Both the position numbers and the translations under genes were made by a program. From assembly GCF_039545095.1 (NCBI RefSeq), contig NZ_BAABRS010000001.1, forward strand, positions 1,426,001 to 1,490,000: 64,000 nt of DNA. The letters are read 5' to 3'. This stretch comes from Fodinibius salicampi (lineage in GTDB: Bacteria > Bacteroidota > Rhodothermia > Balneolales > Balneolaceae). The notes beneath the pieces were generated by a model. That model was not told the DNA's origin, ran no database searches, and saw nothing but the letters and a program-made list of their open reading frames with translations. This document shows positions 1 through 64,000 of the stretch, piece by piece (within the stretch, counting starts at the first letter, position 1; the number at the start of each line of letters is the position of its first letter).

Positions 1-256
1 CAATATGCTGGACAAAATCTATTCCCGGCATTAGCTCATCCCAAACGTCGTTATCCTGCAGATTCGCCTCCGCAAATTGTAACCAATCGATATTAGAGGT
101 ATGCTGGGCTATAACATTTTTAATATGATCTGCGCGCTCTATATTTCTCAGCGTTCCAGTCACCCGATATCCCTTTTCGAGTAATTGAATAGCGGTCTGA
201 GAACCGAGGAAACCGGTTACTCCGGTCAATAATACTGAATGTCTTTTCCCTTCCAT
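1..256 (-). CDS. NAD-dependent epimerase/dehydratase, N-terminal fragment (runs off the window)
   Basis: The first 85 residues of an NAD(P)-dependent sugar epimerase/dihydroflavonol-reductase type protein (extended SDR family). The start is the ATG at 254-256. The nucleotide-binding glycine motif TGVTGFLG is at residues 11-18, preceded by a hydrophobic strand (SVLL), as expected for the first beta strand of a Rossmann fold. A second basic segment (GTLRN) lies where the NADP-contacting loop falls in this family. The remainder of the gene, including the catalytic YxxxK, lies outside the window, so the substrate cannot be assigned. It points away from the MBL hydrolase gene region by about 120 bp and could be its downstream neighbour on the same strand. 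Confidence 0.85.
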   Translation of the reverse strand, partial: MEGKRHSVLLTGVTGFLGSQTAIQLLEKGYRVTGTLRNIERADHIKNVIAQHTSNIDWLQFAEANLQDNDVWDELMPGIDFVQHI

Positions 257-377
257 AGTATGTATATACTTTTAAAATAAGTTAGATTTCTCTGCGTCTA
301 AATTATAAGAATCATACCTCTTATTTCTCTTATCATTTGGTAAAAAATAGGACAATGTTTTATTGACCAAGAAACGC

Positions 378-1145
378 CTACAGAAGCTCTATGCTTTCTC
401 CGTCATTCGGTATAAATACTTTATCCTGAAGCTTTTCTTCCTCTAGCATATTTCTCAACTGTTTTCTGGTAGTCGGACAATGATTAATTGCTTCCAAATG
501 ATTCGCAATTACTTTTCCGGGACTCTGTCTGACGAATTGAATAATTTCATCCATATTCATCAGTAGTGGTCTGAATATATCAAATTGAGCAGAACCGCAG
601 GCAACCACACTGACATCGGGCCCATATTCCGTTAGTACCTGGTTGACACCATTCGTAAAGATAGTATCTGAACTTAAATAGATGGACGGTTCTCCGGGTA
701 ATTCAAGAAGGAATCCCATTACATCACCCATAAACTTGGTCACAAATCCATAACCGTGAGTGGCCGGGATTCCGGTTATATACCCGCCCGAAAACTCTTT
801 CTGTTCCCAGTAATCGAATGTTTTATGGATAGCAAGCCCCTGTTTATGAAGTATTTCTTTGTCATGGACACTGCACAATACGGGTATTTCTTTTTCCTTA
901 AGAAATGCGATGCCCGCCCCATCGAGATGGTCCGGGTGTCGATGGGTAATTATTGCATGTGTAACGCTATCCAACAATGCCTTACTTCCCTCTGGCAAAG
1001 AAACAGTAGGGTTTTTCCTTGGTTTGGATCTAATAAAAGCAAACGGAGGAAGTGTTCCTTTATCCCCGAGCATTGGATCAACTAACAGAACTTTTCTTTC
1101 AGTTTCTATTACCATGGTTACATTTCGGAGGTGATATATCCTCAT
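378..1145 (-). CDS. MBL-fold metallo-hydrolase
   Basis: Metallo-beta-lactamase-fold hydrolase of about 255 residues. The metal motif HxHxDH is seen as THRHPDHLDG at residues 67-76, and later histidines (ATHGYG, ANHLEAINH) and an SSDT segment match the remaining metal ligands of UlaG-like lactonases/hydrolases. No signal peptide is seen, so it is probably cytoplasmic. I chose the ATG at 1143-1145 (protein begins MRIYHLRN). The frame stays open upstream to 1304, but the extra residues overlap the end of the regulator gene and look non-coding. It lies just downstream of a Crp-type regulator on the same strand, 68 bp apart, so regulator and enzyme may be co-transcribed. The substrate is unknown. 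Confidence 0.88.
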   Translation of the reverse strand: MRIYHLRNVTMVIETERKVLLVDPMLGDKGTLPPFAFIRSKPRKNPTVSLPEGSKALLDSVTHAIITHRHPDHLDGAGIAFLKEKEIPVLCSVHDKEILHKQGLAIHKTFDYWEQKEFSGGYITGIPATHGYGFVTKFMGDVMGFLLELPGEPSIYLSSDTIFTNGVNQVLTEYGPDVSVVACGSAQFDIFRPLLMNMDEIIQFVRQSPGKVIANHLEAINHCPTTRKQLRNMLEEEKLQDKVFIPNDGESIELL

Positions 1146-1213
1146 ATATTCATCATTTTGTTGTTGTTCGCTCCCAATTAAATGATGAAGTCGAAAAATA
1201 GCATTGATTCCAA

Positions 1214-1789
1214 TCAAGAAATACGGCGGCGTATTCTGCTCAGGGTTTCGGGCGTGATACCCAGATAGGAAGCAATATGATACTGGGGTATTTCCTGAAG
1301 CCACTCCGGTTTATAGATACGAAGCTCTTTGTAAAGTTCTTCCGGGGTCTTTGTAACCCGGTTGTATTCGAACATTTCCCTGATCTTTAATAACTGCTCG
1401 AAGACCAAATCTCTAAATTCTTCCCGGCATTCATATTTTTCCAACAACTTAAAAAAAGGTATCCGGTCAAGCTCAAGCAACTCTATATCTGTTAAGCTTT
1501 GCTGATTCCGTTTTGTTTTTACAGTGTTGATGAATGAGGAAAAATCAGTTATAAATCGAGGTTTCGTATAAAAATTTATATTCACCTCCCGGTGATCGTT
1601 CAGGTAATACTCTCTTATAACTCCCTTATTAAGGAAGCGAAGTTTACGATCCGTTTCAGTCTCTTTAAGAATTATAGTGTTTTGGGGGATGACCCTTTGC
1701 TTAAAGGAAGACAATAGCTCATTAAGTCCCTTGTGACTGAGCGGACAATTTGTTCGAAGAAACAGGGATATATTTTCTGTATTACTCAC
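1214..1789 (-). CDS. Crp/Fnr family transcriptional regulator
   Basis: A 191-residue protein with the cyclic-nucleotide-binding beta-roll fold (residues about 20-115) and a C-terminal helix-turn-helix reading IPQYHIASYLGITPETLSRI, typical of the Crp/Fnr regulators common in Bacteroidota-like genomes. No Fnr-type cysteine cluster is present in the N-terminus, so it is not an oxygen-sensing Fnr, and the effector is unknown. It stands upstream of the MBL-fold hydrolase in the same direction, which suggests it either regulates that gene or is co-expressed with it. Family-level assignment is firm; target genes are inference. Confidence 0.88.
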   Translation of the reverse strand: MSNTENISLFLRTNCPLSHKGLNELLSSFKQRVIPQNTIILKETETDRKLRFLNKGVIREYYLNDHREVNINFYTKPRFITDFSSFINTVKTKRNQQSLTDIELLELDRIPFFKLLEKYECREEFRDLVFEQLLKIREMFEYNRVTKTPEELYKELRIYKPEWLQEIPQYHIASYLGITPETLSRIRRRIS

Positions 1790-1995
1790 TTAGTTCATGA
1801 TTAATGCCCAAACTTAAAGGCCTTAAAATTACCGTATCTAAGATAGTAGGCTAAATTTTAACTGCAAAGATATTAGCCAAAAACGACCAGATTAAAACCC
1901 GTCACTTAATTATGCGCGCTCCTCATTGGAATGGTTCCAGTCTGGTTTTTATTATAGATTATATCATAGCTATTTAATTTAATCCGGAGGTCATT

Positions 1996-2466
1996 ATGCC
2001 CTTAAATAAATTAATCAACTATTTGGATGAAAAGGGAAAGAAATATGTAGTAGTAAAACATTCCCCGGCATTTACAGCCCAGGAAGTGGCGGCATCAGCT
2101 CATATTCCGGGCAAGGAGATGGTTAAAACCGTGATTGTAAAAGCGGATGGTGATATGAAGATGGTAGTGCTCCCTTCTACACACGATGTAGATTTTGATG
2201 CCATAAAAGAAGCCATAGGAGCCGAAGAAGTTGAGCTTGCCTCAGAAGATGAATTCGAGAATATATTCCCTGATTGCGAACTGGGAGCCATGCCCCCATT
2301 CGGCAATCTTTACGATATTGATACCCTGGTAGCCGAATCGCTAACCGAGGATAATATTATCGCATTCAATGCCGGCACCCATAAGGAATTGGTGAAAATG
2401 GGCTACAGTGATTACGAGGAACTGGCTAATCCCCAGATTATGCCGGTAGGAGTAAAAAAGGCATAA
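1996..2466 (+). CDS. YbaK/EbsC-type aminoacyl-tRNA deacylase
   Basis: A 156-residue single-domain protein of the YbaK/ProX fold, whose members hydrolyse mischarged aminoacyl-tRNAs (for example Cys-tRNA-Pro or Ala-tRNA-Pro). Visible family features are the N-terminal lead (YLDEKGKKYVVVKHSPAFTAQEVAA), the lysine-centred strand KEMVKTVIVKA near residue 40, and the substrate-loop segment GAMPPFG near residue 99. A strong ribosome-binding site, CCGGAGG, sits ten bases before the ATG at 1996. The gene is alone on the plus strand, with the cupin gene about 95 bp downstream. The fold is certain; the exact tRNA specificity cannot be read from the sequence. Confidence 0.9.
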   Translation: MPLNKLINYLDEKGKKYVVVKHSPAFTAQEVAASAHIPGKEMVKTVIVKADGDMKMVVLPSTHDVDFDAIKEAIGAEEVELASEDEFENIFPDCELGAMPPFGNLYDIDTLVAESLTEDNIIAFNAGTHKELVKMGYSDYEELANPQIMPVGVKKA

Positions 2467-2561
2467 CCTCATAACTGGCAAATATGTTTTTAAGCGTTCT
2501 TGCTCTGGGTTTAAGGGGATTATTACGCCTCAATTTTAATCCAGATGATATATAGAAGAAT

Positions 2562-3092
2562 ATGCAACCGAAAAAATTATATCTTGAAGACGACGGCAGC
2601 ATCCCCAACAACAAATTGCCGCTGCTCCTGTACCGCAATGCCTTTAGCAAGCGGGGACCAGCTGGTGCCCGTTGGCTCGAAGAACAATTCCACCAACATA
2701 ATTGGACAAATGCCTGGAAAAACGGGGTTTTCAACTACCACCATTACCACAGCACTTCGCATGAGGTTCTGGGCGTGTATTCCGGAAGCGCCAAACTGCA
2801 CCTTGGAGGAGAACAGGGCCAAAAAGTGGACGTTCAGGCAGGAGATGTTATCATCATTCCGGCCGGGGTAGCCCATAAGAACCTGGGCAGCAGCCGTGAC
2901 TTCAGGGTGGTCGGCGCCTATCCGGACGGAAACAGCTATGATTTAAAGACTGGTAAGGAAAGTGAACGTCCTCAAGCCGATAAGAATATTGCGGCGGTAC
3001 CCATGCCCTCTGCCGATCCCCTGCTGGGCCAAAGCGGTGGACTCACGGAAATATGGAGTAATATAAAGTCAGAGCTAAAAGATAAGATATAG
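2562..3092 (+). CDS. Cupin-domain protein (YjlB-like)
   Basis: A 176-residue cupin. The metal-binding motif 1 is seen as HHYHSTSHEVLGVYSG around residues 60-75 and motif 2 as GDVIIIPAGVAHKN around residues 94-107, so a single RmlC-like beta barrel with a bound metal is likely. Length and motif spacing match the YjlB-like cupins, which have no established enzymatic activity. The C-terminal tail is charged and probably helical. There is no signal peptide. It lies downstream of the YbaK gene on the same strand with a 95-bp gap, so it may or may not share its transcript. The function cannot be named beyond cupin. Confidence 0.85.
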   Translation: MQPKKLYLEDDGSIPNNKLPLLLYRNAFSKRGPAGARWLEEQFHQHNWTNAWKNGVFNYHHYHSTSHEVLGVYSGSAKLHLGGEQGQKVDVQAGDVIIIPAGVAHKNLGSSRDFRVVGAYPDGNSYDLKTGKESERPQADKNIAAVPMPSADPLLGQSGGLTEIWSNIKSELKDKI

Positions 3093-3139
3093 GAAAATAC
3101 AACTTCCATCACACATCAAAAAAATGTAAGGAGCAAAAG

Positions 3140-3232
3140 ATGAACGAGGAAATCATAAATCTCAACCCGCTAGTCTATTTAATGGATGGATTTGCACCAC
3201 ACTTTTTAAACAATAGAAGCTTCTTATTCTGA
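3140..3232 (+). CDS. Short ORF with good ribosome-binding site, possible gene remnant
   Basis: A 30-codon ORF beginning MNEEIINLNPLVY, preceded at a normal distance by the strong Shine-Dalgarno AAGGAGC. A good start signal before such a short frame at the edge of an AT-rich patch looks more like the 5-prime end of a gene truncated by rearrangement than a functional peptide. It overlaps the end of the opposite-strand small ORF by nine bases. No family is recognised. Confidence 0.25.
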   Translation: MNEEIINLNPLVYLMDGFAPHFLNNRSFLF

Positions 3233-3409
3233 TTTCCATTTTTTAAAATACCTAACTACTACCAAGCCGAATAGCAGAGTCATAGAACCATGGAGTATGA
3301 GTTGAGATTGCTCAATGATTAAATTGTAAAGGAAAAAGAGTAAAAACAGACTGAAAACAATAAGTAGAATTAGATTGTAATCTCTCGAAACCCTTTCTGA
3401 AAAGCTCAT
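3224..3409 (-). CDS. Small two-helix membrane protein, hypothetical
   Basis: A 61-residue ORF with two predicted membrane helices (residues about 13-32, rich in Leu/Phe/Ile, and about 38-53) and a basic C-terminal end (RYFKKWKSE), so the termini are probably cytoplasmic. The hydrophobic pattern is plausible for a real small membrane protein, but AT-rich DNA yields such patterns by chance. It sits in the AT-rich segment 3100-4640 together with the DUF5677 gene. I do not recognise a family. Confidence 0.4.
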   Translation of the reverse strand: MSFSERVSRDYNLILLIVFSLFLLFFLYNLIIEQSQLILHGSMTLLFGLVVVRYFKKWKSE

Positions 3410-3664
3410 AGCTATAATATACGTTTATAAGGAAATAGAGTGGTATAACGGTCTGATACACCCTATACACTTATTTAGCAAATAACGAAAAGTGAACCCA
3501 AAAACCAAGGTCTGATGCTAGCTTTCCTCTTCATAATCAGCAACTCAGTCGGCTACAATAGATTTGAACCAAGGATCTGTAGAAGTCAAGTACGCTGAGA
3601 TGTGGGTGAATCTGTCACCAGCCTGAAGAGTGACATTTTCATTTAGAAGGGATTAATGTACTGT

Positions 3665-4465
3665 TTATTTGCTTAACTCAACCTCTTGGTTAAAAAGCTT
3701 AGCTATTTTTACGAACTTATTCTTGTAATCTTTATCACTATCATCATGCAGTAGATTATGAATCGATTTAAAATAATCGAACACAATTTGTCGAAAACTA
3801 AAGCTGGATTTCGTTAAACATTCTGAGAATAGAACACTTGTAATTAATACTGAATTGTTAATAATAGTTTGGTTATCAAATTTGTCATAGGGATTGGGCT
3901 CTAATTTAGTAATGGTGTGAAATTCCGGATAACCATCAAAATAAGTTGGATGAACTCGACGTGATGCATATTCATACCCGAATTTATAGAGGAATCCGAG
4001 GTCATTTTCTTTTAAAATTTTCTTAGGATCAGGTTTATTCCAACCATCTAAATTCTGCTTATATTCTTGGTATTTCTTCCATTCCTCTTTTGTAATTTGA
4101 AATAAAGGATCCTCTAATATTCCTTCAAGGGATTGGTCACTTCTTGCATTATTAACATGTTCAAAATTTGCAGTAAGTGTTTCAAATTTAAATTCCTGAA
4201 ATGAATCGTGCTTACTTAAGTAGTATACATGAACTAATCGATCGAGCAATGAACGGTACAGGATTAATGCATTATCGTAATATTCCTTTTTATATAAAAT
4301 CAAAATTGATTCAAGTAAAGAACTTCCTTTTGCAATACAATTTCTTAGATAAAAGTCTTTCGATTTCTCGGTTTTTTCAGCTAAATCAAAAATCAACATT
4401 GGAGCTACAGCAACAATATTTTTCAAACACTCAAATATTTCTTTTTCAGGTATTTTTGATTGCAT
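3665..4465 (-). CDS. DUF5677-like protein
   Basis: A 266-residue, mostly helical soluble protein with no signal peptide or membrane segment. The segments ALILYRSLLDRLVHVYYL (about residues 66-83) and ASRRVHPTYF (about 175-184) resemble the conserved arginine/glutamate and histidine helices of the DUF5677 family, whose biochemical role is unknown. The gene is clearly more AT-rich than the metabolic genes on either side and is bordered by non-coding AT-rich DNA, which suggests recent acquisition. Members of this family often occur in accessory or defence-like regions, but no defence partner is visible here. Gene call firm, family moderately sure, function unknown. Confidence 0.7.
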   Translation of the reverse strand: MQSKIPEKEIFECLKNIVAVAPMLIFDLAEKTEKSKDFYLRNCIAKGSSLLESILILYKKEYYDNALILYRSLLDRLVHVYYLSKHDSFQEFKFETLTANFEHVNNARSDQSLEGILEDPLFQITKEEWKKYQEYKQNLDGWNKPDPKKILKENDLGFLYKFGYEYASRRVHPTYFDGYPEFHTITKLEPNPYDKFDNQTIINNSVLITSVLFSECLTKSSFSFRQIVFDYFKSIHNLLHDDSDKDYKNKFVKIAKLFNQEVELSK

Positions 4466-4646
4466 TCCAATAGATATTTACAAAAGCATGCTACCTTCTA
4501 ATTAATCTACTAACCCAACGGCACAACAATTTTCCTTTTACACTCGTAGTTTGCCAAATATTCCGTTTAAACACAAAATTCCAACTTTAATTGCTAAATC
4601 TGCAAGTTTACGACCTCTGTCCTTTCGCATAACAAATGCTAACGAA

Positions 4647-4835
4647 TCAGCGCTGTTGCCGGTGTATCACGGGGGCGGGCCGGTGCAGCTCGTTAAGCGC
4701 CAGCTCAACTTTTAGGTAGTATATCCATTCGGGGTATTTCAATAACCGCAGCCAAAGATCTATGGCCTCTTCTTCGGTTAGCTTGCCGCGGGTATAGTTC
4801 GTCATGTCTTGTATTAGGTTCTCTTCTTCGCCCAT
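4647..4835 (-). CDS. Small acidic protein, possibly truncated anti-sigma-like fragment
   Basis: A 62-residue ORF beginning MGEEENLIQDMTNYTRGKLT. The pattern (a short helix, then a GKLTEEEAIDLWLRLLKYPEW element) resembles the N-terminal helical segment of anti-sigma factors and FecR-like regulators, where a similar sentence precedes a membrane helix. Here the frame ends after HRPAPVIHRQQR, with no membrane helix, exactly where the sequence changes from GC-richer to AT-rich DNA (about 4645). The protein may therefore have lost its C-terminus by insertion of the 3100-4640 patch. Upstream lies the large concentric dyad at 4868-4946. Moderate confidence that it is or was a gene. Confidence 0.45.
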   Translation of the reverse strand: MGEEENLIQDMTNYTRGKLTEEEAIDLWLRLLKYPEWIYYLKVELALNELHRPAPVIHRQQR

Positions 4836-4867
4836 TTATTTGCCCTGTTTTTAGTGAATCTTTGTAT

Positions 4868-4946
4868 AGTAAGTACCTTTCAGCGGCCAATCCTTACAAC
4901 TTTTTTTAAATTTTTTGTAAGGATTGATCTCCAAAACGTACTTACT
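4868..4946. promoter_or_regulatory. Concentric double inverted repeat (candidate operator)
   Basis: Two perfect inverted repeats share one centre at 4907. The inner arms are CAATCCTTACAA (4888-4899) and its complement (4915-4926), around an AT-only-but-one spacer. The outer arms are AGTAAGTAC (4868-4876) and GTACTTACT (4938-4946). The element lies between the minus-strand small ORF at 4835 and the plus-strand DUF4469 gene at 5140, so it could control both divergently. Operator, attachment-like or structured leader are all possible. Confidence 0.55.
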
Positions 4947-4966
4947 TATGTGAGGTCACAAATATA

Positions 4967-5008
4967 GGGCCTCTCAAAAGAGAGGGCGGATACAAATATC
5001 TGTCCGCC
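4967..5008 (+). promoter_or_regulatory. Two back-to-back hairpins in the leader of the DUF4469 gene
   Basis: The first hairpin is CCTCTC-AAAA-GAGAGG (4970-4985). It is followed immediately by GGCGGA (4985-4990) pairing with TCCGCC (5003-5008), and then an A-rich run. They lie about 130 bp before the ATG of the downstream gene and could be a terminator pair for upstream transcripts or a leader structure. No riboswitch family is recognised. Confidence 0.4.
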
Positions 5009-5139
5009 TGTAAAAAATAAAATATCAAACAGAAGGCCGCGGGGTGCCTCACTGTATTGCTGCTTTCTTTATCGATAGGCTGCCATATAGTACATCCGGT
5101 AACCATACTAGCCGGTCCTTCATAAAACCTATTCTTATT

Positions 5140-5841
5140 ATGGGATTAGAATTCTATTTAGCACCAAATAACATGACCGCTGATACCGAAGATTATATGG
5201 CTATCAGCAGTAATACCAACAGCTATTCCATCGAAGATGTCTTCGATCATATGACGCGCGAGGGCTCTACCATTACCAAGGCAGAAGCCCTTGCCAGTTT
5301 CGAGGAAATCAGCCAGGGCATTATCAACCTGATTCGCCAGGGAAATGCGGTGGTCACGCCCCTGTTTAATATCCGCTCGGGTATTAGCGGGGTATTCGAG
5401 GATGAAGATGACAACTTTGATCCGAATCGCCACCAGGTACGCATTAACCTGTCGGTAGGCTCCCGTCTGCGGCCCATTACCGCCGAAATAGATCCGCAGA
5501 AAATTAAAGCGCGCGAACGTCAGCCGGATCTCGAATACTTCTACGACGATGCTACCGATACGAAGAACGATGTTATCACTCCTGGTCGTGGGGCGCGTAT
5601 TGTGGGAGAGTTGCTTAAATTCGACGAAGACGATCCGACCCAGGGTATCTTCTTTGTGAATAAAGACGACGCCTCCGAGACACCGGTGGATGAAAGCATC
5701 CTTAAGAATAAACCCGGGGAGCTTATTTTCATTGTGCCTACCCTGCCCGCCGGGATATACCGACTCGAAGTGCGTAGTATTATATTCAATACTACGGAAC
5801 TGCGCACCGGAGCCCTTTCGCACGAACTGACCGTTTCTTAG
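5140..5841 (+). CDS. HU-like DNA-binding protein with DUF4469 C-terminal domain
   Basis: A 233-residue protein in two parts. Residues about 5-120 fit the HU/IHF-like (HU-HIG) DNA-binding domain of Bacteroidota (SIEDVFDHM, TITKAEALASFEEI, GNAVVTPLFNIRSGISGVF). Residues about 145-230 fit the beta-sandwich DUF4469 domain (GELIFIVPTLPAGIYRLEVRS). I chose the ATG at 5140 (MGLEFYLAPNNMT) because family members begin this way; the open frame upstream to 5044 looks non-coding. It probably binds chromosomal DNA, but no specific target is known. It is monocistronic, with hairpins upstream and a rho-independent terminator at 5882. The family assignment is firm; the physiological role is not established for the family. 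Confidence 0.85.
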   Translation: MGLEFYLAPNNMTADTEDYMAISSNTNSYSIEDVFDHMTREGSTITKAEALASFEEISQGIINLIRQGNAVVTPLFNIRSGISGVFEDEDDNFDPNRHQVRINLSVGSRLRPITAEIDPQKIKARERQPDLEYFYDDATDTKNDVITPGRGARIVGELLKFDEDDPTQGIFFVNKDDASETPVDESILKNKPGELIFIVPTLPAGIYRLEVRSIIFNTTELRTGALSHELTVS

Positions 5842-5881
5842 CTGTCAACAATCGGGTTCGTCTGTCTAAGACATAAGACCA

Positions 5882-5920
5882 AAGCCTCTCCATCTGCCTG
5901 GTGGAGGGGCTTCTTTATTT
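5882..5920 (+). terminator. Rho-independent terminator after the DUF4469 gene
   Basis: AAGCCTCTCCA (5882-5892) pairs with TGGAGGGGCTT (5902-5912) with one G:T pair, followed by TCTTTATTT. It lies 40 bp after the stop codon at 5841. Confidence 0.8.
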
Positions 5921-5932
5921 CGTTATGGTGTA

Positions 5933-6013
5933 TAACACGTCGTGTTAAGGGTCGTAACACGTAGGGTTAAGGGGTCTAACACGTCGGGTTAAGACCCTTA
6001 ACGTATCGGGGTT
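5933..6013. repeat. 22-bp tandem repeat, three full units plus a partial
   Basis: Units begin with TAACACGT at 5933, 5955 and 5977, exactly 22 bp apart, and a degraded fourth begins TAACGTATCGGGG at 5999. Each contains a GGGTTAAG-like half (GTGTTAAG in the first), so the array is also rich in GTTAA/TTAAC dyads. The 22-bp period puts every unit on nearly the same helical face. It lies just after the terminator hairpin at 5882 and about 200 bp before corA. Confidence 0.8.
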
Positions 6014-6211
6014 GGAATACACTCTCTCCGGTATATGAAGAAATAGATGACTGGTACCCACTTGTTATTCTCCCCGGATTATCAATAACAAAAGGGAAAT
6101 ATCACCTGTTGAAGTAACAAATTATCTGCAATTACGTCTCCCTGCCCCCTTGTTTGTAAGCGCACTCTTCTACATATTGAGGCATACATTAATCTGGTAA
6201 GAACTGTGTAT

Positions 6212-7333
6212 ATGGCAAAAAAAAAGAAGAAAAAGCTACGAAGTCTCCTTTCCAAACGTAAAGCCCATGCCCGAAAAGCTCCGGGTACTGCGCCCGGTAC
6301 CGTGCAATATACCGGGGACCAGAAGGTCGATGAGGTCAGCATTAAGGTGCACGATTACGATGTCGATCATGTGGAGCATATCTCCATTGCGGATATTGAG
6401 GAGTCACGGCCCTTCCTTGAAAACTCATCCAAAACCTGGATCAACGTTACCGGCCTGCATGATGTGGACAAGCTAAAAAGCATATGGAAGTATTTTGATC
6501 TCCACCCCCTGGTCCAGGAAGATATTGTCAATACTAGTCAGCGACCAAAGGTAGAAACCTATGATAACTGCATCTTTTTCGTCCTTCGTATGCTGTCTTT
6601 CGATCCGGAGAACAAATCGCTGGTTTCTGAGCAAATCAGCGTGGTGCTGGGGAGTAATTACGTGCTTTCCTTCCAGGAAACGGATAGCAACTATTTCCAG
6701 CCGATCTTTAATCGCCTCGAGGCCGGGGGACGCATCCGCACCCAACCGACGGATTACCTGGCTTATGCCCTGCTGGATACCGTTGTGGATCATTACTTCA
6801 ACGTGATTGAACAGATAGGCAATGAAATTGAAGAAGTTGAGAATATCCTTTTTGAGGATGAAGAAACCAACCAGGATTTACTGCAAAAGGTGCATCATAT
6901 CCGGCGGGAAGTCGTCTTTTTGCGTAAATCGGTGTGGCCTTTACGTGATGCCCTCAATACCGCTATCCGGGATGATTCCGATTTTATATCAGACCATACC
7001 AAATTATTTCTCCGCGATGTGTACGACCATATGATACAGGTTATTGACAGCGTGGAAAACTACCGGGATATGGTATTAAGCCTTCACGATCTCTATATGT
7101 CGTCGATGAGTAACCGGATGAACGAAATTATGAAGGTGCTGACCATTATCGCCACCATTTTTATCCCTCTTACGTTCATCGCTGGTATTTATGGGATGAA
7201 TTTCGATCCTGAAGCCAGTCCCTATAACATGCCGGAGCTCAGCTGGTATTGGGGATATCCGGCATCCATAGCAATAATGGTTGTATTAGCCCTGATTATG
7301 CTGTACTATTTTAAACGCAAAGGATGGTTATAG
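6212..7333 (+). CDS. corA: CorA family magnesium/cobalt transporter
   Basis: A CorA-type Mg2+ channel of 373 residues. The large cytoplasmic N-terminal domain is followed by the long helix (about residues 230-315) and two C-terminal membrane helices. The signature YGMN, the selectivity loop between the two helices, is present as GIYGMNFD, and the protein ends with a short basic tail (YFKRKGWL), as usual. I chose the ATG at 6212; a GTG two codons earlier at 6206 is in frame. The N-terminus is strongly lysine-rich (MAKKKKKKLRS) and encoded by a long A run. It heads a plus-strand series with usp and a secreted nuclease-like gene. High confidence in family; metal preference is inferred. Confidence 0.93.
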   Translation: MAKKKKKKLRSLLSKRKAHARKAPGTAPGTVQYTGDQKVDEVSIKVHDYDVDHVEHISIADIEESRPFLENSSKTWINVTGLHDVDKLKSIWKYFDLHPLVQEDIVNTSQRPKVETYDNCIFFVLRMLSFDPENKSLVSEQISVVLGSNYVLSFQETDSNYFQPIFNRLEAGGRIRTQPTDYLAYALLDTVVDHYFNVIEQIGNEIEEVENILFEDEETNQDLLQKVHHIRREVVFLRKSVWPLRDALNTAIRDDSDFISDHTKLFLRDVYDHMIQVIDSVENYRDMVLSLHDLYMSSMSNRMNEIMKVLTIIATIFIPLTFIAGIYGMNFDPEASPYNMPELSWYWGYPASIAIMVVLALIMLYYFKRKGWL

Positions 7334-7382
7334 TCTAACGTATTAACTGTGAACCACTTATAATCTTTTTATATTTAAACCT

Positions 7383-8264
7383 ATGGAAAATCTAAAAATT
7401 CTTGTCCCTCTCGACTTTTCTGAACTGAGTGCCACTGCTCTGCAGTCGGCCCGTCGGATGGCGGAAATGTGGAACGGAAGCATTACTCCTTTTCACTCCT
7501 ACCTGCCTCTTAACGAGGTAGACGGCGGACCCTATATGTTCGGGATGCCCTCTACCCCCGTTGAGGATTATGAGGATGTGGAAAAAACCATTCGGGAACG
7601 ACTCAACGAGCTCTCCCGGGAACATATTGAGGCTTCCATGCTTAAGACCCCGCAGGTTTCTATTGGCAATCCCGCCCAATCTATTGTGGAAGAAGCCAAA
7701 GATTACGATATGATTGTGATGCCTACTCACGGGCGCACCGGCTTTTCCCGCTTTTTCCTGGGTTCTGTTGCCGAAAAAGTGCTTCGCATGGCGCATCTGC
7801 CGGTATTGGTCGTCAATAAAGAACGGCAGCTTACCGATCTCGAACATATCCTGCTAACCACTGACTTTTCTGATCACTCTAAAGATGCCTTTCCCTATGC
7901 CAAGGCCATTGCCCAAAAAGCAAATGCACAACTGGAACTCATCAATATTTTTGCCTACGATCCGGAACATAACAACGATCCGGATAAGTCCAAGATTCAG
8001 CTTCGCGAACAACGACTCAAAGTACTGGCCAAAGAAGAGCTCCACGAGTTGGGCGACCAGGTTACCACCAAGGTAATCGTCTCTACGGATACTCCTCACG
8101 AAGCAATTCTCAACTATAACCTGAACAACCCCCAGGATCTCATTGTGATGTCGACAGTGGGCCGTACCGGCATTGATTACCTTATGATGGGCAGCACCAC
8201 GGCTAATGTGGTTCGACACGTTAAGAGTCCGATTCTAAGCATCAACCCTAAACAAGAAGCATAA
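7383..8264 (+). CDS. Tandem-domain universal stress protein
   Basis: A 293-residue protein with two UspA domains (about 1-147 and 153-291). Each carries an ATP-binding-type signature: HGRTGFSRFFLGSVAEKV in the first, VGRTGIDYLMMGSTTANV in the second. ATP binding is therefore likely in both halves. It begins 49 bp after corA and ends five bases before the next gene, so the three genes probably form an operon. Such proteins are cytoplasmic and linked to stress tolerance, but the specific stress is not shown by the sequence. Confidence 0.92.
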   Translation: MENLKILVPLDFSELSATALQSARRMAEMWNGSITPFHSYLPLNEVDGGPYMFGMPSTPVEDYEDVEKTIRERLNELSREHIEASMLKTPQVSIGNPAQSIVEEAKDYDMIVMPTHGRTGFSRFFLGSVAEKVLRMAHLPVLVVNKERQLTDLEHILLTTDFSDHSKDAFPYAKAIAQKANAQLELINIFAYDPEHNNDPDKSKIQLREQRLKVLAKEELHELGDQVTTKVIVSTDTPHEAILNYNLNNPQDLIVMSTVGRTGIDYLMMGSTTANVVRHVKSPILSINPKQEA

Positions 8265-8269
8265 ACCCT

Positions 8270-9280
8270 TTGAAACGATTTATCTTTGGCATTGTTATTC
8301 TTGGGATTGCCTTATCTCTATTTAAAGCCTGTGGGGGTACTTCGGGTTTCGAAGTCGATGATGAAGACGAACCGGAGGAAATTTTGCCCACCGAGCCAGT
8401 TGCCCCGGATGGCATACTGGAAACCGTAACCTGGAATACCGAGTGGTATGGTAATGAAGGGAATGGTCCCGATGATGAGTTCCAGCAGACAAAAAATATC
8501 GTGCGGGTGTTAGACTCTCTGGATGCCGACCTCTATGCCATGCAAGAAATCTTCAGCCAGGAAGCTTTTAATGAGATAGTTGAGCCCATGACCGGCTATA
8601 AAGGCTTTACGGCTGATTTCATCAATAAAGGCCAGAAGATGGCTTTTCTGTATAACACCAACACCATCGACTCCCTGGAAGCAGGTGAAATATCTCTAGC
8701 GGAGGTGAGGGAAACCTACCGGGATGAGTGGGAATACTACTGGGCCAATGGCCGACCTCCCCTCTTTTTTCGATTCGATTACCATACCCCCAACAGCGAG
8801 CAAACGGAGTTCTTTGCAGTGGTTATTCACGCCAAAGCTAATTACGGGGACTACCAGGAATCTTATAAGCGACGCCAAATGGCGGCCGAGGGCTTGTACT
8901 ACTACCTGTTGGATGAGCATCCCAATGCCAATATCATTCTGATGGGCGACTACAACGATGATGTGGATGAATCGATTTATTACGAAGAACAAAATGGCGA
9001 AGAGGTATACCAGGAAACACCCTACGATGAGTTTACAGAGGATACCCAACACTTCCGAATAGTCACCAAAGTACTATCTGAAAATAAGCACACCGCTTCC
9101 ATAAACTATATGGATAAGGGCGACCTGATAGATCATATTACTATGAGCGATGAGCTGTTCAATCTTTATATCGATGACAGTGCGACTATTTATGAAGCCC
9201 CGCTTGATTATATCCCCGACTTTGAAAGCAGCACCTCAGACCATTTGCCGGTTTGGGCCAAATTTGATATGGCTCAGTAA
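8270..9280 (+). CDS. Secreted endonuclease/exonuclease/phosphatase-family protein
   Basis: A 336-residue protein of the DNase I/EEP fold. Family motifs appear in order: VTWNTEWYG (N-terminal Asn), LYAMQEIF (metal-binding Glu), IILMGDYNDD (catalytic Asp/Asn) and STSDHLPVWAKF (final Asp-His pair). The N-terminus is a hydrophobic signal ending in FKACGG. A cysteine is present, but the lipobox is poor, so it may be either a lipoprotein or a cleaved exoprotein. An acidic linker (about residues 29-45) follows. The start is TTG at 8270, five bases after the universal stress gene, supporting co-transcription. The substrate (DNA, phospholipid or phosphate ester) cannot be decided. Confidence 0.88.
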   Translation: MKRFIFGIVILGIALSLFKACGGTSGFEVDDEDEPEEILPTEPVAPDGILETVTWNTEWYGNEGNGPDDEFQQTKNIVRVLDSLDADLYAMQEIFSQEAFNEIVEPMTGYKGFTADFINKGQKMAFLYNTNTIDSLEAGEISLAEVRETYRDEWEYYWANGRPPLFFRFDYHTPNSEQTEFFAVVIHAKANYGDYQESYKRRQMAAEGLYYYLLDEHPNANIILMGDYNDDVDESIYYEEQNGEEVYQETPYDEFTEDTQHFRIVTKVLSENKHTASINYMDKGDLIDHITMSDELFNLYIDDSATIYEAPLDYIPDFESSTSDHLPVWAKFDMAQ

Positions 9281-9348
9281 TTAATTGGTGTATTTCCTCG
9301 TTCCCGGAATATTTGGATACAAATCTAATTGGATTTTTCGCTGGCGGC

Positions 9349-9392
9349 CACGCCATGGCGTGTTGTCGGGACGTACCATGTATTAGTCCGTA
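9349..9392. repeat. REP palindrome flanking the RAYT gene (left)
   Basis: A perfect 14-bp palindrome, CACGCCATGGCGTG (9349-9362), is followed by TGTCGGGAC (9364-9372) and GTCCGTA (9386-9392). These bracket an imperfect dyad matching the complement of the in-gene REP at 9718. It lies 22 bp beyond the 3-prime end of the transposase gene, in inverted orientation to the right-hand copy at 10088. Confidence 0.7.
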
Positions 9393-9414
9393 TTGATTCG
9401 AATTTATCACTTAT

Positions 9415-10014
9415 TCAGGCTACTGCCATATATTCTACCGCTTGCTCGTGAATTATATTGCTATCGGTATTCCTGTCTCTTTTACCTTTCTGCCACTGCA
9501 ATGGATTATCAAATATATATTGCCTTATGCGCTTTAAAGCCCGCTCATTTCGGATTATATGATCATAAAAGCGCGACTGCCATGCAAAATATTCGTACTC
9601 ATGGGCATTGCACCACCGGGTAACGGCTCCCTTAAAATGATTGATAATCATAGATAATGATTTTGATTGGGGCTGCCCGAATTTTGCTTTTCTCTCTGCT
9701 TCAGAAGCATTTGGTACGGACATGCCATGGCATGTCCCGACAGCTTCTTCTGATTCAATTCCGATTATCCCATGAATATGATCAGGCATTACCACAAATT
9801 CATCCAATATCACATTTTCCTGATGATGAGGAATCTGCCGCCAATAATGCCAGGCTATGCATCCAGGCACCGACAGGCCCATCATACCATCATTAATATG
9901 GCCAAAATGATGCTGGCTCTCGTCCGTGCAGATTGTAATAAAATATAGCCCTGTCCTGTAATCCCAGCCCTTCAATCGGATCGATTTTCGATTCGGACAA
10001 TTCCTCTTTTGCAT
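9415..10014 (-). CDS. REP-associated tyrosine transposase (RAYT, IS200/IS605-like Y1 fold)
   Basis: A 199-residue single-domain Y1 transposase. The HUH motif is seen as MPDHIHGIIG (about residues 79-88), with the family N-terminal segment YRTGLYFITICT, and near the C-terminus SRFYDHIIRNERALKRIRQY, whose last tyrosine is the expected nucleophile. RAYT proteins cut and rejoin single-stranded REP hairpins and are usually domesticated single-copy genes. Matching hairpins are found on both sides (9349-9392 and 10088-10117). Oddly, a third REP unit lies inside the coding sequence (9718-9737), encoding the stretch GTCHGMSVPN with the frame kept. The HUH motif and tyrosine are intact, so the enzyme may still be active. 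Confidence 0.9.
   Translation of the reverse strand: MQKRNCPNRKSIRLKGWDYRTGLYFITICTDESQHHFGHINDGMMGLSVPGCIAWHYWRQIPHHQENVILDEFVVMPDHIHGIIGIESEEAVGTCHGMSVPNASEAERKAKFGQPQSKSLSMIINHFKGAVTRWCNAHEYEYFAWQSRFYDHIIRNERALKRIRQYIFDNPLQWQKGKRDRNTDSNIIHEQAVEYMAVA
9712..9742. repeat. REP palindrome inside the RAYT coding sequence
   Basis: GGACATGCCATGGCATGTCC (9718-9737) is a perfect 20-bp palindrome, preceded by GGTAC and followed by CGACAG, the same flanks (GTAC.. and CCCGAC) seen in the copies bordering the gene. The insertion keeps the reading frame. Confidence 0.75.
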
Positions 10015-10087
10015 CTCTTTCTTGATTTAAAATCAATCTGCCTCCAACAATTCTATCCTATTTTAATCACGTCTCTCATTCGTATTT

Positions 10088-10117
10088 GTGCGGAGGTAGC
10101 ATGCTACGTCCCCGACG
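10088..10117. repeat. REP palindrome flanking the RAYT gene (right)
   Basis: GTAGCATGCTAC (10096-10107) is a perfect 12-bp palindrome inside the frame GGAG...GTCC, with flanks GTGC on the left and CCCGACG on the right. It lies 74 bp upstream of the transposase start and is inverted relative to the left copy. Confidence 0.7.
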
Positions 10118-10135
10118 AAAAATGTATTAACCTTA

Positions 10136-11608
10136 CTACAGTGCCAGCTTAATGCCTGCCATTACGTTTAATCGGCCAACATCTTCATGCACGACTTCAT
10201 CAATGACATTATTCCCGCTTTCATAGCTATAAATAACATTCTGATCTTCCCACATGCCGTATTGTAATCCGATGTCCAAGCTTGTATTGGGACTAATCTT
10301 AGTGCTAAAACCACCGCTTATAAACTGACGGGAGCTGTCAAAGCCTCTGGTTGGATCAGCGTAATAACCATAGCCGACTCGGGGGGTAAACTGCTCGTTC
10401 ATTTTATATTCGATGCCTCCCCTGAAATTGACCACATCTTTAAAGACAGATTGTATCTCGTTGTTCAGCTGTGTTTCATAGTCACTCAGTCCTTCCTCAT
10501 CATATTCAGCTTCTGTATAAAAAACACTTTCCGCAGCTGCTGTAAGGGTAATTTTCTCATTCCCGGTATAAGTTACCCCCGCCTTTAAGCGCGGTGGACG
10601 TATAATCTCGTAGGTGAACTCTCCGGGAGCATCATGTTCTTCCACATCTCCATTGTCGAAGGTCGTAGTAATCACGGTATTGTACTCTTCTTCTATCTCT
10701 AATCGACTCGGGAACTCATAACTAACCCCTATATTCCAAGCTTCAGCAGGCCGATACATCAGGCCCAGCCGGGCACTAAAAGATTGCATTTTGGCATCTA
10801 TAGTATCATAACTGAGGATCTGATCAATATCTGTATTATTCGATCTATTGTTATAATCGTTATTCCGGTCGCTCTCTAAGAAGTCTCTCTTATAGGTATA
10901 GGTACCACCGGAAATACCAACAGAAGCACCAATAAAAAGGTTCTTAGCAGCTTCCGTTGCAAGAAAAGCCGAATATTCACCCAACTGTCCCCTTTCGGTC
11001 ATCTCTAAATTCTGCTGGATGCCCTCGTATCCGTTGGCTCGGAAGGCCGAGGTCGTATTCGAGTAATCGTCATCCCCCGGACTCGGATCATAAATGGCGA
11101 ACGCATCATAAGCAGTAAAATAAATATCATCACTTACCAGGGAACTATTATAATAATCAGTAATGGTCGAAGCTTCATTAAATCCATTTGCGCCAAGTGC
11201 TCGGTTATAGTCGCTGGTCTGGCTGTATCCCCCTCCAAACACCAAACTTCCCCTAGTCGTTGGGAACTTATACACAAATCCCAGATCGCCCACGCTTGTT
11301 TGATTATCTGAATGCTCGGTAGTATTCCCCAAGTAACTGCCCGAGGCTTCAGCAAATCGGCTGCTCAGGCTGAAAGAAAGATATCCTTCCGGTGCCAGTG
11401 CCATCACGGCTGGATTATCCTGATAGGCACCAAAACCAGTATAACTGCTTACGCCAGGAATTACGATACTTACCGGATCGTAGGAAGGATATTCGAGGCT
11501 GTAGCGCAGAACGTCATCGGTGGTCTGTGCTCCGACGATGGCCGGAGAGCTCAAGAAAATACCCAAAAGGACGAGAAACCATTTTTTTGATATACCTTTG
11601 ATATTCAT
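10136..11608 (-). CDS. Outer-membrane beta-barrel protein, FadL/OmpP1-like
   Basis: A 490-residue protein with a clear signal peptide (basic start, hydrophobic run, cleavage after VGAQ near residue 28). The mature part consists of alternating beta strands with aromatic girdles. The motif GFGAYQDNPAVMALA near the N-terminus corresponds to the NPA segment of the FadL hatch region in OmpP1/FadL/TodX transporters. The protein ends in a beta strand (VMAGIKLAL), as expected for Bam-dependent insertion. FadL-type barrels take up hydrophobic compounds, but the cargo here is unknown. It follows the RS-rich lipoprotein gene on the same strand with a 62-bp gap. Confidence 0.85.
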   Translation of the reverse strand: MNIKGISKKWFLVLLGIFLSSPAIVGAQTTDDVLRYSLEYPSYDPVSIVIPGVSSYTGFGAYQDNPAVMALAPEGYLSFSLSSRFAEASGSYLGNTTEHSDNQTSVGDLGFVYKFPTTRGSLVFGGGYSQTSDYNRALGANGFNEASTITDYYNSSLVSDDIYFTAYDAFAIYDPSPGDDDYSNTTSAFRANGYEGIQQNLEMTERGQLGEYSAFLATEAAKNLFIGASVGISGGTYTYKRDFLESDRNNDYNNRSNNTDIDQILSYDTIDAKMQSFSARLGLMYRPAEAWNIGVSYEFPSRLEIEEEYNTVITTTFDNGDVEEHDAPGEFTYEIIRPPRLKAGVTYTGNEKITLTAAAESVFYTEAEYDEEGLSDYETQLNNEIQSVFKDVVNFRGGIEYKMNEQFTPRVGYGYYADPTRGFDSSRQFISGGFSTKISPNTSLDIGLQYGMWEDQNVIYSYESGNNVIDEVVHEDVGRLNVMAGIKLAL

Positions 11609-11670
11609 AGTCTTATACCTTTATAGTCTGTTGATGAAAAAATGTTGGATATGCCTGAGCTCGGTTAAAC

Positions 11671-12969
11671 TCAGTTGCCACCGCTACGGGAACGCGAGGA
11701 AGAACCGCTTCTGCTTCGGGAACCAGATTTACTGGACGAAGAGGAAGAGCGACTCCTGCTTACGGAACCAGAACTACTACTGCTACTACGACTGCGCTGC
11801 CTAACAGACGAATTATTACCAGAGGAAGATGAACGACTGGAACGCGAGCGTATTTGGGTATTTGCAGAAGAGGAGGAACGACTGTTGCTATTCGATATCC
11901 GGGTTGCCCCCTTCTCAATAGCATTTCTTAATTTCTTAATAAAACCACTACTCCGGCTGTCGCTTCTCCTATCATTGCGCTCCAACTGTCTGTTTAATCG
12001 CTGTTGGGGAGAAGTAGAAGGCGAACTATCTAAAGTATTTATTGAACGCCGTATAACACGCACATTCCGCTCTCGCTTGTCACTGTCATTGTTATTGGCT
12101 GTCCGGATGCCTACCCTACTCACGCGAACGGCTGAATCATTGTTGCTTTGCTGTTGCATATTATCACCCCTGCTTCGGCTGCGGGAACTGCTCCCATCAC
12201 TTCCACTGCGGCTTCGGGTAGTATTCCCCACTGAGCCTGAATTTGTTCTGCTTCGGGTACTATTTCCTTGCTGTACCGTACTACGAGTTCGCGTAGTATT
12301 ACCAGAACGCTGGCGTACATTTGTATTTGAGTTATCGGAACTTCGACTCCTTACGCTAGTACCACTGCGCCCATTGTTGGAGTCCGATCGACTTCTGACC
12401 CGATTGGTTCCTACGCTTGCACTTCTTCGGCCATAACGCCGATCGTCATCCCGGCTTCTGCTGTAGTTATAATATGCACGGCCAGGCTGCCCGTAATAAT
12501 TGTAGTAGTTATAGGCGTATGGACGGTAGTGATAGCCGTACCAGTAGGGATCATAATAGTACGAGTGTCCATAGAAACTATGGTAAAACGGACTACCCCA
12601 TGAAAAAGAGAAGGCAAAGCTATTGTGTCCATAATAATGTCCAAATCCCGTTCTTAAACGCCATCTCCAATAGGGGCTTAAAGACCAGTAGTGTGAAGAA
12701 AAGTAGGGGTCGTAATACCTGTGAGAATTAAAATAAAAAGAGTGGTAAGAAAAATCGGAGAAGTAACGGTTAAACCCATATTTACCATAACGATCAGCAT
12801 AGGCATAGTCCTTGTAGTAGACGGGAATATACTCATCATATTCCACCACCTCTTCCCCCTGCTGGTCGGCACGATCTTCTGTCACAGATTGGCTATACTT
12901 CAACTGAGTATAGCATCCGGTTAACAATAAGGCCGATAATGTTAAGATAAGAGCTTTAATCAGTTTCAT
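11671..12969 (-). CDS. Lipoprotein with Tyr/His-rich and Ser/Arg-rich low-complexity domains
   Basis: A 432-residue protein with a textbook lipoprotein signal (MKLIKALILTLSALLLTGC, Cys19). Residues about 45-165 are extremely rich in Tyr, His, Phe and Ser with few charges. Residues about 170-432 are low-complexity Ser/Arg/Asn with many SRS and RSRS elements, giving a very basic tail. Tyr/His-rich lipoproteins of unknown function are seen in Bacteroidota-like genomes. A Ser/Arg domain of this length is unusual in bacteria and could bind nucleic acid, polysaccharide or envelope anions, but this is inference. The antisense strand carries a long Leu/Glu-rich open frame that is only a by-product of this composition. 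It precedes the FadL-like gene on the same strand. Confidence 0.8.
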   Translation of the reverse strand: MKLIKALILTLSALLLTGCYTQLKYSQSVTEDRADQQGEEVVEYDEYIPVYYKDYAYADRYGKYGFNRYFSDFSYHSFYFNSHRYYDPYFSSHYWSLSPYWRWRLRTGFGHYYGHNSFAFSFSWGSPFYHSFYGHSYYYDPYWYGYHYRPYAYNYYNYYGQPGRAYYNYSRSRDDDRRYGRRSASVGTNRVRSRSDSNNGRSGTSVRSRSSDNSNTNVRQRSGNTTRTRSTVQQGNSTRSRTNSGSVGNTTRSRSGSDGSSSRSRSRGDNMQQQSNNDSAVRVSRVGIRTANNNDSDKRERNVRVIRRSINTLDSSPSTSPQQRLNRQLERNDRRSDSRSSGFIKKLRNAIEKGATRISNSNSRSSSSANTQIRSRSSRSSSSGNNSSVRQRSRSSSSSSGSVSRSRSSSSSSKSGSRSRSGSSSRSRSGGN

Positions 12970-13095
12970 GGCATTCTACGTTTAATGTTAACTCCCCCGC
13001 TCTGTGTTACGAGCTCGTACACTACTTCTGAGCTCTATTATCAATGTATATGATTAATGTTATATACACAATCACATGATCATGTGAATAGCCCA

Positions 13096-13731
13096 TTAAA
13101 TTTCTCCCTTGAGGGATTTAGCAATCACTTCTGCTTTAGAATGAACGTGTAGTTTTTTATAAATATTGCGTATATGAGCACGTACTGTATCAATGGAGAT
13201 GTCGTACCGGTCCGCAATCATTTTATAACTGAGTCCGTCTACCAATCCATTAACGATATCGTGCTCACGCGGCGTTAAATTCGAATCGCTGTCCTTTTTA
13301 TTGTTATCATCCTGAAAATGAGTGATCACCTTCCGGGCTATTTGAGGCGACATGGGAGCACCACCGTCCAGCAATTTCAAAATAGATTCTTTAATCTCGG
13401 GCAGCGAGGTATGTTTGAGCAGGTAACCAGAAGCGCCTGCTCGCAATGCTTTAAATATTTTATGGGAATCGTGATAGACCGTCAGCATTATAATTTCAAT
13501 ATCGGGATATTCCTCTTTAATAACCCCCATCCCCTTGATGCCGGACATCCCAGGGAGCTGGATATCCATTAATATAACATCCGGTTCGGCATGTTCCTCC
13601 AAATAATCAATCATTTCCTCAACCGAATCTACCGCTACGGGACAGCTAAAATCATCCTGCATATCAAGGTAACGCTGAATTAGATCACGAATCTTTTTGT
13701 TGTCTTCGACAATACCAACTACGGAAGCCAT
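13096..13731 (-). CDS. NarL/LuxR-family response regulator
   Basis: A 211-residue response regulator. The receiver domain (1-125) has the acidic pair ED at 9-10, the phosphoacceptor Asp56 in VILMDIQLPG, a threonine switch (MLTVYHDS) and the conserved lysine in LLKHTSL. The LuxR-type helix-turn-helix (about 150-211) reads LTPREHDIVNGL...YKMIADRYDISIDTVRAHI. It lies 36 bp downstream of a large propeller histidine kinase on the same strand, which is very likely its partner. The regulon is unknown. Confidence 0.94.
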   Translation of the reverse strand: MASVVGIVEDNKKIRDLIQRYLDMQDDFSCPVAVDSVEEMIDYLEEHAEPDVILMDIQLPGMSGIKGMGVIKEEYPDIEIIMLTVYHDSHKIFKALRAGASGYLLKHTSLPEIKESILKLLDGGAPMSPQIARKVITHFQDDNNKKDSDSNLTPREHDIVNGLVDGLSYKMIADRYDISIDTVRAHIRNIYKKLHVHSKAEVIAKSLKGEI

Positions 13732-13767
13732 AAGAATCAGTTTTAAGTAAAATTAATGCATAATCTT

Positions 13768-16632
13768 TCAGGCTGTACCTTCTACCCGTACTTCAAAACC
13801 CTTGTTATTATTAAATGTAATATCCGCATCAATACGTTTCGCTCGCATCTTCATGTTAGACAAACCCTGTCCCGTTTTACGTTCGTTTTGAGGACCGGTT
13901 CCGTCATCATGAATACTCATTACAAAACGTTGACCGTTTGTTGCCAAATGAATCTCTACCTTGCCTGCATTAGAATGCTTGGCTATATTATTAATTGCTT
14001 CTTTAAAAATAAGGTACAGGTTTTCTCGCAATGATACTCCAAGTTTTTCTTGCGTATCGCCCTCAAAACGATAGCTGATCTCTTTCTCGGGCAGTACGTT
14101 GTTCACATAATCCTGCATTCGATCGGTAAGATCCCCTACTGTGTCATTGCGTGCATCTATGGACCAAACGATGTCATCAAGACTGGATACAATTTTTCGG
14201 CTTTGGTTTCCAATTTGGCGGAGCGAATCCTGAAGAGGATCGGCGACATCCATCGTCTGGAGGAAATCTGACTGTAAAGCAATTTCCGTGAGTGCCGATC
14301 CCACATCATCATGAAGATCACTTGCTATGCGCACGCGCATCCGCTCCAACTCTACCATCTTACGAACACGATAATAGTTATATATAAAAAATATTAGTCC
14401 AATAACGGCCACTATAACTGCAGTAATAAACCACCAACGCATCCAAAATGGAGCCAGTACGGTAAACGACAACTCTGTTTGTTCTTCATTCCACCGCCCA
14501 TCATTATTACGAGCCCGCAACTGGAAGGTATAGTCACCGGGACTCAGCGAAGAATAACGAACACTTCGATCTGTAGTCATCTGCCACCCCTCACCGGAAT
14601 TTCTTAGCCTATACTGATATTCCACCTGATCTGGTGAAGTAAAATTAATACCTACATAAGAAAAAGTGATATTCCGCTTGTCGCTTTCAATTTCGATCTC
14701 TCCTTGTAAAGGTACATTTTCTCCTCCGGCATTAAGATTTTTCATATGAATACTGGGAGGGGCTGCATTCATGGTTTCCATAGACGGAATAAAGCGTGTA
14801 ACACCTCCTACCGATCCAAACCATAAATCACCCTCATTATCTTTAAATGAAGCTCCTGCATTCATTTCATTGGCAACCAGTCCCTGTGCCTGGGTAATAA
14901 GTTTAAAAGGACGCCTGTCATCGGATGGTTCTGCATTCTTATAAGCTTCATAATCAAAGCGGATAATCCCTCTGTTCGTCCCGATCCAAAAAATACCACG
15001 ATCGTCTTGTTCTATAAAATAGCATACCTCATCGGGCAATCCATCTTCTGGCGTTATAGCCTCAAAATTCTCACCATCAAACCGGGCAATTCCACCAAAT
15101 GTGGCAGCCCATAAATTTCCTTCTTTGTCAATAAGAATATCCATTACCCCATTGTTCGGTAACCCATGCTGAATGCCATAGGTGGTGAAAGTACTGTCTT
15201 TCCACTGACTAATCCCTCCGTAAGTGGCAAACCAGAGCGAACTATCTTCTGATTCCTCAATCGCCATTACCGTATTATTAGCCAGTCCTTCTTCCTCTGT
15301 CCAGAGTTGAAAGTCTTGGTTATCATATTCTAGTACTCCCTCTCCGTAGGTACCCAACCACCAACTATCCGTGGCCTCTGACCTGTGTAATGACCGTATT
15401 TTTCTATACGGGACCTCGGTTTCGTCAAAATTCTGGAATACTCCTTCTCTGAAGATGCTTAAGCCCCATCTGGTACCGATAAATAGTCCCTCGGTACTGT
15501 CAAAGGCCATCGTATAGACTTTATTATCTACCAACCCATCCTGACTGTTATAAATTGTCGTCCCGGAATTATTCAATCTGGCGATCCCTCCACCATAGGT
15601 AGAAATCCAGTGGCTTCCTGTTCTATCTTCCGTTATATCCGTTATAACATTATTAGGCAATCCCTCTTCCACAGTATAATTCCTGAAATGGTTACCTAAA
15701 AACAGATTTATGCCTCCTCCAAATGTCCCAAACCAAATATTTCCTTCCCGATCATATAAGGTGGTCTGCACAATATTATTGGTGAGCCCTTGATCAACAG
15801 AATAGTTGGTAAATGATTCTTCAATAAAAAAGCTAACACCTTCTTCTGTCCCTATCCAGAGTCCCCCCGACTCCTGATCCACCGAAATAGACTGAATGCG
15901 ATTATTTACCAATCCATCATTTTCTGTAAAACATCTGAATACCTCTCCAATAAGTTTACAAAGCCCCCCGCGGCTGCCAATCCATAATGTACCATCCTGT
16001 CCTATTGTAAGATCACGGAGACGATCGTCGGGCAGCCCGTGGCGCTCGGTGAAAGTTCGAAAGTTCCCATCTTCCAGCTTGGTTAGTCCGTCCCGTGTGG
16101 CAAACCAAAGTATGCCCTCTTCATCTTCCAGAACTTTACGAACGCGATCGTCTCCCAGACCATTCACTTCTCCGTACTGACTAATATTATTATTGCCATC
16201 CAAGTGCCAAACGCCCTCGCCATCCGTTGCAAACCAATATTCATTCAATTCGTCTTGATATATATCCAAAACAGTGCTGGAATTCAGGGGAGACAATGCT
16301 GATACTGATTGAATACTATCAGACTTAATAACGTTTACCCCGGCAGCGGTCCCTATCCACTTCCATCCCTTGTGGTCTTCGTATAAGGAGTGGATTCTGT
16401 TTTCTTTAAGACCGTCTTCCATGTAATAATTTTCGAATTCTATACCATCAAATCGGTTTAATCCATAGCTGGTAGCAATCCAAAGATAGGCATCCTCATC
16501 CTGGAGCAGGTCATTAACCACAGATTCACTAAGACCATTTTCAATGGAGTACGTACGAAAAGGCAATGTCTGTGCTTCCGCTTCACTAAAACTGATGGCC
16601 AAAAATAATACGATGAGTAGGTAGAATCTCAT
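13768..16632 (-). CDS. Propeller-domain (Y_Y_Y) sensor histidine kinase
   Basis: A 954-residue sensor in standard order: a signal peptide (1-20); a long periplasmic region of about a dozen two-component-propeller repeats (each with a pattern like LWIGTRGGL or IWFGTFGGG), forming two beta propellers; a Y_Y_Y domain (about 640-705); one membrane helix near 712-735 (WWFITAVIVAVIGLIFF); a HisKA_3 helix with phosphoacceptor His774 in SDLHDDVGSALTE; and a HATPase domain with SIHDDGTG and GLSNMKMRA. HisKA_3 kinases pair with NarL-type regulators, and one follows directly. Propeller sensors in related organisms often detect carbohydrates or other extracellular compounds. The ligand here is unknown. 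Confidence 0.94.
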   Translation of the reverse strand: MRFYLLIVLFLAISFSEAEAQTLPFRTYSIENGLSESVVNDLLQDEDAYLWIATSYGLNRFDGIEFENYYMEDGLKENRIHSLYEDHKGWKWIGTAAGVNVIKSDSIQSVSALSPLNSSTVLDIYQDELNEYWFATDGEGVWHLDGNNNISQYGEVNGLGDDRVRKVLEDEEGILWFATRDGLTKLEDGNFRTFTERHGLPDDRLRDLTIGQDGTLWIGSRGGLCKLIGEVFRCFTENDGLVNNRIQSISVDQESGGLWIGTEEGVSFFIEESFTNYSVDQGLTNNIVQTTLYDREGNIWFGTFGGGINLFLGNHFRNYTVEEGLPNNVITDITEDRTGSHWISTYGGGIARLNNSGTTIYNSQDGLVDNKVYTMAFDSTEGLFIGTRWGLSIFREGVFQNFDETEVPYRKIRSLHRSEATDSWWLGTYGEGVLEYDNQDFQLWTEEEGLANNTVMAIEESEDSSLWFATYGGISQWKDSTFTTYGIQHGLPNNGVMDILIDKEGNLWAATFGGIARFDGENFEAITPEDGLPDEVCYFIEQDDRGIFWIGTNRGIIRFDYEAYKNAEPSDDRRPFKLITQAQGLVANEMNAGASFKDNEGDLWFGSVGGVTRFIPSMETMNAAPPSIHMKNLNAGGENVPLQGEIEIESDKRNITFSYVGINFTSPDQVEYQYRLRNSGEGWQMTTDRSVRYSSLSPGDYTFQLRARNNDGRWNEEQTELSFTVLAPFWMRWWFITAVIVAVIGLIFFIYNYYRVRKMVELERMRVRIASDLHDDVGSALTEIALQSDFLQTMDVADPLQDSLRQIGNQSRKIVSSLDDIVWSIDARNDTVGDLTDRMQDYVNNVLPEKEISYRFEGDTQEKLGVSLRENLYLIFKEAINNIAKHSNAGKVEIHLATNGQRFVMSIHDDGTGPQNERKTGQGLSNMKMRAKRIDADITFNNNKGFEVRVEGTA

Positions 16633-16704
16633 ATATAGTGAACCTCAAAAAACTGCTCTAAATTTTACAATTGTATATCAGTCTATGAAAATTTGCGGAA
16701 ATAA

Positions 16705-16732
16705 AAAAAGCCCCGGCAGTGCGGGGCTTTTT
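16705..16732 (-). terminator. Rho-independent terminator of the sigma factor gene
   Basis: AAAAAGCCCCG (16705-16715) pairs with CGGGGCTTTTT (16722-16732) around a six-base loop, with an added T run on the minus strand. It lies 22 bp beyond the stop of the sigma factor gene and before the sensor kinase start. Confidence 0.85.
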
Positions 16733-16754
16733 CATTAAAATAATAGTCAAAAGT

Positions 16755-17609
16755 TTAACCGAGATAGGCTCGGAGAGCTGCGCTTCGATTATGGTGGCGA
16801 AGCTTTCTTAGTGCTTTCTCCTTAATTTGCCGAACGCGCTCCCGCGTCAGGTCAAAGCGTTCACCAATTTCTTCAAGGGTTAACGAGTGCTCCCGACCAA
16901 TTCCAAAATACAGGCGAATTACTTCTGCTTCCCGGTCGGTCAGCTTAGACAGTGCCCGCTCAATCTCCACCTTGAGCGATTCCCCCATCAGATCATTATC
17001 GGGATCCGGAGTTTCCTCGTTCTCAAGAACGTCCAGCAGGCGATTATCTTCGCCCTGAGCAAAAGGAGCATCCACAGAAAGGTGGCGTCCTGAAATTTTA
17101 AGAGTGTCTGCAACTTCTGATACGGTCATATCCAGACTTTCGGCAAGCTCTGCGGCAGAAGGCACACGTTCGTACTCCTGCTCCAGCTTTGAAAGCTCTT
17201 TACCGATCTTATTCAGCGCCCCAACTCTGTTGAGCGGCAGACGAACAATACGGCTTTGCTCTGCCAGTGCCTGCAGAATGGATTGTCGAATCCACCAAAC
17301 CGCATAAGAAATAAACTTAAATCCCCGAGTTTCATCAAAACGTTTTGCAGCTTTAATCAGTCCCAAATTACCTTCATTAATAAGATCTCCAAGTGACAAT
17401 CCCTGATTTTGGTACTGCTTAGCTACGGAAACGACAAAACGAAGATTGGCTTTTGTTAAATCTTCGAGGGCTTTTTGGCTGCCTTTCTGTATCTCTTTGG
17501 CAAGCCTGACCTCGTCTTCCGGTGTAATAAGTTTCTCTTTACCAATCTCTTGTAGATAGCGATCGAGGGATTCCGATTCGCGAGTAGAAATTCCTGAACT
17601 TCTGGCCAC
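16755..17609 (-). CDS. rpoD: Primary-type sigma-70 factor (RpoD/SigA)
   Basis: A 284-residue group 1 sigma factor of the short form found in Bacteroidota and relatives. Region 1.2 ([20 protein letters not shown]), region 2 ([17 protein letters not shown], then [17 protein letters not shown] and [10 protein letters not shown]), region 3 ([13 protein letters not shown]) and region 4 ([20 protein letters not shown], ending ALRKLRH) are all intact. Region 1.1 is absent, as is normal for this lineage. Such factors recognise the atypical TAnnTTTG -7 promoters of Bacteroidota, so classical -35/-10 boxes should not be expected here. The gene has its own terminator at 16705. Confidence 0.95.
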
Positions 17610-17765
17610 GGGATTTTTCTGGGTTTATTAGTATTTTTAGTGCTTTTTAATGGTAACGTATTACCATCAGGGTAAGATAACGCCCAATATATAATAATGT
17701 TGCCCTTTCAATCTCTGAAATATAGCAGGTTTAAGGCTTAATTGCGAATGATTATTTTCGCTTCC

Positions 17766-18935
17766 CTATGCCTTTTCAAGCATACTTTTTCCACTAAATT
17801 CGGCTGGTATACCGAAATAACTTGCCACAGTACATGCAACATCACTAAAGGTCTGTCGCGTTCCAAGATTAACTTGTGCGGCTTTTGATCCCGGAAACAG
17901 TAATACCGGCACATATTCCCGGCTATGATCAGTACTGTTTGAAGTAGGATCATTTCCATGATCTGATGTAATGATCAATAAATCATCTTCTTCCAGTTTA
18001 CTTATAATAGCCGGTATCGCCCGATCAATTTCTTGCAGGCATTCGGCATAACCCGAAGGATCCTGCCGATGTCCATACATTTGGTCCGTATCAATCAGGT
18101 TTACAAATACGAAACTATCTGAAACTGCAGACATTAGGCTCAGCAACTGAGAAATCCCTTCTGCATTGTGTTTGGTTCGTCGGAACTGGGTAAAGTATTC
18201 TTCTGCAAAAAGATCTACGACCTTACCAATTGAATAGGTGTTAATTCCTTCTTCTTTCAATCGGCCCAAAAGATTATAATCTGGGGGCGAAATAGAAAAA
18301 TCGTGTCTTTTTTCTGAAATGCGTTCAAAACTACCGGCTTCTCCCTTAAACGGGCGGGCAATAACCCGTCCTACTCCATGATCTTCGGTAAGCACCTGAT
18401 TACGTGCAAACTCACACCAATCGTACAATTCATCAACAGGTGTTACATCCACATGCGCGGCTACCTGGAACACACTATCTGCCGAGGTGTAAACTATGGG
18501 ATACGTTGTATCCAGATGCTCTTCCCCATAATCATTAATAACCTGGGTTCCGGAGTATGGTTTATTAACCAATACTTTTTCCTTGCCAATCCCCCCGCAG
18601 AAAGAATTAATTACTTCCTTGGGAAAACCCTCCGGATACGTTGGGAAAGGTCGGCCCAGCTGAATTCCGGCAAGCTCCCAGTGTCCGGTTGTTGAATCCT
18701 TACCGGCCGATCGTTCCTGCATTTTACCATAGGCACAAATAGGATCTTCGATCATTGGAACCGATGTTAACGGAACGATATTTCCCAACCCCATGCGCTG
18801 CATATTCGGAAGTTTGCAACCTGTTGCCTCACAAAGGTGTCCCAATGTATTTTCTCCTTCATCCCCATAGTCAGCGGCATCTTCCTGTGCACCTACGCCC
18901 AAACCATCAATAACAATTAGATAACAATTACCCAT
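17766..18935 (-). CDS. deoB: Phosphopentomutase
   Basis: A 389-residue alkaline-phosphatase-superfamily enzyme interconverting ribose-1-phosphate (or deoxyribose-1-phosphate) and the 5-phosphate in nucleoside salvage. Metal-site motifs are seen: VIDGLGVGAQEDAADYGDEG at the N-terminus (Asp9 region), SAGKDSTTGHWE with the threonine that is phosphorylated, NLIDTDQMYGHRQD, and ITSDHGNDPTSNSTDHSREY near the end. Length and motif order are those of DeoB. It is the last gene of a minus-strand run pepF, GAF protein, deoB, with 20 bp before it. The cap domain lies in the middle. Confidence 0.95.
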   Translation of the reverse strand: MGNCYLIVIDGLGVGAQEDAADYGDEGENTLGHLCEATGCKLPNMQRMGLGNIVPLTSVPMIEDPICAYGKMQERSAGKDSTTGHWELAGIQLGRPFPTYPEGFPKEVINSFCGGIGKEKVLVNKPYSGTQVINDYGEEHLDTTYPIVYTSADSVFQVAAHVDVTPVDELYDWCEFARNQVLTEDHGVGRVIARPFKGEAGSFERISEKRHDFSISPPDYNLLGRLKEEGINTYSIGKVVDLFAEEYFTQFRRTKHNAEGISQLLSLMSAVSDSFVFVNLIDTDQMYGHRQDPSGYAECLQEIDRAIPAIISKLEEDDLLIITSDHGNDPTSNSTDHSREYVPVLLFPGSKAAQVNLGTRQTFSDVACTVASYFGIPAEFSGKSMLEKA

Positions 18936-18955
18936 AATAAATTACCTTCTTATTT

Positions 18956-20455
18956 TTATTTGGATTTTGTTGCGTCTGACAAGGCAGTTTTAGCATTAGA
19001 CAGTACCTGGTAGGAATCTTCATAATCCCCATTCAGCTCTACGAAGCCTACATTTATGCCTGTCTCTATATGCATCCCGTTTGATAGCTCAAACGAATTG
19101 CTGAATTTATCGCGTAAAGCAGATATCCATTTTTCAAGGGCTTTCTGATCTTTATTTTGAATCAAAAAAGAGTACACATAATCCGAATGGTAACCCAACA
19201 TTCCCGTATAACCGAATTGCCCCGGATTTAAAGCAGTAACAAGGTCGCGTTGCATCTGGTCAAGCTGATCAATACGCATTTTTGTCCTGAGCTTGGGCAA
19301 ATTTGACAGGGTCAAAAGCCCAAACCAAGTATGGAAGTCATTTTGCTCCTCTCCATTATTGCGAAGCTCAATATCCACTGTCTTCTCCCAAAAATCCGGC
19401 ATAAATGCTCCATACTTGTTGGCAAATACCGGAGCATCAATATCAATATTCGGATCGTTTGCAATGATTTGAAGAGCCGCTACCCGAACCAGGTTTATAA
19501 GTTTGTGTTTCGTTGACTCTTTAAATATTAGCGGGTTTTTATCGTAAACTAATACTACCCCCTGCCGACGATCATTCATAAGCATCGGAATGGCAATACT
19601 GGCCCCCTCGGTGTGGGGCTCGCGGGGAGATATGCGTTTGGGACTATTATTAAAGTGAATAGCAAATTCCGGCTCGCCGTTTTCAATAGCTTCACTGGCT
19701 ATGGATCGATCTTCGATACTCATACCAATAGGAAGTGGATCTTGCGCACCATCAGAATTTAGCACATTACACCAGCTTTCCATGCCTCGCGCTATAAATG
19801 AAACTCCGCCTTCATTCAGATATTCCTGGATTATATTTAATAGCCTCTTAACCATTTCTGTACGGTGGCAGCGTACATCCAGTTGGTTAACGGAGTCTTC
19901 ATAATCTATCCATTCGTTTTGCTGCTCGTAAAGATCACTAATCTCCAGATAGGTATTTAAAACATTACGAAGGGCCTCAATATAGGAATGAATAACCTCG
20001 CTTTGATCTTCGGTAAAGACATTATTTTTGGACTCCAATACGGTAATCGCAACGGTCTCACCATTATTCACGAATGGCAACATCGTAACATACCGCACTG
20101 GCACTTCATTATAGTAGTGTTTAAGAGATTCTTCTTTTAGATTATTATTCCCTATTTCAACTGCCTTAGGTTCCGTAATATCTTTGTATTCATTCAGAAA
20201 GTGATCATCGAACTGAAGACGATCTTTAAACATCACATTTTCAAGAGCGGTGGATTTAGTCTCAAGTACAAACTGCCGGCGGGAACGATTTACCCAGTAC
20301 ATATAAACCGTTTCCATCTCGGAAGCACTTCGCAACAGAAAAATTAAGTTTTTTAATACGTGTTTAAACTCACGCAGGGCCTTTTCCTGGCGTTTTTGTC
20401 CCATAATATCTGCATTTGATCGGTCTTTTTTCTGTACGGAAGCATAACTGTCCAT
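18956..20455 (-). CDS. GAF-domain protein with degenerate GGDEF-like C-terminus
   Basis: A 499-residue cytoplasmic protein without membrane segments. Two GAF-like domains are visible (about residues 35-170 and 195-335; for example PVRYVTMLPFVNNGETVAITVLE). The C-terminal 120 residues follow the order of a GGDEF domain, ending GINVGFVELNGDYEDSYQVL and SNAKTALSDATKSK, but the catalytic GG(D/E)EF loop is replaced by GYHSDYVY, so diguanylate cyclase activity is unlikely. It may be a c-di-GMP-independent sensor or scaffold. It lies between pepF (7 bp) and deoB (20 bp) on the same strand, suggesting one operon. The GGDEF relationship is my inference from pattern, not from alignment. Confidence 0.72.
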   Translation of the reverse strand: MDSYASVQKKDRSNADIMGQKRQEKALREFKHVLKNLIFLLRSASEMETVYMYWVNRSRRQFVLETKSTALENVMFKDRLQFDDHFLNEYKDITEPKAVEIGNNNLKEESLKHYYNEVPVRYVTMLPFVNNGETVAITVLESKNNVFTEDQSEVIHSYIEALRNVLNTYLEISDLYEQQNEWIDYEDSVNQLDVRCHRTEMVKRLLNIIQEYLNEGGVSFIARGMESWCNVLNSDGAQDPLPIGMSIEDRSIASEAIENGEPEFAIHFNNSPKRISPREPHTEGASIAIPMLMNDRRQGVVLVYDKNPLIFKESTKHKLINLVRVAALQIIANDPNIDIDAPVFANKYGAFMPDFWEKTVDIELRNNGEEQNDFHTWFGLLTLSNLPKLRTKMRIDQLDQMQRDLVTALNPGQFGYTGMLGYHSDYVYSFLIQNKDQKALEKWISALRDKFSNSFELSNGMHIETGINVGFVELNGDYEDSYQVLSNAKTALSDATKSK

Positions 20456-20462
20456 TATTAAA

Positions 20463-22259
20463 TTACCTTACTTTTTGCGCCAATTCTTCAGCCTGTTCAA
20501 TCATCTGTTCCACGGCAACCAGTCCCTTATTCCAAAAGTCCGGCTGGGTTATATCAAGACCCAGTTTACCCACAATATGTTCCGGCCAATCTGATCCCCC
20601 CGCCCGGAGCATCTCTATATAGCGATCGGAAAAACCGTTCTTTGACTGTCGGTATTCTTCATAAAGGGCCAGAACCAGCAATTCTCCAAAAGCATAGGCA
20701 TAAACGTAGCCGGGCGTATGTAAAAAGTGAGGAATATAGCACCACCAAAGATTATAATTTTCTGTGAGAGTTACAGAATCGCCGTAAATATCGTTCTGGG
20801 TTTTGCGCCACAGCTGAGAAAATTCTTCCGTAGTCAATTCACCTTCCTCGCGGCGTTTGGTATGAATGGCGTGCTCAAACCTGTTCATTGAAATCTGGCG
20901 AAACACGGTTGCAATGGTATCATCAATTTTTCCAATTAACAGCGCCAATTTTTCTTTGGGATCAGCAAGCCGGCTCATCAACCGTTGAAATACCAGCATC
21001 TCCCCAAAAACGGAGGCGGTTTCGGCCGTGGTAAGCGGAGTATTAGCCTGCAACGCTCCCTGCTCGCGGGATAGATACTGATGGACCCCATGGCCCAATT
21101 CATGAGCCAAGGTTTGCACATCGCGTATCTTTCCGTCGTAATTCATAAAAACATACGGATGTACGGAAGGGACGGTACTTGCGGAATAGGCCCCTCCCCT
21201 TTTACCGGGCTTGATAGCGGCATCGATCCATCGCTGTTTGAAAAACTTTCCGGCGATATCTCCCATATCCTGATGAAAGTCTGAATAGGAATCCAACACC
21301 ATATCCTGGGCTTCTTCCCACTCAATCTCCTTTTCGTTTTTTAAGAGCGGAGCATAGCGGTCGTAATCATAAAGCTCTTCGTAATCCAACAGCGAACGCT
21401 TCAGCTCATAGAAACGGTGCACCAAATCATAATTATCTGTTACAGAGTTGACGAGGATTTCCACCGTTTCATCGTCGATCTCGTTGGATAAATTCCGGGA
21501 TGAAATCCAGCTTTCGTACCCCCTCAGCTTGTCGTCGGTATGCTTATCAGCCAGCAAAGTATTAAAGACAAAGGTAAGCGGACGACTTAGTTCCTCGAAT
21601 GTATTGGTAAGGGATTCATGGGCACGTTTTCGAAGGTCCCGGTCCGATTCGTGCAATTTACTTAGCACTTGCTGCTGAGTGAGTTCTTCCCCATCCAGTT
21701 CAAAGCGGGCGGCTCCCATCGTTTCATCAAAAAAGCGATTCCATGCGCTCCGGCCCGTTACTTTTTTGGCGGACAGTACCTGCTCTTCTTTTTCGCTGAG
21801 CACATACTCTTTATAGCGGCGGGAAGTTTCCAGGTAATGCTTATAGTGACTGAGGGTTTTGCTCTCAATAAGTGTTTCCGCCTGCTCATCATCCACATCC
21901 AGCCACTCCACATCAAAAAAGACCAGCTGTTGCTGTATTTCCGAGGATAGCTCATTGGCCTCCTGAACCAGCTTCCCATATTTCGCATTGGAGGTTTCGG
22001 TGGACCAGATCAGCTGGGCATAGGAGCCGATCTTTCCCAGCAGCTCCATAATTTCTTCATAATCCTGCAGCGCTTTTTTCATTTCCTGGGCATCAAAGGA
22101 AGCAACTTCCCCTTTATAGTTCGATGCAAACTGCTTTGCCTGTTCCCGAACCCTTTCTTTATCCTTTTTCAGTGCAGGATCATCCACCGATTCATAAAGA
22201 TCTGAGAGGTCCCACTCAACATATTGCGCACTTGTTTCTTCTGCTTCTTTTGTACTCAT
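20463..22259 (-). CDS. pepF: Oligoendopeptidase F
   Basis: A 598-residue M3-family zinc metallopeptidase. The zinc motif HELGH is seen in TLAHELGHGVHQYLS (about residues 382-396), with the downstream glutamate in TAETASVFGEM and the C-terminal helical segment YIPHFLHTPGYVYAYAFGELL, typical of M3B peptidases. No signal peptide is present, so it acts on short peptides in the cytoplasm. It begins the run pepF, GAF protein, deoB. Length and motif placement are those of full-length PepF. Confidence 0.95.
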   Translation of the reverse strand: MSTKEAEETSAQYVEWDLSDLYESVDDPALKKDKERVREQAKQFASNYKGEVASFDAQEMKKALQDYEEIMELLGKIGSYAQLIWSTETSNAKYGKLVQEANELSSEIQQQLVFFDVEWLDVDDEQAETLIESKTLSHYKHYLETSRRYKEYVLSEKEEQVLSAKKVTGRSAWNRFFDETMGAARFELDGEELTQQQVLSKLHESDRDLRKRAHESLTNTFEELSRPLTFVFNTLLADKHTDDKLRGYESWISSRNLSNEIDDETVEILVNSVTDNYDLVHRFYELKRSLLDYEELYDYDRYAPLLKNEKEIEWEEAQDMVLDSYSDFHQDMGDIAGKFFKQRWIDAAIKPGKRGGAYSASTVPSVHPYVFMNYDGKIRDVQTLAHELGHGVHQYLSREQGALQANTPLTTAETASVFGEMLVFQRLMSRLADPKEKLALLIGKIDDTIATVFRQISMNRFEHAIHTKRREEGELTTEEFSQLWRKTQNDIYGDSVTLTENYNLWWCYIPHFLHTPGYVYAYAFGELLVLALYEEYRQSKNGFSDRYIEMLRAGGSDWPEHIVGKLGLDITQPDFWNKGLVAVEQMIEQAEELAQKVR

Positions 22260-22792
22260 ATAAATAGTTTAATACAGCCTTTTCTTATTCTTTAATATTA
22301 ATGATGCAATCAGCGTAGTATAACAAAATTAATCGGTCCCCAAGCATCGTATCTACCATTACAAATAAACAGATTGCTATACGGCCTATATAATGGTTTT
22401 ATAAGCATTTTTCGTTTAAATCTGTTTAGATTTACGGGGATAGAACGGGGAGATTTTCATCCTTCCCCAAGAGTCGGTCGGACCCCTGAAAATGAAAATT
22501 CCTATGCATTAAAAAACACAGTTTTTAAAACTAACTAATATTCTATTCTAAGCCAATAATATCCCGCCTCTTTTTTAAGAAAAGAACAACAAAATCAACG
22601 CTTTACAAAGCAGCTGATACCTACGAAGGACTAAACCAATCGGCTGCGTTATTTTTCACAGAAATCACACTTTAACTGACCTCGCAACGACCTATATATC
22701 ATCGGGAAAAGGCATAAGACATTGCACTTAAGCGACAAGTCTAGTGATTAAAATTAAAATCTCAACCGCACTCGAGTCCCCTTGAAACGGTT
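22260..22792. other. Gene-free interval upstream of pepF
   Basis: About 530 bp without a credible ORF. I see no repeat or promoter that I can defend. Its distal end contains the inner part of an attC-like half-site on the minus strand (see 22740-22799). Composition becomes AT-rich here and stays so until about 26730. Confidence 0.5.
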
Positions 22793-22799
22793 GTTAGGC
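22740..22799 (-). other. Possible attC-like recombination half-site (minus strand)
   Basis: Read on the minus strand from 22799, GCCTAACAACCG then TTTCAAGGGGACTC matches the left half of integron attC sites: a core RYYYAAC (GCCTAAC), a short spacer, and a CAAG-GGGACT block as in Vibrio repeats. The stop codon of the small membrane protein lies inside the core, as is common in cassettes. I could not find a convincing right half (core GTTRRRY with matching arm) within 150 bp. Confidence 0.4.
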
Positions 22800-22949
22800 G
22801 GACTTTTTAGTATCAGCTTTCCAATTCTTTTTGGCTAATACAATTGCTAGGATGACTCCTACTATGAATCCACCACTCTGATTTCCCAGAGCAGAACCGA
22901 TCGAAACACAAAGTAAAATCACTCCGAGTGCAATTACTATATTTTTCAT
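22794..22949 (-). CDS. Small membrane protein, hypothetical
   Basis: A 51-residue protein starting at the ATG at 22947-22949 (MKNIVIALGVILLC), preceded by a GAGGG ribosome-binding site. The frame continues upstream to 23141 but looks non-coding there. It has two hydrophobic stretches (residues about 3-18 and 26-40, the latter GGFIVGVILAIVLA) and a basic C-terminus. No family is recognised. The stop codon overlaps a GCCTAAC core, so it may be the gene of an inverted integron cassette. Moderate confidence because it is short. Confidence 0.5.
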   Translation of the reverse strand: MKNIVIALGVILLCVSIGSALGNQSGGFIVGVILAIVLAKKNWKADTKKSA

Positions 22950-23243
22950 GATTTTATCCCTCATTATTTTACTAGTACGGCTAATATATAGGCGTGGAAT
23001 CCGGCTCCAGTTCAATTTTCTCATAATATTAGATTTTGTCCAGTTATTTATCGAGAGGCTACTTTCAGTGGATATTATCCGGAATAGTAGATTCCAGATA
23101 ACATATCCCGAAAATCTTTTTTTTAAAAAGAAGCAATACATCTTAGGGAGCAGTTGCTATTTCAACTGGAGTGGATTAACTATTTAATAATTAAAATAGC
23201 ATCGGCAAAGATGCAAAATATCAGGATATGATAAAGAATATTA

Positions 23244-23398
23244 TGTCAACCTGTTATGTCACAAAAAGCGGGTCGCTATGCATGATAATATCCCAACATA
23301 ATACGGTTTTTGTGTTTGAGCGGTATTTTTAGCAAACTATGTCTTTGCACGATAATGTCATTATGCCGTTGGCTTGTTGACATAAGTATAGGTTATAG
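23244..23398 (+). other. Candidate attC site 0 preceding the VIT cassette
   Basis: The right core GTTATAG (23392-23398) continues into GGGC, the same sequence as the right core of attC at 24572. An inner arm TTGTTGACATA (23374-23384) pairs with TATGTCACAA (23255-23264) with one unpaired base, and TGTCAAC at 23244-23250 would be the left core. The left core departs from consensus, so this site is weaker than the next two. Confidence 0.5.
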
Positions 23399-23578
23399 GG
23401 CTAATACAATCTCAAAATATTAAGTATCTTGATCATAAGGTGATGTAGAATCTTTGATATGAACTCCAATTTCTTAATACTTTTTGAAGATCATATTAAT
23501 TAATATGTAAGAAATAAGGACGTACTCAATTTCAGCAATGAGGTGCTTGTGCTGGTCATAATGTCGATCAAGAGACTA

Positions 23579-24289
23579 ATGAAAAAAAAGATAACCATTG
23601 ACAACTATTTAGATAGCCATTATATACACCGAAGTAATTGGTTAAGAGCAGCCGTTCTTGGAGCAAATGACGGTATAATCTCTATTTCAAGCCTTGCTAT
23701 CGGAGTAGCAACGGCCAGCGCAACAAGAGATCCAATTTTATTAGCAACCATGGCAGGTCTCGTTGCGGGAGCATTATCTATGGCCGCCGGAGAATATGTA
23801 TCTGTTAGTTCACAAACTGACATTGAGAAAGCTGATATCAAACGGGAAAAACAAGAACTTGAAGAAATGCCCGAAGCTGAAATAAAAATTTTGGCACAGA
23901 TTTATGAAAGAAGGGGCCTTAAGAAAGAGACTTCATTACAAGTAGCAAAAGAATTAACTGAAGCAGACGCACTTGGGACGCACATTCGTGACGAATTAGG
24001 AATCAATGAAATAAGTCAAGCGAAACCAATTCAAGCAGCCTTAGCATCAGGTGGTGCATTTACAGCTGGTGGGCTTTTACCTTTAATTGTTACACTTTTT
24101 GCACCTGTCTCACAAGTAGAATTTTTCCTATATGGGTTTACTATTTTATCTCTCATTATTCTTGGTGTTGTATCAGCTAAGACTGGTGGTTCAAACATTA
24201 CTAAAGCTGTGATACGGATTGTAATCTGGGGAACCATTGCAATGGGTTTATCCGCATTAGTTGGTTACATTTTTGGTGTCAATGTTTAA
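23579..24289 (+). CDS. VIT1/CCC1-family iron/manganese transporter
   Basis: A membrane protein of 236 residues of the VIT1/CCC1 family (Fe2+/Mn2+ transport). After the basic N-terminus, WLRAAVLGANDGIISISSLAIGV is the conserved first helix (Asp and Asn conserved). It is followed by LVAGALSMAAGEYVSVSSQ (second helix with the MAAGEY motif), a cytoplasmic helical domain rich in Glu (about 75-145) that binds metal in plant VIT1, and three C-terminal helices. I chose ATG 23579 with AAGAGA before it; ATG at 23561 and GTG at 23543 are alternatives. It lies between a candidate attC (23398) and a good attC (24448), so it is probably an integron cassette gene. Direction of metal flow is inferred. Confidence 0.88.
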   Translation: MKKKITIDNYLDSHYIHRSNWLRAAVLGANDGIISISSLAIGVATASATRDPILLATMAGLVAGALSMAAGEYVSVSSQTDIEKADIKREKQELEEMPEAEIKILAQIYERRGLKKETSLQVAKELTEADALGTHIRDELGINEISQAKPIQAALASGGAFTAGGLLPLIVTLFAPVSQVEFFLYGFTILSLIILGVVSAKTGGSNITKAVIRIVIWGTIAMGLSALVGYIFGVNV

Positions 24290-24447
24290 TTTAGCAAGTA
24301 CTGTAGGAATGCAATGCGGGCTAATCTGTTATTATAAATAACATTACTATTTCTAATTTAATCTTTGACGTTAAGCTGACAATTAATTGCACTGGGAAAC
24401 GCATTTGCTTGTCTGTTAAAATAATTTCTGATTCTCTTATATAAAGC

Positions 24448-24581
24448 GCCCTATAACCAGCGCATTAAGGGGACAGGCCTCGCCTGTTCTTGCCAGCTTC
24501 CATTTTTATAGTTACTCTTTCATTTTGTAATTAATTCAACACTCCGGCGCCTGCACCTTATGCGCAAGGTCGTTATAGGGC
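24448..24581 (+). other. Integron attC site 1 (cassette boundary)
   Basis: The outer arms GCCCTATAAC (24448-24457) and GTTATAGGGC (24572-24581) are perfect complements. The inner arms GCGCATTAAGG (24460-24470) and CCTTATGCGC (24556-24565) pair with one extra T on the left, the unpaired base typical of attC. The 21-bp block at 24557-24577 is identical to 25954-25974 in the next site. About 85 bp of loop contains the small hairpin ACAGGC-CTC-GCCTGT. Confidence 0.8.
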
Positions 24582-24636
24582 TTAAATAAAAACATGTGCT
24601 ATTCGATGCAATCGTTAGTACAGAACCTTTGAGAAA

Positions 24637-25824
24637 ATGAAAAAAAGTATTGTTTACCTCTTTTTAATTTTCATGGCATCATGTAACCAACCCGCTAAAT
24701 ATGAGTTGGTTATCGAAAATGTGGGCTTTTTCAACGGAGTAGAAGACAAGGGAATCGTTAATATTGCTATAAACTCCGACACCATTGCTGCAGTTAGTAC
24801 GGAACCGCTGCTTTCAGACTCAACCATAGATGGTGCCGACAAATACCTGATTCCCGGCCTGATAAATAGTCACACTCATATCTGGCGAGCGGAAGACCTA
24901 AAAGCGGGATATGAAGTAGGGATTTTAGCGAATATAGGTACCCATGCCAGTGACGAAAAAAGAGACAGCCTGATTAAGGAAAAAAGTAAAGAGGAAGGAT
25001 ATCCATTCTATTATACATCCGGAATTGCAGCAACAGTACCCGGCGGACATCCAACCCAGGTAAGTCCCAATCCGATTGAAACAATCAATGACACCGTTTC
25101 AGTAAAAGAATTTGTGGACCATCGAATTGCTAATGGCGCCGATTTTATCAAAATAGTGCGGGAAGACCATGATTTTTTCATCTTCCCGGCACAGCCAACT
25201 CTTAGCTATGATCAGATTGAAAAAATCATCGATTATACCCATAGCTTGGGTTACAAAGCCGTAGTTCACATAGGTATGCTGTCAGAAATGGTAAAAATTG
25301 CTGAATTCAAACCCGATGGCTTCGTTCATATGTGGAGTTATAGTGACGAGTCGAAACTTACAGATGAACACCTTTCCAAGATTCAAGAAAGCGGGGCATT
25401 TGTTGTTCCCACAGCAATCCTCATACCCCGAGGATTTGAAAATGCAAAGATACGAGGGGAAAAAGCAGCTGAGTGGGCAAAAGAAAATTTTATTTCCGTA
25501 GAAGAAACATTAGAAGGAATAAGACGCATGCATCAGGCAGGTATAATGATCGTTGCAGGGACAGATGTAGGAGCAACTTCTACCATAAACTGGGACACTG
25601 ATTTGCTGGCAGAATTAGATCTTTACAGTGAAGCGGGCCTTTCAAATCTTGAAGTTTTAAAAACAGCAACGGGGAATGCAGCCAAAGCCTGGGATATACC
25701 TGTGGGAAGGCTTGGCGTAGGAAGTAAAGCGAATATGGTACTCCTTAATGGAAATCCTTTGGAAAACTTAGAAGCTCTTAAGGATATAAATAAAATTTGG
25801 AAAGCGACATTGGCTGAAGATTAA
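24637..25824 (+). CDS. Secreted amidohydrolase lipoprotein
   Basis: A 395-residue amidohydrolase-superfamily (TIM-barrel) protein with a lipoprotein signal (LIFMASC, Cys16), so it should be membrane-anchored on the periplasmic side. Catalytic motifs in order: NSHTHIW (metal His79/His81), FIKIVRED (lysine likely carbamylated), KAVVHIG and FVHMWS (metal histidines), and VAGTDVGAT (catalytic Asp). The closing segment GSKANMVLLNGNPLENL is the beta-sandwich characteristic of imidazolonepropionase-like and prolidase-type relatives. The precise substrate is unknown (dipeptides or cyclic amides are possibilities). It is flanked by two attC sites 56 bp upstream and 24 bp downstream, i.e. a cassette gene of unusually large size. 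Confidence 0.88.
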   Translation: MKKSIVYLFLIFMASCNQPAKYELVIENVGFFNGVEDKGIVNIAINSDTIAAVSTEPLLSDSTIDGADKYLIPGLINSHTHIWRAEDLKAGYEVGILANIGTHASDEKRDSLIKEKSKEEGYPFYYTSGIAATVPGGHPTQVSPNPIETINDTVSVKEFVDHRIANGADFIKIVREDHDFFIFPAQPTLSYDQIEKIIDYTHSLGYKAVVHIGMLSEMVKIAEFKPDGFVHMWSYSDESKLTDEHLSKIQESGAFVVPTAILIPRGFENAKIRGEKAAEWAKENFISVEETLEGIRRMHQAGIMIVAGTDVGATSTINWDTDLLAELDLYSEAGLSNLEVLKTATGNAAKAWDIPVGRLGVGSKANMVLLNGNPLENLEALKDINKIWKATLAED

Positions 25825-25847
25825 TTTGTAACGAAGGAAGAGCCCAA

Positions 25848-25975
25848 GCCCTATAACAACGGCATTAAGCGGATTTGGTACAAACTTGGTTTTGGCATTC
25901 TCAATTGCAATTACAGTTTTGTCTGTTAAATTGAGTACATAATCTCCAAACCGCTTATGCGCAAGGTCGTTATAC
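25848..25975 (+). other. Integron attC site 2 (cassette boundary)
   Basis: The left core GCCCTATAAC (25848-25857) continues the preceding cassette; the right core GTTATAC is at 25969-25975. The inner arms GGCATTAAGCGG (25861-25872) and CCGCTTATGCGC (25951-25962) pair with an extra base on the left. The right tail after the core (CCAGCAC) pairs with GTGCTGG at 26715, as expected because the right core belongs to the next cassette. Confidence 0.8.
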
Positions 25976-26078
25976 CCAGCACTCAACTTTCAATTCTTGA
26001 TAAGCTTAATAAAAGACTTTCTGCTTTTTGGCGTTGTTTTGTTACTTTTAAGCAGTAGTTGATTTAAAAAATACCGAC

Positions 26079-26312
26079 ATGAGTAAGAAGCCAGTTTTAG
26101 ACAAATTTGAGAAGCTTCCCCCTGAAGCTAAAAAAGAAGCAAGCGACTTTGTTCAGTTCTTATATGAACGGTATGTCAAATCCACTCCTAAAAAGACAAA
26201 AAAGCCTATCTCAGAAAGTTCTTTTGTTGGAATGTGGAAAGATCGTTCTGATTTAAACGATAGTTCCGCTTGGGTAAAAAAACAGCGCCAAACCCAGTGG
26301 ACAAAACGCTAA
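26079..26312 (+). CDS. DUF2281-type antitoxin of a VapC toxin
   Basis: A 77-residue basic protein whose N-terminus (LDKFEKLPPEAKKEASDFVQFL) fits the DUF2281 antitoxin family, short helical proteins that neutralise an adjacent PIN-domain RNase. The C-terminus (SSFVGMWKDRSDLNDSSAWV) resembles the toxin-binding tail of these antitoxins, where a tryptophan/arginine motif fills the PIN active site. Three bases separate it from the toxin gene, so translation is coupled. The pair fills the cassette between attC 2 and the core-like sequence at 26715. Confidence 0.82.
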   Translation: MSKKPVLDKFEKLPPEAKKEASDFVQFLYERYVKSTPKKTKKPISESSFVGMWKDRSDLNDSSAWVKKQRQTQWTKR

Positions 26313-26315
26313 ATT

Positions 26316-26714
26316 ATGGCGGACCAGTTTATTCTTGTCGATACAGATATTCTTATTGATGTCAGTCGTGGCATTACGCAAGCTATTAACACACTTGAAG
26401 AACTCCAACAAGACTATGTTCTCTCAATAAGTGTCGTAACACAAATGGAATTGATGGTTGGTTGTGAAAATAAGAAGGAGTTTAAACAACTGGAAAACTT
26501 CCTAAATCGATTCGAGATTATTCAACTCTCTAAGAGTATTTCAACAAAAGCTGTTGAACACTTCAAAGAATACCGCCTTAGTCATGGTGTTCTAATTGCA
26601 GACATGCTTATTGCGTCCACCGCCATAGCTCATGAAATAGAGTTGATTTCCAAGAATCAGAAAGACTATTCATTTATCGCAGATTTAGAGCTTAAAAAAT
26701 ATATTGCAGAATAG
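26316..26714 (+). CDS. vapC: PIN-domain ribonuclease toxin (VapC-like)
   Basis: A 132-residue PIN-domain protein. The metal-binding acidic residues expected for VapC are present: Asp9 in LVDTDILID, a glutamate in TQMELMVG (about residue 43), and an aspartate in GVLIADMLIASTA (about residue 97). It is probably an Mg2+-dependent RNase held in check by the upstream antitoxin. Toxin-antitoxin cassettes are known to stabilise integron arrays, which fits its position at the end of this array. The RNA target cannot be inferred. Confidence 0.88.
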   Translation: MADQFILVDTDILIDVSRGITQAINTLEELQQDYVLSISVVTQMELMVGCENKKEFKQLENFLNRFEIIQLSKSISTKAVEHFKEYRLSHGVLIADMLIASTAIAHEIELISKNQKDYSFIADLELKKYIAE

Positions 26715-26729
26715 GTGCTGGGCCTAAAC
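26715..26729 (+). other. attC left-core half-site after the toxin gene
   Basis: GTGCTGGGCCTAAAC follows the toxin stop by one base and pairs with the tail of attC 2 (GTTATACCCAGCAC, 25969-25982) with mismatches near the core, so it looks like the left core of this cassette. No right half with a GTTRRRY core is seen in the next 150 bp, so the array probably ends here in a decayed site. Confidence 0.5.
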
Positions 26730-27041
26730 CCTTTAAAAAGGAAAGTGTCAATCCGCCGGCTGACGGACTCATCCCAGGGTTCTTCATTTAACTTTTCAAG
26801 TGATACCTCTTATTCAGACCATCACTGCCGACCAGCTACATTGATCACGCTCGAATCCCCCCATTTCTACCATTAAAAAGTGACAGCATAAAAACCATCC
26901 CTTACGGAAGGTAAAGGTCGTTTTTAGACGTTTTGGAAAAAGAAGACCTGCCGATGGCCAAAAAAATCCCCGCCGGGATAGCCGTCACAACGCTTACTTA
27001 TTGATGCCTCCATTCTGCCAGTTATTCAGCAGCTCCCATCC

Positions 27042-27145
27042 GACTGTACTTAAAAGTACAGTCGGTATGTACCGGTAAGTACAGTGCGACCGGAGTAGTA
27101 AGTACAGTCGGTATGGAGTTAGAAGTACATGAGGTAGGGAGTAAA
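27042..27145. repeat. 23-bp tandem repeat array
   Basis: AAGTACA occurs at 27054, 27077, 27100 and 27123, exactly 23 bp apart. The first and third units read AAGTACAGTCGGTATG; the second is AAGTACAGTGCGACCGG and the fourth AAGTACATGAGGTAGG. A complementary GACTGTACTT at 27042 opens the array. No spacers of the CRISPR kind exist. A strong hairpin follows at 27151. Confidence 0.8.
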
Positions 27146-27150
27146 AAAAT

Positions 27151-27185
27151 ATGCCCCTGCCTTATAGAAATAGAGGCAGGGGCAT
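27151..27185. terminator. Perfect 12-bp hairpin, terminator-like
   Basis: ATGCCCCTGCCT (27151-27162) pairs perfectly with AGGCAGGGGCAT (27174-27185) around an 11-base AT-rich loop, preceded by an A7 run. It could terminate minus-strand transcripts from the polymerase gene, 164 bp away, because the A run becomes a T run on that strand. It directly abuts the 23-bp array. Confidence 0.6.
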
Positions 27186-27348
27186 TGAATAGCTGATCAG
27201 CTTCAGCCTAAGAAACGACCAGTATGGCATTTAAGCGAGCCGTTTTTAGGCGACAGCAGGGTATCTTATACATGGCTTCTTACGAAGCCTCCCCGTTTAT
27301 CTTTTAGCGTATATCCTCCACGCATAATTATCGGCATGTTAGATTCGA

Positions 27349-28680
27349 TTAACTTCTATCCAGAAAATGCGTTTTCCCCGGGACCTTATCCATTATTGAT
27401 GCTTTGGTGATGGTGTTAGCCCCATGCTTGTTGTTAATGGCATCCTGAACCATGCAGAATTGCCGTTGGCCCGGATCTTCGGAAAAAAACAGTTCCTGCT
27501 GCCCCGAATGGTCCACGCTCACCGTCCCGATGCCAATGCCCCGCAACGCATAGCCGCCCTTCAGCAGACCGTTGATGCGCGGCCGCGCTTTACGCATGCA
27601 CTCGTGGTGGATATATCCGTCAATATTGGTGTACCCGTCGGTCGTGAACCGAAAACTAACGCCTTTATGCTGGCGGTGCTGGATCCGAAGGTAGCAGAAA
27701 TACTTCCGGGCCCGTAATCGGTAGGCCCGCATCCGGTAACACAGCCGGTTGATGCCTTTCATCAGCTCCCCTCGTATTTCCGTCACGCTGGTCGATTGGG
27801 TGCTAAAGGTATGCATGTAGTTGAGCTGCTCTTTGGGGACCAGCTGCTCGGTCAGGACCTTCGCCCTATCCTTGCCGGCGACCATCTCATACATGATTTT
27901 TCCAAAATAGTCCCCGAACAGCTCCTGGAAGACCGGATAGCCCCGCTGGATTCCGTCAGCAATGGTTTGCAGGCCTTTGCCCTTGAGCTTGGCGTATCGC
28001 TGGCGGCCGATCCCCCAGACTTCATCCAGCGACAGAGGCCCCAGTATTTCTGCGGCCTCCTCCCGGTCCAGCACCAGTGCTAGCCCATCGGGTTTGTTGA
28101 TATCGCTGGCCAGCTTCGCGTAGGTCTTCGAGTAGGAGATCCCAACCGAACATACCAACCCGATCTCCCGGTAGATCATGTCCCGCAGGGCTTGCCCATA
28201 GCGGGTAATCTCTTCCCTGGATTTGTCTTTCAGGAAAGTAATGTCCAGGAAGTACTCGTCCATCGAGTACTTTTCGACCGTCGGGGCAAAGTCATTAAGG
28301 ACATCTTCGATTAGAGCACTGATCCCTTTATACTTCTCGTAGTCGGCCTGCAGCCCAATGATATACGGACAGATCTGTTCGGCCTCGTAGGCACTCATGG
28401 CCGTCTTGATACCCAGTGCCCGTGCCTCATAGGAGCAGGTGGCTACAATGCCGCGAGGTATCCCCTTTTCGCCTTTGTACCATCCGCCGATGTAGATCGG
28501 GAGCCCGTGAAGCTTGAAACACTGCTGTTCGACCTGCGCATAGAAGCAGTTCATATCCAGGTGCAGGTAGTACCGCTCCTTCAGGGAGGTATGCTGCATG
28601 TCTCGGCTCACGCACCGGTAGTCGGTGATCTTGTGGACATCCTCGTCAGGATTATATGTTCCAGGGTCAATTGTATGCAT
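27349..28680 (-). CDS. Y-family DNA polymerase (DinB/UmuC type)
   Basis: A 443-residue translesion polymerase. After an about 30-residue extension, the palm motif YYLHLDMNCFYAQVEQQ supplies the first catalytic Asp and the steric-gate aromatic. KYSMDEYFLDIT supplies the second acidic pair. GISYSKTYAKLASDINKPDG is the conserved helix, with helix-hairpin-helix (EVWGIGRQRYAKLKGKGL) and little-finger segments following. Near the C-terminus QQELF resembles a beta-clamp-binding pentapeptide. All catalytic residues are present. It is divergent from an unknown gene at 28766, with a short intergenic region carrying repeated ATGTAAAT elements. Whether it is LexA-controlled cannot be shown here. Confidence 0.9.
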   Translation of the reverse strand: MHTIDPGTYNPDEDVHKITDYRCVSRDMQHTSLKERYYLHLDMNCFYAQVEQQCFKLHGLPIYIGGWYKGEKGIPRGIVATCSYEARALGIKTAMSAYEAEQICPYIIGLQADYEKYKGISALIEDVLNDFAPTVEKYSMDEYFLDITFLKDKSREEITRYGQALRDMIYREIGLVCSVGISYSKTYAKLASDINKPDGLALVLDREEAAEILGPLSLDEVWGIGRQRYAKLKGKGLQTIADGIQRGYPVFQELFGDYFGKIMYEMVAGKDRAKVLTEQLVPKEQLNYMHTFSTQSTSVTEIRGELMKGINRLCYRMRAYRLRARKYFCYLRIQHRQHKGVSFRFTTDGYTNIDGYIHHECMRKARPRINGLLKGGYALRGIGIGTVSVDHSGQQELFFSEDPGQRQFCMVQDAINNKHGANTITKASIMDKVPGKTHFLDRS

Positions 28681-28726
28681 TGGTTATGAAAAAAATAATT
28701 GCAAATAAAAGGATGATTGTTATAAA

Positions 28727-28750
28727 TTACATGTAAATATATATGTAAAT
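28727..28750. promoter_or_regulatory. Candidate operator between the polymerase and the divergent gene
   Basis: TTACATGTAA (28727-28736) is a perfect palindrome, and ATGTAAAT is repeated directly at 28731 and 28743, 12 bp apart. It lies 16 bp upstream of the plus-strand gene and 46 bp upstream of the polymerase start, a position where one regulator could control both. LexA recognition sequences of this lineage are not known to me, so the SOS link is only a guess. Confidence 0.45.
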
Positions 28751-28765
28751 AAAGTAACTTATCCA

Positions 28766-29107
28766 ATGCAAACCGTCCTAAAAGAAAAGGTTAATGTCGA
28801 TGCGGTCTTTCGAAGCTTTAAAGACAGTGACAAGCACACCCGCAGCGGATGGGAGCATAAACGGATCCAGCCCCGTTACGTGAAACGCAAGAAAGGCGAA
28901 GTACTGACCATTACAGACGTGCGCCGCTCCTACGCCCAACGCAAAGGCGAGCGCCTGCAGGTCCATTTCGTGATCTGCTGCGAGGGGGAACGCTACTTTC
29001 ACCTGGTCTATGATGCGGACAAGATCCTGTGGGTGCTGCTCTATGAATTTGACGATCAGATGCTCTTCGACGAAAAAGAGATTAACGTGGATATATCCAT
29101 GGAGTAA
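28766..29107 (+). CDS. Conserved-looking protein divergent from the Y-family polymerase, unknown function
   Basis: A 113-residue protein, basic in its first half (KDSDKHTRSGWEHKRIQPRYVKRKKGE) and acidic in its second (YDADKILWVLLYEFDD...DEKEINVDISME). The central strands QVHFVICCEGERYFHLVYD suggest a small alpha/beta fold. It has no signal or membrane segment. Base composition is like that of the polymerase gene, not the AT-rich surroundings, and its 5-prime region shares the ATGTAAAT repeats with the polymerase promoter, so the two probably form one regulated unit. I do not recognise the family. Confidence 0.7.
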   Translation: MQTVLKEKVNVDAVFRSFKDSDKHTRSGWEHKRIQPRYVKRKKGEVLTITDVRRSYAQRKGERLQVHFVICCEGERYFHLVYDADKILWVLLYEFDDQMLFDEKEINVDISME

Positions 29108-29555
29108 TTTTTTTGTAAGGGTTACGCCATAAAACGTATTTACATAGCCATTGAATTAATGAGATATAAGGTCATCTTTAATCGGCTGGCCTTTTCTTAG
29201 ATTTATTATCTGTATAGTTGGAATCTGCTAAATACACATAAAGGGATCATTGCCTGCTATTATCCACCACAACGCCCTTTCTTGATTGCTATCCATCCAA
29301 TGGGGTACCATAGATACCAGATGAAAAAGGTTAGGCTAAGTTTTCACTCTTAAGAAATATCGACTTTTGAAACAGTAATTTATATTTATTAGCTGCCCAC
29401 TTTCCGGTTACACTTTTCAATCTTAGAAGCTCATAAAGTTATTGCCTTATTACTTATACCCTTTATTCAAATTATATCAATATTCCCGTCTTCCATATTA
29501 TATTGTACTTAATACAATAGAGTTCGCTTAGCATTGACCGCTAATCATTTGTTGT
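29108..29555. other. Gene-free AT-rich interval
   Basis: About 450 bp between the unknown gene and the broken kinase. No ORF with a credible start, no clear hairpin or repeat was found. It begins with TTTTTTTGTAAGGG after the stop codon, which resembles the T-run/GTAAGG arm of the dyad at 4915, probably by chance. Confidence 0.5.
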
Positions 29556-31725
29556 TCATTCAACTACTGCACTACCGATACCTTTCACCTCAGCCTTTTC
29601 AAATGTTAACTGACAATGTGTACCCTCGCCGTTTGTAATATTTAACTCAGCATCCAACTGTTGTTGTAAAAGATTCACTAATGTCATTCCAATTGTTGAG
29701 GCATTGTTAGAATAATCCTCTTTGGGCAAACCGACTCCGTCATCATGTACGATTAAATAAACCTGGCCTTGCTCTTCCCCGAGACCAATTTCTATTTGCC
29801 CATCATTACGATCTTTAAAAGCATGCTTGTACGCATTTGTCAGAAGCTCATTTAAAATAAGACCGCATGGTATTGCTTGATTCACATTAAGGTTGATCGG
29901 CTCTATTTGCAGACGAAGTGAAATATTATTTTTGCTACCGTATACATCCTTTAACTTATTAGCGATTTTTCTTGCTGTTTCCCCAAAATTAAGGTGCGAC
30001 AACCGATCCGACTGGTACAGCAGCTCATGAATAGCAGCAATAGCCTGAATACGCTGCTGGCCAATGCGCAAGGAATCTTGCAATTACGGGTCTTTACTCT
30101 CCGAGGCTTGCAACTCCAACATACCACTCACTATTGCCAAGTTATTTTTAACGCGATGATGGATTTCGTGGAGCAAAGTTTCTTTTTCTTTGAGTGATTC
30201 CTCCAGTTTTTCTTGGTAGGCAACCTGCTCACTAAAGTCTATCGCCTCAACAAAAATCCCATAAACCTCTCCACTATCATCAAACAGCGGTTTATATATG
30301 AAGTTAAATATGTATTCCTTTTGTGCTCCCTCTTTCGCTTTATCAAAATATATCGGCTCCCCACGTCCAACATAGGGTTCTCCTGTATCATAGACTTGGT
30401 TCAATAAATCAATGTATCCCTGTTGTTGGACTTCTGGTATTAACCTCAATAACCCGTTTACCAATAACATTATCTTGTCCCACGACTTCTCGATACGCTT
30501 TGTTGGCAATCACAAAGCGCATTTCAGAACCTTCCAGTAAACACTTCGGAGTGGGGGGCTTCTTCAAACATCTCTTTAAGCTTGTCCCGACCTGTTTCTG
30601 CTTGCACGCGCTGCGAGTGTTCTTCATGCAACGAAGCTTGCATTTTTTTTCTAAATTTTTCTGTTTTGTAACATCAACACCGGAACCAACGATATAGGTC
30701 TGGTCATGTTGCTGAAATTTATTTGCTATAAAATCATAAATAGCAGTATTGTCTCCAGCAGTATATAGTTTTAATTCAACTCTCGCATGTCCTTCTTCAA
30801 ATACGTTAGCAATTGATTCGCGGATAAGTTCCTTATCATCATCATGGACAAACGCTTCCGCAGGTTGTCTACTAATCTCCCCATCTGTTAATCCAAATAC
30901 GTCTGTAGAATGGGCGTTCCATTTTATTACTTCCCCTTGCTCATTTAATACAAATAATACGCCAGGCAAGCTTTTTAATGTTATATCATTAAATTCTTTT
31001 TCATAGCGCAGTGCCTTTTCCGTCTCTTTACGATCGCTTACATCACGGAATATTAAACTGGTCCGTTGTTCTCCTTTGTAATTGGTAAAAACAGATGTTG
31101 TCAGCTCACCAGGTATATAGCGTCATGATTTGTGGACATAGGTAAGCTCACCGGAAAATTTACCCGTTTCCGACCGTTGTTCCAGCGCTTTCTCTAACTT
31201 TTCATCTTTGGCGACAATTCCTTCACGACCTTTACGGGTAATTTCCTGTTCTGTCATACCAAGGATGTTGCAAGCTGCTTTGTTGGCTTGCAGGATATCA
31301 CCATTCGGAGCGGTAAGCATTATGCCATCCAAGCTATTTTCAAAGAGCATTTCATACTTTTGCTGATAATCTATCTTGCTGGTCACATCCTGGACAACGA
31401 CCAGTTTATAGTTATTCCCTTCGTAAGAAACAGGACTGGTTAATACACGAACAAATAAATCATCCCCATTTTTCTTTTGATGGCGCCACAGACCTGCATT
31501 ATTGAACTCCGGTTTCTTATCGTTGCCTAGATGCTTCTTTAACGTTTCAACTTCGCTGGCAGGACGCAACTGGTCAATAGTCATCGAGCACATCTCACTG
31601 TGGGAATACCCGTATAGCTCAACGGCCGATTGGTTTACTTCCTGTATGGACAGATCTGAAGGATCATATATCCACATCGGATTTGGGTTCTCACTAAAGA
31701 ACAGATCTACATTTTTAATATCCAT
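29556..31725 (-). pseudogene. PAS-domain histidine kinase (HisKA_2 type), multiply disrupted
   Basis: A former sensor kinase of about 720 residues. From the ATG at 31725: PAS domains (NPMWIYDPSDLSIQEVN; NSLDGIMLTAPNGDILQAN; LPGVLFVLNEQGEVIKWN; and a further PAS-like [15 protein letters not shown]), a HisKA_2 phosphorylation helix ([20 protein letters not shown]) and a HATPase with IPCGLILNELLTNAYKHAF and VHDDGVGLP. Five lesions are seen: an in-frame TGA at 31123-31125, an in-frame TAA at 30084-30086, apparent frameshifts at an A8 run (30645-30652 on the plus strand as T8) and a C6 run (30553-30558 as G6), and one near 30440. Two nonsense codons make simple sequencing error unlikely. Confidence 0.85.
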
Positions 31726-32472
31726 AAACTAAACACCCCTAACCCTCGTGCAGATTTTATCATATTAAATCCTTTTAAGGTTTTAAGGAAAGCAAAAAAC
31801 TACAAAATTAAATCTTTTATAAGAATCGGGGAGGGTATTTGTAATACTAAAACCTTCTGTCAAAGAAAACTTACCTTATCCTCCATTTCGTAATCTATTT
31901 AAGTTTATTTGAGGACGAATTTGGGATCCCAAATAACATAGAATGCAAGAACTTGGAAAACAAAAAGAGCGAAGCGAAAGGGAATGATAGAATCCCGTGA
32001 TTTTATCGGAGAACGATTTGTACTTGTTGGCAGAAAAGGAGTTACAAGATTACAAAGTTAAGGGGAAATCTAAATAAAGGATATATTGAACTGGTTTATA
32101 TAATTTTATGTTGGTATGGAAGCCGATCAACCAAGGCACAACATTCTGAATCAAATTAGCACTTTTCTATACATGGCGGCAAGGACACGGGCATAGGCTA
32201 TTGCCAAACACATTGGGAAATAAACAGTTTTAAACAGACATGCCCTTTAATGGGAATTTATGGAGATATAGCGGGGTGTGACTACCGAATTATCATCACC
32301 AAAATACTCCTCAAAACACATAAATAAGCATCTACATCTTTACTGTTTTTTACCATAACAATGGTTAACTTTAGGCTTGGTAGTATGTTCTGAGAAACCA
32401 AAATATCTGTCAATTTTAATAGTTGAACTCGTTTTAGCTACTAATTTTTAACTTACTCAAAAAGATCACATT
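31726..32472. other. Long gene-free interval upstream of the 2-oxoglutarate dehydrogenase gene
   Basis: About 750 bp without a credible gene. A 25-codon ORF at 31984 (MIESRDFIGERFVL) has no supporting context and is probably a remnant or chance. No hairpin, tandem repeat or operator stood out. The region presumably carries the promoter of the downstream gene. Confidence 0.5.
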
Positions 32473-35400
32473 TTGAAGTCGCTCGAAGCTGTTTTTGGTC
32501 CCAATTCCGCACTTGTTGAAGAACTTTTTAATCAATATAAGGAGGACCCCTCCTCTGTTCCCGCTCACTGGAAACAATATTTTGATGATATTGATGAGGA
32601 TGGCACCGCGGAAGAACTGAAAAAAGAAGCAAAAAAAGCAGATAATGGTGCTCCCGCTTCTGCCCCATCCAAACCTAAAGCTCCTGCTAAGGAGAAAAAA
32701 CAGAAAGATACTAAGGAAGAAGAAAGCGCTGACGTTCCTAAGGGGGCTACGCTGGAAAAAATAAAAGGGATTTCCAGCAAGATTGTAGAAAATATGGATG
32801 ACAGTCTTAATATACCTACGGCTACCTCCGTCCGCGTGCTTCCCATGAAAATGCTTATTGAGGATCGGGCTATTATTAACCGGCACCTTCTGCAGCGCGA
32901 CGAGCAAAAGTCCTCTTTCACCCATTATATTGCATGGGCCATTGTTCAGGCTCTGAAGGAGTATCCGAATATGAACAACTCCTTCGTCCGTAAAGATGGG
33001 GATCCTTATAAAGTTATTCCCGATCAGATTAATCTGGGTCTGGCCGTTGATGTAGAAAATAAGGACGGCTCCCGAAATCTGCTGGTTCCAAATATTAAGG
33101 GTGTGGACCAGATGGATTTCAAGGAATTTCTCAATGCCTATAACAACCTGATTGCCAAAGTTCGAAACGGCAATCTTCAAATTTCTGATTTTGAAGGAAC
33201 TACCCTTACACTGACAAATCCCGGAATGATCGGAACCGTACAGTCCGTACCAAGGCTTATGGAAACACAGGGAACGATCATTGCCACCGGAGCTATCGAC
33301 TATCCGGCCGAATACCAGTCGATGTCCCAAAAGGTGCTCAATAAACTGGGCATCAGTAAGGTAATGACGGTCACTTCTACGTATGACCATCGGGTTATTC
33401 AGGGAGCTGAATCGGGCTCTTTCCTTAAAAAGATGCATAGTCTACTCAACGGGGAAGAAAACTTTTATGAGCAAATTTTTGAAGATCTAGAAATTCCCTA
33501 TGATCCCCTCCCCTTTGGTGAAGATAAATATATAGGTCAGCTGGACGGGCAAGGTGCTACGCTTGAGCAGAATAAGCGGGCGATCGCTGTTATGCGCCTC
33601 ATTAACATGTATCGCACACGGGGACACGTACTCGCTGATCTCGATCCATTAAGCGATGAACCGGGTCATAGTCCAGAGCTGGATCTTGAATATTATGGAC
33701 TTACCCTGTGGGATCTGGACCGGGAATTTTATTGTGGCGGACTGGGTGGTAATGAAAAAGCCTCGCTTCGTGAGATTGTTCGCCTGCTCCGCGATACCTA
33801 TTGTGGTAAGATTGGGGCCGAATACATGCATATTCTGGATCTGGAGGAACGCCAGTGGTTGCGGGAGCGCATGGAATCTACCACTAATACGCCGGAATTA
33901 GACAAAGAGCAGAAAAAAGAGATCCTGCACAACCTCAACCGTGCCAAAGCGTTTGAGCAGTTTTTACATAAAAAATATATTGGTCATAAAAGATTTTCAC
34001 TGGAGGGCGCCGACACGCTTATTCCAATGATGCACCACATGTTGGAAAAAGCCGGTGAAGATCAGGTTGAAAAAATGTTCATGGGCATGGCCCATCGGGG
34101 ACGTCTAAATATTCTCGTAAATATAATGAACAAGCCTTACCGCAAGGTATTTGCTGACTTTGAGGGAAATCTTGATCCGGACAGCATTCAGGGTTCGGGT
34201 GACGTCAAATATCATCTCGGTTCGAAAGGAACGTATCAAACGAAGGCAGATGAAGAAATCAATATCGAGCTGATGCCGAATCCAAGCCATCTCGAATCGG
34301 TTAATCCGGTTGTTGAGGGAGCTACAAGGGCAATTCAGGACCATCATGAAAGTGAATCTGCAAACAAGCACATTGTTCCTATCCTTATACACGGTGACGC
34401 AGCATTTTCAGGCCAGGGTGTTGTGAGCGAAACGCTTAATATGTCCCAGCTCGATGCCTACCAGACCGGGGGTACAGTACATATTATTATTAATAACCAG
34501 ATTGGTTTTACGACCCTTCCAAAAGATGGCCGTTCGACCGAATACGCTTCTGATCTGGCCAAAATGATCCTTGCTCCCATTTTTCATGTAAATGGAGATA
34601 ACCCCGAAGAAGCTGTTCACGCTATGCAGATGGCTTTTGAATATCGGCAGAAATTTGGTAAAGATGTCATTATTGATCTGGTTTGCTACCGCAAGCATGG
34701 TCATAATGAGGGTGATGAACCAGCCTTTACACAACCGGGTATGTACCAAGAGATCGATAATCATCCGCCTGTACGTGATATCTATGCAAAGCACCTTCTA
34801 AAGCAGGAAGAGCTGACCGAAGAAGAAGTTCAGGAAATCTTTGATGAATTTGACGATCTGTTGAGAGAAGCATTTGAGGACGCCAAGAACGCTTCTCCGC
34901 TCGAGGTTACCGAGGATATGATTGAGCGCCATGAAACCAAGCAGGAGGACTGGCCGGAATTCCCTGATACAACATATCCCGAAGATGAGCTTAAAGATAT
35001 TGCGGTTAAGTTAAATACCGTTCCCAAAAATTTTGACGCGAATCCCAAGCTTTTAAAACAATTAGCGAAGCGCGCCGAAATTGTAGAAAATAATGAAAAG
35101 AAAATTGACTGGGGTTTTGCTGAAGCACTAGCCTTTGGCTCTCTCCTTAAGAAAGGCACAACGGTACGCCTGACGGGTCAGGATGCCGAACGAGGCACTT
35201 TTTCACATCGGCATGCCAAACTCCATGGTACGGAAACCGATCAGGAATTTATTCCGCTCAATAATCTGAGCGATGACCAAGCGCCTTTTTATCCATATAA
35301 CAGCCTGTTGAGTGAGTTTGCCTGTGTAGGTTTTGAGTTCGGCTATAGTGCGGCTGAGTTGGATGCATTGGTTATCTGGGAGGCCCAATTTGGTGACTTC

Positions 35401-36129
35401 GCCAACGGGGCACAAATTCCGGTGGATCAATATATTTCGGCTAGTGAGGCCAAATGGGGACAAAATTCTTCCCTGGTAATGACACTGCCCCATGGTTATG
35501 AGGGTCAGGGGCCGGAACACTCTTCCGCACGTCTTGAACGTTATCTGCAGCTCTGTGCTGAGGATAACATGCAGGTTGTGAACCTGACTACACCGGCACA
35601 ATATTTTCATATTCTCCGTAAGCAAGCCAAGCAGGAGGATAAACGTCCTCTTATCATTATGTCGCCGAAAAGCTTGCTACGGCATCCACTGGCTACCTCA
35701 AAAACTGAGGATCTGGCCAAAGGAGTCTACAAGCCTTTTATCCCGGACCACGAAGTAGAAGATAAAGATAAGATTGATCGACTGGTTATTTGCTCTGGGA
35801 AGGTATATTATGATCTCTACAAAGAGCGAGAAGATGAGGAAATTGAAAATGTAGCCATCACACGCTTGGAACAGTTCTATCCTTTTCCTGATAAAGATCT
35901 GGAAAACATACTGGAAGAATATGCACATGTAGAGGATATCGTCTGGTGCCAGGAGGAACCAAAGAATATGGGTGGTTGGTTCTTTGTAAATCCCCGAATA
36001 ACAGAACAACTTCGGGATAATCAATCCTTACGCTATGTGGGACGACAGGCTTCCGCCTCTCCTGCTGCCGGACAGGTTAAAATTCATAAAGCTGAACAGG
36101 AAAAACTTATCAATTCGGCCTTAAAATAA
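32473..36129 (+). CDS. odhA: Fused 2-oxoglutarate dehydrogenase E1/E2 (Kgd/OdhA type)
   Basis: A 1218-residue fusion for the TCA-cycle step 2-oxoglutarate to succinyl-CoA. Residues 1-40 match the E1 N-terminal peptide (VFGPNSALVEELFNQYKEDP). Then come an Ala/Lys/Pro-rich linker (45-85), an E2 succinyltransferase catalytic domain (about 95-330) with the active-site His306 in TYDHRVIQGAESG, and the E1 TPP part with HRGRLNILVNI, HGDAAFSGQGVVSETLN and the C-terminal domain. No lipoyl domain is present, as in the actinobacterial enzyme, so lipoyl groups must come from another E2. The start is a TTG at 32473; no ATG fits. A terminator follows at 36156. Confidence is high for the architecture. Confidence 0.93.
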   Translation: MKSLEAVFGPNSALVEELFNQYKEDPSSVPAHWKQYFDDIDEDGTAEELKKEAKKADNGAPASAPSKPKAPAKEKKQKDTKEEESADVPKGATLEKIKGISSKIVENMDDSLNIPTATSVRVLPMKMLIEDRAIINRHLLQRDEQKSSFTHYIAWAIVQALKEYPNMNNSFVRKDGDPYKVIPDQINLGLAVDVENKDGSRNLLVPNIKGVDQMDFKEFLNAYNNLIAKVRNGNLQISDFEGTTLTLTNPGMIGTVQSVPRLMETQGTIIATGAIDYPAEYQSMSQKVLNKLGISKVMTVTSTYDHRVIQGAESGSFLKKMHSLLNGEENFYEQIFEDLEIPYDPLPFGEDKYIGQLDGQGATLEQNKRAIAVMRLINMYRTRGHVLADLDPLSDEPGHSPELDLEYYGLTLWDLDREFYCGGLGGNEKASLREIVRLLRDTYCGKIGAEYMHILDLEERQWLRERMESTTNTPELDKEQKKEILHNLNRAKAFEQFLHKKYIGHKRFSLEGADTLIPMMHHMLEKAGEDQVEKMFMGMAHRGRLNILVNIMNKPYRKVFADFEGNLDPDSIQGSGDVKYHLGSKGTYQTKADEEINIELMPNPSHLESVNPVVEGATRAIQDHHESESANKHIVPILIHGDAAFSGQGVVSETLNMSQLDAYQTGGTVHIIINNQIGFTTLPKDGRSTEYASDLAKMILAPIFHVNGDNPEEAVHAMQMAFEYRQKFGKDVIIDLVCYRKHGHNEGDEPAFTQPGMYQEIDNHPPVRDIYAKHLLKQEELTEEEVQEIFDEFDDLLREAFEDAKNASPLEVTEDMIERHETKQEDWPEFPDTTYPEDELKDIAVKLNTVPKNFDANPKLLKQLAKRAEIVENNEKKIDWGFAEALAFGSLLKKGTTVRLTGQDAERGTFSHRHAKLHGTETDQEFIPLNNLSDDQAPFYPYNSLLSEFACVGFEFGYSAAELDALVIWEAQFGDFANGAQIPVDQYISASEAKWGQNSSLVMTLPHGYEGQGPEHSSARLERYLQLCAEDNMQVVNLTTPAQYFHILRKQAKQEDKRPLIIMSPKSLLRHPLATSKTEDLAKGVYKPFIPDHEVEDKDKIDRLVICSGKVYYDLYKEREDEEIENVAITRLEQFYPFPDKDLENILEEYAHVEDIVWCQEEPKNMGGWFFVNPRITEQLRDNQSLRYVGRQASASPAAGQVKIHKAEQEKLINSALK

Positions 36130-36155
36130 CGATAAGATAAAAGCTTAAAATAAGA

Positions 36156-36191
36156 AAAAGGCCTGACCATCGAATCTTGGTTAGGCCTTTT
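36156..36191. terminator. Bidirectional rho-independent terminator
   Basis: AAAAGGCCTGACCA (36156-36169) pairs with TGGTTAGGCCTTTT (36178-36191) with one G:T pair, followed by CATTTTTTT on the plus strand and an equivalent T-rich run on the minus strand. It sits between two convergent genes. Confidence 0.88.
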
Positions 36192-36352
36192 CATTTTTTT
36201 GAGCTATATAACTTCCTACTGCTATTGATAAGCGTCACGCTTATCATATATTTGTTTCAAGCATAGACGCTTAAAACAGCCATTTATTTTAATCCTTTAT
36301 CTCGAACTCAGGTTACTTCACAACAGTTAAAATTATCAACTATTAATAAACC

Positions 36353-37252
36353 CTACCGAAGACCATTGGGTACGCCCTTACAAATACGACTAACCGCATC
36401 GTGGCTGTGCAGGCTCTCCATATGCACACAGCGGATTACAAAGTCAACAATCTCATCCTGTTCATTCAGCTGCTCATATAATAACCGAGCAGCATCCTCT
36501 ACAAATTTTTGGAAAGCTCCATTCATCTCTGCAAAAGCCTGCTCATCTTCACGTTTGACCATTACCTGAGTTTCCGTCATCAACGCTTCGCGACAATGTT
36601 CTACCAAGTCCTCCACGAAAAGAGAATCATCCAGTTCGACGGTCATGCTGGCTAAGCTTCGCTGACTGTGTGGTACCGTTGCAACCCCACGTTTATCCCG
36701 GGCGTGCTCCGAAAGCTCGTAAGAGCATGGGCAGGCACTGCTATATTCAAAATCCAGATGCATAAACTTTCTAAATTTCCCATCTTTGCCCATGGTTCCC
36801 TCTATAGAAACAGGATAATACTGATATCCTTCTAATCCGGAACGTAAGCTTTCCTGCATGATTGGATAATTAAAAGACAGACGCAGGTAGGCGGATTGAG
36901 AGTCCAAATCCTCCCGGTAACACTCTAGAACTTCCTGAAGCTTATCCGGATGGAAGACCTCATCCTTAAATTTATAAAAAGAGCGCATAATGCGACTCAT
37001 ATTGATGCCCTTTTTCCCCGCTTCCAAACCTACATATCCATCTACCGAGGTTTCGAGCGTAATAAGCTCGCCATCGGGACGCGGATACTTTAACGGTAGC
37101 TTAAAATCAGAAATACCTACCTGTTGAATAGGTACGTCAGCGCCTTCGATGAGTGACGCCGGACCATTTTGGAGGTCCGGAAGGCTATCTTTATAGTCGT
37201 CAGACACAGTAAATGTTGGATCGTAATAACGCTTCAATTTTGTAGATATCAT
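36353..37252 (-). CDS. folE2: GTP cyclohydrolase FolE2
   Basis: A 299-residue type IB GTP cyclohydrolase (FolE2), which opens GTP to dihydroneopterin triphosphate in pterin/folate synthesis with Zn or Mn. The family signature with metal-binding Cys is seen in YSSACPCSYELSEH (about residues 170-183), and HSQRSLASMTVELDDSLFVEDLVEH and the terminal HDAVSRICKG are characteristic. It is not homologous in sequence to FolE type IA, so this species may use the zinc-independent form. A PTPS gene lies 26 bp upstream on the same strand, giving a two-gene tetrahydropterin operon; a carbinolamine dehydratase occurs at 56037. Confidence 0.94.
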   Translation of the reverse strand: MISTKLKRYYDPTFTVSDDYKDSLPDLQNGPASLIEGADVPIQQVGISDFKLPLKYPRPDGELITLETSVDGYVGLEAGKKGINMSRIMRSFYKFKDEVFHPDKLQEVLECYREDLDSQSAYLRLSFNYPIMQESLRSGLEGYQYYPVSIEGTMGKDGKFRKFMHLDFEYSSACPCSYELSEHARDKRGVATVPHSQRSLASMTVELDDSLFVEDLVEHCREALMTETQVMVKREDEQAFAEMNGAFQKFVEDAARLLYEQLNEQDEIVDFVIRCVHMESLHSHDAVSRICKGVPNGLR

Positions 37253-37278
37253 TCGTTCGTGCTACTGTTGAAGAATAT

Positions 37279-37731
37279 TTATTTCAAATCAGGTAAAGGT
37301 TTACCTAAGAGATACGGACAATATTTAGCCGAATTTCGTTCAGTTTCTTGTAAATAAACACTGTAAAGGAAACCGTTATTCTCAAGTTCATTTGCTATGG
37401 GACCTTTTAGTTCATCAAAAAAAGCCTTAGCTAAATTTTCAGTCGATGGAATTACATCATCCAAAAACGGTACATCCAGATTCAAATTCTTGTGATCGCA
37501 TTTATCGACAATCTTCTTTTGAATTATGGATCTTAATATTGACAGATCGATTACATAACCAGTTTCATCATTAATATGGCCGGCAACTGTAACCTCAATA
37601 TTATAATTATGGCCGTGCCAGTGCTCATGGTTACACTTCCCAAACGTCTGACGATTCCATTCATCCGAACGATCTGGATTATGTAAGCGGTGAGCAGCAT
37701 TAAAATGCGCTTTTCGTTTTACAAAAACCAA
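37279..37731 (-). CDS. 6-pyruvoyl-tetrahydropterin synthase family protein
   Basis: A 150-residue PTPS/QueD-fold enzyme. The zinc histidines are seen in FNAAHRLHNP (near residue 12) and in FGKCNHEHWHGHNYNIEV, where the catalytic cysteine is in GKC; this spacing and the full FGKCN..GHGHNY-type block are those of true PTPS of tetrahydrobiopterin synthesis rather than of QueD, so I prefer that reading. CDHKNLNLDVPF and PSTENLA are the further conserved segments. With FolE2 (26 bp downstream) it would convert dihydroneopterin triphosphate to 6-pyruvoyl-tetrahydropterin. No sepiapterin reductase is in the window. Confidence 0.9.
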   Translation of the reverse strand: MVFVKRKAHFNAAHRLHNPDRSDEWNRQTFGKCNHEHWHGHNYNIEVTVAGHINDETGYVIDLSILRSIIQKKIVDKCDHKNLNLDVPFLDDVIPSTENLAKAFFDELKGPIANELENNGFLYSVYLQETERNSAKYCPYLLGKPLPDLK

Positions 37732-37891
37732 GCTAATACCGTTTTATTGTTTAAATTTCGAATTTATAAAACGGATCTGTATTGCCCATGGTTCCATTTT
37801 ATCAGAATAACTCTAAATTATTACCATTTGGCATTTATACCAAAAATATGAAAAGAATAGTTATACTTCTGATATTTTTATTTTATTAAGT

Positions 37892-38968
37892 CTATAAACC
37901 GGAAGCATCTATTGCAACAGTAGACTGGTAAAACTTTCTCTTTAACCAGAAAGCAACATTCACCAGTGCAATAAGGGCCGGAACCTCAATCAAGGGGCCC
38001 ACTACTCCAGCAAAAGCTTGTCCGCTGTTTAATCCAAATACAGCTATTGCAACGGCAATAGCCAACTCAAAGTTGTTACCGGCAGCTGTAAATGAGATAG
38101 ATGCATTTTTATCGTATCCGGCTCCCATCACTTTGCTCACTGCAAAACTAATGAAAAACATCACCACAAAATAGATCAGCAGCGGTACGGCAATACGAGC
38201 CACATCCATTGGAATTTGGACAATGAGTTCTCCCTTGAGGCTGAACATAACCACGATGGTAAACAGTAGTGCAATAAGCGTCATCGGTGAAATCGTTGGT
38301 AAAAAAACTTCCTCATACCACTTTTTGCTTTTTAAACGGACCAATCCAAAGCGACTGAGCATACCGGCCAAGAAAGGAATCCCTAAATAGAAGGCCACAC
38401 TTTCAGCGACGGTATAAATTAAAATATTGACAATGGCTCCTTCGAATCCAAGTAGCGGGGGTAGTTTGGTAATAAAAATCCAAGCATAAAAACTGTAGGC
38501 AAAAACCTGAAATACGCTGTTGAGTGCTACTAAACCAGCTCCATATTCATTACTTCCCTCTGCTAAGTCATTCCATACCAATACCATAGCGATACAACGT
38601 GCCAGTCCGATCAAAATAAGTCCCACCATGTATTCCGGATAATCGTGCAGAAAAATTAATGCCAAACTAAACATCAGCGCCGGACCTATAATCCAATTCT
38701 ATATCAATGAAATACTCAAGACTTTGACATCCTGAAAAACCTTTGGCAACAATTTATAATCCACTTTGGCCAGCGGTGGATACATCATTAAAATCAGCCC
38801 AATAGCGATGGGAATATTGGTAGATCCGCTGCTGAAGGAATTGATGAATTCAGGCGTTGATGGAATTAAATAACCGATCACCACTCCGAAAGCCATCGCT
38901 ACAAAAATCCACAAAGTTAGGTAGCGATCAAGAAAGTTCATTTTTTTCATTGGATCAGGTGTACTCAT
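37892..38968 (-). pseudogene. acr3: ACR3-type arsenite efflux transporter, interrupted by an amber codon
   Basis: A ten-helix ACR3 arsenite exporter of about 358 codons in which the first 89 codons (LDRYLTLWIFVAMAFGVVIG...) end in TAG at 38699-38701. The same frame then goes on [10 protein letters not shown] and runs through [16 protein letters not shown] (which carries the catalytic cysteine) to the C-terminus. In intact family members a glutamine (CAG) is usual at the interrupted site before NW.IGP. A single C-to-T change or sequencing error would explain it. Read as it stands, the protein is truncated after three helices and could be reinitiated at ATG 38672 only as a fragment. It is last in the ars operon. 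Confidence 0.85.
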
Positions 38969-39101
38969 TTAGAAATTTGTGCAATCAAAGTTTGATTCTT
39001 TTATGGTGTTTGTGAGTATATATCCTGAAATGAGGACTACCATGTCAGGGCTTCGCAGTACAAGTTCAGGATGAACATGAAAAAATCTTTATCTCAATTA
39101 C

Positions 39102-39698
39102 TCATACTTTTGACATCAAGTAATACATCTCTGTGGCGATTTGACGGCATCGCTCATCGTAGGTCTCTTTTTCTCTCGGCGTATCATCAGACTCTTTGGG
39201 ATCGACATACGGAATAGAGAATCGTTTTTCCGCACCCGGTACGAACGGACAGTTTTCGTCGGCATCGGAACAGGTCATAACCGCCGCGAAATTTTTCTGG
39301 GGATTGTATGAATCATCGAATGTTTTAGAGAAGCAGATCAACGGCTCGTTTTCATCACTGAAATATACTTCATATCTAGGATTTTCTCCTTCGGGATCTT
39401 GTATTTTAAATCCGGCCCGCTCTATCGCTGCCACTGCTCTTGGATTAAAAGCCGTTGCTTCAGTGCCTCCCGAATAGGTTTCTATATTATCGATGTCAAA
39501 ATACTTTGCCATTACTGCTGACCAAATTTGGCAGAGATGGCTTCGACGACTATTATGCGTGCAGATAAAGGTTAAGTTTACTGAATTCTTTGATCGAATA
39601 TAATCGGCTATATCCTTTAACTTTTGTTTTCGTTGAGCCGCGATTTCTTCAAGGCTTTCTTCCAGACTGCTGATGTAATTTTCTATTTCAGAATACAC
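39102..39698 (-). CDS. arsC: Arsenate reductase, low-molecular-weight phosphatase type
   Basis: A 198-residue protein of the low-molecular-weight tyrosine phosphatase fold, in an arsenic operon. The P-loop is CTHNSRRSHL (C-x5-R), with the catalytic Asp region YVDPKESDD further on and a candidate resolving-Cys area at CSDADENCPF, fitting thioredoxin-coupled arsenate reductases. An N-terminal helical extension (YSEIENYISSLEESL) is common in this subgroup. I chose the GTG at 39696-39698; the open frame continues up to 39770, but those codons cover the REP palindrome at 39740. It lies 100 bp downstream of the methyltransferase gene. Confidence 0.85.
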   Translation of the reverse strand: MYSEIENYISSLEESLEEIAAQRKQKLKDIADYIRSKNSVNLTFICTHNSRRSHLCQIWSAVMAKYFDIDNIETYSGGTEATAFNPRAVAAIERAGFKIQDPEGENPRYEVYFSDENEPLICFSKTFDDSYNPQKNFAAVMTCSDADENCPFVPGAEKRFSIPYVDPKESDDTPREKETYDERCRQIATEMYYLMSKV

Positions 39699-39739
39699 TA
39701 TAGTTTCGTTAGATAGTATTTGTTCGTTTCCAATTGGAT

Positions 39740-39769
39740 TGCAGGGAGGTATTGCAATACGTCCCTGCA
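39740..39769. repeat. REP palindrome between arsM and arsC
   Basis: A 30-bp near-perfect palindrome, 14 of 15 positions paired, with core GTATTGCAATAC. Its frame GGGAG...GTCCC is the same as that around the core of the REP at 10096 (GGAG...GTCC), with the same single mismatched position outside the core. It lies in the 99-bp gap between the methyltransferase and reductase genes. Confidence 0.6.
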
Positions 39770-39797
39770 ATGTGGAAAAATCTTTATTGGCTTTTTA

Positions 39798-40703
39798 TCA
39801 GCAGCAATCTGATCCCGGTGTACAAACAGCCCCTTCCTCTATCATTTTAATTTCTTGCTCTGAATTTTTAGAGTCAGTTTCCTCACCCGGCTTTTGGGCA
39901 AAAACAGTAATACTAAATATGCCGGTATCGCCATTTTTAAAACCCTCTATTTCTTCTTCAGATAAATATCGGGTTAAAATATCATCCGGTATTACAATGG
40001 GCTTTTCTTTTTGAATGGTAATATTCTCAAATCCCAGTTCTTTAATATGACTCATATATTCATCCTTCTGAATCGCTCCAGCCACACAACCGGCATACAT
40101 CTCGGCGTCTTCGCGCAAGGCCTTTGGCAACTCTCCTACCAGTACGATATCGGAAATGCTAAAATGTCCGCTAGGCTTCAGCGTACGAAAAATTTCCGAA
40201 AATACTTTTTGTTTATTCGGTACAAGATTTAATACACAATTACTGACAATAACATCAGCCAGGTTATCTGAAACGGGCATATCTTCAATATCACCTTCCC
40301 GGAACTCCACATTATTAAAGTTCAATTTTTTGGCATTTTTGCGGGCTTTCTTAATCATTGGTTTTGCAAAATCAATACCAATAACTTTACCCGTCTGACC
40401 GGTTTCGTGACGCGCTATAAAACAGTCATTCCCGGCTCCGGATCCCAAATCAATTACAGTATCTCCCTCTTCAATTTTGGCAAACTGTGTGGGCAAACCA
40501 CATCCAAGTCCCAAATCGGAATCGGCATTATATCCTTCGACCTCACTATAGTCATCGGACATAATATTGTACACCTCGTCAGAACTTTCACCCGAACCGC
40601 AGCATGAACTTGCGTTATATTCCGATGACTGTTCGCTTATCTGACTATATTTTTCTTTTACGGCTTGCTTTAATTCTTCCGCAGTTTTCTGTTTTGTACT
40701 CAT
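39798..40703 (-). CDS. arsM: Arsenite S-adenosylmethionine methyltransferase
   Basis: A 301-residue ArsM-type enzyme methylating arsenite to volatile or less reactive species. The SAM motif is VIDLGSGAGNDCFIA (about residues 86-100), with IGIDFAKPMI next. Cysteines expected in arsenite binding are present: SSCCGSG (about 33-39), SNCVLNLVP and a C-terminal CTPGSDCC. The glycine/Cys pattern GLGCGLPTQFA is also typical. It begins one base after the ArsR gene ends, so it is co-transcribed and translated in coupling. No signal peptide. Confidence 0.93.
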   Translation of the reverse strand: MSTKQKTAEELKQAVKEKYSQISEQSSEYNASSCCGSGESSDEVYNIMSDDYSEVEGYNADSDLGLGCGLPTQFAKIEEGDTVIDLGSGAGNDCFIARHETGQTGKVIGIDFAKPMIKKARKNAKKLNFNNVEFREGDIEDMPVSDNLADVIVSNCVLNLVPNKQKVFSEIFRTLKPSGHFSISDIVLVGELPKALREDAEMYAGCVAGAIQKDEYMSHIKELGFENITIQKEKPIVIPDDILTRYLSEEEIEGFKNGDTGIFSITVFAQKPGEETDSKNSEQEIKMIEEGAVCTPGSDCC

Positions 40704-40704
40704 A

Positions 40705-41040
40705 TCAGCAGCAATTTTCTTGAGTTGCAGTTTTTAAATTCGTTAAAAGTGGTGTCAAAAGTTCTTCCATTTCTGCTATGCCCTTTTCATCAAGACAGTA
40801 ACAGGTACGCACGCCATCAATTTCTCCTTTTATGACTCCTGCTCTTTTTAAGGCTTTTAGATGCTGAGAAACTGTTGACTGAGCCAACGGAAGCGCATCA
40901 GTGATATCGCCACATATGCATGTCTCACGTTCGGCCAACAGTTCAATTATAGCAATTCGGGCCGGATGTGCAAGTGCTTTCATCAGCTCGGCTGATCGTT
41001 TTTGTGAAGGTTTAAAAAGCTTTGCTTTGGTTATTGCCAT
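40705..41040 (-). CDS. arsR: ArsR-family repressor
   Basis: A 111-residue winged-helix regulator of the ArsR/SmtB family. HPARIAIIELLAERETCICGDI carries the As(III)-binding Cys pair (CIC) at the start of helix 3, and PLAQSTVSQHLKALKRAGV is the recognition helix; two further cysteines (TCYCL) lie in the wing, and NCC ends the protein. It leads the arsR-arsM-arsC-acr3 operon, and a palindrome just upstream (41056-41071) is a likely autoregulatory operator, so the operon is expected to be induced by arsenite. Confidence 0.93.
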   Translation of the reverse strand: MAITKAKLFKPSQKRSAELMKALAHPARIAIIELLAERETCICGDITDALPLAQSTVSQHLKALKRAGVIKGEIDGVRTCYCLDEKGIAEMEELLTPLLTNLKTATQENCC

Positions 41041-41055
41041 ATCCTTTAATTGTAA

Positions 41056-41071
41056 ATCGTAATTATACGAT
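41056..41071. promoter_or_regulatory. Candidate ArsR operator
   Basis: ATCGTA-ATTA-TACGAT, a perfect dyad 16 bp upstream of the arsR start codon. The position and size are those of ArsR boxes. Confidence 0.65.
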
Positions 41072-41125
41072 TAATGTACATTCTTCTATCCCGAAAATCA
41101 ACTCAATATTAAGATTTAAATAATA

Positions 41126-41156
41126 AGGAAGGGCCCGAATCAACGGACCCTTTCCT
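41126..41156 (-). terminator. Hairpin terminator after the beta-helix lipoprotein
   Basis: AGGAAGGGCCCG (41126-41137) pairs with CGGACCCTTTCCT (41144-41156) with one mismatch and one bulge, about 70 bp beyond the lipoprotein stop, and a second dyad CTCACA...TGTGAG (41170-41188) sits between. On the minus strand the hairpin is followed by a TTATTATTT stretch. Confidence 0.6.
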
Positions 41157-41226
41157 GTGATCAGCACACCTCACACAATATATGTGAGACGATGTATGTG
41201 AAATGAAACCTATTGGTGGCTATTGC

Positions 41227-42609
41227 CTATTGATTCGGCCAACGCACCCAGCTACCTTCCCGTGTCCAGTCTTCGGTTCCAAAGGCTCCTCTGTATTCAA
41301 CCTGGGTAAAGAAACCATCATTAGGAGGGGTTGCACCTCCGGAAAGGGCTGAAGAGCCAGCTTGGAGACTAAAGTTGTAGTTGTCCGGATCATTAAACAT
41401 CGGATCGAACTCTTCATATGAATCTGCATAGCGATCTGCATCCGGCTGCTCAGCACGTCCACCTGCGCCAGATACATCCTGGAAATCATCATTAGTATAT
41501 AATATGAAACCGTTTAGACTTAAGGCATCGGGATAATTGACATAGGTATCATCCCCTTCCTCTTCGGCATCGCCACCTTCCAGAACAAACGGAGCGCCAT
41601 CCATGTTAGATACGATGAAATTGTTATATGATCCTTCCAGATTTTCGCGTAATCGCAGTCCAAAATTATTCTTTTCGGGACTGCTTCCCTCTCCGGCACC
41701 ATATACAGTAACATTATAAAGATTGGGTGAAGTAGGTCCGTTTCCACCATCACAATCCGAGAGATCGTCACAACCATCATTTTCGAAACCGTTGTCAGCC
41801 CCGGGCTTTTGAACGGCTAACCAAAACTGCCCTCGTCCGGTCCAGCCCTGGTCATAATCATAGGAATCGTCATCGGCCCCATAAGCTACGAAGTATTTAA
41901 TATCAACGGTACCACCGAATAATTCTATCCCATCATCACTGCATTCATAGGTTTGTACATATTCAATCGTCGTTCCACTACCTACCGAATAGAGCGTTAG
42001 CGCTTGGAGCTCTGATCCTTCAGAGATACTGAAACCTGTATATTCAATTCGAACATATCGAAGAATTCCACTGTCGTCGTCACCCTTGTCCCCGCCATAT
42101 TGAATGGCATCATCCAAGCCTTCCACTTCACCGACTCCACTTGGATTTGAGTTTGGAGCGTGACCGGTCAAAATAATTCCGCCCCAGTCGTTGCGTTCCG
42201 GATTGTCCCTGGCAGACGTAAATACGATGGGATTGTCAGCGGTACCTTCAGCTACCAGACGGGCCGTAGGACGTGGTCCATCGGAGAAGTTTTCTTCATC
42301 TTGATCGAGAGTGATAATGGTACCCACATCGTTAGAATTACCGTTGTGATACTCGAAACTTACCGTCACGCCCGGTTCAATAGTTAGCGTTACTCCGGGA
42401 AGAACAAAATGCGGTCCAGCGAGTGTAGTATCATTACTCCACGTTTGATCTTCGGTAATAAGTGTACCGGGAAGATTTTCATACACTTCAGGAATTTCTT
42501 CATCCCCACCATTATCAGGATTGGTTGGACTATTATCGCTGCATGCCGATAACAACAATGAAAGCGGCAGCACAAACATTAGTAGTTTTTTTGTTACGGT
42601 AGTAATCAT
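41227..42609 (-). CDS. Secreted lipoprotein with parallel beta-helix-like repeats
   Basis: A 460-residue lipoprotein (signal ending LLLSAC, Cys23) with a Pro/Asn/Glu-rich linker. The mature part has right-handed beta-helix-like turns (GPHFVLPGVTLTIEPGVTVSF, then IVFTSARDN, YVRIEYTGFS, VTVYGAGEGS), and acidic Asp/Gly stretches that may bind Ca2+. Proteins of this type are often encoded next to a TonB receptor, as here (109 bp upstream on the same strand), where they could be a surface partner of the receptor. The substrate is unknown. It is probably outer-membrane anchored. Confidence 0.75.
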   Translation of the reverse strand: MITTVTKKLLMFVLPLSLLLSACSDNSPTNPDNGGDEEIPEVYENLPGTLITEDQTWSNDTTLAGPHFVLPGVTLTIEPGVTVSFEYHNGNSNDVGTIITLDQDEENFSDGPRPTARLVAEGTADNPIVFTSARDNPERNDWGGIILTGHAPNSNPSGVGEVEGLDDAIQYGGDKGDDDSGILRYVRIEYTGFSISEGSELQALTLYSVGSGTTIEYVQTYECSDDGIELFGGTVDIKYFVAYGADDDSYDYDQGWTGRGQFWLAVQKPGADNGFENDGCDDLSDCDGGNGPTSPNLYNVTVYGAGEGSSPEKNNFGLRLRENLEGSYNNFIVSNMDGAPFVLEGGDAEEEGDDTYVNYPDALSLNGFILYTNDDFQDVSGAGGRAEQPDADRYADSYEEFDPMFNDPDNYNFSLQAGSSALSGGATPPNDGFFTQVEYRGAFGTEDWTREGSWVRWPNQ

Positions 42610-42718
42610 TTGATTATATTTATTTGATTGTGATTGGATTCTGATTTAAGGTCAGTAAGTTGTGAAATACGTTTTAAGAAATTATTACCACAGCATAGGC
42701 ATACTATTATGATTGCGG

Positions 42719-45502
42719 TTAGAAGTTGTAGCTAATACCAACATTATAGGTGACACCGGGCGCATATTTATTGGTGATTACATCTCCCTGTTTATACACT
42801 ACCTCTTGGTCTAACAGATTTTCAACATCTGCTTTAATTGTAAACTGACCCGGGCGATATTTGACGCCTAAATCCACTTTATGGAATGGCTGTTCGTATT
42901 CATCATCCGGATGACGTCCCATCCCAACGGTTACAATACGCTCACCGAAGGTGTTATAATTGGCTGAAAGCTCCATATTCCATTGCGGTATGGTATAAAA
43001 CGTCCCTGCATTAAAAGAATAGGGAGACTGTCCATACATCGGCCGTTCAAAGTTTGCCGTCCGGAACCGATCTTCTTCCTTGCTTCGTGTCTCGGACAGG
43101 ATATATGAAGCATTAACAACTAACTGAAGTTGTTCAGTAACGTTTCTCCTCCCTTCAACTTCTATTCCATACAGATTTGCCTGATCCGCATTTTTATACT
43201 GTACTTCCGTACGCTCGGTAAAGCGATAGAATAGCTCTATAGGGTTAAAAAACTTTTTATAAAAGGCGCTGATAGCAAATATTTCGCCTGGATTAGGATA
43301 GCTTTCAAACCGAATGTCATAATTGTGAATAAGTGTGCGGTTAAGATCAGGATTTCCATAAACTATTTGAGATCCTACAAAGTCCTGAAACCGAAAATCA
43401 GAAATCTCCCGGAATTCAGGACGGGCCAGAGTCATTGAAAATGCCCCTCTAAAGTTGATTTTATCTGAAGCGCTATAAGTTGCATTAACAGCGGGTAGGA
43501 TATCCGTTTTATCCACGTTAGCAATCGCCTGGCTTTCACCATCATTTCGAATTTTTACCTTTTGGATTGATTGCTCAACACGAGCCCCCGCTTCTAGTGT
43601 GAGGTTTTCGATAAAATCCATATTAGCACTAAGGTAACCGGCAAGTAAGGTCTGCTCACCCTGATAAGAATCACGTGCTTGTGTAGTCTCGACCAAATCA
43701 AGCTGATCGTTTTCTATCAAAACCGGATCAAGGGCTACATTGGCGGGTTCATCTTTTCGGTCGTTGGGATAAGCTCCGGAAAAGTTTTGATACTCCAGGC
43801 GTCGGGCATTAAAATCTCTGTCCTTTAACAATCCCGAAAAACCTGCTTTAAGTCCCAAAGACCGAAGGGGCTGTAATTCATAATCGACCTTAGCAGTATA
43901 ATTATTATCCAGCTGATCAGAGAAGAAATGAGTATTGCCCCCGTCATCAAAATAGATATTATAAGTATCCGATGGCGTCAAATTGTATTGTGTTGTTCGT
44001 CTATCCGGACGATCCTGCTTTGCCCGCGAATAGCTTATGTTTACAGAAAGTTGGGATTGCAGGAAAGAATCAAAATACCGTTCCAAGATACCGCTACTCG
44101 AAAAAATGGCTCGGCGATTAAAGTCCTGAACGGTCTGCCGGGTGTTTCTTGGATAATTAACGTAATCACCAATAATCAGCTGAGTAGAGTTCTCGAGTGA
44201 GTTTGAATAAAGATTTTTCAATCCTATTTTTGTTTTTGAATTGGGCTTGAGAAACACATTTAACATACCGCTAAGTGTAGCATCCTCCTTTCCCTCACGG
44301 CGCATATAATCGGCGTTTAAAACATTCTGATCCGCATCGCTATTATAACTTTGGATAACCCGGTACTCTCTGCCTGGTTGGTATGAGCGATCATATTTAT
44401 AACTGAAGTTAGACACAATCCCAATCGGAAGGTTTGCTTCATTGAGCTGGTCGGCATAGCTCAACTCGAATTTTTGGGAAGGAATCGCTTGCTGATTACT
44501 ATTTATTAGCCAATCCCCATGGAGAGCATTTGCCAGCTCTTTTTCATTTTCAGATGTCACCCTGCTATTTTTGATTACCGCTGGCAAGGTTCTTTTCCCG
44601 TTATCAAATCCAAGAAAATCCATAGGACTGCCCCGGTAACCAATCGTATTTTCAAAAGTAGAAACAGAGTTGTAGCTGGTAGAATAGGAAAAGCCAATAT
44701 TTTTTTCTTCCGGGAATTCTTTTGAAGTAATTTGTACTGAACCCCCGGAAAACTCTCCTGATTGGTCGGGTGTAAATGTTTTTTGAACTACAATATTCTC
44801 TACTGATCCACTATTAATAAGATCAACCGGTGCTTCCTTTTTAGTGGGACTCGTTGAAGGAACCGGAGCCCCATTTAACTGTACATTGCTGTAACGATTG
44901 CCCAATCCCCGTATAAAAACATCCTTACCATTGAGCAAGGTAACCCCCGTCACCCTTTTCATTGCAGAAGCTACATTACCATCCCCGGTCTTTCCTAAGT
45001 ATTCGGATGACAATCCATCCTGCATCGGTACCGCTTTTCGTTGGATGGATAAAAGTCCTGCCTCACTGTCTGTGCTCGCCTGCGCCGTAACGGTCACTTC
45101 ACCCAGACCAATTGTTTCCGGTTGTAAAGAGACATTCAGCTGCGTTACTTCTCCCGACTCAACCTGAATATCCGTTATATTTTTCTTGGTATAAGATATG
45201 TAGGAAACCGTAATAGAATGGGAGCCCGGTTGTATTCCACTAATACGATAGACCCCATCAATATCCGATGCTGCTCCTTTGGTGGTACCTGAGATGGATA
45301 CATTGGCACCTATGATGGGCTCTCCCGATTCGGCATCTACTACCTTGCCGGTAATAGTACCTAAATCATCTGACTGGGCTTTTGCTGATAGAGAAAAAGA
45401 GTAGAAGACGATGGCTAAAAGTAACGCCGTTTTAAACCATTGACTAAAGAGTTGAATATTCACGATAAGTGTGCTGTTTTTTTTTGATTGAATCCTCAAC
45501 AT
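42719..45502 (-). CDS. TonB-dependent receptor with carboxypeptidase-like N-terminal domain
   Basis: An outer-membrane TonB-dependent transporter of about 927 residues. After the signal peptide (ending SLSAKAQ), there is a carboxypeptidase-regulatory-like domain (GTITGKVVDAESGEPIIGANV), a plug (VTLLNGKDVFIRGLGNRYSNVQLNGAPVPS) and a 22-strand barrel with terminal aromatic strand VTYNVGISYNF. The receptor brings in a large substrate by energy from ExbB/ExbD/TonB; an exbB/exbD cluster lies at 49013-51051. I chose ATG 45502; GTG 45463 and a codon at 45520 are alternatives. It is paired with the lipoprotein downstream. The ligand is unknown; proximity to the ars operon is not evidence for arsenic. 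Confidence 0.9.
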   Translation of the reverse strand: MLRIQSKKNSTLIVNIQLFSQWFKTALLLAIVFYSFSLSAKAQSDDLGTITGKVVDAESGEPIIGANVSISGTTKGAASDIDGVYRISGIQPGSHSITVSYISYTKKNITDIQVESGEVTQLNVSLQPETIGLGEVTVTAQASTDSEAGLLSIQRKAVPMQDGLSSEYLGKTGDGNVASAMKRVTGVTLLNGKDVFIRGLGNRYSNVQLNGAPVPSTSPTKKEAPVDLINSGSVENIVVQKTFTPDQSGEFSGGSVQITSKEFPEEKNIGFSYSTSYNSVSTFENTIGYRGSPMDFLGFDNGKRTLPAVIKNSRVTSENEKELANALHGDWLINSNQQAIPSQKFELSYADQLNEANLPIGIVSNFSYKYDRSYQPGREYRVIQSYNSDADQNVLNADYMRREGKEDATLSGMLNVFLKPNSKTKIGLKNLYSNSLENSTQLIIGDYVNYPRNTRQTVQDFNRRAIFSSSGILERYFDSFLQSQLSVNISYSRAKQDRPDRRTTQYNLTPSDTYNIYFDDGGNTHFFSDQLDNNYTAKVDYELQPLRSLGLKAGFSGLLKDRDFNARRLEYQNFSGAYPNDRKDEPANVALDPVLIENDQLDLVETTQARDSYQGEQTLLAGYLSANMDFIENLTLEAGARVEQSIQKVKIRNDGESQAIANVDKTDILPAVNATYSASDKINFRGAFSMTLARPEFREISDFRFQDFVGSQIVYGNPDLNRTLIHNYDIRFESYPNPGEIFAISAFYKKFFNPIELFYRFTERTEVQYKNADQANLYGIEVEGRRNVTEQLQLVVNASYILSETRSKEEDRFRTANFERPMYGQSPYSFNAGTFYTIPQWNMELSANYNTFGERIVTVGMGRHPDDEYEQPFHKVDLGVKYRPGQFTIKADVENLLDQEVVYKQGDVITNKYAPGVTYNVGISYNF

Positions 45503-45700
45503 GAGATCCAATAATAGCACACTCAGATTGTCCGAATATTACACGATCTTTATCAGTCTGTTATTCTAATTTTACGTTATTGTTAACAACCTAACCCAAA
45601 TCAGCAGATTTGATTATGCTTGCATCATAATTAAGATCAGACTCTATTGATTCAAAAACACCCTTTCTTAATCTTACCCTGAAAACGGTTATCCAATTTA

Positions 45701-47746
45701 TTATTCAGTACTCTGATTATCCCCACTTCTCTCCCCTTCAACAATATCAGCTTCAGAAATATTTTTAGGCTGACCGTTTTTCTCCTGCTGATCCTTTTCA
45801 CTTTCAAATATACCCTCGGGGTATTTACCCTCTGGATGGTCTCCTAATAATTCTTTCAGATCATTATGGTCAATCACCTCTTTGTCCAGCAAAGTCTTGG
45901 CCATCATTTCGAGCTTATTTTTATGCTCATTGAGCAGTGATTTTGTCCGTTCATAATTCTCTTTAACAATTTCACTAATGGCCTCATCTATCCGTTCAGC
46001 GGTATGTTCTGAATACTTCTTGTTAAAACCATAACTGTTCTCCGGATTTTTAGAATCCTTAAGGGACAGATATCCTATTTCTTCACTCATTCCATATTCA
46101 GCAACCATGGCGAATGCCATGTTGGTAATACGCTCAAGGTCATTCTGGGCACCGGTTGAAATTCGTCCAAAAATAATTTCCTCCGCTACACGTCCGCCCA
46201 GTAATGCACAAATTTTATCGTTTAATTCTTCCGTCGTCATTAGGAAACGATCCTCTAGCGGAGTTTGAAGGGTATATCCCAAGGCAGCTAATCCACGGGG
46301 AACAATGCTAACCTTTAATACCGGATCCGTATGTTCCAAATACCATCCCACAATGGCATGACCTGATTCATGGTAAGCCACAATCTCGCGCTCTCTCGGA
46401 TTAATTAGCTTATTTTTTTTCTCTAATCCCGCAATCACCCGCTCAATGGAATCCTGAAAATCTTCCATTTCCACAGAATCTTTATCTCGGCGGGCGGCCA
46501 TTAATGCAGCTTCATTACAAAGGTTTGCTAATTCAGCTCCGGCAAAGCCTGGAGTTTGTGATGCCAGTAGCTTCAGGTCTATATCGTCTGAGAGCTTAAG
46601 ATTACGGGTATGCACCTTTAAGACTTCTACCCTTCCTCTTAAATCTGGCTTATCAATTAAAATCTGTCGGTCAAAACGACCGGGACGTAAAAGCGCAGAA
46701 TCTAACACATCGGGACGGTTGGTGGCAGCCATAATGATTACCCCCTTATCCGTATTGAAGCCATCCATTTCACTCAGGAGCTGATTAAGCGTATTTTCCC
46801 GTTCATCATTTGATCCCATCATTGCTCCTTTCCCACGGCTACGCCCAATGGCATCAATTTCATCAATAAAAATGATGCAGGGAGCCTTTTCTTTTGCCTG
46901 TTTAAACAAATCCCGTACCCGGGCGGCTCCTACTCCTACGAACATTTCCACAAAATCGGACCCACTGAGACTAAAGAAAGGTACATCGGCCTCCCCGGCA
47001 GTAGCTTTAGCCAATAATGTTTTACCAGTACCCGGAGGGCCTACCAACAGTACTCCTTTAGGCAGAGTACCTCCAAGCCTTGTAAATTTCTCAGGATTCT
47101 GCAAAAACTCAACAACTTCCTCTACTTCGGTCTTTGCCTCTTCAAGACCCGCTACATCCTTGAACGAGATCTCACTGTCTTTCTGCTTATCGTATAACGA
47201 AGCTTTGTTTTTCCCAATGTTCAACACCTGCTGTCCTGGATTCATCCGGCGGAAGATAAAAATCCAAAAAAGGATGGCTAGTCCAATTGGAATAAGCCAT
47301 ATTAAAATACCCCCAAACCAGTCTTCTTCAATCTGCACATCATAAGTAACACCATGCTCATCCAAAATCGGACGGATCTCATCCCCTTCAAGCATGGTAG
47401 TTTGAAATATATTCTGGGTGGTAGAACTGCCCACCTGCCAATCATCTCCTTGTTCGACAGTATCTATAATTCCTTCATTAAGCGCTTTCTCGCTATATTT
47501 CCCGCTTATATAGCTCCCGTTGGTAATCGTAATCTGATCAATATATCCTTTTTCAACATAACTAAGGAAGGTACTATACTTAATTCGCTCTCCACTTTCG
47601 GAATTCATGAAATATACCTGTACTCCAAGAAGAGCCAATAGTAATACTACGTAAATCCAAATTGGAAACTTTGGTGAATTAGTTTTGCCCTCACCTGAAC
47701 CCTGATTACCTGATTTCTTTTTTGAAGACTTATTCTGTTCAGACAT
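45701..47746 (-). CDS. ftsH: ATP-dependent zinc metalloprotease FtsH
   Basis: A 681-residue FtsH: an N-terminal membrane helix ([17 protein letters not shown]), a periplasmic segment, a second helix ([17 protein letters not shown]), then the AAA+ module with Walker A GPPGTGKT (about 236-243), Walker B IIFIDEID and the arginine-finger region RPGRFDRQ, and a protease domain with zinc motif HESGH near residue 455. An acidic, Lys-rich tail closes the protein. FtsH degrades misfolded membrane proteins and key regulators and is essential in many bacteria. Full length and intact. Confidence 0.96.
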
Positions 47747-47893
47747 GTATGAACTCTTTGCAAATTTCTCTTATCAACTAAATATACGGCAAATATTTAT
47801 AGTCTGCGTACTTATCCAATAAATTAGCAATATATAACGAATTGAATTTTATAAACGTATACTCAAATGAAGTCTCTGATATTATGAGTCTCT

Positions 47894-48928
47894 TTACCCT
47901 TCTGAATCATTAAAGGATACCACTCCTCCCTCAGCTTGTTGCATACGAATTCCTTCTTCTTGATTCTTGACTTGTCCTATCACCGTGAAGTCACTAAACT
48001 CTTCCGACAACTTTTCTACATTTTCTTCCGGGAGCGTAAAAACCATTTCATAGTCCTCCCCACCATAAAGGGCATATTTATCCACATCTTCTTTCATTTC
48101 ATCAGCCACGTTCCGCGTATCTAAGGATATAGGTAATGTAGCCTGATAAAAATAAACGCCTTTTCCTGAAGCTTCGGCAAGGTTCTGCAAATCATTAACC
48201 AGACCCTGGGTGAGGTCAATCATTGAGGTTGGGATAATATCTAAATCACGAAGTATTTCAATAAAACTTTTTCGAGCAATGGGTACCAGCTGCCGTTTTA
48301 CCACATACTCGTAATCATCAAGGTTGGGCTGGAAGGACTGTTGTTGTTTTTCTTCCTCCCAAAACTTTTTTTCCCTCATTAGGATTCTCAAGCCAGCGGT
48401 AGCTCCTCCAACATCACCGGTAACACAGATCGCATCTCCTATTCTTGCTCCACTACGGTAAGTAATTAGCTCTTTATCAACATTCCCATAGCAACTTATG
48501 CTAATTCCCAATAATTGATGAGAAGCAGAAAGGTCACCTCCTACAATTTCAAAATCATAATCCTTACCAGCCGCACCAATGCCCTTATAAATTTGCTTGA
48601 GCATATCCACAGACATTTTATTGGGAACTGATAAGTTAACCAATACCGCGTCCGGGGTTCCATTCATGGCATATATATCACTTACCGCAGCAGTAGCTAC
48701 CTTATATCCAAGATGGTGAAGTGGTACATAGGTCAGATCAAAATCCACTCCTTCCATAAAACTTTCAGAAGAAAGCAGTTTAAGATGATCTGAATTCTCT
48801 AAAACCGCACTGTCATCGCCCCATCCTTTAATCGTTTCCTTATGCTGAGTCTCATTATGTTCCATCAGCTCATTAATAAGTTCACGACGTCCCAGTGACT
48901 GAATTGTTCGAAATTCGTTATCTGCCAT
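47894..48928 (-). CDS. thiL: Thiamine-monophosphate kinase
   Basis: A 344-residue ThiL, phosphorylating thiamine phosphate to the coenzyme thiamine diphosphate. Motifs: WGDDSAVLE (Asp-Asp metal site), SSESFMEGVDFDL, EIVGGDLSAS, ICVTGDVGGATAGL and YGGEDYEMVFTL, all in the order of PurM-like ThiL. The start is ATG 48926-48928, because the longer frame crosses the terminator at 48955. TPP is the cofactor of the fused oxoglutarate dehydrogenase at 32473. It lies between ftsH and the exb cluster, same strand, spacings of 147 and 84 bp. Confidence 0.93.
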   Translation of the reverse strand: MADNEFRTIQSLGRRELINELMEHNETQHKETIKGWGDDSAVLENSDHLKLLSSESFMEGVDFDLTYVPLHHLGYKVATAAVSDIYAMNGTPDAVLVNLSVPNKMSVDMLKQIYKGIGAAGKDYDFEIVGGDLSASHQLLGISISCYGNVDKELITYRSGARIGDAICVTGDVGGATAGLRILMREKKFWEEEKQQQSFQPNLDDYEYVVKRQLVPIARKSFIEILRDLDIIPTSMIDLTQGLVNDLQNLAEASGKGVYFYQATLPISLDTRNVADEMKEDVDKYALYGGEDYEMVFTLPEENVEKLSEEFSDFTVIGQVKNQEEGIRMQQAEGGVVSFNDSEG

Positions 48929-48954
48929 AAAAGTTTGAATAGCTATAAATAAAA

Positions 48955-48985
48955 AAGGCAGGTACACATGATGTGTACTTGCCTT
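48955..48985 (-). terminator. Terminator between the exb cluster and thiL
   Basis: AAGGCA and GTACAC pair with GTGTAC and TGCCTT (48955-48985, one unpaired base on each side of the inner arm) around ATGAT. It is 28 bp beyond the last exbD stop on the minus strand and is followed by an A/T-rich tract that reads as T on that strand. Confidence 0.75.
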
Positions 48986-49012
48986 CTAAAGTTTAATAAA
49001 TATTATGAAATA

Positions 49013-49465
49013 TTACTGATTTACTTCCTGCCTTGTAGAGTAATTAATTCGAAGCGTTCCAGCCTCACGTAGTTCTTCCTGAACATCGGTAACGATACCG
49101 GTTTCGGTATCTTCATTAACCCTGAGTGAGACAATCAACTTGGGTTGCTCCGTGTACTTATCGTACATTAAATTACGAATAGCACCAATATCATCAATTA
49201 TAGCATCATCAATCTGGATGCGTGTTTGTCCAAGCTCTCCTCCTCCAAGTTTTTCAGGACCAATATAAATGTAGCTTATCAGACGTTTCTGCTCAATCTT
49301 TTCAACATTTTCTGCTTCCGTAAAATTAATTTGCACCTGCAATTCAACTTCACGGAGTACCGTTGTAACCATAAAAAAGATGAGCAACATAAAGATAATG
49401 TCAGGCATCGCAGTCATTGGTACTTCCTGACTTGTATCAGCCGATTTTTTTTCGAAATGTGCCAT
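49013..49465 (-). CDS. exbD: ExbD/TolR-family biopolymer transporter (second copy)
   Basis: A 150-residue ExbD/TolR protein with one N-terminal membrane helix (PDIIFMLLIFFMVTTVL) and the conserved Asp (MPDIIF) needed for proton-driven energy transfer, followed by a periplasmic domain. It overlaps no gene and lies 10 bp after the preceding exbD on the same strand. Two adjacent exbD genes with one exbB are common in Bacteroidota and probably form heterogenous ExbD in one complex. It should energise the TonB receptor. Confidence 0.9.
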   Translation of the reverse strand: MAHFEKKSADTSQEVPMTAMPDIIFMLLIFFMVTTVLREVELQVQINFTEAENVEKIEQKRLISYIYIGPEKLGGGELGQTRIQIDDAIIDDIGAIRNLMYDKYTEQPKLIVSLRVNEDTETGIVTDVQEELREAGTLRINYSTRQEVNQ

Positions 49466-49475
49466 AGATTATACG

Positions 49476-50021
49476 TTATCCTTCGTCGGGTTCTGCAATT
49501 GAGATTTTCTTTGGAAACATATCCTTAATAGTCTGTTGCTGCTCGCTATCTTCCTCTAACTGACCGTAGTTTCTGCCATACTCTGCCTGGGCTGCTTGAT
49601 TGCGAAGTTCTGCATAAGCACCCATAACCTCATCCAGCATATTAATATACGTTCTGTATGGGGTCTGTCTGGCTGTTTTAATAGAAACGATAGCTTTATC
49701 GGGCGATTCAGATAAATTAGGGTCTTCGCCATTATTCGTAACAAAGTCCTTTATTTTCTGTTTCACCTCAGAAATATCCGTAGGCTCATCATCCATCAGC
49801 ACCATACCCTGGGCATTAACCAAAATATTTAACAAATTCCGTTCCTTAATGGGAGGTGGATCCTGTTCTTCTTCAGGAGCAGGTGGCAACTGAAGACCAA
49901 TACCCGTATCGATATCTATCGTCGTAACGAGTAGAAAGAAGATAAGCAAAAGGAAGGCAATATCAGCCATTCCCGCCCCACCCAATTCGGGATCTTCACG
50001 TCGTGTTTTTTTATCAAACAT
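49476..50021 (-). CDS. exbD: ExbD/TolR-family biopolymer transporter (first copy)
   Basis: A 181-residue ExbD with the conserved Asp in GMADIAFLLLIFFLLVTTI, the only membrane helix, then a Pro/Glu-rich linker (PPAPEEEQDPPPIKERN) and a periplasmic domain containing DEVMGAYAELRNQAA. Longer than the other ExbD by about 30 residues at the C-terminus. It lies 12 bp after the small membrane protein and 10 bp before the second exbD, so all four genes from exbB are one transcript. Confidence 0.9.
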   Translation of the reverse strand: MFDKKTRREDPELGGAGMADIAFLLLIFFLLVTTIDIDTGIGLQLPPAPEEEQDPPPIKERNLLNILVNAQGMVLMDDEPTDISEVKQKIKDFVTNNGEDPNLSESPDKAIVSIKTARQTPYRTYINMLDEVMGAYAELRNQAAQAEYGRNYGQLEEDSEQQQTIKDMFPKKISIAEPDEG

Positions 50022-50033
50022 AATAGTGAATGA

Positions 50034-50303
50034 TTAAATATTTAAAGTTCCGCGTAGACCCGTCAGAAATATTAGCAGAATCATTGCAGCCATCATAAAA
50101 ATCATGGTAGCAACTCCCGCTTCCGTTATGTCACCAAATACTCCATAACTAATACCGAATACTACAAAGGGTACCAGCATGGTTCCTACTTTCTTAAACT
50201 CCGCCTTACCTTTAATGAGGCTTTGGATACCGGAATAGAGCATACCTAATACTCCAAGTCCGATTAATGCCAAGCCTAATCCTATGCCTATAGTTGGAAT
50301 CAT
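50034..50303 (-). CDS. Small three-helix membrane protein in the exb operon
   Basis: An 89-residue, very hydrophobic protein with three probable helices (GIGLGLALIGLGVLGMLYSG; a short second near LVPFVVFGISYGVFG; ATMIFMMAAMILLIFLTGL) and a basic loop (KGKAEFKK). It lies between exbB (37 bp) and the first exbD (12 bp), so it is co-transcribed. I recognise no family. The position suggests a structural or assembly role in the ExbBD motor, which is inference. Confidence 0.75.
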   Translation of the reverse strand: MIPTIGIGLGLALIGLGVLGMLYSGIQSLIKGKAEFKKVGTMLVPFVVFGISYGVFGDITEAGVATMIFMMAAMILLIFLTGLRGTLNI

Positions 50304-50340
50304 AATATTATCAAATAAAGAATTAGTTTTTAGCTCTTAT

Positions 50341-51051
50341 TTACTCTTCGTCGGACTCTGGCGCAACCTGCTTACCCTCTTTGAGCATAACAATAGAATC
50401 TATAAGAGTAATGGAGCTTTCTTCCATTTCAGAAATTATGCGATCAATTTTAGAAACGCAGTAGTTATAACCAACCTGTAAGATAATACCTGCAAGAAGT
50501 CCTGCAGCAGTTGTTAAAAGAGCTACCTTAATACCTCCAGCAACCAGCGATGGTGAAATATCGCCTGCCTCTTCAATGGCATCAAATGCCTGAATCATAC
50601 CTACAACCGTACCGAGGAATCCGAGCAAGGGAGCAATGGCAATAAATAGTGATAGCCATACCAAACCTCTTTCAAGGAAACTCATTTCAATAGATCCATA
50701 GGCTGATATTGCTTTTTCAGCCGCATCTATACCTTCATCAACACGCATCAAACCAGCTTGAAAAACAGATGCCACCGGACCTCTTGTTTCGGCACAAAGC
50801 TGACGAGCAGCGGGAACCCCACCTTCATCTAACGCCTCCTGTACATCCACAACAAATTTCCGAGTATCAATATCAGCCAAGTTCAATGTGATTATTCGCT
50901 CAAGAAAAATAGCTAAACCTAAAATGAGAGCGACAAGGACCGGCCACATAAACCCACCATCGTTACCTTCATTAAATCTTTGTACAAGTACATTAAAAAA
51001 TCCTTGATCCGCTCCTGCTTGAAGGAAAAAGAGAGTTATAGACGTTATCAT
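50341..51051 (-). CDS. exbB: ExbB/TolQ/MotA-family proton channel protein
   Basis: A 236-residue ExbB-type protein with three membrane helices (FMWPVLVALILGLAIFLERI; IAPLLGFLGTVVGMIQAFDAI; and GIKVALLTTAAGLLAGIILQV) and the family motif GLLGTV-like LLGFLGTVVGMI. It is the first gene of the exbB, small protein, exbD, exbD group. With ExbD it converts proton motive force into motion passed to TonB. No TonB gene is seen in the window. Confidence 0.92.
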   Translation of the reverse strand: MITSITLFFLQAGADQGFFNVLVQRFNEGNDGGFMWPVLVALILGLAIFLERIITLNLADIDTRKFVVDVQEALDEGGVPAARQLCAETRGPVASVFQAGLMRVDEGIDAAEKAISAYGSIEMSFLERGLVWLSLFIAIAPLLGFLGTVVGMIQAFDAIEEAGDISPSLVAGGIKVALLTTAAGLLAGIILQVGYNYCVSKIDRIISEMEESSITLIDSIVMLKEGKQVAPESDEE

Positions 51052-51214
51052 ACGATTACTCCAATTAAATTATATTAGTTATCTGTTAATAAGGGGTCTG
51101 AAAGATGAAAAATGATAGATTAATTTCATTAAAAAGTCAAAGGCAGAAGGCATTATTTTTATAATCCACCTTTTAAAAGGATATTTTAACAAAATTTATC
51201 TTTCTAATACTAGT

Positions 51215-53230
51215 TCATCCACTTTTAACCCTGTTAGCTTTTTGTTCAAAACGTTGAAGACCTATATCCAAAAAATTCTGGAATTCTTCCTGACCGGCAT
51301 AGCCAACCAGTTGTGCAATAATTTCTTCGGTTTGAGGATCAATAATTACATAAGTAGGTAACGCTACCGTACCCGTAATTTCAAATTGAAATCGTTGATT
51401 TTTTGGACCCTCAGATCCATCGTCTGTATATAAACGCACTTGCTCCATTTTTGCAAATCGTTTTTGGATAGAACTAAGAGGAAAGACATTTGTTTCCATT
51501 GCCCGGCAATTTGTACATGTATAGCCTGTAAAGTCAATAAATAAAGGTTTATTCTCCTCCCTGGCCTTCGTTAAAGAAGCTTCATAATTGGAAGACCACT
51601 GACTTTCTTCCCCTTCGTTTGTGCCTGTCCCCCCCTGTTGTGCGAGAGTTCGGACAACACTTACGTCTGTGGCTTGTTTTGGAGGCAGCCAAGAATCCCA
51701 AATTCCAAGTGAAGCACCGAGCAATCCAGGTATAAGGTAAAAACTAAAAAGAATGAACGGGAGTGATAGCATCAAACGACCTGCGCCTATTTTCTCTGGC
51801 TTTTTATCATGGGATAGTGAAAAGACTCCCAAGACATATAAACCAGCAACAAAAAATATAGCTATCCAGGCTGCAATAGCAAAGGGACGGGAGATCAATC
51901 CCCACTGCCATACCAAATCAGCGTTAGAAAGAAATTTAACGGCCGCAGCCAGTTCTATAAAACCCAATAATACCTTAACCACATTCATCCACGATCCACT
52001 TTCAGGCAGAGATTCTAACCATCTGGGGAAAAGGGCAAAAAATACAAAAGGACTGGCAAATGCCCCTGAAAAACCAGCCATACCAATAATTGGATAGAAC
52101 CATTCACCACCGGCTGTAGCGGCCAGTACGCCTCCTACAAACGGCGCTGTGCATGAGAAAGAGACAGCACTAATTGTTAGGGCCATAAATAAAATTCCGA
52201 CAACACCAGAACTTTCATTGCTCTTTTTATTCAGCCAGTTTGTTAACTGATACGGCAGTCGTAATTCAAAAGCCCCCAAAAGGCTCACTGCAAATATCAC
52301 AAGTATAATAGCTATAAACAGGTTAACCCAAGGGTTTGCTGCAAATTGATTCGCTCCTGATGCTCCAATAAAAAATGCTAAAAGAGCCCCCAGAATTGTG
52401 AAAGTAAGTACGATGGCCATCCCAAAACCAAGAGCCTGACCAATGGCACGGCTGCCCTGGCCCTCTTTCTGCTTAGAAAAAAACGAAACGGTTAGTGGAA
52501 TCATCGGAAATACACAAGGAGTGAGTAAAGCCGCAAAGCCAGCTGTTAAAGCGATCCAAAGAAAAGAGAATACTCCACCTCCACCTAAGCCACCTGCGTC
52601 TGTACTTGCTGCTCCTGTAACACTTCCGGTTTCACCAGACGAAGCTGGACTATTTCCCTCCTCTATATTGCCTGCAGCAGAAACATCTTCATCAGGACTT
52701 TCATCATTACTCCGCTCCTCAAAATCTGAAAAGGGATCGTCTGCAACACCGGCAATAGTAACCGACTTAGTAATAGATTTTGTCTTGGGAGGGAGGCAGG
52801 ATTTGTCATCACAAACCTGGTATAAAACTTCCAGGTCAATCATGGTAGAGCCTTCCATATCTGGTTTAAAAGCTACAGGAATGGTAAAAGTAGCAGATTG
52901 GGTGTGCCAGCCTAGTTCAGCATTGAAATTAGGGTCCATCTCTATGGATGGTTCCGATTCCGAAACATCGCCTGCGATTGCCATATCTGGATTTGCAGAA
53001 GAAAACTGGGTAGGATACGGTCCCGCATCCGGATCGTTTGCGATGGAATAAAGATGCCACTCACCTTCAATTGAGGCTTCAATCGTAATCTCTGCCACCT
53101 CACCCGCAGCTATCTCTTCAGGAGCTTCCGTAATGGTGTAAGAGACCGGATCCAGAACCTGACTATAAACAAAAAATGGGGATAACATCACCATGATGCT
53201 CCCCATTAAAAATAATATAACTTTTTTCAT
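51215..53230 (-). CDS. dsbD: Thiol:disulfide interchange protein DsbD
   Basis: A 671-residue membrane protein of DsbD type, transferring electrons from thioredoxin in the cytoplasm to the periplasm. After the signal peptide (MKKVILFLMG...) an N-terminal beta-sandwich domain (to about residue 155, with the cysteines in YQVCDDKSCLPPK) is followed by an acidic linker, the eight-helix membrane domain with its two active cysteines (TPCVFPMIPLTV and SFSCTAPFVG), and a C-terminal thioredoxin domain with CTNC near residue 570 (TGYTCTNCRAMET). All three modules look complete. It lies 28 bp after rplI on the same strand. Confidence 0.93.
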   Translation of the reverse strand: MKKVILFLMGSIMVMLSPFFVYSQVLDPVSYTITEAPEEIAAGEVAEITIEASIEGEWHLYSIANDPDAGPYPTQFSSANPDMAIAGDVSESEPSIEMDPNFNAELGWHTQSATFTIPVAFKPDMEGSTMIDLEVLYQVCDDKSCLPPKTKSITKSVTIAGVADDPFSDFEERSNDESPDEDVSAAGNIEEGNSPASSGETGSVTGAASTDAGGLGGGGVFSFLWIALTAGFAALLTPCVFPMIPLTVSFFSKQKEGQGSRAIGQALGFGMAIVLTFTILGALLAFFIGASGANQFAANPWVNLFIAIILVIFAVSLLGAFELRLPYQLTNWLNKKSNESSGVVGILFMALTISAVSFSCTAPFVGGVLAATAGGEWFYPIIGMAGFSGAFASPFVFFALFPRWLESLPESGSWMNVVKVLLGFIELAAAVKFLSNADLVWQWGLISRPFAIAAWIAIFFVAGLYVLGVFSLSHDKKPEKIGAGRLMLSLPFILFSFYLIPGLLGASLGIWDSWLPPKQATDVSVVRTLAQQGGTGTNEGEESQWSSNYEASLTKAREENKPLFIDFTGYTCTNCRAMETNVFPLSSIQKRFAKMEQVRLYTDDGSEGPKNQRFQFEITGTVALPTYVIIDPQTEEIIAQLVGYAGQEEFQNFLDIGLQRFEQKANRVKSG

Positions 53231-53258
53231 ATCCAGTAGTTAAATGAAACGCGGGATA

Positions 53259-53717
53259 CTACTTCTTAACTACCCATACTTTAATCTGTGCCTTTATATC
53301 TCCAACCAGATTAACCGTGGCAGTATATTCTCCCAGCGTATTGATGTCTTGATCTAACGAAATCTTACGCTTGTCTATTGTAATATCTCGTTCTTCCAAT
53401 GCATCTGCAACATCTTGATTCGTTACAGAACCATGGATACGCTCATCTTCGCCGACAGAAACGGGGATAGTGACCGATGTTGTTTCCAGTTGTTCAGCCA
53501 TATTTTGAGCCGACTCTATCGTCAACTCAGCACGCCGTTCTGCTTTCTCCTTCATTCGCTCTAATCGATTGAGCGCCCCGTCAGTAGCCATCATAGCTTT
53601 ACCCTGGGGGATCAAATAGTTACGGCCGTAACCAGCCTTTACCTCAACGATATCACCAGAGTCGCCGAGTTTTTCAACATCTTCTCTTAAAATTAACTTC
53701 ATGTATTTATTAGCCAT
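53259..53717 (-). CDS. rplI: Ribosomal protein bL9
   Basis: A 152-residue L9: the N-terminal RNA-binding domain carries KLILREDVEKLGDSGDIVEV and GYGRNYLIPQGKAM, then the long connecting helix (about 45-75) and a C-terminal domain with VGEDERIHGSVTNQDVADAL. ATG 53717 gives MANKYMKLIL; an internal ATG at 53702 (MKLIL) matches the usual L9 start and may be the real one. It is the last ribosomal gene of rpsF-rpsR-rplI. Confidence 0.94.
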   Translation of the reverse strand: MANKYMKLILREDVEKLGDSGDIVEVKAGYGRNYLIPQGKAMMATDGALNRLERMKEKAERRAELTIESAQNMAEQLETTSVTIPVSVGEDERIHGSVTNQDVADALEERDITIDKRKISLDQDINTLGEYTATVNLVGDIKAQIKVWVVKK

Positions 53718-53733
53718 AGAAATAAAAAATTTT

Positions 53734-53985
53734 TTATCGAAGGTTATCTGCTACATATGGAATCATACCCAAAAAGCGGGCACGTTTAATTGCACGGGAA
53801 AGCTGACGCTGATACTTTGCACTTGTACCGGTAACACGTCGTGGCAAAATCTTTCCCTGATCGTTCATAAATCGCTGCAACAGATCAGTATTTTTATAAT
53901 CAATGTACTCAATACCAGCCTTAGAAAATTTGCACTTTCTGGTTTTTATCTGATTTTTCTTCGGATGTGATGGATTCTTAATCAT
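53734..53985 (-). CDS. rpsR: Ribosomal protein bS18
   Basis: An 83-residue basic protein of the S18 family, with the conserved [43 protein letters not shown] segment that binds 16S rRNA near S6. It lies between rpsF (37 bp) and rplI (16 bp) on the same strand. The N-terminal cysteine (KTRKCKF) is retained; only one of the usual zinc Cys positions is visible. Confidence 0.94.
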
Positions 53986-54022
53986 AACAAAAAATAGTTG
54001 TAGTTATAGAAATGGATTTAAA

Positions 54023-54406
54023 TTAATCTTCGTCTTCCTCTTCTTCCTCCTCATCATCAACAAAGACGGTAGGTACCGCATTCTTGCGCTGAAGTTCGCG
54101 ATGACGCAACATTTTAGCATCATACTTCAGCGTCAAATAACGCATAATATGATCATCAATTCGGAGGGCACGCTCCAGCTTTTCTATGAGTTCGCCGGGA
54201 GCATTAAAATAAGCGTTTACATAGTAACCACTCGTTTTTTTATCCATCTCAAATTCAAACTTGCGGATTCCCCATTCATCCACTTCATCAATTTCTCCAC
54301 CATTATCTCTGATAAACTCAGTGAATTTTTCAACGATCTCTTCGTATTGATCGTCTTCCAATACGGGATTTATAATATAGGTTAGCTCGTAATAGTTTTT
54401 ACTCAT
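54023..54406 (-). CDS. rpsF: Ribosomal protein bS6
   Basis: A 127-residue S6: YYELTYIINPVLEDDQYEEI and the second strand WGIRKFEFEMDKKTSGYYV match the ferredoxin-like fold, and the acidic C-terminal tail (DDEEEEEEDED) is the glutamate tail characteristic of this protein. It starts the rpsF-rpsR-rplI run; the ssb gene often found here is absent. Confidence 0.95.
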   Translation of the reverse strand: MSKNYYELTYIINPVLEDDQYEEIVEKFTEFIRDNGGEIDEVDEWGIRKFEFEMDKKTSGYYVNAYFNAPGELIEKLERALRIDDHIMRYLTLKYDAKMLRHRELQRKNAVPTVFVDDEEEEEEDED

Positions 54407-54583
54407 GTGATATGTTCCTTTGGTTGTTTCTGTTTGAAACAGCCGACATAGTGACTTTCACTTGTCAGCAGGCAGGCAAAAATAGCGTTTTTTGCTATGA
54501 ATTACAATTACTGCAGCAATAAACCTCTTTTCTCCGGAATAATAATTTAATCTTTCCGATTTTTAACGGGTATTAAAACTAGA

Positions 54584-56032
54584 TTAAAAGAGGCTAGCCG
54601 TTACCCAGTCACCGGCATAGTAAGAGGAAAGCAAGTCATGCAATCCGCCAAATGCCACGCCAAAATATACGGTCATAATAGCCAATACAATAAGTGTGGT
54701 GCGATATACAATTCCTGAATGAACGAAAGGCACATCTTTATTCGGCTCGCGGAAGTACATGTAGACCATAGGACGCAAATAATAATAAACACTGGCAGCG
54801 CTGGCTAAAACACCAATTACAGCCAAAGTAACCATTCCCGCATTCACTGCGGCAGCAAAGACCAGATATTTTCCAAAGAAACCAACCAGTGGTGGTATAC
54901 CTGCAAGTGAAAATAAAAAGATAGAAAGCATCACTCCCATTAGTGGACGTTTAAAGCCAAGGCCGGAATAGTTGTTTACATCTGTAAAATCGAGTCCCTG
55001 TTGACGCTCATAATAGGCCACCACACCGAATGCACCAACATTCATAATAGTATAGGCAAACAGATAATAGAGGACCGCGCTGTATCCTTCGGGCGTACCG
55101 GCAGCCAATCCAACCAGCAGATAACCCGCATGAGCGATACTCGAATAGGCCAGCATCCGTTTAATATTATCTTGTACCAGGGCAATAATATTGCCCAGAA
55201 TCATCGTCAATATGGCCACAACTGTTAATAAAGCAGACCAATCTGCCGTTTCTGCCGGTAACATCTTAGATACCACCAGAATAAGGGCGATAAATGAAGC
55301 CGACTTGGAAGCCGTAGCCATATAGGCCGTAAGTGTAGTCGGGGTACCCTGATAGACATCGGGCGTCCACATATGAAAAGGGACAGCAGACACCTTAAAG
55401 AAAAAGCCTACAAGCAACAATCCTCCTCCAGCGAGAAACAATAAGTCCGGACTTGCCTGCTGAGCAATTTCCGGCAAACTTAAAGATCCGGTTGCTCCGT
55501 ACAATAATGCCATACCATACAACAAAAACCCGGTTGAAAAAGCGCCCAATAAGAAATATTTGAGAGCAGCTTCCGCCCCACTTTTACGCTCTTTTATGAG
55601 CCCGGCAAGGACATACAGGCACATTGACATCGTTTCCAGACCAATAAAAATCATGATCAAATTATTGGCACTGGCCAGAGCAGTCATTCCCGCTGTAGCA
55701 AATAATATCATGGCATATACTTCACCAAAATCATGTTCAATAGCCTGTAGGTATTCCCTGGATATTAATACACAGAAAAGTGATCCGAATAATACCACGG
55801 CAGTACCAAAAGCAGAAACACCTCCATAGGTAATCATTCCGGAAAAGGCTTCTCCCACGGGACCAAACATATCTACAACAGCCAAAGCCAAGCCAGCTGT
55901 TAATGCAACAACAGTTACACCAAAAATCCCGCCATGGTCATCTTTGTATGCATCTATTAACAGGGCGATAAGTCCCGCTACCGCTACTATTGTGCCGGGT
56001 AAAAAAGCGTTTAGGTCGTGTAAGTAATCCAT
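54584..56032 (-). CDS. nuoN: NADH-quinone oxidoreductase subunit N
   Basis: A 482-residue, 14-helix antiporter-like subunit of complex I. The proton-channel motifs are visible: FIGLETMSMCLYVLAG (with the essential Glu), GFFFKVSAVPFHMWTPDVYQG (the Lys of the broken helix), and KRMLAYSSIAHAGYLLVG with the second lysine. It is the last gene of the minus-strand group nuoL, nuoM, phhB, nuoN, following the pterin dehydratase by four bases. The remaining nuo genes are not in this window. Confidence 0.95.
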   Translation of the reverse strand: MDYLHDLNAFLPGTIVAVAGLIALLIDAYKDDHGGIFGVTVVALTAGLALAVVDMFGPVGEAFSGMITYGGVSAFGTAVVLFGSLFCVLISREYLQAIEHDFGEVYAMILFATAGMTALASANNLIMIFIGLETMSMCLYVLAGLIKERKSGAEAALKYFLLGAFSTGFLLYGMALLYGATGSLSLPEIAQQASPDLLFLAGGGLLLVGFFFKVSAVPFHMWTPDVYQGTPTTLTAYMATASKSASFIALILVVSKMLPAETADWSALLTVVAILTMILGNIIALVQDNIKRMLAYSSIAHAGYLLVGLAAGTPEGYSAVLYYLFAYTIMNVGAFGVVAYYERQQGLDFTDVNNYSGLGFKRPLMGVMLSIFLFSLAGIPPLVGFFGKYLVFAAAVNAGMVTLAVIGVLASAASVYYYLRPMVYMYFREPNKDVPFVHSGIVYRTTLIVLAIMTVYFGVAFGGLHDLLSSYYAGDWVTASLF

Positions 56033-56036
56033 TCAA

Positions 56037-56327
56037 TTAATTGTTATACAGTGACTCTATCGATTTTGCAAGTTTAACATCTTTTTCGGTAACCTTTCCG
56101 CCAGCATCATGGGTGGAAAGTGAAATATTAACCGTGTTATAAACATTCATTATTTCCGGATGATGGACCTGATCTTCGGCCTCATAAGAGATACGCACCA
56201 AAAAACTAATCGCATCTCTAAAATTATCGAAGCTGTATTCTTTGCTTATTTTATCATTGCCGTATTCCCATTCCGGAAGATCCTGGATTGCTTTCTCAAT
56301 TTCTTCTGAGGTAAGTGGTTGTGCCAT
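56037..56327 (-). CDS. phhB: Pterin-4a-carbinolamine dehydratase
   Basis: A 96-residue PCD/DCoH-family enzyme, dehydrating 4a-hydroxytetrahydrobiopterin to regenerate quinonoid dihydrobiopterin after aromatic amino acid hydroxylation. The active-site motif AEDQVHHPEIMNVY has the two histidines at 55-56, and STHDAGGKVTEKDVKLA completes the signature. It is squeezed between nuoM (4 bp) and nuoN (4 bp). Why a pterin enzyme sits in the complex I operon is unknown; FolE2 and PTPS are at 36353-37731. Confidence 0.94.
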   Translation of the reverse strand: MAQPLTSEEIEKAIQDLPEWEYGNDKISKEYSFDNFRDAISFLVRISYEAEDQVHHPEIMNVYNTVNISLSTHDAGGKVTEKDVKLAKSIESLYNN

Positions 56328-56331
56328 AGTA

Positions 56332-57939
56332 CTACTTTGTTTTGCTTTGCGATGCTAATTCATCCGTCACATCATATAATGTAGAAGCCCATTCAGGTAG
56401 TTCCTGAGTGCTAGCTGACTGTTTGATAGCTATCCGCTTTTCTTCTGAAGATTCCAGCAATTCATTTACCTGGGCTTCAGAATATTGAGTAAAATCGACG
56501 GGACGAACTCCAATCCAGAACATCAAAATAACAAGTGGTACTAAAATACCGATCTCCCGAGCATTAAGATCATTAAGCTTCTCATTTACCTTATGCTTAA
56601 GCGGGCCAAACATGACTCGCTGGTACATCCACAACATATAAACTGCGGCCAGTATAACACCCAACGCTGCAAAAACAGCAAAAGCATTTTGCGGGATTAC
56701 TTCTGAATTAAATGCACCATTCAGGATGAGAAACTCACCAATAAATCCATTTAATCCCGGTAACCCTATAGAGGCAAGCGTAGCGATCATAAACATAACT
56801 GCAAAAACCGGGATCACCTTGGCGATGCCTCCAAAATCTTCAATCATCCGGGTATGTCTCCGGTCATAAATCATTCCAACAATAAGGAAAAGCGCTCCGG
56901 TGGAAAGACCGTGATTAATCATCTGGATAATGGCCCCCTGTACCCCTATAACATTCACTGCAAAAAGCCCCAGCACTACAAATCCCAAGTGGCTTACTGA
57001 AGAATAGGCTACTAATTTCTTTACATCCTTTTGAACCATTGCCACCAAGGCTCCGTAAATAATTCCAACTACAGCCAGCGCTGCCATATAAGGAGCAAAT
57101 TCAACAAACGCATTGGGGAAAATTGGCAAGCAAATTCGAAGCAGGCCGTATGTTCCGATTTTCAACATAATAGCTGCCAATACGACCGATCCCGCCGTAG
57201 GTGCTTCGGTATGGGCATACGGCAACCATGTATGAAATGGGAAGAGAGGAACCTTAATACAAAACGCCAAAGCAAAAGCAGCGAACAAATAGGTTTGCTC
57301 GACAAGACCTATTTGATACTCACTACCGGATAGAAATCGCCAGTCGGAACTAAAAGCATAACCTTCCATAAATGAACCGGCATCGTATCCTACATAAATT
57401 AATCCCACCAGCATAATGAGCGAACCCACCATGGTATACACAAAGAATTTAACGGTGGCATGGATACGTCCCTTCCCTCCCCATATTCCAATAAGGAAGT
57501 ACATAGGAATCAAAGAAAGTTCAAAAAACACATAGAAAACAACCAGATCCAGGGAAGCGAACACACCCATGGAAGCCGTCTGTAAAAGCAGCAGCATGGA
57601 ATAGTATCCGGCTAAGTGTTTCTTTACCGAATCCCATGAAGACAGGATTACAAGAGGCCCCATCAATGTTGTAAGCATAAACAACAGCAAACTAAGTCCA
57701 TCCAACCCTATCAGGTATTTAATATCCATTCCCCCGAGCAGTGGAGCTCCCTCCGTAAGATATTGTGCCGCTCCGGAATTGGCGATGTCAAAATTAAACA
57801 ACAACGGAAGTGAAAGTATAAACGTAGCTGTGGTAGCTATTAAACTAATCCACTTGGTGGCCTTGTTATTTCGCGTTACCAAAATAGCGGCAATACCGAC
57901 AAGCGGTAAATAGATACAAATATTTAGTAGTAACTCCAT
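56332..57939 (-). CDS. nuoM: NADH-quinone oxidoreductase subunit M
   Basis: A 535-residue antiporter-like subunit of complex I. The N-terminal membrane region has the conserved glutamate in YVFFELSLIPMYFLIG, the lysine-bearing loop in CIKVPLFPFHTWLPYAHTEAPTAGSVVLA, and KKLVAYSSVSHLGFVVLG. The C-terminal segment is a charged tail (EKRIAIKQSAST...). It follows nuoL by 13 bp and precedes phhB by 4 bp. Confidence 0.95.
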   Translation of the reverse strand: MELLLNICIYLPLVGIAAILVTRNNKATKWISLIATTATFILSLPLLFNFDIANSGAAQYLTEGAPLLGGMDIKYLIGLDGLSLLLFMLTTLMGPLVILSSWDSVKKHLAGYYSMLLLLQTASMGVFASLDLVVFYVFFELSLIPMYFLIGIWGGKGRIHATVKFFVYTMVGSLIMLVGLIYVGYDAGSFMEGYAFSSDWRFLSGSEYQIGLVEQTYLFAAFALAFCIKVPLFPFHTWLPYAHTEAPTAGSVVLAAIMLKIGTYGLLRICLPIFPNAFVEFAPYMAALAVVGIIYGALVAMVQKDVKKLVAYSSVSHLGFVVLGLFAVNVIGVQGAIIQMINHGLSTGALFLIVGMIYDRRHTRMIEDFGGIAKVIPVFAVMFMIATLASIGLPGLNGFIGEFLILNGAFNSEVIPQNAFAVFAALGVILAAVYMLWMYQRVMFGPLKHKVNEKLNDLNAREIGILVPLVILMFWIGVRPVDFTQYSEAQVNELLESSEEKRIAIKQSASTQELPEWASTLYDVTDELASQSKTK

Positions 57940-57952
57940 CTTACAGTTTAAT

Positions 57953-59974
57953 TTACAGGATCAACATACTTAATACGATAATAACACCTAACACCAGAGC
58001 GAGAGCATAACTGCTGACAACTCCCGTTTGGATATACCGGAATACGCTACCAAAAAGTCGAACAATTCCCCCCACGGCATTTACTATACCATCTATAATC
58101 TTCATATCAAATCTCGCAAGCCCTTTGTCAGAAAAGCGGACCAGTGGATGAACTACAAGCCCTTCGTAAAACTCATCGAGATTGTATTTTTCTTGCCAAA
58201 CCTCATAGAAAACACCAAATCGGTTAGCAAGAGTAGCATCTGACTCTTCAGTAGCCCCACTACCATACATTCGATATGCTACGTAAACCCCGCCAACAGC
58301 CACGAGCACTGATATCACCAGAAGCAGCCACTCCGTAGAGTGAGACAAGGCTAAATCATAATCAGCTGTAATGTTGTATAGCCAGTTATGCAACAAATTA
58401 ATATGCTCTTCCTGATGCGTGAAGGTGGATAGCATGAAATTTGGCACCCCCAGGAATCCACCCACAACAGAAAGGCCACCAAGCGCCCACAGGGGAATGG
58501 TCATCGTCTTAGGACTCTCATGCAAGTGTTTCTCTGCGCCGGCCGCTTCTTTAATTTTCTCAGGAAGCTTAAATTTGCCATTGAAGGTTCCAAAAGTCAG
58601 ACGGAACATATAGAAGGCCGTCAGGAAGGCCGTTATAATTCCAACTCCCCACAGGAGGAAATAAAGTGATCCGGCGAATTCGCCGAACCCTGCGTTAAAG
58701 GTAAAAGCCAGAATTTCATCCTTCGAGAAGAAACCGGCCAGCGGTGGAATACCCGCAATAGCAACCGTAGCAATTAAAAACGTTTTATAAGTGGAAGGCA
58801 TGTACTCCTTCAATCCCCCCATATTCCGCATATCCTGCGGATCAAAATGCACATCCTTGCCCTCTTCGTGCAGCTCGTGCTCCACATGTTCCATGGTATG
58901 AATGACAGAACCTGATCCCAGGAAAAGCAGTGCTTTAAAGAAAGCATGTGTCACAACATGGAACATGGCTGCAATAAAGGCGCCCGAACCCAGTGCCAGG
59001 AACATATAGCCCAGCTGAGACACGGTAGAATAAGCCAGCACCCGTTTAATATCATTTTGCGTAAGGGCAATAGTAGCTGCAACAATAGCCGTCAGCGCTC
59101 CTATCACTGCAATAATCATCATCACTTCCGGAGACATCACGAACATAGGAGACATACGCGATATCAGGTAGATACCAGACGTAACCATGGTGGCAGCGTG
59201 AATAAGAGCCGATACAGAAGTGGGACCGGCCATCGCATCCGGTAGCCACACAAAAAGTGGAATCTGAGCGCTCTTACCCGTTGCTCCTATAAACATTAGC
59301 AGCCCAATCCAAAATTTAGCATCAGAGGGTATGGCATCCAGACTGCTTAGAATATTATCAAAATCAAGACTTCCTATATATTGAAAGGTCATAAACATCG
59401 CTATAAGGAAAGCGAAGTCCCCTACCCTGTTATACAAAAATGCCTTCTTTGCCGCATCCGACTTGGACATATCAGTATACCAAAAACCGATCAGAAGATA
59501 CGAACATAGTCCAACGCCCTCCCAGCCGAGAAATAAAAGCAACAGGTTATCGGCCAGTACCAAATTCAGCATGGCAAAAATAAAGAGATTCAAATAGGCA
59601 AAGAATTTCCAATAACCCTCATCTCCCCACATATAGCCGATAGAATAGAGATGAATCAAAAATCCAACGCCTGTAACTACCAGCGTCATTAAAAGAGAAA
59701 GCTGATCGACTTGGTAGGCGATATCGACGCTAAAGCTACCGACCTCAATCCATGTAAAAAGTTCGGCGAAGATCGGGGCTGAGTCTTGCCCCATATTAAA
59801 GAAGAAATAAACAGCAATAGCAAAAGGAAGGAATACAGCAGCATTAGCTATAGTACCGATCAATCCCTTTTTCTCCCGAAAGGAATCAGAACTTAATCCA
59901 ATAAGTCCATTAATAAGAAATCCCAATAGCGGGAGTATGACAATCAGACTTGTAAGCGTAGTAGCAAAATCCAT
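57953..59974 (-). CDS. nuoL: NADH-quinone oxidoreductase subunit L
   Basis: A 673-residue subunit L with 16 predicted membrane helices and the characteristic C-terminal lateral helix. Motifs: LFLGWEGVGLCSYLLIGFWY (essential Glu), GKSAQIPLFVWLPDAMAGPTS (Lys-containing channel) and KRVLAYSTVSQLGYMFLA. It leads the nuoL-nuoM-phhB-nuoN group. No nuoK or earlier gene follows upstream; the divergent region to 60473 leads to the Mrp-type operon, related in origin to this subunit. Confidence 0.95.
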   Translation of the reverse strand: MDFATTLTSLIVILPLLGFLINGLIGLSSDSFREKKGLIGTIANAAVFLPFAIAVYFFFNMGQDSAPIFAELFTWIEVGSFSVDIAYQVDQLSLLMTLVVTGVGFLIHLYSIGYMWGDEGYWKFFAYLNLFIFAMLNLVLADNLLLLFLGWEGVGLCSYLLIGFWYTDMSKSDAAKKAFLYNRVGDFAFLIAMFMTFQYIGSLDFDNILSSLDAIPSDAKFWIGLLMFIGATGKSAQIPLFVWLPDAMAGPTSVSALIHAATMVTSGIYLISRMSPMFVMSPEVMMIIAVIGALTAIVAATIALTQNDIKRVLAYSTVSQLGYMFLALGSGAFIAAMFHVVTHAFFKALLFLGSGSVIHTMEHVEHELHEEGKDVHFDPQDMRNMGGLKEYMPSTYKTFLIATVAIAGIPPLAGFFSKDEILAFTFNAGFGEFAGSLYFLLWGVGIITAFLTAFYMFRLTFGTFNGKFKLPEKIKEAAGAEKHLHESPKTMTIPLWALGGLSVVGGFLGVPNFMLSTFTHQEEHINLLHNWLYNITADYDLALSHSTEWLLLVISVLVAVGGVYVAYRMYGSGATEESDATLANRFGVFYEVWQEKYNLDEFYEGLVVHPLVRFSDKGLARFDMKIIDGIVNAVGGIVRLFGSVFRYIQTGVVSSYALALVLGVIIVLSMLIL

Positions 59975-60472
59975 TTATAATGATATTTCAGTATTGAATC
60001 CTACAAAAAATTGTCGACCCATAAGTAGCCAACACCCCAGGCTTTCCCAAGGAGAAATTATCAGGTGGCAAAGATACAAAAAAGTAATTGAAGGTAAAGA
60101 CTAAACTTCACAATATTTCTGTCAATACTTTTATTTAGTTGCTTTCTAAATTAGCTTCATTCCCTTTTTGTTACTAATGTCTATACTTTCACCACAATTA
60201 TATAATATTTTGTTAAAAGTCAGGCGAAGAGATTGATCGAATGTAAGCCTTGGATATTTTCTACTGCAAAAAAGGAAGAATTGAATTTTCAAATATTGAA
60301 CGGCTTTTTTATTTTCACCTCAAACTAAATTCAGATCGCAATCTAAATTTAAAAGAGTTGTTAAATCCATACTAGTCGTGCGATTTCTATTTTAGGTCTA
60401 ACATAGATTTTGTATGTTTAGCGACCATTTTGTTTTGATTATTAGCATTCACTAACAATAAGGACAGATCCT
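59975..60472. other. Divergent promoter region between nuoL and the Mrp operon
   Basis: About 500 bp, AT-rich, between two divergent operons. It must hold both promoters, but I cannot define boxes with confidence. A possible short dyad (GAATTGAATTTTCAAATATT region near 60280) is not convincing. The ribosome-binding site AAGGA of mrpE lies at 60460. Confidence 0.5.
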
Positions 60473-61030
60473 TTGAAGACCTTATCAATCCGGAGTTTCA
60501 TTGTTTCTTTTGTCACCTTGATGGCCTTCTGGTACATTATGAGTGGCTTTTTTGACCCCATCCACAGTCTTATGGGTGTGGTTAGCGTTGCGGGAGTTAT
60601 GGCACTCAATTACCAATTAAAAAAGCATAAGTATTTTGATGATGAGGTTGATGTATTAGATGATATACGGTACGGACGGCTTATCTTTTATTTAGTATGG
60701 ATGTCTTGGCAAATTATTGTCTCGGGAATTCAGGTCGCACGCCTCATACTTACGCCTTCTTTACCGGTCAAACAAAGAATGGTACGCTTTAAGGTGGATC
60801 TACCCAGCGCTCATGCCAAAATGATTTTAGGAAATTCTATTACTCTTACGCCCGGTACGCTTACGGTCGATATACATGAGGACGAATTTCTCGTTCATTC
60901 TATTGATCAAAATGCCTATGAGGGCATAGTCAATGATAAAATGCCTCAGGAAGTACTAAAGCTTTTCACTAAGGACATGCATCCAGTGGTATCGGATGTA
61001 ACAATTATATCAGATAACGAAAATCTGTAA
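60473..61030 (+). CDS. mrpE: Mrp-type Na+/H+ antiporter subunit E
   Basis: A 185-residue membrane protein of the MrpE/MbhA family with two or three N-terminal helices (FIVSFVTLMAFWYIMSGFF; SLMGVVSVAGVMAL) and a soluble C-terminal domain including GNSITLTPGTLTVDIHEDEFLVHSI. The start is a TTG at 60473 with AAGGA eight bases before it. It overlaps the next gene by one base. First gene of an eight-gene series with translational coupling throughout. Confidence 0.9.
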   Translation: MKTLSIRSFIVSFVTLMAFWYIMSGFFDPIHSLMGVVSVAGVMALNYQLKKHKYFDDEVDVLDDIRYGRLIFYLVWMSWQIIVSGIQVARLILTPSLPVKQRMVRFKVDLPSAHAKMILGNSITLTPGTLTVDIHEDEFLVHSIDQNAYEGIVNDKMPQEVLKLFTKDMHPVVSDVTIISDNENL

Positions 61031-61305
61031 TGCATACTTTTTTTCTGTACAGCGCCGTCATTTTAACGGCTATTATTGCGATTCCGGCCTATCGTGTGGT
61101 CAAAGGGCCTACGGTATTCGATCGTCTGATCGGGACCAATGCCATCGCTACAAAAACTATCGCCTTGATTTGCCTGATCGGTTATCTTTTTGGCCGGATA
61201 GATATGTTTATTGATATAACACTGGCTTATGCCATTCTTGGGTTTATAGGCTCACTTACCATTGCCAAATATTTTGCTGCGACAGAGGTTCGATATGATG
61301 ACTAG
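61030..61305 (+). CDS. mrpF: Mrp-type antiporter subunit F
   Basis: A 91-residue, three-helix membrane protein. The signature VVKGPTVFDRLIGTNAIATK between helices 1 and 2 and the helix DITLAYAILGFIGSLTIAKYF are those of MrpF/MbhB. It begins one base inside the stop of mrpE and overlaps mrpG by 11 bases. Confidence 0.92.
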   Translation: MHTFFLYSAVILTAIIAIPAYRVVKGPTVFDRLIGTNAIATKTIALICLIGYLFGRIDMFIDITLAYAILGFIGSLTIAKYFAATEVRYDD

Positions 61306-61624
61306 TATTCAGATTATATTTACGGTATTCTTTGTTATTGCGGGCATATTTTTCCTGTTGGTTGGCAGTCTTGGTACGGTTCGCCTGCCCGATTTTTATT
61401 CCCGCACCCATGCTACCAGCAAAAGTGATACACTGGGGCTTCTGTTGATCATTACAGGACTAATTATATATGAAGGGTTTCATATTAATAGTCTCAAACT
61501 GTTATTGATCTTATTATTTATTGCACTGTCAAATCCAATAGGTTCCCATGCTTTAGCTCGTGCCGCCTACGAGGCGAAGCTTAAGCCAATGTTTAAAGGG
61601 ACCGATAAAAAGAAGGGGAACTGA
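61295..61624 (+). CDS. mrpG: Mrp-type antiporter subunit G
   Basis: A 109-residue three-helix protein of the MrpG/MbhC family, with the conserved SLGTVRLPDFYSRTHATSKSDTLG following the first helix and FIALSNPIGSHALARAAY in the third. I chose the ATG at 61295 (MMTSIQII, GAGG ribosome-binding site overlapping the end of mrpF); an open frame continues further upstream inside mrpF and is not the real start. It ends five bases before the next gene. Confidence 0.92.
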   Translation: MMTSIQIIFTVFFVIAGIFFLLVGSLGTVRLPDFYSRTHATSKSDTLGLLLIITGLIIYEGFHINSLKLLLILLFIALSNPIGSHALARAAYEAKLKPMFKGTDKKKGN

Positions 61625-61629
61625 GACTG

Positions 61630-61875
61630 ATGTATTGGGAATTTGAACTTATATTATTTTGCTTTTTGCTCACTACGGCAATTATCGCTCTTGAAGCAGA
61701 TGATTTACTCATAGCAGTTGTTATGCTCACGATCTTCAGCTTTTTGAATGCCCTCTTGTTTACAACAATGGGAGCTGTAGACGTTGGGTTTACAGAGGCT
61801 GTAGTTGGAGCCGGGGTGACTGGTATTTTACTTGTCGTTGCCATCTATCAAACCACATACGAGACAGTAGATTGA
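61630..61875 (+). CDS. MbhD-like subunit (DUF4040; C-terminal piece of MrpA)
   Basis: An 81-residue, three-helix protein equivalent to the first part of the MrpA C-terminal domain. The stretch EADDLLIAVVMLTIFSFLNALLF and VGFTEAVVGAGVTGILLVVAI match the DUF4040/MbhD family. Split MrpA pieces as separate genes are typical of Mbh and of one Mrp subgroup. It overlaps the next gene by four bases. Confidence 0.88.
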   Translation: MYWEFELILFCFLLTTAIIALEADDLLIAVVMLTIFSFLNALLFTTMGAVDVGFTEAVVGAGVTGILLVVAIYQTTYETVD

Positions 61876-62177
61876 AGAATTACATCCAGCTTTTTCTCAT
61901 TATTTGCTTTACGGCGCTCCTGCTTTTTGCGTCAATGGCTTTGCCGTATCGCGGTGATGTGGACAATCAAATGAATCAGGAAACGAGTATTACCGGTACA
62001 GAAGTACCCGGTAATTATTATGTACAGGAGGCCTATCACGATGCTCACACCAATAATATGGTTACGGTTGTATTAGGAGATTATCGTAGTATTGATACGC
62101 TTGGAGAACAAATTGTAATCTTTACGGCAGGTATGATCTGCTTTCTGCTTTTGAGAAAACACAGGGAAGACGAATGA
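61872..62177 (+). CDS. MbhE-like subunit (second C-terminal piece of MrpA)
   Basis: A 101-residue protein with one N-terminal helix (LFLIICFTALLLFASMALPYRG), a polar mid-region (ETSITGTEVPGNYYVQEAYHDAHTNN, then VVLGDYRSIDTLGEQIVIFTAG) and a final helix, matching the MbhE/MrpA C-terminal family (GDYRSIDTLGE is diagnostic). The start is a TTG overlapping the stop of the preceding gene by four bases. Confidence 0.88.
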   Translation: MKNYIQLFLIICFTALLLFASMALPYRGDVDNQMNQETSITGTEVPGNYYVQEAYHDAHTNNMVTVVLGDYRSIDTLGEQIVIFTAGMICFLLLRKHREDE

Positions 62178-62611
62178 AAAAACGTGTAGCAAGCCCAATT
62201 GTATTATTAGGCTCACGACTTTTAAGCCCTTACATCATGGTTTTTGGACTCTATGTGATCTTTCACGGTCACTATAGTCCCGGTGGTGGTTTTCAGGGTG
62301 GTACTCTTCTGGCAGCCTCTCTGCTTCTCATACGTATTTCAAGCGGTCGTCGTATTTCGCGCATTCAATTCAGTGATTATCTCACTACTCCCCTGGCGGT
62401 TGTTGGGGTACTCATATATTTTGGTACGGGTTTAGTTGCCCTATTTGCCGGCGGATATTTCCTTGATTATGGTCAATTGCCAATTCCAGGCCTCGATGGG
62501 GCTGAATTAAGGTACTGGGGAATTTTAATTATTGAACTGGGTATTGGCCTAACCGTTATGGCAGTACTTGTATCTATTTTTGATGATATGGTTAGAGGAG
62601 AAGACGAATGA
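62174..62611 (+). CDS. mrpB: Mrp-type antiporter subunit B
   Basis: A 145-residue four-helix membrane protein of the MrpB/MbhF family. The conserved HGHYSPGGGFQGGTLLAASLLL segment is intact, and the C-terminal helix ELGIGLTVMAVLVSIFDDM follows the family pattern. It overlaps the preceding gene by four bases (ATGA) and overlaps mrpC by four bases. Confidence 0.92.
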   Translation: MKKRVASPIVLLGSRLLSPYIMVFGLYVIFHGHYSPGGGFQGGTLLAASLLLIRISSGRRISRIQFSDYLTTPLAVVGVLIYFGTGLVALFAGGYFLDYGQLPIPGLDGAELRYWGILIIELGIGLTVMAVLVSIFDDMVRGEDE

Positions 62612-62976
62612 TTGATTTTGTACTCGGACACTACGCTTACTGGTTCACAATTATCCTGTTGGCTATCGGACTCTATGGGATGCTTATAAAAGATAACCTT
62701 GTCAAAAAAATAATTGGATTATCCATCTTTCAAACCGGGGTTATCTTATTTTTTGTTTCTGTCGCTAGCAAATGGGATGCAACGGTACCGGTTAAAAGTG
62801 AAGCGTTCCCTATAACAGAGGTTAGTAATTACATGAATCCTCTACCCCATACCCTCATGCTTACAGCTATTGTAGTGGGAGTTGCAACACTAGGCGTAGC
62901 CTTTGCACTGCTTATTACGATCTACAACCGCTACGAGACCCTGAACGAACAAGAACTGTTAGAGAAGATTCAATGA
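62608..62976 (+). CDS. mrpC: Mrp-type antiporter subunit C (NuoK-like)
   Basis: A 122-residue three-helix protein homologous to NuoK. GLYGMLIKDNLVKKIIGLSIFQTGVILFF carries the conserved polar contacts, and NPLPHTLMLTAIVVGVATLGVAFALLI is the strongest family signature (HALxLTAIVVG). It overlaps mrpD by four bases. Confidence 0.93.
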   Translation: MIDFVLGHYAYWFTIILLAIGLYGMLIKDNLVKKIIGLSIFQTGVILFFVSVASKWDATVPVKSEAFPITEVSNYMNPLPHTLMLTAIVVGVATLGVAFALLITIYNRYETLNEQELLEKIQ

Positions 62977-64000
62977 TCGGATCAGATATACCGGCTTTAA
63001 TTCCTTTTACATTTCTGGCATTTGCTATCCTAATTCCTCTTTTAGGGCTATGGAAACGGCAACTATCCTATTATTGGGCTGTACTTGGTGCAGCTATTGC
63101 TACGGGCTTATCTGGGTATGGTTTCTATAACTATGTGACCGAAACAGAAACTATTCGTTATTTCTTCGGGGGTTGGGAACCACCCATAGGCATTGAGTTT
63201 GTATATGACGGACTGTCCGGCTTTATAGTGTTGGTCATAAATGCCATTGCCCTTTTTGTTCTTATCCATTCCCGGATGATCGGAAAAACAGAATTCCCTG
63301 GTAAGGTAACAGGCTACTATTCAGTTACCATGCTGTTAATGCTTGGTTTTAATGGCATGGTTTTAACGGGAGATCTCTTTAATCTCTATGTTTTCCTTGA
63401 AATTTCTTCACTTGCCAGCTATGCCCTTATCGGGATTGGAGAGAAACGAGCTCCCTATGCTGCCTTCCGCTATTTAATTATTGGTACCGTTGGCGGATCG
63501 CTATACTTATTGGGAGTCGGATTTTTATACACCATTACCGGCACGCTTAACATCATTGATATGACCGCTATGTTGCCAGAGGTTATATCAAATTCAGCTG
63601 TTATAACAGCCTTGGTATTAATAGTAGCCGGCATAGGGGTAAAAGCGGCACTCTTCCCTCTGCATGGATGGCTGCCCGATTCCTATACTTATGCCTCTTC
63701 GACTTCTTCCGCTCTTATTGCACCTATTGGCACTAAAGTTGCGGCCTATGTTCTTCTTCGAGTCGTGCTTTATCTGTTTGGAGTCGATATTGTTGATACG
63801 GCTATTCCCATTACTGAAATTATCGGTGTTCTGGCCGGAATCGGTATTTTATATGGATCAATTATGGCGATTGCCCAAAGCGAACTTAAAAAAATGCTGG
63901 CATACAGCAGTATTTCGCAAATTGGGTATATAATCATGGGCATTAGCCTTGCCAATCCATTTGGATTTATCGGAGCGGTACTCCATGTACTTAACCATGC
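62973..64000 (+). CDS. mrpD: Mrp-type antiporter subunit D (NuoM/N-like), 5-prime part
   Basis: The first 342 residues of an antiporter-like subunit (normally about 500); the frame remains open at the end of the window. Conserved elements: NLYVFLEISSLASYALIGIGE (essential Glu), GVKAALFPLHGWLPDSYTYASSTSSALIA (Lys and the H-x-x-L-P loop) and KKMLAYSSISQIGYIIMG. It starts at ATG 62973 overlapping the mrpC stop. The remaining residues and any further genes lie outside the window. Confidence 0.92.
   Translation, partial: MIGSDIPALIPFTFLAFAILIPLLGLWKRQLSYYWAVLGAAIATGLSGYGFYNYVTETETIRYFFGGWEPPIGIEFVYDGLSGFIVLVINAIALFVLIHSRMIGKTEFPGKVTGYYSVTMLLMLGFNGMVLTGDLFNLYVFLEISSLASYALIGIGEKRAPYAAFRYLIIGTVGGSLYLLGVGFLYTITGTLNIIDMTAMLPEVISNSAVITALVLIVAGIGVKAALFPLHGWLPDSYTYASSTSSALIAPIGTKVAAYVLLRVVLYLFGVDIVDTAIPITEIIGVLAGIGILYGSIMAIAQSELKKMLAYSSISQIGYIIMGISLANPFGFIGAVLHVLNH

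Follow-up and report, generated by a model that had tools for sequence, protein, structure and literature searches.

The window, that is, the whole stretch of 64,000 nucleotides of Fodinibius salicampi DNA analysed here, contains a transposase gene with a perfect palindrome in its coding sequence. Very probably, this gene encodes a TnpA-REP of the subclass 2.4 type, in which a self-inserted and tolerated REP-type palindrome occupies the variable loop that connects the HuH strand to the following helix. The feature is real and ordinary for its subfamily, with a variant of the feet. According to the accessible part of Quentin et al. 2018 (PMC6006769), only TnpA-REP subclass 2.4 has in-gene REPs; the authors set this subclass against group 4 of Bertels. 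Therefore, the window finding belongs to a known kind. A literature search, with most subscription papers and preprints outside its reach, returned no title taking in-gene REPs further.

The transposase gene and its palindrome

The RAYT/TnpA-REP gene lies on the minus strand at positions 9415–10014 and is an open reading frame for 199 amino acids. The HuH motif of the protein is H79-I-H81; it is accompanied by W145-Q146 and by the presumed catalytic residue Y166 within YIFDNP. Residues H79, H81, W145 and Y166 are invariant among 105 aligned proteins, and N170 and P171 are nearly so. Pfam model PF01797 (Y1_Tnp) recognized the protein with 24.3 bits, just above its cut-off of 23. The NCBIfam RAYT model NF047646 gave 56.7 bits over two stretches, below the curated cut-off of 80. 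When the own genome was searched with PF01797, one IS200-like match was obtained on another contig and the window gene was absent from the list. The REP-hairpin-bound structure of E. coli TnpA-REP (PDB 4er8; subclass 2.2) was the top match of the window protein by profile (E 4.1e-9) as well as by fold (16% identity in the fold alignment with the AlphaFold model, mean pLDDT 84.7), and the two proteins have their fold and catalytic motifs in common. The window protein shows the HuH and Y1 motifs, the latter with YI..NP, and the Y1-transposase fold that characterize RAYT/TnpA-REP class 2. The PF01797 score above cut-off, the invariant catalytic residues and the first rank of 4er8 in both comparisons support the RAYT identity proposed in an earlier note on this DNA.

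The motifs of subclass 2.4, NH[IFV]H, WQ and YIxNNP, read DHIH, WQ and YIFDNP in the window protein, N being the majority residue among its relatives. At the insert position of this subclass, the window protein has residues 92–101, encoded by the palindrome. E. coli TnpA-REP differs in this respect, as in-gene REPs are ascribed to subclass 2.4 only in the accessible literature.

The palindrome, GGACATGCCATGGCATGTCC, is perfect, 20 nucleotides long and located at positions 9718–9737. It codes in frame for residues 92–101 (VGTCHGMSVP); the sequence and the open reading frame agree that it is translated without a frameshift, as the earlier note had stated. Together with its feet, GTCG at the 5′ side on the gene strand and GTAC at the 3′ side, it makes up a REP-like element on the minus strand at positions 9713–9742. 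No other perfect, loop-free palindrome with arms of at least 10 bp was found in the 64-kb window, and the folding of the element was equalled by only 3 out of 200 shuffles. In the AlphaFold model, the insert residues 92–101 sit between strand 79–86 and helix 105–111, and residues 91–98 form the sole segment of at least three residues with pLDDT below 50. The model thus shows for this loop the low confidence that would be expected of a flexible segment.

At its base, the window hairpin carries GTCG and GTAC instead of the GTAG or GTGG feet of canonical REPs and of subclass 2.4. It also departs from canonical REPs, and from subclass 2.4, in its dispersal, since multiple genome copies were not observed: neither the own genome nor the 92 family genomes contained a further close copy of the palindrome, and no dispersed REP family of the window type was found in the own genome. 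Therefore, current mobility of the window element is not supported. According to the accessible part of PMC8266576, E. coli TnpA-REP needs GTAG, in contrast to the GTCG/GTAC feet of the window element. The same source reports different effects of a GTAC foot on two TnpA-REPs, namely a shifted cleavage dinucleotide in one and loss of cleavage in the other, and gives a guide model in which the foot bases choose the cleavage dinucleotide. Because of these effects of a GTAC foot, the feet of the window element are a testable oddity, which would probe the guide model.

Similarity of the gene flanks to the in-gene element was scored against a background of 3147 window stretches, the best of which reached 20. 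Downstream of the gene, on the left side, a hairpin CACGCCATGGCGTG at positions 9349–9362 scored 23. It is directly adjoined by TGTCGGGAC...GTCCGTA at positions 9364–9392 on the plus strand, a degenerate version of the in-gene element that includes both feet, is inverted relative to the gene and scored 25. The foot pattern GTCGGGACN{0,20}GTACC had two matches in the 3.94-Mb genome, both at the window gene. Taken alone, the fold of the left hairpin was equalled or bettered by 121 of 200 shuffles. On the right side, a quasi-palindrome GGAGGTAGCATGCTACGTCC followed by CCCGAC occupies positions 10092–10116; its hairpin (10092–10111) has nine pairs and one mismatch. This hairpin was discarded as a matching copy on account of its chance-level similarity score: it has just CCCGAC in common with the in-gene element, and its score of 12 was reached by 1402 of the 3147 background stretches. 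Its fold was likewise matched by 93 of 200 shuffles (fold z 0.02). Since upstream palindromes are present in a number of relatives, the right flank may still hold a decayed copy of an upstream REP. Of the matching hairpins that had been claimed on both sides of the gene, the left one is thus upheld, whereas the right one is at chance level. The search for further REP copies gave a similarly divided answer, with no further close copy in the 92 family genomes but related copies in the left flank.

Palindromes in the loop of related transposases

Relatives were collected in the same family, where matches were found in 35 of 92 genomes including the own genome, and in a wider set made of the best 80 of 417 relatives from many phyla. 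From the resulting 144 gene groups (64 family, 80 wider), 2 duplicates and 32 incomplete or broken genes (stop codon or motif missing) were removed, leaving 110. The loop was taken to extend from the HuH motif to the conserved tryptophan, with a palindrome score cut-off of 9. A loop palindrome was present in 80 of the 110 complete relatives across phyla, the wider part being the best 80 of 417, for which the count was 47 of 66 complete loci. The 80 genes include at least one with a palindrome that is not REP-like (L032). Overall, the loops of the 110 genes contained 87 palindromes in 22,788 nt (3.82 per kb). The N part before the loop contained 5 in 26,949 nt (0.19 per kb), the C part after it 1 in 12,252 nt (0.08 per kb), and background DNA at a distance of over 500 nt to the genes 43 in 261,404 nt (0.164 per kb). 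In the family set, a stem of at least 10 bp was found in the loop of 28 out of 45 genes, in the N part of 3 out of 45 and in the C part of none out of 45; codon-shuffled loops of this set gave such a stem in 0 of 900 cases.

The stems of the in-gene palindromes range from 8 to 26 bp, and 18 of the 87 loop palindromes have no GTRG foot on either side. Several palindromes occur in the main loop of L022, L031 and L068, and a second, N-terminal loop carries REPs in L051, L052, L053, L055 and L059. Twenty-five of the 110 complete genes are without any palindrome scoring at least 9, some of them having weaker 8-bp stems (L024, L029, L031, L050). In the five nearest homologues of the window gene (L008–L012), the same loop is occupied by palindromes that differ in sequence from the window one. 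One of them, L008, was considered as an insert-free relative and rejected, as it has a stem of 21 pairs and one mismatch, overlooked by the scan for perfect stems. The segment is therefore not ordinary sequence common to the close homologues, and the presence of palindromes in the same loop of most relatives, together with the related left-flank copies, supports a REP-type element within the window gene. A REP inside the enzyme had been called unusual; with a loop palindrome in 80 of 110 relatives, and as a hallmark of subclass 2.4 in the accessible part of the published description, it is not.

In-gene palindromes were also compared with the flanks of their own genes. The match to the own flanks was better than 20 shuffles in 41 of the 80 genes and not above shuffles in the other 39. 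When the flanks of all 80 genes were ranked, the own flanks came first for 26 genes and among the top five for 37; the window gene ranked third. For L071, a clean copying from upstream into the gene was ruled out, because the "upstream" copy sits in a second partial transposase copy, which inflates the own-flank rank of this gene. In Ancylomarina (L069), one palindrome type is found three times, with a TTAC foot upstream of the gene and with a GTAC foot both inside and downstream of it. In a Flavobacteriales gene (L082), GTCG-footed copies are present inside as well as immediately downstream, with half a copy upstream. As a separate observation, a perfect palindrome of 92 nt (two arms of 46 bp) stands directly past the transposase stop codon in L026.

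The strict GTAG double-foot pattern was present in 23 of the 92 family genomes, with up to 10 sites per genome and 77 sites by per-genome counts. Among the 75 sites listed, 12 are inside a transposase match, 9 within 400 nt of one and 54 elsewhere. Two of the 9 near sites (G043:C5:150057 and G005:C1:149621, the latter at a contig end) lie immediately beyond a truncated match and are actual or probable in-gene sites. Forty of the 54 sites elsewhere were examined for coding status, with open reading frames standing in for annotation: 3 are in a frame of at least 120 codons, each within about 45 nt of one end of it, and three others are in or beside further transposase-like matches. As so few sites lie in open reading frames, all near their ends, GTAG-type REPs of the family seem to avoid coding sequence except the transposase gene. 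Rickettsia palindromic elements and intragenic REPs are likewise short palindromic repeats translated in frame within proteins, as described in the accessible part of PMC3733652. However, both kinds occur in many unrelated genes, whereas the GTAG sites of this family are in transposase genes and otherwise in open reading frames at only 3 of the 40 other sites examined.

Change of the palindromes and their origin

When the loop is left out of the tree, the window gene groups with L008–L012 (SH-aLRT 99), and all six genes have a loop palindrome. The whole tree requires at least 12 phase changes and at least 24 presence changes, with 50 of 107 inner branches being weak. GTRG feet are split over the two open phases 42 to 15. 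Only this split is informative: the TAG-in-frame phase is absent (0 of 57 GTRG feet) by construction, since genes with stops had been dropped, and the phase counts leave out 35 palindromes without a 5′ GTRG.

Close relatives illustrate how the palindromes change. L009 and L011 differ by a single mirrored change of the outer pair. In 69 ordered comparisons, 1013 ungapped pair cells comprised 910 unchanged, 36 changed on both sides with complementarity kept, 60 changed on one side and 7 changed on both sides and unpaired; 119 further cells were gapped. These comparisons overlap and are not independent, and they cover alignable pairs only, pairs with a replaced palindrome being left out. To judge from the aligned genes, mirrored arm change occurs but is not the rule, as the one-sided changes outnumber the complementary ones. 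Replacement of the palindrome in the loop also happens: L008 and L012 are 83% identical upstream and have unrelated palindromes. Mirrored changes are known to arise by template switching between the arms of a palindrome, as presented in the accessible parts of PMC8794818, PMC8604942 and PMC7202029. In L066, each arm of the in-gene palindrome has a 5-nt duplication as compared to L027; L066 has no single-frame read-through.

Three other explanations were weighed against a self-inserted and tolerated element. That the segment is ordinary coding sequence of a variable loop, palindromic by chance or composition, would fit the hypervariable length and sequence of the loop and the 25 of 110 genes without a palindrome anywhere at score 9. 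However, palindromes are present at 3.82 per kb in the loop as compared to 0.08–0.19 in the remaining gene, none of the 900 codon shuffles produced a comparable stem, and own-flank copies exist. The loop enrichment, the codon shuffles and the uniqueness of the palindrome within 64 kb lead us to reject chance, to which we give next to no weight. A control element in mRNA or DNA, slowing translation or replication or serving as an autoregulator site and kept by selection, appears improbable. The recurrence of palindromes in one loop across phyla would agree with it, as would the near absence of strict-pattern REPs from other open reading frames and the state of the arms in alignable close pairs, where no change is seen in 910 of 1013 ungapped pair cells and a compensated, two-sided change in 36. 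Against selection of this kind stand the one-sided changes, which at 60 exceed the compensated ones, the absence of any palindrome scoring at least 9 from 25 of 110 complete genes, and stems varying from 8 to 26 bp. In addition, the window palindrome lies about 277 nt past the start codon, and template switching can pair the arms without selection (accessible parts of PMC8794818 and PMC8604942).

A stronger competitor, though still unlikely in our estimate, is a single ancient REP insertion inherited throughout the subfamily, which drifted by compensatory or template-switch changes and involved no repeated self-insertion. The constant loop, the prevalence of one of the two open phases among GTRG feet (42 to 15), the mirrored changes between some close relatives and the loop and phase that the window gene has in common with its five nearest relatives all speak for inheritance. 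Yet the tree, poorly resolved as it is, calls for at least 12 phase changes. Inside some genes, two or three palindromes coexist or a palindrome sits in a different loop, and the palindromes of L008 and L012 are unrelated despite 83% identity upstream.

Self-insertion tolerated in a loop, as the earlier note had suggested, is supported by the palindrome-filled loop of the relatives, by the likeness to the own flanks and by the low confidence of the predicted loop. From the position, the flanks and the fold, we infer a mechanism in which single-strand processing leads to self-insertion and only insertions into a tolerant loop survive. The enzyme or a relative would process single-stranded REP hairpins and could insert or replace a REP within its own gene. 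Survival of insertions would be largely restricted to one surface loop and would require an open phase, and the arms may stay palindromic partly through template-switch correction. The in-gene element is thus probably a passenger tolerated by the protein, keeping a copy of the substrate linked to its enzyme.

More tentatively, and with some doubt, the transposase gene might be the privileged coding address of its REP. Repeated self-insertion or replacement in one loop would then make enzyme and substrate inseparable on transfer between species, and the in-gene copy would give rise to new REP families, some of them with altered feet, for instance GTCG or GTAC. If true, in-gene REPs would account for the fact that an enzyme and its specific substrate remain together on horizontal transfer. 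The in-gene REP as a trait of the subfamily is already published. The present analysis gives numbers for it and adds the frequent own-flank match, the rarity of GTAG REPs in other open reading frames, the occasional mirrored arm change and the GTCG/GTAC feet.

Related palindromes in the own genome

Two more relatives of the transposase are found on the contig of the window, 3.5 kb apart (C1:1236419–1240559; locus L007, 1420–5560). Both look decayed, since in each of them the matches on the two sides of the loop are in different frames. They have long palindromes in the same loop, with a core unlike that of the window palindrome and with feet GCAG/CTGC in one and GTTG/CAAC in the other, so that mirrored foot changes distinguish the two. 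At up to 2 mismatches, the core is found at just these two places in the genome. At up to 3 mismatches, the GCAG type has two additional places, one of which is in the window. This is a 34-nt quasi-palindrome with GCAG feet at positions 39738–39771, of the type found inside the transposase relative at C1:1236721. It is located between open reading frames 39798–40703 (methyltransferase-like) and 39102–39770, and overlaps the listed start of the latter. By eye, we take the first frame to be ArsM-like and the second to be arsenate-reductase-like. The window further contains, at positions 27040–27065, an inverted repeat whose 12-bp arms pair perfectly around a loop of 2 nt.
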